From IMG/VR virus record IMGVR_UViG_3300030419_005236, positions 1 through 27,177 of that record: a DNA stretch of 27,177 bases; one strand, given 5' to 3'. Below, piece after piece: positions 1 to 27,177 of the stretch. Origin of the DNA: a virus. Below the pieces are notes generated by a model that worked only from the letters and a program-made list of their open reading frames with translations, searched no databases and was not told the DNA's origin. The position numbers and the translations under genes were made by a program. The first letter of the stretch is position 1, and the number at the start of each line of letters is the position of its first letter.

Positions 1-278
1 GACATATACATAAAAATGAAACTCCTGTACAAGGAGCTTCAAGAGAAATGAGAGAAGAGACAGGAATTGATTTGCCGGAATACACTCTACATTTATTAGG
101 TAAGAAACAGATTGAACCAGATAAAGACTTTTATATGTTCTATCATAGAACAAACGTTGAGTATGATGTAGTGGTAAGTGATGAACATAATGGTTTCGAA
201 TATATTGAACTAAATAAACTGAGAACAGATTTAATGTGGTCACCCACATTGAGCTTTCTCAAACAATTGGAGAAGTAA
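1..278 (+). CDS. Nudix hydrolase, 5' end cut off by the window
   Basis: The reading frame is open from the left edge, so the N-terminus is missing. The first visible codons give an almost complete Nudix box: a probable Gly codon split by the edge, HIHKN, Glu, seven residues, then REMREETGI. This matches G-x5-E-x7-REUxEExGU, the Mg2+-binding and catalytic loop of Nudix pyrophosphohydrolases. The family cleaves nucleoside diphosphates linked to another group X, such as NDP-sugars, NADH, dinucleoside polyphosphates or capped RNA. The substrate cannot be told from the remaining 92 codons. A downstream glycosyltransferase and sugar epimerase make an NDP-sugar substrate possible, but this is inference. 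An internal ATG at 48 lies inside the Nudix box and is not a believable start. Confidence 0.85.
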   Translation, partial: HIHKNETPVQGASREMREETGIDLPEYTLHLLGKKQIEPDKDFYMFYHRTNVEYDVVVSDEHNGFEYIELNKLRTDLMWSPTLSFLKQLEK

Positions 279-279
279 A

Positions 280-573
280 ATGAATAATCCTTTAGCAAAA
301 GTATACAATTGGCAAATACAAACAGGTCAATTAGATGGATGGACATCTTATCATTTAGCAGCTGGTTTGTTTATAGCAAAAGTTGCACAGTGGTTAGGAG
401 CATCAGATCTTTGGGCTGTTTTATGGGTTCTTATAATTGGAGTAGCTTGGGAGATCTTTGAGTGGTTTGTAGAAGGTGATGCAGAAACTTATGGAACAAA
501 AGAAAAGTGGGCATACAATACAGCAGCTGATATATTTGTAGAAACAGCAGCAGCTGCTTGGATGGTTTGGTAA
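280..573 (+). CDS. Small integral membrane protein, VanZ/DUF2279-like pattern
   Basis: 97 residues. The ATG lies one base after the Nudix stop codon, so translation is probably coupled. Hydrophobic stretches at about residues 24-39, 43-57 and 82-97 suggest two or three membrane passes. The order H25-x2-A-A-G, then G-x2-W-E-I-F-E-W, then a downstream Asp resembles small membrane proteins of the VanZ/DUF2279 type. A remote look-alike is at 9714-9971 in this window (DKFMHFMAG, then GKELYD). The function is unknown. A role in the envelope of the infected cell is only inference. Confidence 0.7.
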   Translation: MNNPLAKVYNWQIQTGQLDGWTSYHLAAGLFIAKVAQWLGASDLWAVLWVLIIGVAWEIFEWFVEGDAETYGTKEKWAYNTAADIFVETAAAAWMVW

Positions 574-839
574 TGAAAGAATCAGGTTTCAGAGATGGTA
601 AGCATTGGATGATAAGTGATAGAGCTGTTAAGCAATTACTTAACTGTGTCAAATTACTTGCTGACATCAAACCATCTGCAGCTGAAGATCTACATGGATT
701 AATTAACTATGTCAAAAAATGTCCAAATATTCAATACACAGGTTTCGACAAACTCAAAACAAAAAAGAAAGAGAATGGATTCTCATTAGATAATATTCTC
801 AAGGAAGCAGGAATAACATATCCCAAAGATAAAGACTAG
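573..839 (+). CDS. Hypothetical protein (88 aa)
   Basis: The start is the ATG at 573, which overlaps the preceding TAA (TAATG). An upstream in-frame TTG at 558 lies within the previous gene and is less likely. The product begins MKESGFRDGKHW and is soluble and fairly basic, with a Lys-rich segment (KLKTKKKE) near residue 65 and a likely helix over residues 17-30. The stop abuts the glycosyltransferase start at 840 without a gap. The family is not recognised. Confidence 0.65.
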   Translation: MKESGFRDGKHWMISDRAVKQLLNCVKLLADIKPSAAEDLHGLINYVKKCPNIQYTGFDKLKTKKKENGFSLDNILKEAGITYPKDKD

Positions 840-1496
840 ATGAAAAAATATAAGGTTATAATTTGCATTCCAACATTTGTATCTGTCCATGCAGAGCTGT
901 TTGATCAATTTATGAAATTGGCTGTGTGGGCAGACAAAAACGATTATCCCATATTGACTGTTCCTGATAGGACACATAATGATGCTCGTAATTGGCTAGC
1001 CACAGGTGGAGGTGGATTTAGTAATAGTCGGATGTTAATTAATATGACTGACACATTTGTGTGGATCGATTCAGATATGGTATTTACTCATGATGATTTG
1101 GAACAATTGATAGAACATGAACATCCATTTGTTTCAGGTGTTTACTATAAGGGACAAGAAAATAAAAAAATAGTTATGGCTGCAAAATGGGATGAAGAAA
1201 AATTCTTGAAAACAGGACAGATGAATTACTTGACTGAGTCAGATATCAAAGATGCAAGAGGTAAACCTATACAAGTTTCGTATGTGGGTTTTGGTTTTTG
1301 TAAGACTGATTCCTTCTTACTTGAAAAGATGTCATATCCATATTTTACAAATAAAGTAGTAACAATTAAAAACGAAAAGCATGTGTACACTGAGAATTGT
1401 TCTGAAGATGCATCTTTCTGTTTAGATTCTAGTGTGAAACCAATAATTGATACAAAACTTATAATTGGTCATTATAGGAGAGGAGTAATAAGATGA
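840..1496 (+). CDS. Glycosyltransferase, GT-A fold
   Basis: 218 residues. The N-terminus KVIICIPTF is the usual first beta strand of GT-A enzymes. HNDARN at 46-51 probably helps bind the nucleotide-sugar, and WIDSDM (Asp77-Ser-Asp79) is the DxD-type motif that binds the metal and the sugar-nucleotide. A later segment CSEDASFC, followed by IIGHYR near the C-terminus, fits the acidic catalytic region and terminal His of related phage and bacterial enzymes. It probably moves a sugar from an NDP-sugar onto DNA, a virion protein or a host glycan; the acceptor cannot be told. The start directly follows the preceding TAG, and its end overlaps the epimerase start by four bases (ATGA), so the two are likely made together. 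Confidence 0.8.
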   Translation: MKKYKVIICIPTFVSVHAELFDQFMKLAVWADKNDYPILTVPDRTHNDARNWLATGGGGFSNSRMLINMTDTFVWIDSDMVFTHDDLEQLIEHEHPFVSGVYYKGQENKKIVMAAKWDEEKFLKTGQMNYLTESDIKDARGKPIQVSYVGFGFCKTDSFLLEKMSYPYFTNKVVTIKNEKHVYTENCSEDASFCLDSSVKPIIDTKLIIGHYRRGVIR

Positions 1497-2389
1497 GGAT
1501 ACTAGTTACAGGAGGTTCCGGATTCATAGGAACAAATTTAGTTAAACAATTATGTAATATCGAAAGCAATAAAATTGTCAGTTTAGATAACTATTCATCT
1601 GGTGATAAAGAATACAATTGGACAGAACAAGGACAAGTAACATACCATGAAGTAGATGTCAGTGACATTACAGACTTCAGTCCTTTCACATATAAACCTG
1701 ATTATGTAGTTCATCTAGCAGCACTTCCAAGAATACAATTCAGTATTCAAAACCCAGATAAAGTATTCAAAGCTAATATGATAGGATTAGCAAATGTATT
1801 AAATTGGTGTAAAGAAACTGAGACACCATTAGTATTTGCTGGTACATCTTCAGTACATGGTGACAAGTTATGTAATCCATATACAGGAACAAAGTGGATG
1901 GGTGAAAAACTTATACAAATGTACAGTCAACTGTACTATATGGATACAGCAGTTTTGAGATTCTATAATGTGTATGGTGATCCAAATACTTACCAAGATG
2001 ATTATGGTCTGGTCATGACAATATTTGAGAAACAATATGCCAATAATGAACCACTCACTATTACAGGAGATGGAGAACAGAGAAGAGATTTTACTCATGT
2101 CAGTCAAATATGTGATGGAATCATAAAAGCTGGTGAAGCACTAGCTAGTGGACATATTGGTGGCTTCAATGAATACGAACTTGGTACAGGAAAAAATTAT
2201 AGTATTAATGAACTTGCTGAGATGTTTGATCATCCTGTTAAATATATACCAGCAAGGGATGGAGAGATGAAAGAGACGTTAGCTAAAAATGAATTAACAT
2301 CTTACGAACTCAAATGGGAAGCTAAAGATTTGCTAAAAGAATATGTTGACTCTTTGAAGAAAAAGTACGATACTAGGACCAAGAAATGA
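1493..2389 (+). CDS. NAD-dependent sugar-nucleotide epimerase/dehydratase (extended SDR)
   Basis: 298 residues, the usual size for GalE/RmlB-like extended short-chain dehydrogenases. TGGSGFIG at 6-13 is the Rossmann dinucleotide-binding loop. HLAALP follows strand 4. The active site reads Ser119/Ser120, Tyr130 and Lys134 (SSVHG, then YTGTK), the Ser-Tyr-x3-Lys arrangement. RFYNVYG and the RRDFTHV segment are typical sugar-nucleotide epimerase signatures. It should interconvert or dehydrate an NDP-hexose in the cytoplasm, making donor for the overlapping glycosyltransferase. UDP-glucose 4-epimerase is the best guess but substrate choice is not readable. An ATGA overlap joins it to the next gene. 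Confidence 0.9.
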   Translation: MRILVTGGSGFIGTNLVKQLCNIESNKIVSLDNYSSGDKEYNWTEQGQVTYHEVDVSDITDFSPFTYKPDYVVHLAALPRIQFSIQNPDKVFKANMIGLANVLNWCKETETPLVFAGTSSVHGDKLCNPYTGTKWMGEKLIQMYSQLYYMDTAVLRFYNVYGDPNTYQDDYGLVMTIFEKQYANNEPLTITGDGEQRRDFTHVSQICDGIIKAGEALASGHIGGFNEYELGTGKNYSINELAEMFDHPVKYIPARDGEMKETLAKNELTSYELKWEAKDLLKEYVDSLKKKYDTRTKK

Positions 2390-2646
2390 TAATAAAAATA
2401 TTAAAGATAATATGCTGGCCATTAATAAAAATAAAAGAATGGACAGACCCAAACTATTGGGCTAATAGAGTAGGTGAGAGTAGTGGTCTATATGATAAAG
2501 CAAGAAACTCCAAGACTCGTAAATGGGCTGATAGTTTAGAAGGTTGGAAATGGTGGGCTTGGCAAATAGGTGGTGGTATTATATTTGTAGTTGTGATGGA
2601 GTATCTACTTAATTCAATTGGTATGACAATGTTACCTTGGAGATGA
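2386..2646 (+). CDS. Small single-pass membrane protein
   Basis: 86 residues, starting in an ATGA overlap with the epimerase stop. The N-terminus has a hydrophobic, Ile- and Lys-rich stretch (residues 1-17). The middle is Trp-rich and charged (WADSLEGWKWW), and a strong membrane segment covers about residues 60-82 (GGGIIFVVVMEYLL). No known family is recognised. Its place between sugar enzymes and a lipoprotein suggests an envelope role, which is inference only. Confidence 0.6.
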   Translation: MIIKILKIICWPLIKIKEWTDPNYWANRVGESSGLYDKARNSKTRKWADSLEGWKWWAWQIGGGIIFVVVMEYLLNSIGMTMLPWR

Positions 2647-2990
2647 GAATGAACAACTATTACAGATTTATACTATTCCTTCTGTTAGGGTTTTGGATAT
2701 TCACTGTTATTGGATGTGCTTCTATAACAAAAGAACCTCCAATAGCAAGAGTTCCAACCAAGATAACAAGTTATCCATTAATTGATATTAAAGGTGAGAC
2801 ACATAAATATAGAGATAATTTTGACAGTTTTATATTTCCACAACACAATCAAAAACTGACTCAATACTGTGCATTTCATTTTGATTGGGAGAACATTAAA
2901 GTGAAGTATACTAAAGATGAGAATGGTGAGTGGGGATACACTTATATTGTTAGTAAACATAAAATGAGTCACAAGATGAGGAATAGATGA
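2643..2990 (+). CDS. Small lipoprotein
   Basis: Start taken at ATG 2643, which overlaps the previous TGA (ATGA); an in-frame TTG at 2637 is less likely. Residues 8-22 form a hydrophobic signal core after an Asn-Tyr-Arg n-region. VIGC, ending at Cys25, is a good lipobox for signal peptidase II, followed by ASITKEPP, so the mature protein would be lipid-anchored with residue +2 Ala. The remaining 90 residues are polar. The function is unknown; possibilities include a lysis-related lipoprotein or a superinfection-exclusion protein. No spanin partner is evident nearby. Confidence 0.65.
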   Translation: MRMNNYYRFILFLLLGFWIFTVIGCASITKEPPIARVPTKITSYPLIDIKGETHKYRDNFDSFIFPQHNQKLTQYCAFHFDWENIKVKYTKDENGEWGYTYIVSKHKMSHKMRNR

Positions 2991-3172
2991 AAATATCTAA
3001 AAAGAAATGGTTAGAACAAAAAGTTATGTGTGATGAATGGGGAAGGTTACCATCACTTGCTGATGTTCCATTAACCATTATGACAAGAAAAGAAGCACTA
3101 CTTAAACAAGGTGGTGATAACAAAAGTATTGATAAATTATATCAGGAGGTTGTATGCCAAAAACAAAAATAA
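2987..3172 (+). CDS. Hypothetical small basic protein
   Basis: 61 residues, joined to the lipoprotein gene by an ATGA overlap. It begins MKISKKKWLEQKVMC and is Lys-rich and soluble. The 3' end carries the ribosome binding site AGGAGG for the next tiny gene, whose ATG lies inside it. No domain recognised. Confidence 0.6.
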   Translation: MKISKKKWLEQKVMCDEWGRLPSLADVPLTIMTRKEALLKQGGDNKSIDKLYQEVVCQKQK

Positions 3173-3306
3173 AACAGTTCAGTGAATACAAAATATATGA
3201 AACTCTAGATGGTACCAAGTTTCGTGCAAGAGATGACAAAGATGCTGAATTGTATAGAGCTAAGGTATCAAATGAAAGCAAACGATCTACAAAGAATATG
3301 GTTTGA
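3154..3306 (+). CDS. Small hypothetical protein (50 aa)
   Basis: The ATG at 3154 is preceded by a near-perfect Shine-Dalgarno sequence (AGGAGG at 3144-3149). The frame gives 50 residues beginning MPKTKIKQFSEYKIYETLDG. It overlaps the end of the preceding gene by 19 bases, and its stop (3304-3306) is one base before the MazG-like start. The pattern of a small strand-rich segment (EYKIYETLDGTKFRARDD) resembles a short beta unit, but no family is recognised. It is believed mainly because of the ribosome binding site and the exact fit between its neighbours. Confidence 0.65.
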   Translation: MPKTKIKQFSEYKIYETLDGTKFRARDDKDAELYRAKVSNESKRSTKNMV

Positions 3307-3307
3307 G

Positions 3308-3562
3308 ATGGAAGAGTTAGAAGAATTAATGGTCATCACTATGGAAGAATGTGGTGAATTGATACAAGCATGTTCAAAAGCTATTAGGACACAACAATAT
3401 CATGATAATGATGACTTGAAAGAAGAGTTGAGTGATGTCATGTGTATGTTAGAGTTGATGGTAGAGAAAAAACTTATAAAGAGAGTCGACTTACGAAATG
3501 GAGCAAATCTCAAAAAATTAAAATTAGTGAAATGGAGTAATTTAATACCAAAACAGAAATGA
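3308..3562 (+). CDS. MazG-like nucleotide pyrophosphohydrolase
   Basis: Start chosen at ATG 3308, one base after the previous stop; the longer in-frame version from 3209 would run through the previous gene. The 84-residue product has the all-helical MazG metal-binding motifs: E13-E14-C-G-E17 in helix 1 and E40-L-S-D43 in helix 2, giving EExxE plus ExxD. Such enzymes hydrolyse NTPs or dNTPs to the monophosphate and pyrophosphate. In phages they are thought to adjust the nucleotide pool or (p)ppGpp, although cyanophage MazG has been reported to prefer dGTP and dCTP. The length fits a minimal single-domain form. Confidence 0.75.
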   Translation: MEELEELMVITMEECGELIQACSKAIRTQQYHDNDDLKEELSDVMCMLELMVEKKLIKRVDLRNGANLKKLKLVKWSNLIPKQK

Positions 3563-3771
3563 AAGACTTGTGTGTAATATGTGGTGAGGAATCACTTTAT
3601 GATGAAAATGAACATGTAGAACTCAGGCTGGGTTATATTGAATGTGTTGGACAGTTATGTTTGGATTGTTATGAACAGACATATATGAGATTATGGTATA
3701 CACTAGACCCAGAAGTTATACAACAACATATAGAGGAGGCAGAAAATGCCGAGAAAGAAAACGACTACTAG
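3559..3771 (+). CDS. Small zinc-ribbon-like protein
   Basis: 70 residues, ATGA overlap with the MazG-like gene. Two cysteine pairs, C5-V-I-C8 and C34-L-D-C37 (with an extra C29), are placed like the two knuckles of a zinc ribbon. The C-terminal third is acidic (EEAENAEKEND). The next small gene starts inside its 3' end behind an AGGAGG. The role is unknown; binding of nucleic acid or of a protein partner would be typical. Confidence 0.65.
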   Translation: MKDLCVICGEESLYDENEHVELRLGYIECVGQLCLDCYEQTYMRLWYTLDPEVIQQHIEEAENAEKENDY

Positions 3772-3871
3772 AAAGAAACCAATACCAGGAAACTTCAGAG
3801 GTAAAGATGATATATGGTTTAAGAAAATTGTATTAGGTATAGAGAAATTTTTAGAATCCCCATTCAAATAG
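3746..3871 (+). CDS. Small basic hypothetical protein (41 aa)
   Basis: ATG 3746 follows a strong AGGAGG in the 3' end of the preceding gene. The product starts MPRKKTTTRKKPIPGNFRGK, a strongly basic N-terminus, followed by an amphipathic segment (FKKIVLGIEKFLESPFK). It ends with TAG at 3869-3871. The frame stays open after this TAG for another 63 codons, which carry the next feature. Either the two are separate genes, or the amber codon is read through. Confidence 0.6.
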   Translation: MPRKKTTTRKKPIPGNFRGKDDIWFKKIVLGIEKFLESPFK

Positions 3872-3880
3872 GAGTATACA

Positions 3881-4063
3881 ATCTTTAAGTGGTTACTAAA
3901 ACAATACTATAGACACAGTCCAATATGTAACTGTGGATGGTCTATGAAACCATTCGAAGAATGGACTGACAGATATCAATGGAAATGTGTGTGGAGAAAA
4001 TGTAAATGGGAAACGTTTCTAGATGATCATGGTAGATACCATTGGTGGAAGAAACACAAATAG
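3881..4063 (+). CDS. Trp/Cys-rich zinc-ribbon-like small protein, apparent ATC start
   Basis: This frame has no ATG before residue 22, yet the codons from 3881 read like protein: seven Trp in 60 residues and cysteines arranged C16-N-C18 and C36-x4-C41 (ICNCGW, then WKCVWRKCKW). A GGAG at 3871-3874 sits six bases before ATC at 3881, exactly where an ATG would be expected. An ATG at 3944 would lose the first Cys pair. Alternatives are read-through of the in-frame TAG at 3869, or a base change from ATG. The function is unknown; a small zinc-binding protein is inferred. Confidence 0.5.
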   Translation: MFKWLLKQYYRHSPICNCGWSMKPFEEWTDRYQWKCVWRKCKWETFLDDHGRYHWWKKHK

Positions 4064-4078
4064 AGGAGCGTGAAAAAA

Positions 4079-4540
4079 ATGTGGATGAAATTCTACTTTG
4101 CACAGTTCAAACACAAACGAACGAATAAGTCGCTCTACAAATTTGGCATCACAAAACACATGGATGCTCTTAAACGATTTAGTGTGAGTGAGTCAAAAAG
4201 ATATGGTAACAGTCCAAAACAATACTCAGACTTCAACATAAAGATTCTAGCTACTATACCATTCAAATCAGGAAAAGAGGCTCATGCACTTGAGAAAAAA
4301 TTTCTTGAGCATTTTGACGATAAACCAAATTTGGAGTATTACTTTAAAGAATCGAAAGGAAAGTATTCAAAGATGAGTGGTGTCACAGAATTGAGAAAAT
4401 TGACATATCAACAACTACAACAAGTATTTGAAATGATTGATGATGCAACACCATCTATTGTAAAGAGAAGAAAAGAGATTGCAAGAAAGTTTCATCAAAC
4501 TGCATCAAACAAACCAAGGAACAAGAAATATGAAAATTAA
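4079..4540 (+). CDS. GIY-YIG-superfamily protein (T5orf172/MUG113-like)
   Basis: Start taken at ATG 4079 with AGGAG at 4064-4068; an in-frame GTG at 4070 is too close to that site. Of 153 residues, the N-terminal strand FYFAQF is followed by YKFGIT (20-25), Arg33 and later HALEKKF with Glu72. This order (Y/G-I-T strand, catalytic Arg, metal-binding Glu) fits the T5orf172/MUG113 branch of the GIY-YIG nuclease fold. The C-terminal 60 residues are helical and basic, possibly for DNA binding. Free-standing GIY-YIG endonucleases are common in T4-like phages. Whether this copy is an active nuclease is not known. Confidence 0.6.
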   Translation: MWMKFYFAQFKHKRTNKSLYKFGITKHMDALKRFSVSESKRYGNSPKQYSDFNIKILATIPFKSGKEAHALEKKFLEHFDDKPNLEYYFKESKGKYSKMSGVTELRKLTYQQLQQVFEMIDDATPSIVKRRKEIARKFHQTASNKPRNKKYEN

Positions 4541-4640
4541 AGATATCAAGATAAACTGGATCAATTTTATTGTATTAGTAATCTGGCCAATTATATTTTG
4601 GTATCATATTGTAAAGTGGATGATAAGAGCATGGCTATAA
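4530..4640 (+). CDS. Very small membrane protein (36 aa)
   Basis: ATG 4530 lies within the last codons of the preceding gene. The product has a basic start (MKIKDIKINW), a single hydrophobic helix at about residues 10-28 (FIVLVIWPIIFWY), and a basic end (KWMIRAWL). Its stop overlaps the next gene by ten bases. It looks like a one-helix membrane peptide; no function can be assigned. Confidence 0.5.
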   Translation: MKIKDIKINWINFIVLVIWPIIFWYHIVKWMIRAWL

Positions 4641-4939
4641 TAAATCAAAAAAATTGGGTATGTTATATACTAGAGTGTTCAGATGGAACATTATATACTG
4701 GAATAACAAATAGACTGAATCAAAGAATAGAAACACATAATAAAGGAAAGGGATCGAAATATGTCAAAAGACGTTTACCAGCTAAACTGATATTTTGTAC
4801 TAATCCCCTGGGGTCAAGAGGACATGCTAGTCAATATGAACACAAAATAAAATCTATGAGTAGACAAGAGAAATTGAAACTAATAGACTCTCCTGTTAAT
4901 AAACACATCAATTGGAGAGCTGCTGCATCTATCTTGTGA
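4631..4939 (+). CDS. GIY-YIG nuclease domain protein (UPF0213/YhbQ-like)
   Basis: Start chosen at ATG 4631, giving 102 residues, because the homologous domain begins at once (WVCYILECSDGTLYTGIT). The aligned positions are Y12-I-L, Y22-T-G24, Arg32, Asn37 (ETHNKGKGSKYV) and Glu70, the full set of conserved positions of GIY-YIG domains in the small UPF0213 family. These proteins cut or bind DNA and are often linked to repair or homing. It is the second GIY-YIG-like gene within 600 bases and is of a different subfamily from the first. The gene is the last of its operon before a 170-bp control region. Confidence 0.75.
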   Translation: MAIINQKNWVCYILECSDGTLYTGITNRLNQRIETHNKGKGSKYVKRRLPAKLIFCTNPLGSRGHASQYEHKIKSMSRQEKLKLIDSPVNKHINWRAAASIL

Positions 4940-4970
4940 TACAGTCGAAATTGATAGACATGAGATATGA

Positions 4971-4999
4971 TTGAATGATAAGTATGGATGAAGTATAGT
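4971..4999 (+). promoter_or_regulatory. Candidate sigma70-type promoter
   Basis: TTGAAT at 4971-4976 and TATAGT at 4994-4999 are separated by 17 bases, upstream of the gene at 5111. It does not belong to the repeated TGTTG-type promoter family found elsewhere in the window. The 170-bp gap also holds a small palindrome (AAAAGTCAACTTTT at 5028-5041) and the hairpin at 5077. Confidence 0.4.
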
Positions 5000-5076
5000 G
5001 TTATATATTAGTACACATACATACTCAAAAAGTCAACTTTTATATAGAGAAATTTATAGTGAATAAGTGTAAAACA

Positions 5077-5091
5077 GTGTCTATAAGACAC
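5077..5091 (+). other. Short hairpin with TATAA-type loop
   Basis: GTGTCTATAAGACAC is a perfect inverted repeat (GTGTC / GACAC, or six pairs with an ATA loop). It lies 19 bases before the ATG at 5111, between promoter and ribosome binding site, so it would form in the 5' leader of that mRNA. A sister hairpin with the same loop is at 6992. There is no U-run, so it is not a simple terminator. An mRNA-stability or protein-binding element is inferred. Confidence 0.45.
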
Positions 5092-5110
5092 ATAAACAAA
5101 GGAATATCGC

Positions 5111-5404
5111 ATGAAAAACATGTTAATCAAGTGTTTAGACAAATATAGAGATACAGAACTAAATAACGAAGAATTGGCCAATATGATATGGGCATATTTT
5201 CTTACTGAGAAAGGATGGCATATACCACTTACAAGAGATTTTGGAAGATTGGATACTGCTAGACGTCTAATCAATATGGCTGATGAAGTACTGTATAGTG
5301 GAGAACATGATAAAGAATTAAGTAATTTCGATCCATCTAGTCCTATAGATGCTAGTAAGGGTCCACAAAAGCCAACAAAAAAAGTCAAAAAAAAAGTAAA
5401 ATAA
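5111..5404 (+). CDS. Hypothetical protein (97 aa) with Lys-rich tail
   Basis: ATG 5111 follows AAAGGAA at a fair distance. The body is helical (ELANMIWAYFLTEKGW, then DTARRLINMADEVLY). The C-terminus is a Lys-rich tail (KPTKKVKKKVK) that may bind nucleic acid. The stop codon leads directly into the -35 box of the next promoter. No family is recognised. Confidence 0.65.
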   Translation: MKNMLIKCLDKYRDTELNNEELANMIWAYFLTEKGWHIPLTRDFGRLDTARRLINMADEVLYSGEHDKELSNFDPSSPIDASKGPQKPTKKVKKKVK

Positions 5405-5407
5405 CTG

Positions 5408-5436
5408 TTGTCTCACGTTGATTTTCTGTGTATTTT
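5408..5436 (+). promoter_or_regulatory. Repeated phage promoter, copy 1
   Basis: TTGTCT (5408-5413), 17-bp spacer, TATTTT (5431-5436), followed by GTTAAAAAAGGAG. It shares the CTGTTGTCTCACG-type -35 region and the downstream GTTAAAAA-GGA leader with most of the other copies in the window. It starts just after the TAA of the gene at 5111. Confidence 0.75.
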
Positions 5437-5467
5437 AGATCATGTTAAAAAAGGAGTTATTAAACAA

Positions 5468-5677
5468 TTGAGAGATTATACAGTAAATAATAATCTAGAT
5501 CTCGAAAATGGTACTGTTCACAAACATGATGGAAAGACTTATAAAAGAAGTTATATAGGTGGTGCTGCTTTTGATCATGAAATTGGTCAAAAATTTGAAG
5601 ATACTGAAGATGGAAAAATGTGGAAGATGTACAGAACAAACAGATCAAGATATTATAAAAAATATCATACAGTTTAA
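5468..5677 (+). CDS. Hypothetical small protein, TTG start
   Basis: The frame is open from 5408, but that part is promoter and leader DNA. The first usable codon after the ribosome binding site GGAG (5453-5456) is TTG at 5468, 11 bases away; no ATG occurs before residue 50. The product (69 aa) begins with LRDYTVNNNLDLENG and is followed by a strand-like stretch (HDGKTYKRSYIGGAAFDHE) and a basic, Tyr-rich end. The function is unknown. The odd start makes the exact N-terminus doubtful. Confidence 0.5.
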   Translation: MRDYTVNNNLDLENGTVHKHDGKTYKRSYIGGAAFDHEIGQKFEDTEDGKMWKMYRTNRSRYYKKYHTV

Positions 5678-5695
5678 AATAATTTAAAATAACTG

Positions 5696-5730
5696 TTGTC
5701 TGATATTGTTATTTAGTCCTATATTAGGAC
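5696..5730 (+). promoter_or_regulatory. Repeated phage promoter, copy 2, with hairpin over the -10
   Basis: TTGTCT (5696-5701), 18-bp spacer, TATATT (5720-5725). The perfect inverted repeat GTCCTATATTAGGAC (5716-5730) is centred on the -10 box, which makes it a candidate operator. The copy directly precedes the AAA+ ATPase gene. The downstream leader (GTTAATAAAAAAGGAG) is a looser match to that of the other copies. Confidence 0.65.
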
Positions 5731-5777
5731 ATAGAAAAAAGGAAAAAAATTGTTAGTTAATAAAAAAGGAGTTAAAT

Positions 5778-6959
5778 GTGATTAATAATACACATAAAAT
5801 ACAAGTAGTAAAATCAGATTCTGGTTATACTGTAATAGATTCAAATGGTAATCAATGGACAAATTTTCCATATCATTTGAAGACAAAATCAACAGTTGAT
5901 CAACCAGCTTACTTTACTGCAGAATCTAAGACTAATGATGCACAAATTGGTTCATCAAAAGATTGGAAATTTAGTCGTATATCTGAGAAAGTATTCAATT
6001 CTCAACCAGAACAGTCAAAACCAGAAGTTAATGATGATCTTCCAAAAGATGTATTAGAGATTAGAGAATTCATTAATAATTCATATTCATTAAAACCAGA
6101 CGTATTAAAGATGTCTGAATTGAAATGGAAATATTTAGTACGTTCTGCAGTAAGAGGAAAAAACATTATGATGACTGGACCAGCTGGATGTGGAAAAACA
6201 TTAGCTGCTAAGTCATTAGTCAAATCATTAGATCGTCCAGATTATTATTTTAATCTAGGTGCTACACAAGATCCAAGATCTACATTAATTGGAAATGTTC
6301 ATTTTGATAAAGAATCTGGAACATACTTTTCAGAATCATTATTTGTCAAAGCAATTCAAAAAGAAAATGCAGTAATTCTATTAGATGAATTGACAAGAGC
6401 ACATCCAGAAGCATGGAATATTTTAATGTCTGTTCTAGATCAATCACAAAGATATCTTAGACTTGATGAATCTGATAATCAAAGAGAAATCAAAGTTGCA
6501 GATGGAGTGACGTTTATTGCAACTGCAAATATTGGATCACAATATACTGCTACTAGAGTATTAGACAAAGCAATAATGGATCGTTTTGTAACAATAGAAA
6601 TGGATCTGTTAAATGATGTAGAAGAATTAGATTTGTTAAAAACATTATATCCAAATTGTAATGAAACAATTCTATCTAACATTACACAAATTGCATTTTT
6701 AACAAGAACAGAATCACAAACAGACAATCCAAGAATTGAATCTGGAATTTCAACAAGAACGTCTGTTGAAATGGCTGGACTTGCATATGATGGATTTGAT
6801 TTAAAAGATATATCAGAAATTACTGTATATCCACAATATGATACAGCCGGTGGTGTTGATTCAGAAAGAACATTTGTAAAACAAATTGTACAAAAATTTG
6901 TTGGAGATGTTGAAGAAGAATTGTTTAATGTTGAAGAAATAGAAAATGAAAGTGTATAG
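5778..6959 (+). CDS. cobS: AAA+ ATPase, CobS/MoxR-like
   Basis: The GTG start at 5778 is chosen because an AAGGAG lies six bases upstream and the ATG two bases earlier stops at once. 393 residues. The first 100 residues look like a separate N-terminal domain (GYTVIDSNGNQW). The ATPase has Walker A GPAGCGKT (134-141), Walker B VILLDE (199-204), a sensor 1 region FIATANIGSQY and a sensor 2-like SGISTRTSVEMAGLA. This order is that of MoxR-type AAA+ proteins. Marine T4-like phages carry a very similar gene usually named cobS, after the cobaltochelatase subunit, though its phage role is unproven. No CobT or VWA-domain partner is visible here. It may remodel a metal-dependent or protein complex. 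Confidence 0.8.
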   Translation: MINNTHKIQVVKSDSGYTVIDSNGNQWTNFPYHLKTKSTVDQPAYFTAESKTNDAQIGSSKDWKFSRISEKVFNSQPEQSKPEVNDDLPKDVLEIREFINNSYSLKPDVLKMSELKWKYLVRSAVRGKNIMMTGPAGCGKTLAAKSLVKSLDRPDYYFNLGATQDPRSTLIGNVHFDKESGTYFSESLFVKAIQKENAVILLDELTRAHPEAWNILMSVLDQSQRYLRLDESDNQREIKVADGVTFIATANIGSQYTATRVLDKAIMDRFVTIEMDLLNDVEELDLLKTLYPNCNETILSNITQIAFLTRTESQTDNPRIESGISTRTSVEMAGLAYDGFDLKDISEITVYPQYDTAGGVDSERTFVKQIVQKFVGDVEEELFNVEEIENESV

Positions 6960-6991
6960 TCATGATTATATAATAATGAAATATTAACTCC

Positions 6992-7008
6992 ACTCTCTAT
7001 AAGAGAGT
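6992..7008 (+). other. Hairpin with TATAA-type loop
   Basis: ACTCTCTATAAGAGAGT is a perfect inverted repeat 32 bases after the AAA+ ATPase stop. It has the same loop as the hairpin at 5077. CCTTTAAC follows, so it lacks a strong U-tract. It may protect the 3' end of the message. Confidence 0.5.
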
Positions 7009-7024
7009 CCTTTAACTAACAAAA

Positions 7025-7057
7025 AAAGAAAGACAGTCATTGTGATTGTCTTTCTTT
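7025..7057 (+). terminator. Intrinsic terminator, possibly bidirectional
   Basis: The arms AAAGAAAGACA (7025-7035) and TGTCTTTCTTT (7047-7057) pair perfectly. The stem extends inward by a G-U pair and TCA/TGA to a three-base loop, about 15 pairs in total. A U-rich tail (GTTTATAT) follows on the plus strand and an A-run precedes it, so it could also act on the minus strand. It closes the AAA+ ATPase operon. Confidence 0.75.
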
Positions 7058-7072
7058 GTTTATATAAACAAT

Positions 7073-7108
7073 CATTAGTAATATCAGATCAATCAAAGAT
7101 TACTAATG
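7073..7108. repeat. 10-bp inverted repeat
   Basis: CATTAGTAAT (7073-7082) and ATTACTAATG (7099-7108) are exact inverse copies separated by 16 bases. The spacing suits either a protein-binding dyad or a hairpin. It has no U-run. Confidence 0.5.
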
Positions 7109-7167
7109 TATTGATTCAATTCAAATATATGACATGACAAATAATGATGAAATAAATTGTATGAATT

Positions 7168-7177
7168 CCCCCCCCCC
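7168..7177. repeat. C10 homopolymer
   Basis: Ten consecutive C residues in otherwise A/T-rich DNA. Such tracts slip in replication and in sequencing, so the length may vary or be wrong. Confidence 0.9.
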
Positions 7178-7209
7178 AAGAAGACAAGAATACAAGAAAA
7201 ATAATATAA

Positions 7210-7287
7210 AAAAATAATGAAAAAAAATGTTGAAAAATAATGAAAAAAAATGTTGAAAAATAATGAAAAAAAATGTTGAAAAATAAT
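7210..7287. repeat. 23-bp tandem repeat, three full copies plus a partial one
   Basis: The unit is A5, TAATG, A8, TGTTG (23 bp). Copies lie at 7210-7232, 7233-7255 and 7256-7278, with a partial copy to 7287. They are identical. The tract is almost free of C on the plus strand, so it is easily melted and could serve as a DNA-unwinding element. Confidence 0.9.
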
Positions 7288-7290
7288 ATA

Positions 7291-7309
7291 AAAAAGTTGT
7301 TGACTTTTT
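7291..7309. other. AT-rich hairpin
   Basis: AAAAAGT (7291-7297) and ACTTTTT (7303-7309) pair around a TGTTG loop. The right arm provides a T-run, so it might act as a weak terminator. A similar palindrome (AAAAGTCAACTTTT) lies at 5028-5041. Confidence 0.45.
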
Positions 7310-7344
7310 AAAAATCTTGATCTGGTTTTTCACTTGGAGGTGGC

Positions 7345-7407
7345 ATGTCGTTTTGGCAAACTGACCGTCATACATTTTACTGTCGATTTTTCGCTATAGC
7401 GCTTTAA
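7345..7407 (+). CDS. Possible 20-aa leader peptide
   Basis: ATG 7345 follows GGAGG (7336-7340) at four bases. It opens 20 codons starting MSFWQTDRHTFYCRFF and ending at TAA 7405-7407. Aromatic residues are frequent. The palindrome CGCTATAGCG (7392-7401) lies in its last codons. No promoter is obvious just upstream. It could be a leader peptide or chance. Confidence 0.25.
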   Translation: MSFWQTDRHTFYCRFFAIAL

Positions 7408-7424
7408 TAAAGTCAAATAAACCG

Positions 7425-7454
7425 TTGCCCCGTATATCAATTCATTAGTATATT
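7425..7454 (+). promoter_or_regulatory. Repeated phage promoter, copy 3
   Basis: TTGCCC (7425-7430), 18-bp spacer starting CGTATA, TATATT (7449-7454). The next ATG (7468) is only 13 bases after the -10 box and no ribosome binding site lies between, unlike the other copies. Confidence 0.65.
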
Positions 7455-7467
7455 CACCTACCGAATA

Positions 7468-7920
7468 ATGGAAAAATACCAAGTAACAAATTTCGAAAAG
7501 CAAATACTAAAGCTAATATTAAATGACGAGGAGTATGCTCGTACTCATAGTCTTGATGATGTAACTTCATCATATAGAAAGTTTATTCAGTCTATGTATG
7601 ATGCAATCGATTCAGGAAGACGTATTACCCCTAAGATGAGTACAGGAATAAGGAATGCTGTTAGGCGTTATCAGGAGTGGAGGAATCCTACATTCGTACG
7701 TGCTAGAATGGTGAAGTATCATGCTCTTAAAAAGAAGATAGATATACTGAGAAACTTAGTTAAGCAGGTGAGCAAGAACGGAGAAGGTGTTGATCATATA
7801 TCAGCATTTAGATTTATAAATTCAGTGGAAAAGCATGCTAGAGATAGAGGCTCACTCAGTGCTAAGCAAAAGCTAGCATTAAATGAAATGTATAAAAAAT
7901 ATAAAAATAAATTAAAATAA
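7468..7920 (+). CDS. Hypothetical helical protein (150 aa), possibly leaderless mRNA
   Basis: ATG 7468 is the first start after the promoter and has no Shine-Dalgarno sequence. The product is basic and mostly helical. Its C-terminal segment (GSLSAKQKLALNEMYKKYK) resembles the ends of the products of 8238-8816 and 8869-9315. The central YQEWRNPTFVRARMVKYH is rich in Arg and aromatics and could contact nucleic acid. No family is recognised with certainty. It ends with TAA abutting the next promoter. Confidence 0.7.
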   Translation: MEKYQVTNFEKQILKLILNDEEYARTHSLDDVTSSYRKFIQSMYDAIDSGRRITPKMSTGIRNAVRRYQEWRNPTFVRARMVKYHALKKKIDILRNLVKQVSKNGEGVDHISAFRFINSVEKHARDRGSLSAKQKLALNEMYKKYKNKLK

Positions 7921-7923
7921 CTG

Positions 7924-7952
7924 TTGCCCCGCGTCAATATTTTGTGTATGTT
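7924..7952 (+). promoter_or_regulatory. Repeated phage promoter, copy 4
   Basis: TTGCCC (7924-7929), 17-bp spacer starting CGCGTC, TATGTT (7947-7952). It is followed by the small hairpin GTATG-TTCT-CATAC and by GTTAAAAAAGGA. It begins right after the stop of the gene at 7468 and serves the genes from 7992. Confidence 0.75.
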
Positions 7953-7991
7953 CTCATACGTTAAAAAAGGAAATAATAAAGGAGTCCAAAA

Positions 7992-8237
7992 ATGGATATG
8001 ATTTTAAATGAGTTAGGAAAGTTAAACATTGCACAGCTTAATGAGCTTGCAGATCAGATTAACCAATGGAAGGTTATCAAATGTAGAACTAACCTTGTAA
8101 AAGGAATGGAAGTTTGGGTTGTTCAGAAGACCAAACGTACACCAGGTGTTATCACAAAAGTCAATAAAACTAGATGTATTGTTGACATGGGTGGTCAAGA
8201 ATACAATGTTCCAATGTCAATGTTGGAGCCTAAGTAA
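7992..8237 (+). CDS. Small protein with KOW/SH3-like barrel
   Basis: 81 residues, ATG 7992 behind AAAGGAG. The N-terminal 27 residues are a helix (ELGKLNIAQLNELADQINQW). Residues 37-81 read as a small beta barrel (KGMEVWVVQ, TPGVITKVNKTRCIVDMGG, YNVPMSMLEP), the look of KOW or SH3-like domains that bind nucleic acid or protein. The stop touches the next ATG. The role is unknown. Confidence 0.65.
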   Translation: MDMILNELGKLNIAQLNELADQINQWKVIKCRTNLVKGMEVWVVQKTKRTPGVITKVNKTRCIVDMGGQEYNVPMSMLEPK

Positions 8238-8816
8238 ATGATAGAGAATTGCATTAAATGTGATTCTACTATTATTGCAGAACGTATCCACCTAGGATAC
8301 AATACCTGCACCGATTGTTCTGAAACCACAGCATACAAAGCTCATGTTGTTTATCCACACAAGACGGGTGCTGTGGTTCAGCCAATAGCTTCAGAAGAAC
8401 AAGCCGATCATCTTTCAAGGTTAGATAGACGATCTGCAAAGAAGGGAAAGAAGGCTTATGGCCAAAGAGCAAGCAACTCGTGGGATGCATGGTTGAAACA
8501 ATATCATGCTGAACAGAACGCTCCTGATGTTAGGAGAACTACTGTTGTACATAAGCCGGTTTCTTACATGAGCAAAATTAAGACATTGAAATTGGCATTA
8601 CAAGAATTTGATAAGTTAGGATACGATAGAGCTGTTGAGTATGTAAACAATCTTTACACGCAAGATAAGATTAGTTTGATCACAAAGTCGAATGTTGTTT
8701 CACACCTCACTAAGCTACACGTCACGCCTAAAAGACTTCGGCCAACCCCCGATGAGTACCTCACGCACGCAAATGCACGAGCAATGCTTGTCCGGGGTGG
8801 CCGACTCACTAATTAG
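8238..8816 (+). CDS. Zinc-ribbon protein of unknown function (192 aa)
   Basis: The ATG directly follows the previous TAA. An N-terminal zinc ribbon uses C5-I-K-C8 and C24-T-D-C27. A linker (residues 40-75) is followed by SWDAWLKQYHAEQ and a helical region. That region (LQEFDKLGYDRAVEYVNNLY, then KISLITKSNVVSHL) resembles the ends of the proteins from the genes at 7468 and 8869. The last 25 codons are distinctly GC-rich and hold an inverted repeat at 8740-8802. A DNA- or RNA-binding role is inferred from the ribbon. Confidence 0.65.
   Translation: MIENCIKCDSTIIAERIHLGYNTCTDCSETTAYKAHVVYPHKTGAVVQPIASEEQADHLSRLDRRSAKKGKKAYGQRASNSWDAWLKQYHAEQNAPDVRRTTVVHKPVSYMSKIKTLKLALQEFDKLGYDRAVEYVNNLYTQDKISLITKSNVVSHLTKLHVTPKRLRPTPDEYLTHANARAMLVRGGRLTN
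8740..8802. other. GC-rich inverted repeat at the 3' end of a gene
   Basis: GGCCAACCCCCG (8740-8751) can pair with CCGGGGTGGCC (8792-8802) with one bulge, giving about ten mostly G-C pairs across a 40-base loop. This is exceptional in AT-rich DNA. It may be a structured RNA element or part of a terminator, although no U-run follows. Confidence 0.4.
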
Positions 8817-8868
8817 CTGGTTAGGATTAAGAGTCACTGTTAGTTGAAAGACTTCTGGCACCAGCAAT

Positions 8869-9315
8869 ATGCTCGCAAATATGCAAAATAGAGATTGGAT
8901 AATAGATAAATTAGAAAGTTTGGTTAAGCTGTGCAAAGACACAGAACCAGACCAGCCTGATGATGTTAGTTTATTTACACCATATACTGTCGATGCTTAT
9001 AATTTATTAGACAGAGCAGAAGATTATAATCTCAGCAAAGCAGAGCTAGTTGATGTAATGAAAGAAGCAAATAGAATTTGGAAAGTACGAAAGAAGGTAC
9101 TCAATGGTGAATGGGATGATTTAGCTACAGCACAGTTGATAGGGGAAACAGAAGAATTTGTAAAGAAGGGCACAAAGATTGCTGCCATTAAACATTATCG
9201 TAATAAAGGTGAACAGGTGTTTGGTAAAAAGATCACATTGAAAGAAGCAAAGTGTGTAGTAGATAAGCTGCATGATGCAATGATAGCAAAAGGAATAATT
9301 GTTGCCCCGCGTTGA
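8869..9315 (+). CDS. Hypothetical helical protein (148 aa)
   Basis: ATG 8869 or 8881; no ribosome binding site is seen before either, and a 52-base gap separates it from the previous gene. The product is all-helical with many Lys and Asp residues. Its C-terminal part (KIAAIKHYRNKGEQ, KKITLKEAKCVVDKLHDAM) parallels the products of the genes at 7468 and 8238. The final codons GIIVAPR-stop are also the -35 region of the next promoter (9302). No known family. Confidence 0.65.
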   Translation: MLANMQNRDWIIDKLESLVKLCKDTEPDQPDDVSLFTPYTVDAYNLLDRAEDYNLSKAELVDVMKEANRIWKVRKKVLNGEWDDLATAQLIGETEEFVKKGTKIAAIKHYRNKGEQVFGKKITLKEAKCVVDKLHDAMIAKGIIVAPR

Positions 9316-9330
9316 TATAAGTCGTATATT
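9302..9330 (+). promoter_or_regulatory. Repeated phage promoter, copy 5, inside a coding 3' end
   Basis: TTGCCC (9302-9307), 17-bp spacer starting CGCGTTG, TATATT (9325-9330), then GTTAAAAAGGA. The -35 box encodes Val-Ala-Pro of the preceding gene, and the stop TGA falls in the spacer. It drives the acidic protein gene at 9367. Confidence 0.75.
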
Positions 9331-9366
9331 TGTATATGTTAAAAAGGAAAAATAAAGGAGTTACAA

Positions 9367-9612
9367 ATGGGTAATATAGCCGAAACAAGTTGGTTCGAAG
9401 AACAGTTAGAGAACATGGAAGAAGACTTTCCATTTCTTAGTACTACTACTGACGAACCATATGATCATTCAATAGACGTTGTCGATCCGGATGAAGAAGA
9501 TCTTCCAGGACCTGACTATGATAGTTATGGTTATAACGATGCTGATTTAGATGAGATGGAAGCTTGGGTAGATAGTCATATTGGTGAACCCGAATATTTA
9601 GGCGATCGTTAA
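9367..9612 (+). CDS. Extremely acidic small protein (81 aa)
   Basis: ATG 9367 behind AAAGGAG. I count 27 Asp or Glu in 81 residues and a single basic residue other than His (Arg81, the last residue). Segments such as DVVDPDEEDLPGPDYD and DADLDEMEAWVD spread the charge evenly. This profile resembles phage DNA mimics such as Ocr or Arn, or protein inhibitors of host nucleic-acid enzymes, but no sequence family is recognised. It is a single-gene unit between its own promoter and a terminator whose stem begins in its last codons. Confidence 0.65.
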   Translation: MGNIAETSWFEEQLENMEEDFPFLSTTTDEPYDHSIDVVDPDEEDLPGPDYDSYGYNDADLDEMEAWVDSHIGEPEYLGDR

Positions 9613-9625
9613 GGTCGCCTTTTTT
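9601..9625 (+). terminator. Intrinsic terminator
   Basis: GGCGA (9601-9605) and TCGCC (9615-9619) form the stem, followed by six T. The left arm is within the last codons of the acidic-protein gene, and its TAA stop lies in the loop. Confidence 0.85.
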
Positions 9626-9675
9626 CTTTCCTTTATATACTTATAGTTAGATAAACCTACAATCGGAGACATATC

Positions 9676-9711
9676 ATGTGCGAATGTACAGATTGCAAAT
9701 GTGGTAATTAA
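9676..9711 (+). CDS. Cys-rich micropeptide (11 aa)
   Basis: ATG 9676 follows CGGAG (9664-9668) at a good distance. It encodes MCECTDCKCGN: four Cys in 11 residues arranged C-x-C-x2-C-x-C. This spacing is that of a metal-thiolate cluster as in metallothioneins or small zinc/iron knots. Its stop is two bases before the ATG of the next gene, so translation could also be coupled. It is either a real metal-binding micropeptide or an upstream leader ORF controlling that gene. Confidence 0.5.
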   Translation: MCECTDCKCGN

Positions 9712-9713
9712 AC

Positions 9714-9971
9714 ATGAGTAAATTTAATGATTTTATGTTACAATGGGGTGCAGATAAGTTTATGCATTTTATGGCCGGCGCTGCTGGATTTGCAATCACA
9801 GAATCATGGATAGTATTAGGTGTACTTGCATTTGGAAAAGAGTTGTATGATAAATATTATGCGACTAGTGGATGGAATAATTGGGACGCTTTTGCAACAG
9901 TATTGGGTGGAATAGTTGCGTTTGTAGGTATTTATGTTTGGCAAGATTTATTAAAAATAGCAATATGGTAG
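9714..9971 (+). CDS. Small membrane protein, VanZ/DUF2279-like
   Basis: 85 residues. The motif order DKFMHFMAGAAGF (Asp and His at the start of the first membrane helix), GKELYDKYY, then WNNWDAFATVLGG is close to the D-K-x2-H, G-x2-K-E, D-x4-T-x2-G pattern of DUF2279 and VanZ-like small membrane proteins. Two to three hydrophobic helices are seen (about 19-45 and 56-75). It lies two bases after the Cys-rich micropeptide. The phage role is unknown. Confidence 0.65.
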   Translation: MSKFNDFMLQWGADKFMHFMAGAAGFAITESWIVLGVLAFGKELYDKYYATSGWNNWDAFATVLGGIVAFVGIYVWQDLLKIAIW

Positions 9972-9978
9972 AGAAGAA

Positions 9979-10281
9979 ATGATTAAAATATTACCAATGG
10001 TGAAAGGTGTCATAAACGAAAAGAAAGAACTCGAGCAACGATTTATTGATTCATATGCTAAGATGACAGATAAGAATAATCACACAACAGCGAGATGGCA
10101 TTTAGCAGATAAGATCGGAGATAAGAAACTTGTCAAAGCATATGTAGGTTTATGGCAAATTGAAGATATATTAAAAGATGCTAGCGATACAAATAGAGCT
10201 CGTGATAGATTGGATAAACATTTATGGAAAGCTGTGGAAAAGAAATATAAAAATGCTGATGCAATTAAGGGAGCGTTTTAA
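9979..10281 (+). CDS. Small basic protein, first of the tagged cluster
   Basis: 100 residues from ATG 9979 behind AGAGAAGA. The N-terminus MIKILPMVKGVINEKK has the Lys-Ile-Leu-Pro start and an early Glu of the cluster described under the following genes, but its spacing is looser (Glu14). The rest is helical and Lys/Asp-rich (HLADKIGDKKLVKAYVG, RDRLDKHLWKAVEKK). An internal protein packaged with DNA is possible. The family is not recognised. Confidence 0.6.
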   Translation: MIKILPMVKGVINEKKELEQRFIDSYAKMTDKNNHTTARWHLADKIGDKKLVKAYVGLWQIEDILKDASDTNRARDRLDKHLWKAVEKKYKNADAIKGAF

Positions 10282-10282
10282 A

Positions 10283-10558
10283 ATGAAACTAGTAGATCTT
10301 ATACCTATCCACGAAGAAGAATCAATGGCTGATAAAGATATGAAAAAAGCCAAGCAGATGAAGAAGTATTTGGAAAAGACATTAACAGATATAGAAAAGG
10401 GTTTTAGTGATATAGAATATAATTTATCAGACTTCAATTCTCCAGGACTAAAAGCCGCTTATATAGATGCGATAAAACAAGGCATTGCATTTAGTCATAA
10501 GAATAAGTTTGATGGTAAACGCGCGATTAAAAAACTTGGTGAGTATTACAAGAGATAA
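10283..10558 (+). CDS. Small Lys-rich protein with KLxDLxPxxE N-terminal tag
   Basis: Start ATG 10283, one base after the previous stop, with AAGGGAG upstream; a longer in-frame version from 10178 would overlap the previous gene. 91 residues. It begins MKLVDLIPIHEEESMADK. The tag K2-L-V-D-L-I-P-I-H-E11 matches three other genes downstream. The body is helical (KAKQMKKYLEKTLTDIEKGF). The tag has the size and Glu end of the T4 capsid-targeting sequence cut by the prohead protease gp21; that link is inference. Confidence 0.65.
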   Translation: MKLVDLIPIHEEESMADKDMKKAKQMKKYLEKTLTDIEKGFSDIEYNLSDFNSPGLKAAYIDAIKQGIAFSHKNKFDGKRAIKKLGEYYKR

Positions 10559-10571
10559 TTGGAGATGACTT

Positions 10572-10880
10572 ATGAAATTAAATGATTTATCACCTACCAT
10601 GCGTCGCATTAAGATGATGAATAAAAATTCTGTAAACGAAGCTAAAATAAAAAAATGGAAAGATATACCAAAAAGTGGAACTATTGATTTTGGAAAATAT
10701 GGTAGATTTGTAATACTAAGTAAAAACGATTTGAGAGTTAGTGGAAAATTTGTATCAGGTTCTGCTAAAGGTAATAGAACAATTACATTTTATTCTGATA
10801 AAGGAAAAACTTATTATCGTAAAAGAAAAGGATTGAGCATATCAGATACTCCAGCATTTCCTTTTGATAATGTCAAGTAA
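10572..10880 (+). CDS. Small basic protein with partial tag
   Basis: 102 residues, ATG 10572 seven bases after GGAG. The start MKLNDLSPTMRR matches the cluster tag through Pro8 but has Arg at the Glu position; the next Glu follows SVN at residue 23 (NSVNEAK), which would be an alternative protease site. The remainder looks like a beta-rich domain (TIDFGKYGRFVILSKNDLRV, NRTITFYSDKGKTYY) and is strongly basic. Confidence 0.65.
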   Translation: MKLNDLSPTMRRIKMMNKNSVNEAKIKKWKDIPKSGTIDFGKYGRFVILSKNDLRVSGKFVSGSAKGNRTITFYSDKGKTYYRKRKGLSISDTPAFPFDNVK

Positions 10881-10881
10881 A

Positions 10882-11292
10882 ATGATTAAGTTAATGGATT
10901 TAATGCCCTTGGACGAACGTAATCACAGTCCAAATTGTGAAAGAAAATTACCAGGTGAATCTAACGCGGCATGGAGAAAACGATGTGGACCTAGACCTCT
11001 TGGAGCTATAGGTGGGATGAGTGAAAAACTATCTATTGGAGATGAATACGTAGGTACCGCTAGAGTAAAAGATGGTCGACAAGCACAGTTGTATCGAAGT
11101 AATGAAGCGGATCGCTATTCTATTGGAAAGAAGCATGGTATCAAAAAGCATGATTATTATTTACTCATAAAAGGTAAAGGTGCTAGTTATGTAGTTGATA
11201 CAGGTACACGTAACTTAAACAAGGCTGCTAAATGGGCACAGGGATACATACAAAGAAAGATGAGTGGCACAGGTAAAGAGAGATTTGTATAA
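10882..11292 (+). CDS. Small basic protein with KLxDLxPxxE tag
   Basis: ATG 10882 is chosen over upstream TTG 10864 and ATG 10870 because it follows the previous stop by one base and puts the tag at the N-terminus: MIKLMDLMPLDERNHS, Lys3 to Glu12 with the same spacing as its neighbours. 136 residues. After the tag comes a Cys-containing basic stretch (CERKLPGES, AAWRKRCGPRP) and a mixed region (QLYRSNEADRYSIGKKHG). No known domain. Confidence 0.65.
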   Translation: MIKLMDLMPLDERNHSPNCERKLPGESNAAWRKRCGPRPLGAIGGMSEKLSIGDEYVGTARVKDGRQAQLYRSNEADRYSIGKKHGIKKHDYYLLIKGKGASYVVDTGTRNLNKAAKWAQGYIQRKMSGTGKERFV

Positions 11293-11570
11293 TGAAAAAG
11301 AATTTTAAATTAGTTGATCTTATTCCAACAAATGAAAGAAGTGGTGATTATGGATATGCTAATAAAGAACTATCTACACCACGTAAGGTTGTAGTTCAAG
11401 GAATTGGTGTTTACACATATCCTGTGTTAAAAAAGAAAGTACAGAAGCTAGCGCTAGATTTGAGTAAGAATGCTAAAAGTGGTAACTTCAGCAAAGCTTC
11501 ACAGAGAGGGATAAGAGCATTTGCAGCAATGTGGGAAGCTTTAGCAGAATACGATAGAAACGCAAAATGA
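11292..11570 (+). CDS. Small basic protein with KLxDLxPxxE tag
   Basis: ATG 11292 overlaps the preceding TAA (TAATG). 92 residues. MKKNF precedes the tag KLVDLIPTNE (Lys6 to Glu15), then RSGDYGY. The C-terminal half is an alanine- and lysine-rich helix (KKKVQKLALDLSKNAKSG). It is part of the five-to-six-gene series with the same N-terminal pattern. Confidence 0.65.
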   Translation: MKKNFKLVDLIPTNERSGDYGYANKELSTPRKVVVQGIGVYTYPVLKKKVQKLALDLSKNAKSGNFSKASQRGIRAFAAMWEALAEYDRNAK

Positions 11571-11890
11571 AATTACAAGAATTACTACCCGTAACCGAAG
11601 TCTCTGGCAAAGTCAAAAGATTCAAACAAAAGCTCATGCGAAGAGGTATAAAGATTAGATATGATAGAGCCGCAGCTGAAAAAGATTTGCAGACTAAGTA
11701 TGGCGGGAAAGGTCAGGTTGTTGGCAAGAAGTTTGGATTAAGAAAAGCATATTATGCTACACCACAAGGAGGTTCAGGCGCATCAAAATCAAGACCTCAG
11801 CTCACTATTAACAAACAAGAAATGGACCAGCTTCATTCAAATGGTAAGATACAAAAGGGCAATGTCGATATAATATATAAAGATGAATAA
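11567..11890 (+). CDS. Small, very basic protein with KLxELxPxxE tag
   Basis: ATG 11567 overlaps the previous gene (ATGA). 107 residues. MKLQELLPVTE carries the tag (Lys2 to Glu11), then VSGKVKRFKQKLMRRG, so cleavage after Glu11 would release a strongly basic domain. The rest is Gly/Lys/Arg-rich (KYGGKGQVVGKKFGLRKAYY). A DNA-condensing internal head protein is an attractive but unproven reading. Confidence 0.7.
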   Translation: MKLQELLPVTEVSGKVKRFKQKLMRRGIKIRYDRAAAEKDLQTKYGGKGQVVGKKFGLRKAYYATPQGGSGASKSRPQLTINKQEMDQLHSNGKIQKGNVDIIYKDE

Positions 11891-11895
11891 AACTG

Positions 11896-11924
11896 TTGTC
11901 TCGCGCTAAAATATTGCGTAATAT
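11896..11924 (+). promoter_or_regulatory. Repeated phage promoter, copy 6
   Basis: TTGTCT (11896-11901), 17-bp spacer starting CGCGC, TAATAT (11919-11924), then GTTAAAAAGGAG with the ATG at 11948. It begins a few bases after the last tagged gene. Confidence 0.75.
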
Positions 11925-11947
11925 CATATAGTTAAAAAGGAGTTATA

Positions 11948-12313
11948 ATGAACATTTTAGACAATTACAAAAATCATCTCACACGTTACACAGATCATTA
12001 CACACATTGTTATTTAAAGTGGTCTAAGAATACTGAATATGCAAAGAAAAAAGTAACAGAGAATCCACCTGTAGTTCGTCCTGGTCGCAAATTTGATAAG
12101 ATAGTTTTTCAGAATTCTATTATGGCATTTGTTGCAAAAGCTAATGGTATACATAAAGGAATTCCATATAAGATGGGAGATGTGTTCAAGTCTGCAACTC
12201 GTAGTCAACCGGCTAAGCATGTACGAGGAAGTATCTTTGCTGAAAGTTATGATGATTGGAATACTTGGACAGGACCTGGTTATATGTTTCAACTCAAGGG
12301 AGATAAAAAATAA
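11948..12313 (+). CDS. Hypothetical protein (121 aa)
   Basis: ATG 11948 behind AAAAAGGAG. A soluble basic protein with a His/Tyr-rich start (YTDHYTHCYLKWSK) and an Arg-Pro linker (PPVVRPGRKFDK). The C-terminal part includes TWTGPGYMFQLKG. The family is not recognised. Its stop overlaps the next start by one base (TAATG). Confidence 0.65.
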   Translation: MNILDNYKNHLTRYTDHYTHCYLKWSKNTEYAKKKVTENPPVVRPGRKFDKIVFQNSIMAFVAKANGIHKGIPYKMGDVFKSATRSQPAKHVRGSIFAESYDDWNTWTGPGYMFQLKGDKK

Positions 12314-12465
12314 TGGAAGGGTTACTTCATACTATTCAACATTCTGTTTCACATTTTTGGTGCTGTTATTGGCCTACCATTAAAGCTATGATATTACCTG
12401 GAATGGGTGTACTTGGTACGTTAAACATTGTTGTATATAAGATAAAGGATTATTTAAAAAGATGA
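12313..12465 (+). CDS. Small membrane protein (50 aa)
   Basis: ATG 12313 in a TAATG overlap; the stop at 12463-12465 overlaps the next ATG (ATGA). The product begins MEGLLHTIQHSVSHFWCCYW. It has a hydrophobic helix at about residues 22-42 (IKAMILPGMGVLGTLNIVVY) and a basic end (KIKDYLKR). The double overlap with its neighbours supports translation. The function is unknown. Confidence 0.6.
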   Translation: MEGLLHTIQHSVSHFWCCYWPTIKAMILPGMGVLGTLNIVVYKIKDYLKR

Positions 12466-12698
12466 CCGATCAACAATTATTCGATAAAATTATGGATACG
12501 TTTGATGGAGTTGTATTAGAAGATGATGTGGAAATATATCGCATTGATGGAAAGAGATATAAGATACAATATGATACATCACGACGTGAATGGTCATGTG
12601 ACTGTCCTAACTATATGTTCCGGATGAGAAAACGTGGTTTGGATTGTAAGCATATTAAAGAGATTAAAAGAAAGAAGTTTGAGGTTTTGATAAAATAA
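12462..12698 (+). CDS. SWIM-type zinc finger protein
   Basis: 78 residues. C46-D-C48, then 13 residues, then C62-K-H64 (WSCDCPN to GLDCKHI) match the SWIM pattern C-x-C-x(n)-C-x-H, preceded by the usual two strands (YKIQYD, REWSCDC). SWIM fingers bind DNA or protein and occur with recombination, helicase and transposase factors. Here the domain is nearly the whole protein, so it is likely an adaptor. ATGA overlap with the previous gene. Confidence 0.75.
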   Translation: MTDQQLFDKIMDTFDGVVLEDDVEIYRIDGKRYKIQYDTSRREWSCDCPNYMFRMRKRGLDCKHIKEIKRKKFEVLIK

Positions 12699-12707
12699 AT
12701 AGTATTT

Positions 12708-12899
12708 ATGAGTGTCATGAAAAAAGATAAGGTTCGCATACAAAAATCTAAACTTCATAAAATCAGAAAACCACGAGCTATACATAAGCCTGAACAAACA
12801 CATAAGGATAGACGCCGTGAATATTATGATAACGATTCCAATTGGAAATCAGAAATGAATGAGGAATTAGATGAATATTACTCTACACGAGAAGATTGA
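12708..12899 (+). CDS. Small highly charged hypothetical protein
   Basis: 63 residues. ATG 12708 (or 12717); no clear ribosome binding site. The first half is very basic (KLHKIRKPRAIHK) and the end acidic (EMNEELDEYY). The start codon lies inside the palindrome ATAAATA-g-TATTTAT (12695-12709). It overlaps the next gene by 29 bases. Confidence 0.5.
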   Translation: MSVMKKDKVRIQKSKLHKIRKPRAIHKPEQTHKDRRREYYDNDSNWKSEMNEELDEYYSTRED

Positions 12900-13107
12900 T
12901 CTGTTAATGCATTGCTTTCCTGATCAGTATATGTTCAGAGGAAAGTATAAACAAATTACTGAAGAACAGACAGAAGCATTATCCTATACTCTCTATTTAA
13001 TGGAAAAGGGTTGGGGAAAGTATTGCGCTACTAATAGAGCTGGTGAAAAGCATAACGTATCAGTTAGGTTTTTGAGAAAGATGTTTAATTTATATTATCG
13101 TTTTTGA
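12871..13107 (+). CDS. Hypothetical protein (78 aa)
   Basis: ATG 12871 follows GAGGAA within the previous gene. It starts MNITLHEKIDLLMHCFPDQ and contains a helix ending YLMEKGWGKYC. Its last 13 bases overlap the end of the convergent minus-strand gene, so this is where two transcription units meet; no terminator hairpin was seen there. Confidence 0.6.
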   Translation: MNITLHEKIDLLMHCFPDQYMFRGKYKQITEEQTEALSYTLYLMEKGWGKYCATNRAGEKHNVSVRFLRKMFNLYYRF

Positions 13108-14078
13108 CGACGTGTAGTTCGTGAGTTTTTATTACCAGGAGTTGTCTGAGTACTTCTCGTTCTTTCTTGATTCACGTTTGTATTTCCAACAACTCTTCCG
13201 TCACGGTTAGTACTAGTAGATGAAGTAGTTTTATTACTTCGACCAATACCAGTTTTTTCCATCTCTTCAGTACGTTTGTTTACCTGTCTTTGAACTTCTG
13301 TTAATGGATTGTCAATCTTCTTTTTGCCCTTAGTCTTCTTAATCTCTCTTTTAATTTTTTCCTTGAGTTGTCTTTGAATCTTACCTTCTACTTGAGGAAA
13401 AGGAATAGATACATCCTTATTTAATTGACTACGATTTCTATCATTATATATTCTATAACAATTAGTGGCAATTGGTGCATCGATTGGATGATCTGGAGGA
13501 CATGTATAATAACCATCACCGGATCTATGTGTAGCATATAGTTCAGCAGGAAACCCGTCCGGGAACACGTATCCACTGTAATCATATACTTGACCAAAAT
13601 TCATTTGCATTTCTTTCTGAGCGTCAGTTAGTTCTACTTCTTCCTTATCTTCCTCAACAGTAGCTGCTGTAGCTGATCCGGGAATAGGTGTTAAAACCCC
13701 AGCTGGATCAATTGGGTGTACAACTCCAACTTTACCTCTGCCCACCATATAAGTACCGTTTTTATGTAAATGGTAAAAGCCTATATATTGTGTTCCGTTT
13801 GGTAAGTTGAACTCACCACCCTTTGTATATAGTCCAGCTGATACGATTGGATCTTCTACAACTGATTCTTTTTCTTGATTACGTAATGGATCAACAAGTT
13901 TGTTATCATCTTCAGGTAAACTCGTTTGTTCCATTCTTACATTAGCGCGGTCATCACGATCGCCAACAGGAGCTGTTGGTGCAACATCTCGCACACGACC
14001 TGTTTGATCAGTATCTGTTTGCGTTGTGATTCCTGTGTTATCACGTGATCGTCCGATATTCGAATACCCATTCGACAT
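13095..14078 (-). CDS. Virion-structural-like protein on the minus strand
   Basis: 327 residues, the only minus-strand gene here. ATG at 14078 behind AGGAG on its strand. Residues 1-75 are polar, rich in Asp, Arg, Thr and Gln. The core reads GGEFNLPNGTQYIGFYHLH, KNGTYMVGRG, then VYDYSGYVFPDGFPAE. A G-E-F-x-L-x2-G-x2-Y-I-G-x-Y-H-x-H-x2-G pattern like this recurs in marine T4-like virion proteins, as I recall it. A basic coiled segment (KIQRQLKEKIKREIKKTKGK) and a Thr/Asn/Arg-rich tail follow. It diverges from 14157 across a shared late-promoter palindrome. The exact virion location is unknown. Confidence 0.65.
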   Translation of the reverse strand: MSNGYSNIGRSRDNTGITTQTDTDQTGRVRDVAPTAPVGDRDDRANVRMEQTSLPEDDNKLVDPLRNQEKESVVEDPIVSAGLYTKGGEFNLPNGTQYIGFYHLHKNGTYMVGRGKVGVVHPIDPAGVLTPIPGSATAATVEEDKEEVELTDAQKEMQMNFGQVYDYSGYVFPDGFPAELYATHRSGDGYYTCPPDHPIDAPIATNCYRIYNDRNRSQLNKDVSIPFPQVEGKIQRQLKEKIKREIKKTKGKKKIDNPLTEVQRQVNKRTEEMEKTGIGRSNKTTSSTSTNRDGRVVGNTNVNQERTRSTQTTPGNKNSRTTRRQKR

Positions 14079-14103
14079 TATAAAACTCCTATAATTTTCT
14101 GTT

Positions 14104-14121
14104 GACTTATAGCTATAAATA
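14104..14121. promoter_or_regulatory. T4-type late promoter, apparently bidirectional
   Basis: TATAAATA (14114-14121) is the exact T4 late -10 box, 36 bases before ATG 14157. The perfect 12-bp palindrome TTATAGCTATAA (14107-14118) gives TATAAGTC on the minus strand, facing the gene ending at 13095. Late recognition would be by the gp55-like factor encoded at 17845. Confidence 0.7.
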
Positions 14122-14156
14122 GTAGTAAGTTAATAATAACTATAAGGAGAATAAAA

Positions 14157-14753
14157 ATGCTGTTGGATAGTCTGCTAGCAGGCGCTATGTTGTTTAGCTC
14201 TTTTTCTATGAGATCACCAAACGTACAACCTAATCCGGATGATTATGAAGTTAGTATTGGTGTAAGCCATCCTGCTTATTATTTCAATCGTCAATGGGAA
14301 AGAGAACTTGGTAAACCTTATATTGATGATTTAGTATGGGTTAAGTTTGAAGATGGAATTTATTTTAAACCTGAATATATGAATAAGGAAAGTCAATCCG
14401 TTAAGTATCTTAAACTTGATTGGCGTAGAGAATGGAAAGGCGCCACATTTGGTTTTACAACACGTAATGATAACGAAAACGTATTTAGCAAGAACTTTGA
14501 AACTTTTCTGTCAGTTGGATTAAATAGGAAAAAAACTTATGGTGAATTAGTTGAAGTAGAAGTTTCCTTTGATGGATACTTTCCACCGGATGATAACGGA
14601 AACACCAAACTTAAAAACTTTGAATTTGAAGATAAGTTTAAAGTGAGCTGGAAGCTTACAGATAAGATTAGATTATATAATATCGGAGAAGTATCAAAGC
14701 TTCAAGGTAAGGAATTTTATAAAGGTAAGATAGGAATAGAAATACAGTTATGA
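14157..14753 (+). CDS. Putative exported/beta-rich protein
   Basis: 198 residues, ATG 14157 behind AAGGAG and the late promoter. The N-terminus LLDSLLAGAMLFSSFSM is a short hydrophobic stretch resembling a signal sequence, but lacks a basic n-region. The rest alternates polar and aromatic residues (YEVSIGVSHPAYYF, GATFGFTTRND, FKVSWKLTDKIRLYNIG) as in beta barrels or beta sandwiches. The function is unknown. It overlaps the next start by four bases (ATGA). Confidence 0.6.
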   Translation: MLLDSLLAGAMLFSSFSMRSPNVQPNPDDYEVSIGVSHPAYYFNRQWERELGKPYIDDLVWVKFEDGIYFKPEYMNKESQSVKYLKLDWRREWKGATFGFTTRNDNENVFSKNFETFLSVGLNRKKTYGELVEVEVSFDGYFPPDDNGNTKLKNFEFEDKFKVSWKLTDKIRLYNIGEVSKLQGKEFYKGKIGIEIQL

Positions 14754-15181
14754 CAAAAACAGTAAATATAAAATGGAATGGTTTAGAAGTATATGTTAAT
14801 GAGTTATGTGATATGATAACTAAGGATTGTCGTGATCGAGGAAGCACACCAAAGGAAACGTTTGAAGGTATTTATGGTATACCAAGAGGTGGGCTCATAA
14901 TAGCAGTTATGATGAGCCATAAACTTGATATTAAATATATTGATAGACTAAATGAGATGTACGGTAAAAAATTCTTAGTAGTAGATGACATTGCAGACAC
15001 AGGACACACATTACGAAGTATGAAAGCGGAAGTATTCGATCACGCTCAATTTGCAACTATACATTATCATAAAGATTCAGTAGTAGAACCTGACTATTGG
15101 GTAAAGCAAAAAGATAATGATTGGATCATATATCCATGGGAAAATCTAGATAGCAAACATATACAGGATTATAAGCTGTAA
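14750..15181 (+). CDS. Phosphoribosyltransferase
   Basis: 143 residues. FLVVDDIADTGHTL (75-88) is the PRPP-binding signature of type I phosphoribosyltransferases, with acidic pair D79-D80. GIPRGG (43-48) is the upstream PPi-loop segment. The closest type is xanthine/hypoxanthine phosphoribosyltransferase, which salvages a purine base and PRPP to the nucleotide. A cytosolic salvage role for phage DNA synthesis is likely; the base cannot be read off. It is coupled to the preceding gene by ATGA. Confidence 0.85.
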   Translation: MTKTVNIKWNGLEVYVNELCDMITKDCRDRGSTPKETFEGIYGIPRGGLIIAVMMSHKLDIKYIDRLNEMYGKKFLVVDDIADTGHTLRSMKAEVFDHAQFATIHYHKDSVVEPDYWVKQKDNDWIIYPWENLDSKHIQDYKL

Positions 15182-15196
15182 TGAATTTTTAAACCC

Positions 15197-15204
15197 TATT
15201 TATA
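15197..15204. promoter_or_regulatory. Late-box sequence TATTTATA
   Basis: TATTTATA lies 22 bases before ATG 15226 and reads TATAAATA on the minus strand. A similar site lies at 18589-18596, at nearly the same distance from its next start. Which strand it serves is open. Confidence 0.35.
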
Positions 15205-15225
15205 TACAAGATGAGGATGGCGAAC

Positions 15226-15555
15226 ATGAATAAAAAACGAGCAAATACCGACACGATTCTGACACACATTATAAGTCGATTAACAGATAATGAGATAGCT
15301 ACTAGCGATATTAAGGATATGCTGATGAAACTTAATTCTACTATGAATGAGATAGTTGAAATATTAGATGTGGTTTTAATAGAAGAAGGTACCATAGAGG
15401 ACTTTGATAAAGTTAAAAATATTAAGTCAAAAAAAGTACTTGTTGAATATGTAATAAGTGACTACTTTCGTAACAATAAAAAAGAAGCGGAACAGTTACT
15501 TGAAGAATTGTTAGAACAAAAAGTACTGTTTACCCGTGATGTAGGAGAAAGCTAA
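15226..15555 (+). CDS. Small helical hypothetical protein (109 aa)
   Basis: ATG 15226 is preferred over 15211 and 15217 because GAGG lies nine bases upstream. It begins MNKKRANTDT. The product is helical, with likely coiled coil at residues 20-50 (SDIKDMLMKLNSTMNEIVE) and an acidic helix later (KKEAEQLLEELLEQK). No family known. Its TAA overlaps the apparent ATC start of the next gene. Confidence 0.65.
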   Translation: MNKKRANTDTILTHIISRLTDNEIATSDIKDMLMKLNSTMNEIVEILDVVLIEEGTIEDFDKVKNIKSKKVLVEYVISDYFRNNKKEAEQLLEELLEQKVLFTRDVGES

Positions 15556-15719
15556 TCGATAATCCTCAAAGCGCTTTATATGATATTGTAGCAATATTAG
15601 AAGAAGCACTTGATACCGAAAATATACATCTTATAAAACAAGCATTGGATAGTTTAAATAAAATAATAGATGATTTAAATGACCGAGACCCCGACTGGAA
15701 TTATTCCGAATTCGACTAA
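15555..15719 (+). CDS. Small acidic protein (54 aa), apparent ATC start
   Basis: The frame has no ATG or GTG anywhere; only a TTG deep inside. AGGAG (15543-15547) sits seven bases before ATC at 15555, which overlaps the previous stop as TAATC, in place of the TAATG seen at 573, 11292 and 12313. The 54 residues read as a proper protein (IDNPQSALYDIVAILEEALD, LIKQALDSLNKIIDDLNDRD), helical and acidic. Upstream the frame closes at TGA 15537. The function is unknown. Confidence 0.55.
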   Translation: MDNPQSALYDIVAILEEALDTENIHLIKQALDSLNKIIDDLNDRDPDWNYSEFD

Positions 15720-15727
15720 AAAAACTG

Positions 15728-15756
15728 TTGCCACGTATACCTTTTTATGCTTAATT
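15728..15756 (+). promoter_or_regulatory. Repeated phage promoter, copy 7
   Basis: TTGCCA (15728-15733), 17-bp spacer starting CGTATAC, TTAATT (15751-15756). The AACTGTTG upstream context is conserved, while the downstream leader differs (ATTAATTGGAG). It drives the probable lysis group. Confidence 0.55.
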
Positions 15757-15780
15757 TTAACTAATTAATTGGAGCATATT

Positions 15781-16302
15781 ATGCAAGTTAAAAATATATG
15801 GAACGTTATTACAATTACGACACTTATGGTAACTGTAATTACAGGATTCATAACAACTAAATTTATGAATACTTATAAAGAGATTTATACAGTTGAAATA
15901 AAAAAGTTACAGCAAGAGGTTGTAGAATTCAAAAAGTTCAAGGCTGATCATATACATCCACATGTTGTAGATGTTACCATGTATCAACCTGTATATCCAC
16001 AAACAGATCGTACACCACATATAACTGCTGATGGTACTAGATTCAATACCAATCAAGCAAGTCGATATCGATTCGTAGCACTGTCTCGAAATTTATTAGC
16101 TCGTTGGGGTGGTCCGTTTAAGTATGGAGATTATATAGTAATAGAAGGAACTCCGAATAAAGATGGTATCTATCAAGTACGAGATACCATGAATCCAAAA
16201 TTTAAAAACGTTGTTGATATTCTCGAGTCTACCAATGTGCGGCCATATAAATACAATAATGTTACATTATATAAACTAATAATAGATAGGAGAGACGTAT
16301 GA
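15781..16302 (+). CDS. Membrane-anchored 3D-domain protein, probable lysis factor
   Basis: ATG 15781 six bases after GGAG. 173 residues: a membrane helix at about 8-25, a coiled-coil stretch (30-55), then a double-psi beta-barrel '3D' domain. Key acidic residues are D76 (TDRTP), D84 (TADG), D117 (YGDYIV), D135 (RDTMN) and D146 (VVDIL). The 3D domain is named for its three conserved Asp and is shared with MltA-type lytic transglycosylases and RlpA-like proteins that act on peptidoglycan. Together with the two membrane proteins that follow, a cell-wall degrading role at lysis is likely, but other murein roles such as entry are possible. Confidence 0.75.
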   Translation: MQVKNIWNVITITTLMVTVITGFITTKFMNTYKEIYTVEIKKLQQEVVEFKKFKADHIHPHVVDVTMYQPVYPQTDRTPHITADGTRFNTNQASRYRFVALSRNLLARWGGPFKYGDYIVIEGTPNKDGIYQVRDTMNPKFKNVVDILESTNVRPYKYNNVTLYKLIIDRRDV

Positions 16303-16508
16303 ACTTTTTTATGAACATGCTGTCTAGTGAAGCGAAAGTATCAAGTAAACGATTTATCGGTTTCATGGCTTTTGTTATGCTAATAGCAAGTTGGACTGCA
16401 GATACTTTCTGGACGTATGAAGTGAAGGATAAGATCTTAGATTGTTTCATGTATATCAGTGTTGTAGGCTTAGGTGTTACAGCAGCTGAAAAATTTGGAA
16501 AGAAATAA
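16299..16508 (+). CDS. Small two-helix membrane protein, holin-like
   Basis: 69 residues, ATGA overlap with the 3D-domain gene. KVSSKRFIGFMAFVMLIASW leads into helix 1 (about 19-34), a short polar loop (VKDKILDC) follows, then helix 2 (47-60) ending GVTAAEKFGKK. The S-K-R-F entry and E-K-F end recur in small phage holin-like proteins. Position and size fit a holin that releases the 3D-domain enzyme. There is no direct proof. Confidence 0.65.
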   Translation: MNFFMNMLSSEAKVSSKRFIGFMAFVMLIASWTADTFWTYEVKDKILDCFMYISVVGLGVTAAEKFGKK

Positions 16509-16542
16509 GGTTATTTACTTATTAACTAACAGGAGAAAGACA

Positions 16543-16764
16543 ATGTTGGAGACAATCGACAACATGAAAGCCTACGTAAGTGCTATAACAGACGCAATGA
16601 TTAATGTGCTTGCTTTAGGTGTGGTTGTAGAGGTTGCATATGGTAAACCATTTTTTGGAATGGGTATCGTTAGTAACATAACAAGTTTAATTGGAACTAT
16701 GTCAGAAACAGGGTTTGTCGGCTTAGTTGCTATATTAGTACTTGTTGGATTGTTTCGTAAATAG
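16543..16764 (+). CDS. Small membrane protein, possible holin/antiholin
   Basis: ATG 16543 seven bases after AGGAG; an upstream in-frame start at 16474 lies in the previous gene. 73 residues with two hydrophobic helices (about 17-32 and 55-71) and a Gly-rich loop (GKPFFGMGIV). Two small membrane proteins in a row next to a murein-active protein suggest a holin/antiholin pair. Its end is followed by the nested hairpins at 16778. Confidence 0.55.
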   Translation: MLETIDNMKAYVSAITDAMINVLALGVVVEVAYGKPFFGMGIVSNITSLIGTMSETGFVGLVAILVLVGLFRK

Positions 16765-16777
16765 TCTGTAGAAAATA

Positions 16778-16843
16778 TGTAATAGGGCTCTAAATTTTTA
16801 GTTCTCACTTTTTAACAACTTAAAAAGCAAGAGTCCTATTACA
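16778..16843 (+). terminator. Nested double hairpin between the lysis group and the HD gene
   Basis: The outer stem pairs TGTAATAGGGCTCT (16778-16791) with AGAGTCCTATTACA (16830-16843), 14 pairs including one G-U. Within its 38-base loop sits a second perfect hairpin, CTTTTTAA (16808-16815) with TTAAAAAG (16820-16827) and loop CAAC. AGGTTTT follows. It may be a terminator, but the form also suits a structured regulatory RNA in front of the HD-domain gene, whose ATG is 18 bases on. Confidence 0.5.
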
Positions 16844-16860
16844 AGGTTTTAGGAAATAAA

Positions 16861-17583
16861 ATGAAAAAAATAAAAACAGTACCAGTCAATAAAATAGTAG
16901 ATCAGTATCAAGAATTGCGTACTTTGGTCGAAAAATATTCTGAGGATAAAGAACAGCTTCAGGCAGTTAATAAGATGTTGGATGACTTCGAACATCAGAT
17001 TACAGGAGCACCTGCTTCCGGAAGATTAAACTACCATAATTGCTTTGTAGGTGGTTTTATAGACCACGTGCTACGAGTACAGGAAACAGCATTTAAAGTA
17101 AAGCAGTTATTACTGACAATGGATATTAATGTATCATGTTCTGATTCAGAAATATTCTTTGCAGCAATATTTCATGATTGGGGAAAGCTAGGAACTCTAG
17201 AAGATCCATATTATGTAAAACAGGATTCATCTTGGCATCAAGAGAAGTTAGGAGAATATTGGAAGCATAATACTGACATGGATTATATGTCAGTTACTGA
17301 CAGAGCACTGTACACTTTACAGGCATATGGAATAAAAGTATCTAATGAAGTATGGAAGGCAATAAAGTTATCTGATGGTATGTTCGAAGATGGTAATGCT
17401 TCATATCTCAAACGACCTTCAGAGTCAGATAATATTTTATATTATATTATCCATTGGGCAGATTGGATGTCAACGGTAGTAGAGAAACAGCATTATGTAC
17501 AAGGATATGATGATGCTCCAATAGAAAAGAATGAAGAACGTGATAAACTAAAGGCTCAGTTTGCTGAGTTGTTTCCTGAATAG
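16861..17583 (+). CDS. HD-domain phosphohydrolase
   Basis: 240 residues. After a helical N-terminus come H59-N-C-F and H69 (FIDHV), then the HD pair H105-D106 (AAIFHDWGK), and a final Asp/Trp segment (IIHWADWMS). This spacing, H...HD...D, binds one or two metal ions in HD hydrolases, which remove phosphate from nucleotides, dNTPs or cyclic nucleotides. Phage relatives include YfbR-like dNMP phosphatases, so a role in nucleotide metabolism or against nucleotide-signal defence is possible. AGGA precedes the start at about seven bases. Confidence 0.8.
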   Translation: MKKIKTVPVNKIVDQYQELRTLVEKYSEDKEQLQAVNKMLDDFEHQITGAPASGRLNYHNCFVGGFIDHVLRVQETAFKVKQLLLTMDINVSCSDSEIFFAAIFHDWGKLGTLEDPYYVKQDSSWHQEKLGEYWKHNTDMDYMSVTDRALYTLQAYGIKVSNEVWKAIKLSDGMFEDGNASYLKRPSESDNILYYIIHWADWMSTVVEKQHYVQGYDDAPIEKNEERDKLKAQFAELFPE

Positions 17584-17585
17584 AT

Positions 17586-17864
17586 ATGTTAGAGATTATC
17601 ATAATAATATTATTAGCTGTTGTCATCTTTGAAGGATTGTTAGTATATTTTTCATTGAAGAGAATATCTCAATACGAAAAGATAATAGCAGAAGTCGATA
17701 ACATAATAGAATATATAACAGAACAGGTCAAAGTACTCGACTCTAAAGGAACTTTCAAATCAGATGATGAAATTGGATTCTTTTGGGAAGCTATTACGAC
17801 TATGTCAAAACTTTTAAACAACCTCTTTGAAAAGGAAGATGTAAATGCCAAAGCAAAAAATTAA
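17586..17864 (+). CDS. Small membrane-anchored coiled-coil protein
   Basis: 92 residues starting two bases after the HD gene stop. An N-terminal membrane helix (3-23, EIIIIILLAVVIFEGLLVYF) is followed by an amphipathic coil (KRISQYEKIIAEVDNIIE) and an acidic segment. It overlaps the gp55 start by 20 bases. The role is unknown; its linkage to gp55 may be simple operon membership. Confidence 0.6.
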   Translation: MLEIIIIILLAVVIFEGLLVYFSLKRISQYEKIIAEVDNIIEYITEQVKVLDSKGTFKSDDEIGFFWEAITTMSKLLNNLFEKEDVNAKAKN

Positions 17865-18573
17865 AAAGATTAAAAAGAAGAACAAGAGAGTATATTTTGA
17901 TATGGATGTTCAAGATGCTATTATCAAATATAATAATACTGAGTCATCTCATGAACGGTCAAGAATTTATAGAGAAGAAATACAATATGCCTTTGAAAAA
18001 TTGTCCGAGTCAATAATTAATACATTTAAATTTAGTTACTTTGATGTTCCCTTTGAAGATGTCAAGATGGAAGTGGTAACGTTTCTTGTAATGAATATGC
18101 ACAAGTATGATCACACAAAAGGATCAAAAGCGTTTAGTTATTTTAGTGTTGTTGCAAAAAATTATCTTATACTAAACAACAATGCAAATTATAAGAAATA
18201 TAAAACACATGATGACTTATCTGTGCTAAATAAACATACCGTACAAGATGAAGTACATAATACCTATTTAGATGATCTGTTAAATGAAGTTGTTAATTAC
18301 TTTGAAACTAACATACCAACAATATTCAAAAGACCAAGAGATATTGAAATCTCATATGCTATTATTGAGTTGATGAAAAGACGCCAAGAGATTGAAAATT
18401 TTAATAAGAAAGCATTGTATATTTTGATACGTGAGATGACTAATGTCGATACATCTAAAATCACATCTGTGACAAATGTAATGAAAAAACATTATAAAAA
18501 CATCTTAAATGATTTTTGTGAGAGAGGGACATCAATCCCAAAGGCTAAGCTGATACCACCAATATTTTTCTAA
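17845..18573 (+). CDS. gp55: Late-transcription sigma factor, T4 gp55-like
   Basis: 242 residues, longer than T4 gp55 (185). The start gives a Lys-rich lead (MPKQKIKKIKKKNKRVYFD), then DVQDAIIKYN and SHERSRIYREEIQYAFEKLS. The core sigma region 2-like helix is EDVKMEVVTFLVMNMHKYD followed by KGSKAFSYFSVVAKNYLILN. This is the hallmark of marine gp55 homologues, where the -10 recognition helix contacts TATAAATA. With host RNA polymerase and the sliding clamp it would start late genes such as those at 14157 and the baseplate block. The C-terminal part (150-242) is extra helical sequence. The family call is from pattern only. Confidence 0.75.
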   Translation: MPKQKIKKIKKKNKRVYFDMDVQDAIIKYNNTESSHERSRIYREEIQYAFEKLSESIINTFKFSYFDVPFEDVKMEVVTFLVMNMHKYDHTKGSKAFSYFSVVAKNYLILNNNANYKKYKTHDDLSVLNKHTVQDEVHNTYLDDLLNEVVNYFETNIPTIFKRPRDIEISYAIIELMKRRQEIENFNKKALYILIREMTNVDTSKITSVTNVMKKHYKNILNDFCERGTSIPKAKLIPPIFF

Positions 18574-18593
18574 TTTTTATTTTTAATATATTT

Positions 18594-18620
18594 ATAGGTA
18601 CAAATACAGGAAGTACCTAT
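18594..18620 (+). promoter_or_regulatory. Hairpin holding a ribosome binding site in its loop
   Basis: ATAGGTAC (18594-18601) pairs with GTACCTAT (18613-18620), eight base pairs. The 11-base loop contains the likely ribosome binding site AGGAA, and the right arm includes the first two bases of ATG 18619. TATTTATA (18589-18596), a late-box sequence on the minus strand, touches its left arm. Confidence 0.5.
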
Positions 18621-19023
18621 GTCAGACGATTATAAAATATTTGGCGATAAGACCTTCTCAGATTTGAGTAAGGATATATACAATAATAGTAAGCTAAAGA
18701 AAACTCAGTTAGATCTACTTATACAAGAGGCTCATAGTTATATTAATACCGTAGAAGATGTGGTTATAATTATGCCTGTTATAAAAGAGCTAATGGATGT
18801 TGCTATTAAAAATGATGAACATCTAGTTAAGCTAGCAGGTGTAGTACAGCGTATAATGAGTAAGTCAATTGGTGAATCTGATGAACTAACTTTATTATCC
18901 GAATCGGAAAAAGAAGAGCTTTTAAATAATTTGCAGGAGGTAGCATCTGATTTACAGACTGTTACTGATACCAAATCGATAGAAAAGAAAATAAAAGAAA
19001 TAAAAGATATTCCTAATGGGTAG
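18619..19023 (+). CDS. Helical protein preceding the baseplate block
   Basis: 134 residues, ATG 18619. Acidic and helical, with likely coiled coil near 95-130 (EKEELLNNLQEVASDLQ, KSIEKKIKEIKDIPNG). It overlaps the gp5-like gene by eight bases. A structural or chaperone role in baseplate assembly is inferred from position; no family is recognised. Confidence 0.65.
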   Translation: MSDDYKIFGDKTFSDLSKDIYNNSKLKKTQLDLLIQEAHSYINTVEDVVIIMPVIKELMDVAIKNDEHLVKLAGVVQRIMSKSIGESDELTLLSESEKEELLNNLQEVASDLQTVTDTKSIEKKIKEIKDIPNG

Positions 19024-20212
19024 ATTAGCAACAATTGGAGCAGAAGCATCAGCTCGTGAACAACAAGGTTATGGATTTCCGGTTGATGACACACAACTTA
19101 TTTATATCGAATTTACGCGTGCACGTGTAAAGCAAGTTGTATACACGTCCAGTCAATATGCAAATAAAGTAAATTATATAAAAGCTGAACCACTTACATC
19201 GGAGCGTAAGTGGCAAGCTAATAATTTAGTCGAAGCACAGCCATTATTGAGAGGATTTGTTGATCAACCAATGGAAGGTGATGTGGTATTGCTCTGTGAC
19301 TTTGGAGGTGTGGATTATTATTTAGGTCCTTTAAATACTAATAATGATCCGTCATATAATCCGGATATGCAATCACAGCTTATAAAATTTGACAGAAGAC
19401 TTCCAACTGCAACAGAGATGACCAATCTTGGATATAGGATGGATGTTCCTGTAGCTAAAGTTAAGCATAAAGGGAAGACAAGTAATATGCTATTGGATTG
19501 GCCTGAAGGTGAATCAAATCCATATAATAAGACTGTGTCAAATACTGGTGATCTTATATTAGAGGGAAGATTTGGAAGCACGGTAAGACTTGGTAGCCGA
19601 CATAACAATCCGTATTTATTTTTATCATCTGATAATCAAAGTAGTGTAAACGATTACGAACATTTTAGCTATAAGAATTTAATTACAATGACAACTAATG
19701 GTTCGTTACAAGATCATATAGGATTAACTGGAAATAATTTAGGTACAACAATATTACTATCCACTGATTTGCCATCAAACCAAAAACGCTCTACATTTGA
19801 TTATGAGTATGATGAAGCTCAAATATTTATACAAAGTGATAAGATCACTTATAATACAGTTCGAGATAACATATATTTTTCATCCGGTAAATCAATTGAA
19901 CTGAACGCTCTACAAAATATCAATATATCTACACCAACAGATATAGTTATAGATACAGAAAACATTTATTTAGGTAAAGAAGCAAAGGATGGAAACGGTC
20001 AGCCGGCTGTTATGGGTGATAGCTTAACAGAAATAATAACAGATATGTTAAACATAATAGAGACGCTTAATGCAACATGTTGCGGTGCACCACTACCTCT
20101 CTTAGAGGGTGCTCCTGGACCACTTGCTGCAAAAGTAGGAACAATTAAAGCGAAGATGAGTAAAATTTTAAGTGACAAAGTTTTTATAAAAGAAACACAA
20201 AGTAGCACATAG
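19016..20212 (+). CDS. gp5: Baseplate hub protein, gp5-like, without lysozyme domain
   Basis: 398 residues. The N-terminal half has the look of the T4 gp5/VgrG OB-fold (LVEAQPLLRGFVDQPMEGDV, DVVLLCDFGGVDYYLGPL). GDLILEGRFGSTVRLGSRH starts the next part, and the C-terminal region is repetitive and beta-helical (SGKSIELNALQNINISTPTD, IVIDTENIYLGKEA), fitting the spike. The T4 lysozyme insertion is absent, as in other marine relatives. It would form the trimeric membrane-piercing hub of the tail. Position before gp25/gp6 supports this. Confidence 0.7.
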   Translation: MGRLATIGAEASAREQQGYGFPVDDTQLIYIEFTRARVKQVVYTSSQYANKVNYIKAEPLTSERKWQANNLVEAQPLLRGFVDQPMEGDVVLLCDFGGVDYYLGPLNTNNDPSYNPDMQSQLIKFDRRLPTATEMTNLGYRMDVPVAKVKHKGKTSNMLLDWPEGESNPYNKTVSNTGDLILEGRFGSTVRLGSRHNNPYLFLSSDNQSSVNDYEHFSYKNLITMTTNGSLQDHIGLTGNNLGTTILLSTDLPSNQKRSTFDYEYDEAQIFIQSDKITYNTVRDNIYFSSGKSIELNALQNINISTPTDIVIDTENIYLGKEAKDGNGQPAVMGDSLTEIITDMLNIIETLNATCCGAPLPLLEGAPGPLAAKVGTIKAKMSKILSDKVFIKETQSST

Positions 20213-20220
20213 GAGTAGTT

Positions 20221-20631
20221 ATGAAAGTGAATAAAGAGAGTTTAGTTAAACTAATTGAATTGGTAGTTAAGAGAGAAATTAAATCTGCTATCAATGAAAT
20301 TAAACAGTCGACAGCCGCTAAGGTAATTGCAGAAACTAAACCTGTTAAACAAGATCAAAAACAATCGAGCATCAAACAAGCACTTGAAGAAACGTACAGT
20401 AACAAAAATGACTGGGAAAGCTTGAATGGAGACAAACCGTTTGACTCCAGTAGAATGGGTCAGATACTAAATAAGCAATATGGAGACATGGGACCAGGAC
20501 AACCTGCTCAAGTTGATATTGCTACAGCAACTGCAACAGAAGAAAATGTAGCAGCAGATGCAATACCCGATGCATTAAAAAATGCATTAAATAAAGATTA
20601 TTCTGAACTCGTAAAACGGTTTGATAAATAG
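20221..20631 (+). CDS. Virion-associated hypothetical protein
   Basis: 136 residues, ATG 20221 behind AGGAG. The amphipathic start (SLVKLIELVVKREIKSAINE) resembles the N-terminal helices of several marine T4-like structural or scaffold proteins. The rest is low-complexity, Gln/Ala-rich (KQDQKQSSIKQALEE, DIATATATEENVAADA), so it is probably flexible. Placed between hub and wedge genes, it is likely virion-associated. Confidence 0.6.
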   Translation: MKVNKESLVKLIELVVKREIKSAINEIKQSTAAKVIAETKPVKQDQKQSSIKQALEETYSNKNDWESLNGDKPFDSSRMGQILNKQYGDMGPGQPAQVDIATATATEENVAADAIPDALKNALNKDYSELVKRFDK

Positions 20632-20633
20632 CA

Positions 20634-21191
20634 ATGGCCAGCTTACCTAAAATTGATTCATTAGTAGATCATTTTCAAAAGTCTTTGATAAAAGCTATGA
20701 TACCAGAAGGTGTTGAAACTGATACTTCGAAGATCGAAAATCTAGGTAAAGACTTAGCTGAGGGAATAGCTGGATGGCTAGTCAAACAAGAATTTAGAAT
20801 GACAAAGGGTAAATTGGTTATTGATTTGGAAACGTTTACCACAACAAAGGGTCAGAATACTCAGATCAAAAGTGATAGTTTACTTGGACCATATCAACCA
20901 TTATTTTCTTTCTTGAAAAAAATAGGCGCGTTATCTCAACTACCCCCACCGGTTGGATCTGCATTTAAACCAATTGGTGATGCTGTAAAACAGACTACTA
21001 AAGCAGTTGACGTAGCAGGAAAACTTGCTGCAAAAGACGGAGCAACTACAGATCCATTTAAGTTGAGTAAAAAGCAGGGAGGGTTAGATGCAAAAGGATA
21101 TGCACATGTTGGTACTGGAGAAGTTCCTGATGAAGGATTGGGAGACGAAACTGTGATACAATTAAAAGAAAATGAAATTAAAAACATGTAG
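20634..21191 (+). CDS. Tail/baseplate-associated protein (185 aa)
   Basis: ATG 20634 two bases after the previous stop. An amphipathic helix starts it (SLVDHFQKSLIKAMIPEG). A strand-like region (KGKLVIDLETFTTTKGQ) and a hydrophobic middle (SLLGPYQPLFSFLKKIGAL) follow. The end is Gly/Lys-rich. Not recognised; structural by position. Confidence 0.6.
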   Translation: MASLPKIDSLVDHFQKSLIKAMIPEGVETDTSKIENLGKDLAEGIAGWLVKQEFRMTKGKLVIDLETFTTTKGQNTQIKSDSLLGPYQPLFSFLKKIGALSQLPPPVGSAFKPIGDAVKQTTKAVDVAGKLAAKDGATTDPFKLSKKQGGLDAKGYAHVGTGEVPDEGLGDETVIQLKENEIKNM

Positions 21192-21202
21192 AGAATAGTT
21201 AA

Positions 21203-21637
21203 ATGGCAAGAATAGACACATCAGTAACTGGTTCGTTTGTAGAAGATAGAGATACAAATGTTAGTATTGGTTTAGATTTACCGCTACATAAAGAGTATGG
21301 ATCTAGTGGATATTTTGCTACAACCAAAACAACTGTAGAAGCTGTGAAGAATAATATTAGAAACTTGCTACTTACTAATAGGGGCGAACGTGTATTTCAA
21401 CCTCTGTTAGGAATAAACTTACGTCAGTTTTTGTTTGAGCATATAACACCTGATACAGTTTTTGCAATACAAAATGATATAAGGGATACCATGCAAACGT
21501 GGCTTCCATTCGTAATGACAGAAAACATAGAAGTTGAACAAGATCAAGCTAATCCAAATGCACTATCAGTCAAAGTTACTTTTAGGATACAAAAGGTACC
21601 AAACGCTTTGGATAGCGTAACAGTGAGAATAGAATAA
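21203..21637 (+). CDS. gp25: Baseplate wedge protein gp25
   Basis: 144 residues, the usual length. AVKNNIRNLLLTNRGERVFQ followed by PLLGINLRQFLFE (47-79) is the gp25/GpW family core (G-E-R-x-F-x-P, G, LFE). The C-terminal strands EVEQDQ, SVKVTFRIQ also fit. It is the conserved wedge component shared with type VI secretion TssE. The start codon of gp6 overlaps its stop by one base. Confidence 0.9.
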   Translation: MARIDTSVTGSFVEDRDTNVSIGLDLPLHKEYGSSGYFATTKTTVEAVKNNIRNLLLTNRGERVFQPLLGINLRQFLFEHITPDTVFAIQNDIRDTMQTWLPFVMTENIEVEQDQANPNALSVKVTFRIQKVPNALDSVTVRIE

Positions 21638-23574
21638 TGGCTTATAATAGTAATACAGGTAATGCACAAGTGGTAAACTATTTGGATAGAGATTTCCTAT
21701 CATTGAGACAGGCTCTTGTTGATTTTAGTAAAACATATTATCCTGAAACATATAAAGATTTTAATGAAACATCACCAGGTATGATGATGATGGAGATGAC
21801 TGCATATGTTGGTGATGTGTTAAATTTTTATGTTGATAAACAGTTTAGGGAAATGTTTTTACCACTAGCTAAAGAGAAATCAAATATCATACATCTCGCA
21901 CATGCTTTTGGATACAAAGTTAAACCAGTAAAACCTGCTACAGTTGAATTAACTTTCACACAGGACATAAGTTCTGTGACGTCTGATCCTAATAACATAC
22001 ATCCTAATTATAATGGACTGTCTAGTCAAACTCAAGTAATTGATTCTGGAACACAAATTAAATCAAACGTCGACGATTCAATTATATTTGAAACATTAGG
22101 AGAGGTTGATTTTACTATTTCGAGTTCTATGGATGAACCACCAATACCAGTTGAATATAATGCTGAGGGTTTGGTATCCACATACAGATTAACAAGAAAG
22201 GTAAAAGCTGTGTCAGGTGAGACAAAAACGACATCTGTTACTGTCGATGCTCCTACAAAATTTTTAAACGTGACGTTACCTGAAACCAATATTGTGGATG
22301 TTGTATCAATAACCGATAGTGCAGGAAATCAGTATCATGAAGTAGATTTTTTGACACAAGATAGAGTACCGATATCAACTCACTACACTGATGATTCAGA
22401 TCGATCAACTGCATATACAGCTTTGGATGGGACAACTATAATGAGTGCATCTGTACCATATACATTGAAATATATGTCAGCACCAAAACGTTTTACAACA
22501 GAGCTAAAACCAAAAACGGAGGAGACGGTATTGGTATTTGGTAACGGGCTCTTACGTTCTGGGACATCTGGTAGCTTGAAGTCAAATTTTCTAGAAATAG
22601 AGCAAGTAGGATTATCAGTACCAGGTACATCAGAAACCTTGACATCAAATATTGATATCAGATCTGGAGATGCTTTTGGAACCTTAGGTGAAGCACCTGC
22701 TAATACAGTACTAACAATATCTTATAGAGCTGGTGGTGGTTTAAAGAGTAATGTCTCTAGTGGTGAACTCACAATACTCAATGATTCTAATGTAAGTGTA
22801 ACAAATGATTTTCCAGCTCGAGGAGGAGCTGATATAGAGACGGAAGAAGAAATAAGAAAGCGAGCCTTGGCTTATTTTGCATCTCAAGCTAGATGTGTTA
22901 GTAAAGATGACTACTTTGGCAGAGTTATGCAAATGTCAGGTAAATATGGTAGCATAGCAAAGGCGTATGTAGATAGGACACAGATAGATGCAAACAATGA
23001 AGAGCCTGGAACAGTTAGGATTTATATACTAGCATATGATAATCAAAAAAGATTAATAAAAGCACCTAGTCTAACAAAACAAAACTTAAAAAATTATCTT
23101 AATGAATTTAAAATGATTACGGATGATGTGATCATACAAGATGGTTTTTTTATTAACTTTGGAGTTGTCTTTGATGTACAATCTTATCCACAAGCAGATA
23201 AATCTGAATTAAAGATAAAATGTATCGAGACGATAAGAGACTTCTTCAATGTAGATAAGATGCAATTTAAACAGCCAATGCATTTAGGTGAATTAGAATA
23301 TGAGTTGTTGGGTATTGACGGATTGAGAAATATAAATTCAATTTACATAACACAAGATACACCACCACAAGGAACAAGCGGACCTGGTTTCGAACCCGCT
23401 CTGTACAACTATAATAATGTTGGAGAAATCACTGGCAACAATCCAGGTTATGGATATCCATATGGTTTGCAAAGTGAAGCATTAACTAATACTCGAACTA
23501 TACTACCAAGTATTGATCCAGCAGTATTTGAACTTAGAGATCCGGATAATAATATAAAAGGAGTGGTTAGATAA
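21637..23574 (+). CDS. gp6: Baseplate wedge protein gp6 (baseplate J-like)
   Basis: 645 residues, close to T4 gp6 (660). VNYLDRDFLSLRQALVDFSK and NETSPGMMMMEMTAYVGDVL form the N-terminal gp6 signature. ARGGADIETEEEIRKRALAY and RCVSKDDYFGRVMQM match the central baseplate J-like core. The C-terminus contains a Pro/Gly-rich region (PPQGTSGPGFEP). It makes the wedge ring that surrounds the tail hub. TAATG overlaps both ends. Confidence 0.9.
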   Translation: MAYNSNTGNAQVVNYLDRDFLSLRQALVDFSKTYYPETYKDFNETSPGMMMMEMTAYVGDVLNFYVDKQFREMFLPLAKEKSNIIHLAHAFGYKVKPVKPATVELTFTQDISSVTSDPNNIHPNYNGLSSQTQVIDSGTQIKSNVDDSIIFETLGEVDFTISSSMDEPPIPVEYNAEGLVSTYRLTRKVKAVSGETKTTSVTVDAPTKFLNVTLPETNIVDVVSITDSAGNQYHEVDFLTQDRVPISTHYTDDSDRSTAYTALDGTTIMSASVPYTLKYMSAPKRFTTELKPKTEETVLVFGNGLLRSGTSGSLKSNFLEIEQVGLSVPGTSETLTSNIDIRSGDAFGTLGEAPANTVLTISYRAGGGLKSNVSSGELTILNDSNVSVTNDFPARGGADIETEEEIRKRALAYFASQARCVSKDDYFGRVMQMSGKYGSIAKAYVDRTQIDANNEEPGTVRIYILAYDNQKRLIKAPSLTKQNLKNYLNEFKMITDDVIIQDGFFINFGVVFDVQSYPQADKSELKIKCIETIRDFFNVDKMQFKQPMHLGELEYELLGIDGLRNINSIYITQDTPPQGTSGPGFEPALYNYNNVGEITGNNPGYGYPYGLQSEALTNTRTILPSIDPAVFELRDPDNNIKGVVR

Positions 23575-24686
23575 TGCATAAAATTTTTCATGCGACAAAG
23601 GATGCTTGGATAAGTAGCGGATCAAATACAGCAACTACCGGTATATCAGAACGTGACCAAAATTTTGGAAAAGATCAGGTACTTGAATTGAAGAAAGTAA
23701 TGTACGGTGAAAGTTTTGATTCAAATACTAGAATACTTGTACAGTTTGATACAAACGAAATAAAGAACTATGTAAGTGAATCTAATATAAGTGCCGGCAC
23801 CTACAGTGCATCTTTAAGACTCTATGAAGCAAACGGTACTCAGGGATTACCTGAAAGTTTTGATATATCTATTCATCCGATTAGTATGAGCTGGGATGAA
23901 GGTCTCGGAAAGATAATTGATGATCCAAAGACAACGCAAGGAGTCAGTTATGAAAACCGCAGAAAGTCTTTATCAGGTGATGTTGAGACTGCATGGCCGG
24001 CTGGATGGAATGGTGGAATATATATGAGTCAATCAGCATACACTGTGACACAATCCTTTAATCACGAGTCACCAGATATTAATGCTGACATAACAAAGGT
24101 GCTCCAAGCGCAGATGGACGGCACTATTGAAAATTATGGATATCTAATACGATTATCTGGTAGTAGAGAAACCACTTCAGGTTCCTTCGAACAGCTAAAA
24201 TATTTTAGTTCAGATACTCATACTATATACAATCCAAAAATAGAATTTAAATATGACGATCATGTAGTAGCAACAGGATCTGTAACTGGATCATTAAATC
24301 AACTGGATGTGACAGGCGCTACTGATAATATATTATACAAGAAAGGTTTTAGACAATCTTATAAAGCTGATGAGACTATTAAATTTAGATTGGGTGCAAG
24401 GGCACGATACATATCTAAAACATTCTCAACAAGCGTTCAAGAAACATCCGGATCCTATATTCCAGAAGGATCAGGTAGTTATAGTATTGTAGATCAAGCA
24501 ACTGGTGAAACTGTAGTACCATTTAGTAGTTTTACTACGATGAGTTGTGACACTACAAGTCCTTATTTCATACAAGACATGGCTGGGTTTTACCCACAAA
24601 GAGTATATAAAATTTTAGTTAAAATAGATCAGGATGATGGACAAAAAATAATTTATGATGATAATTTTGAATTTACGGTAGTATAA
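23574..24686 (+). CDS. Virion structural protein, baseplate region
   Basis: 370 residues, directly coupled to gp6. The opening HKIFHATKDAWISSGSNT with QNFGKDQVLELKK and RILVQFD resembles DNRLRE-type beta domains found in surface proteins. It is beta-rich throughout (TVTQSFNHESPDINADI, KIEFKYDDHVVATG). It may be a wedge-periphery or fibre-attachment protein analogous in place to T4 gp7/gp8/gp10. The specific equivalence is not shown. Confidence 0.65.
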   Translation: MHKIFHATKDAWISSGSNTATTGISERDQNFGKDQVLELKKVMYGESFDSNTRILVQFDTNEIKNYVSESNISAGTYSASLRLYEANGTQGLPESFDISIHPISMSWDEGLGKIIDDPKTTQGVSYENRRKSLSGDVETAWPAGWNGGIYMSQSAYTVTQSFNHESPDINADITKVLQAQMDGTIENYGYLIRLSGSRETTSGSFEQLKYFSSDTHTIYNPKIEFKYDDHVVATGSVTGSLNQLDVTGATDNILYKKGFRQSYKADETIKFRLGARARYISKTFSTSVQETSGSYIPEGSGSYSIVDQATGETVVPFSSFTTMSCDTTSPYFIQDMAGFYPQRVYKILVKIDQDDGQKIIYDDNFEFTVV

Positions 24687-24689
24687 AAA

Positions 24690-26552
24690 ATGGCACAGGC
24701 ATATAACCCAGCACCAGATACAACGGAGCAAAATAACGAATCTCTACAAAGTGAATTAGTCGCAAGTAGAGATATACAACGCAGACAACGGTTGATAGCT
24801 GAGGTTGTTCATGATAAGATTGTGAGACTATTTGCTGAAATTGGTGTAACGCCAGAACAGCTAATGCAAAATCAAAAAACTATAAGAGATGGTTATATAA
24901 CACCAACACGAACCAATGCTGATGAATTATTAGTATTATATCAACGTGACGCTGATCTCTATAGTGAGGATACTGAAGAAATTGAAAAGTTAAATCATGT
25001 AGTAGAATATTTAGAAGCTCAGAATCCATTAGTGCCGGATGACCAACTTTCAACATTGGTACAACAGTTTTCAATGCAAACAAACGAACCCGATAATCTG
25101 ACAACTGATTATTTATTAGAAACGGGTTTGGGTGACGGTACTTATTCTGAGATATCAGTTGGCAAAGAAACAGCGGAAGGTATTGAGAATCAATTAAATA
25201 TAGGACAACTTATTTTTACGTCCGGAGATTATGCTTACGATCCAGATAAAGCGGGTAGAGTATTAGATACACAGATAGATGAATTGCTACCAGCAGCAAC
25301 TAATCGTCAACGGTTGATAGATGATTTTTTTCGACTGTATGCTGAATTGAGACCACCAGATTATCCAGACTTCGAAGATACGGATGGGGATGGTTTAACT
25401 GATTTTATATCACAAGAAGCTTTCGAAGATTTTGTAACCAATAATAATATTAGTAACGCTGTATACGAAGATAATAAATTTATTACATGGCTAAGAGAGC
25501 AGGAAGATGATGCTAATGATAGTAAGAGTATAGAATGGTTATATCAAGACCTCAAAGGATTTTTCAAACAATCTGAATTATCTGAAGCTTCTATAGGAGA
25601 TGCTCGCCCGGAATATATTAACAAATCATCTGGCTATTTAAAACTTAGATCATTGAATCAAGGTGTCTTGATTAGAAAACAAGAGGGCACAGATATAGGT
25701 CTAACAGGACCTGATCCAGATAATCCTAACTGGGCAAGAGAAGATGGAGGGTTCTGTATTTCGATGTGGGTTAGATTTTTAAACAAAGTGCAAACTGGAA
25801 CTTTATTTAATTTTGGAAGCCCTTTCGCATTTAGTCCAAAAGGGTTTGCATTAGAAACTATGATATTAAAAGATGATGATGAAGTAGATTTTCCAGCTGG
25901 GTTTGTAATTGGAACAAACACTTCTACAGTTCATGAGGTTGGAGGAAATAGTTATTCAGCAAGAGAAGTTTGTGATTTAATTGAAGAAAGTTTTGGATAC
26001 AATCCATTACAAGGTCAAGATAGTATGAGATTTTTGAGACTTGCTGTACAACAACCTCAGCCGGGAGGAGCTCCTAAGTATTATGATAATTCTATGTACA
26101 AATATGGATTACCAAAATATAATAGAATGTCACTTAATATGGCTCATGGAGATTATCCTAAAGGAACAGATCCAAATTCTGCATGGGCATTATTTACTTA
26201 TCCGCAGGTACCTATTGATCTCACTGAATGGTATTTTATTAATGCATCCTATGATCCCAAAATAAGTGATACGGATCAGCACGCTGTTCTTCAAACTGCA
26301 AATGAAAATATTTTAAATAATCCTATGAGCTTTATTACTAGTCTACAAGATAATGAAGTAACTGCAAATTATATTGAACAGGCATTAGCTCAAGTGGATG
26401 GTAACAAAGATCGATTAGCAGAATTATGGGCTAATAACCATCTAGATGATTACGCACAGTGGACCCCGAGTAGTAATCGAGGTAATAGATGTGTAGTTGA
26501 ATTCATATCTAGATCAGATTTATTGCGAGCTCGTGGTTTTAAAGTTGAGTAA
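24690..26552 (+). CDS. Large virion protein with LamG-like domain
   Basis: 620 residues. The N-terminal third is helical (RRQRLIAEVVHDKIVRLFAE). EDTDGDGLTDF (about 228-238) has the Asp spacing of a calcium-binding loop seen in thrombospondin type 3 or dockerin modules. GGFCISMWVRFLN and GTLFNFGSPF (about 350-375) look like a LamG/concanavalin-like fold that often binds glycans, with LTEWYFINASYDP later. It is probably a baseplate or fibre-linked structural protein contacting the host surface. No ribosome binding site is clear. Confidence 0.65.
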   Translation: MAQAYNPAPDTTEQNNESLQSELVASRDIQRRQRLIAEVVHDKIVRLFAEIGVTPEQLMQNQKTIRDGYITPTRTNADELLVLYQRDADLYSEDTEEIEKLNHVVEYLEAQNPLVPDDQLSTLVQQFSMQTNEPDNLTTDYLLETGLGDGTYSEISVGKETAEGIENQLNIGQLIFTSGDYAYDPDKAGRVLDTQIDELLPAATNRQRLIDDFFRLYAELRPPDYPDFEDTDGDGLTDFISQEAFEDFVTNNNISNAVYEDNKFITWLREQEDDANDSKSIEWLYQDLKGFFKQSELSEASIGDARPEYINKSSGYLKLRSLNQGVLIRKQEGTDIGLTGPDPDNPNWAREDGGFCISMWVRFLNKVQTGTLFNFGSPFAFSPKGFALETMILKDDDEVDFPAGFVIGTNTSTVHEVGGNSYSAREVCDLIEESFGYNPLQGQDSMRFLRLAVQQPQPGGAPKYYDNSMYKYGLPKYNRMSLNMAHGDYPKGTDPNSAWALFTYPQVPIDLTEWYFINASYDPKISDTDQHAVLQTANENILNNPMSFITSLQDNEVTANYIEQALAQVDGNKDRLAELWANNHLDDYAQWTPSSNRGNRCVVEFISRSDLLRARGFKVE

Positions 26553-26557
26553 CCAAC

Positions 26558-27177
26558 ATGGCTCTTATAGATAAAATAAGGGAATCGCTAGAAGTATCAG
26601 TTAATAGTAACCACTTCAACGCAAACGATCCAGTACATGTAAACATCAGTCATAAAAAGATTCGATACAACTTCGTATCAGGAAATGACACAGATTTTAC
26701 GTTAGAAGAAAAGAGAGCGTTGATAGAAGAGTTTGGTTATAATATTGAACCGGTAATAAATGTTCCAGCCTTCGATCCATTAAATCCAGATGCCGATGTA
26801 ATACAACCATGCATGACTGATGTTCTATTCGATGGTGTATCAATAGATGAAATAATAAAAATGGATGATGAAAGTGGCTCATCAGTCTTCGCACAGATGA
26901 TTCAAAATTTAAGAAACCCACCAGTTGATCCTGATCCGGATGAAGATATAACATTGGATAGATTTACTTTCAATTATGGACATGACTTTGCTTCATATGT
27001 AATAAATCAAGTATTATCAGAAAATTATTTACCAGGTACTGACTACGTAGCTATCTGTTCTGTAAAAGATAGTAATGAACCAAATGGATATAGAATGGAG
27101 ATCAATCCATCCTGGGTGAATAAAGTTGAACCAGAACTAGAAGGGGGTTTCGTTGAAGCAGCTGATGATCTTACTAG
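26558..27177 (+). CDS. Virion structural protein, 3' end beyond the window
   Basis: ATG 26558 starts a frame that stays open to the right edge (206 codons). It begins MALIDKIRESLEVSVNSNHF, followed by FVSGNDTDFTLEEKRALIEE and Pro/Asp-rich text (NPPVDPDPDEDITLDRF). Part of the baseplate/tail operon by position; the family is not recognised. Confidence 0.65.
   Translation, partial: MALIDKIRESLEVSVNSNHFNANDPVHVNISHKKIRYNFVSGNDTDFTLEEKRALIEEFGYNIEPVINVPAFDPLNPDADVIQPCMTDVLFDGVSIDEIIKMDDESGSSVFAQMIQNLRNPPVDPDPDEDITLDRFTFNYGHDFASYVINQVLSENYLPGTDYVAICSVKDSNEPNGYRMEINPSWVNKVEPELEGGFVEAADDLT

Follow-up and report, generated by a model that had tools for sequence, protein, structure and literature searches.

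The stretch of DNA analysed here (the window, 27,177 nucleotides) comes from a marine bacteriophage and is part of a record of 27,464 bases from an uncultured virus, the record itself being a fragment; it raises the question of why six small genes lying side by side open with the same kind of peptide. The genes (9979, 10283, 10572, 10882, 11292 and 11567) are all on one strand and nearly abut, the end and start coordinates of neighbours being 10281/10283, 10558/10572, 10880/10882, 11292/11292 and 11570/11567. As argued below, the shared front tag very probably serves as an address by which proteins are loaded into the virus head. The parts of the six genes are given in Table 1; here and in the text a slash marks the boundary after Glu.

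Table 1. Tags and cargo modules of the six window genes
Feature	Position	Strand	Remarks
Tag of gene 9979, divergent, MIKILPMVKGVINE	9979-10020	+	cleavage after Glu14 inferred
Cargo module of 9979, basic all-helical domain with TDxNNH motif	10021-10278	+	AlphaFold2 model
Tag MKLVDLIPIHE of gene 10283	10283-10315	+	homologue L070 has MIKLKDMLNE
Cargo of 10283, basic, unknown fold	10316-10555	+	tagged protein in L070/L098 is 42% identical
Long tag MKLNDLSPTMRRIKMMNKNSVNE of gene 10572	10572-10640	+	Glu aligns with relatives' module boundaries
Cargo module of 10572, basic	10641-10877	+	75-89% identity to L238 and to internal modules of L185, L236 and L237 long ORFs
Tag MIKLMDLMPLDE of gene 10882	10882-10917	+	homologues have MIKLKELLE / MVKLKDLLE before the same domain
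First cargo module of 10882, CERKLPGESNAAWRKRCGPRPLG	10918-11025	+	ends in second candidate site GMSE
Second cargo module of 10882	11026-11289	+	tagged proteins in L007/L008/L009 are 74-78% identical
Tag MKKNFKLVDLIPTNE of gene 11292	11292-11336	+	
Cargo of 11292, basic	11337-11567	+	36-66% identity to modules in L140, L070, L186 and L108
Tag MKLQELLPVTE of gene 11567	11567-11599	+	
Cargo of 11567, basic	11600-11887	+	no relative found in homologue searches

Four of the genes (10283, 10882, 11292 and 11567) open with K-L-x-[DE]-L-x-P-x-x-E and have a Lys-to-Glu distance of nine residues without exception, as a sequence-only reading of the region had reported; the start codon of 10882 lies inside a longer open reading frame (ORF). 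The expression ^M.{0,5}K[LIM].[DE][LM].P..E was matched by 4 of the 51 window genes, against a mean of 0.00045 when residues 2-25 were shuffled (Monte Carlo), and a chance origin of the four tags is excluded. Read by eye, the tag codons differ synonymously among the genes (Leu as CTA or TTA, Pro as CCT, CCC or CCA, Ile as ATA or ATT), so that conservation acts at the protein level, and conservation as a DNA leader is ruled out. Genes 9979 and 10572 had been counted as tag carriers, but weak ones; the first part stands and the second does not, since both are true members with a longer tag and a Glu further in. After this Glu the proteins continue with KKELE (9979) and AKIKK (10572), and in their relatives the corresponding module likewise begins after Glu: homologues of 9979 read MIKLKNLLNE/KAEL, MIKLKNILQE/KKDL, MVKLKTLLTE/KKEL and the like, and the boundaries aligned with the Glu of 10572 are ESVNE/AIKKW (L185), ESVNE/AKIKKW (L238) and QIGE/AKIKRW (L236). 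Across the window the Glu sites are IHE, LDE, VTE, TNE, INE and VNE, five of the six with I, L or V at P3, the exception being a Thr (PTNE).

The proteins behind the tags are basic in all six cases (pI 9.2-10.4) and unrelated to one another, both as proposed from the sequence alone: they have no Pfam or PHROG match in common, none of the six reached any family of either below E = 0.005, and they fall into separate BLAST families. Gene 10882 probably holds two modules, judging from a second Glu at residue 48 (GMSE/KLSIG) that lines up with the point where the tag stops in homologues; its first module shares 81% identity, along 32 aa, with part of a separate upstream ORF (L069:9701-10627), a module there. 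Among the relatives of the 11292 cargo, L140 carries the tag MNLKDILKE, and in L108 the module comes after KESVTE. In the AlphaFold2 model of the 9979 cargo module, the mean pLDDT is 88 and helices span residues 20-31, 35-46, 49-65, 68-89 and 93-99, and a PDB fold search with this module returned nothing significant. For the 9979 family the first ten-residue block has a mean pLDDT of 47 and the helical body exceeds 90 from residue 21 on; residues 1-31 of another tagged family (F2, described below) are modelled below 50. The tag is thus predicted to be disordered in front of a folded body, and the outcome that would have refuted a label, a shared N-terminus that is a whole conserved domain, was not met with.

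We searched public viral contigs with a degenerate nucleotide pattern encoding MK[LF]x[DE][LF]IPxxE and obtained 32 stretches, versus 4 for a control with permuted codons and equal information content. A few of the 32 matches look like chance (e.g., L011, L014, L023, L029, L037 and L038), consistent with the 4 of the control; the true ones come mostly from AT-rich contigs and show MKLVDLIPLKE or the LQE variant before several differing proteins, often in tandem (L010, L019, L030, L033). Relatives of gene 10882 carry a sister form, MIKLKELLE, and a scan with MIKLK[DE]LLxE gave at least 120 stretches with at least 111 complete tagged ORFs. Pooling both forms, we count at least 176 non-redundant tagged ORFs, and the expectation that the tag would recur before unrelated proteins in viral contigs is borne out by at least 81 unrelated cargo families, delimited at a BLAST E of 1e-3. 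When 80 family representatives were aligned, only M1, K3, L4 and E10 were conserved at 90% or above. The tag on one cargo can differ by lineage, as with MKLVDLIPLKE and MIKLKDLLGE on homologous cargo (F0), and the cargo is unrelated in 35 of the 39 adjacent tagged pairs of the collection; as far as sequence comparison can tell, the tag is separable from its cargo. These data bear on the idea that the six genes are recent paralogues, copies of a single gene whose 3' part has diverged and whose start is left as a relic. Such a history would suit the tandem arrangement on one strand, but the cargos have separate relatives elsewhere with tag variants of their own, and the tag on a given cargo changes from one phage lineage to another; paralogy is contradicted by the separate cargo homologies, and we give it virtually no credence. 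No isolate phage matched the single tagged proteins by tblastn, the nearest isolates in the searched collection being Immutovirus, Mel-JY01 and RM378; for the baseplate protein of the window (21637-23574), the isolates that match best are Microcystis phage Mel-JY01 and Flavobacterium phage immuto.

The Glu that is conserved in the alignment was part of the search pattern, and it was therefore tested separately, on 66 non-seed ORFs of the fetched loci matched only by M..K[LIF]x[DE][LFIM][LIMFV]. In this unselected set a Glu stands two residues after the pattern in 68% of the ORFs, with a background of 7% and values of 6-14% at neighbouring positions. The fixed Glu is no artefact of the search.

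A like boundary is found inside longer ORFs. The 10572 module (NSVNE/AKIKKW) has a counterpart of 77% identity midway along an ORF of 483 aa, with ESVNE before it and KESLSE after it, and other boundaries in the same ORF read ESINE/D and FESVNE/A. Over 63 internal module starts from 14 families, Glu occupies position -1 in 56%, versus 7%. For the 9979 module we chose 57 contexts solely by its core motif, of which 40 have a short leader and 17 have long upstream sequence; [LIVMTYAF]-x-E stands at the boundary in 56 of the 57 and at 4% of other upstream positions. Homology of the first module residues may contribute to this figure, though the preceding sequences are unrelated. These data suggest that the long modular ORFs are candidate polyproteins cut by the prohead protease, the cleavage being inferred, and related phages seem to produce cargo in two ways, as single proteins with a tag and as polyproteins with a cut site of like type. 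Long basic ORFs of this kind include L185:1046-2494 (-), L108:3180-5183 (-), those of L236 and L237, and cyanophage genes in L216, L217 and L219; they consist of small modules (Cys-rich, HVA1-like and others) with ES[VI][NTD]E-like junctions. The modules of the long ORFs occur also in many Synechococcus and Prochlorococcus phages.

The sequence-only reading had called for a comparison of the tag with the phage's own capsid precursor. The window's record of about 27 kb, a fragment, yielded neither a gp21 match nor any ORF recognised as a capsid gene, so that the comparison could be made only in relatives, where the likeness holds. The gp23 precursors of 13 tag-bearing phages have a propeptide that ends in L-[LIV]-x-E (LIKE/A, LLDE/A, LIDE/A, LVQE/S), its end being placed by analogy with T4 FLTE/A, and their gp22 begins ..ILKE/A or ..LLKE/A. 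Of the first 14 tagged records, 6 contain gp23 and 5 contain the S77 protease gp21; 30 further records show gp23 in 10 and do not show it in 20, most records in both sets being fragments. Relatives of sufficient length contain a T4-type gp21 protease, gp22 and gp23. Several window cargos have their closest relatives in records G010 and G011, and there many of the tagged genes are interspersed among the clustered head genes for portal, gp21, gp22 and gp23.

A position matrix built only from 10-residue tags was run over 337 T4 ORFs and gave gp24 (MAKINELLRE) the top rank at 10.8 bits, against 6.2 for the runner-up. The first ten residues of T4 gp24 are a propeptide of the same length as the tag, and they are cut off by the prohead protease gp21 (PMC9958956); gp24 itself is a vertex protein of the shell, unlike internal cargo. 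With the same matrix ipIII came 24th and ipI 43rd, so that the tag resembles gp24 more than the internal proteins. Mutation data for T4 IPIII assign residues 4 and 7 to targeting and residues 8 and 10 to processing (PMC9026906), and both IPIII (MKTYQEFIAE/A) and the marine MIKLK[DE]LLxE are hydrophobic or aromatic at 4, 7 and 8 with Glu at 10; this form thus has suitable residues at the key positions, their function in the tag being inferred by analogy, and the Pro form of the window is shifted and one to two residues longer. In T4 IPIII an Asp in place of the Glu stops processing and leaves targeting intact. It could be supposed instead that the N-terminus is retained in the mature protein, as an address for tail or baseplate or as a helix that docks on a partner from host or phage, which would agree with the position of the window genes and of those in L057/L068 near baseplate or tail genes, and with a window fragment that has no gp21. 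We regard this as very unlikely: the fixed Glu with its P3 hydrophobic equals the gp23 propeptide end of the same phages and the T4 gp24 propeptide, and modules begin after Glu even where no tag precedes them.

Taken jointly, the data are best explained by a removable capsid-targeting propeptide like the T4 capsid-targeting sequence (CTS), with basic cargo that is packaged and injected, an explanation in which we have good confidence, packaging, cleavage and injection all being inferred. The earlier proposal of a capsid-targeting label that ends at a protease Glu before unrelated basic proteins is in this respect supported at the level of sequence, virion presence and cleavage remaining inferences, by the spread over so many cargo families, the Glu in unselected ORFs, gp21, gp22 and gp23 in relatives, gp24 at the top of the matrix ranking, the disordered tag and the modules after Glu in longer ORFs. 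Points that count against it are the Thr at P3 of one window tag, the low matrix ranks of ipIII and ipI, the window record without gp21 match or recognised capsid gene, the further tagged records without gp23 (mostly fragments) and the late promoters described below. By inference from T4, the hydrophobic K-L-x-[DE]-[LI]-[LI] part would dock the protein on the prohead's scaffold core, which is of gp22 type. A gp21-type protease would then cut after the last Glu of the tag, at [LIVT]-x-E, as the likeness to gp23 and gp24 and the module boundaries let one infer, and the freed basic cargo would remain with the DNA in the head and be injected alongside it. The cargo modules would be interchangeable, with an inferred role in host take-over or counter-defence.

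The cargo has a median pI of 9.5, versus 6.8 for other ORFs. In its basicity it resembles the internal proteins of T4, which lie within the DNA. Domains matched by tagged relatives are NUDIX, HD, NT5C, zeta-toxin/AAA_33, phage lysozyme, metallopeptidase-like and 2H phosphoesterase, the last with two HxT motifs and matches to PF13563 (6e-5) and Acb1 (5e-4). It is on the patchy distribution and variety of such families that a narrower explanation has to be judged, in which tagged proteins reach the prohead core, are trimmed there and serve head assembly only, like T4 gp67/gp68, without injection. All of the sequence evidence is compatible with targeting alone, and some tagged families adjoin gp21, gp22 and gp23 (family F1, 142-162 aa). 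Service in assembly alone nevertheless seems unlikely to us: the families are unrelated and several are enzyme-like (NUDIX, HD, NT5C, 2H phosphoesterase, lysozyme), and the cargo is mostly basic, whereas T4 gp67 is by its sequence strongly acidic. Unrelated, patchy, enzyme-like and basic families therefore fit cargo better than scaffold. Starting from packaged and injected cargo, we lean, with some reserve, towards a wider reading, a general head-loading code of marine and freshwater T4-like phages, in which a tag K-L-x-[DE]-[LI]-[LI]-(P)-x-x-E or an [LIV]-x-E junction would mean a packed, cut and injected effector that can be listed from sequence; the virion effector set would then be large and fast-changing, possibly with counter-defence enzymes.

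A counter-defence role of the tagged cargo is speculative. IPI* of T4 blocks a restriction enzyme, and apart from the CTS the internal proteins of T-even phages have little in common (PMC3012670). The tagged 2H phosphoesterase lies at L183:10674-11222 (-), and its Acb1 (anti-CBASS) match is weak; it is possible that it is a counter-defence enzyme carried in the virion. Family F2 (L133:1830-2771 and 12 relatives) comprises tagged proteins of 300 aa whose invariant FH, STxT and NE recall ADP-ribosyltransferases; a fold search for an Alt-like enzyme gave only weak tankyrase matches with E above 1, which are not significant.

One near counterpart among known systems is the CTS of T4 IPI, IPII and IPIII, a peptide of about ten residues at the N-terminus of otherwise unrelated basic proteins, with a final Glu and hydrophobics at 4, 7 and 8 (PMC9026906; PMC3012670), and ipI has a longer version (Glu19), as do window genes 9979 and 10572 (PMC9026906; PMC3012670). 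The T4 consensus MKTYQEFIAE differs, however, from KLx[DE]LL or KLx[DE]LxP; unlike the T4 CTS, the tag stands on tens of cargo families including enzymes, has modules in long ORFs with Glu boundaries, and belongs to a different phage group. The mature domains of IPI-IPIII showed no homology to the six window proteins in the Pfam and PHROG searches at the threshold given above. T4 Alt and phage P1 Dar/Ddr are packaged in the head and delivered with the DNA, as we propose for tagged cargo, and Alt is cut at both ends by gp21 (PMC5694885; PMC9026906), but neither Alt nor Dar/Ddr is homologous to window cargo. Polyvalent proteins likewise string together many conflict-related domains, and one tagged cargo weakly matches MPTase-PolyVal; release of the polyvalent domains is ascribed to an embedded metallopeptidase (PMC5512222), whereas the Glu boundaries of the tagged system point to the prohead protease. 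The window proteins do not meet the criteria for polyvalent proteins, having one or two modules and no peptidase match, with long relatives that show Glu boundaries instead. Head proteins of phiKZ and SPN3US share propeptides and a gp21-type protease that cuts after Glu; their S/A/G-x-E cleavages were seen by mass spectrometry (PMC5694885), while the tag motif has a larger hydrophobic P3.

In the open-access literature searched, we found no description of marine phages with a repertoire of internal proteins based on a tag, or of prohead-protease polyproteins. The CTS principle is already known from T4; as far as that literature shows, what is new is the tag family, its scale (uncultured T4-like phages with at least 81 cargo families) and the link to polyproteins. 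Phage proteins injected with DNA are known mainly for a few laboratory phages, and a label that can be read in the sequence would turn their discovery into a search, the tag marking families most of which have no known function. The sequence by itself may thus be enough to tell what proteins related viruses carry in and inject. NUDIX, HD, nucleotidase, kinase-like, lysozyme and Acb1-like 2H-phosphoesterase cargos are plausible tools of early host take-over or anti-defence. If the explanation is true, the T4 CTS principle reaches uncultured phages and offers new short packaging tags, and it would suggest that the prohead protease doubles as a polyprotein processor.

Some further observations concern the surroundings of the tagged genes. 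The late promoters TATAAATA/CTAAATA were not enriched upstream of tagged genes, and none lies on the coding strand just 5' of the tagged run of the window, a finding that counts against the proposed explanation. Directly 3' of this run is an untagged DUF7717 protein (11948-12313); DUF7717 is also matched by one tagged protein elsewhere, so that the domain may occur with and without a tag. What appears to be the sole long minus-strand gene of the window (13095-14078; 327 aa, with a Thr/Arg-rich tail) had no PHROG match. The contigs with relatives of 9979 (L231-L235) are binned with metagenome-assembled genomes (MAGs) of Flavobacteriales, Flavobacteriaceae, Sphingobacteriales, Verrucomicrobiales and Phycisphaerae, which points only weakly to hosts. 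In the T4-like phages G010/G011, several pilin-like proteins (GFTLVELIMVMVILGILAAVAIPR) adjoin the tail tube and sheath genes (L073:2019-4093, L069:1653-2818). Two successive sheath-like genes (629 and ~770 aa) with near-identical N-termini (SSEKVVSPGVFTNEIDQTFLPA) are found at L069:3494-7715 and L073:4792-9004.
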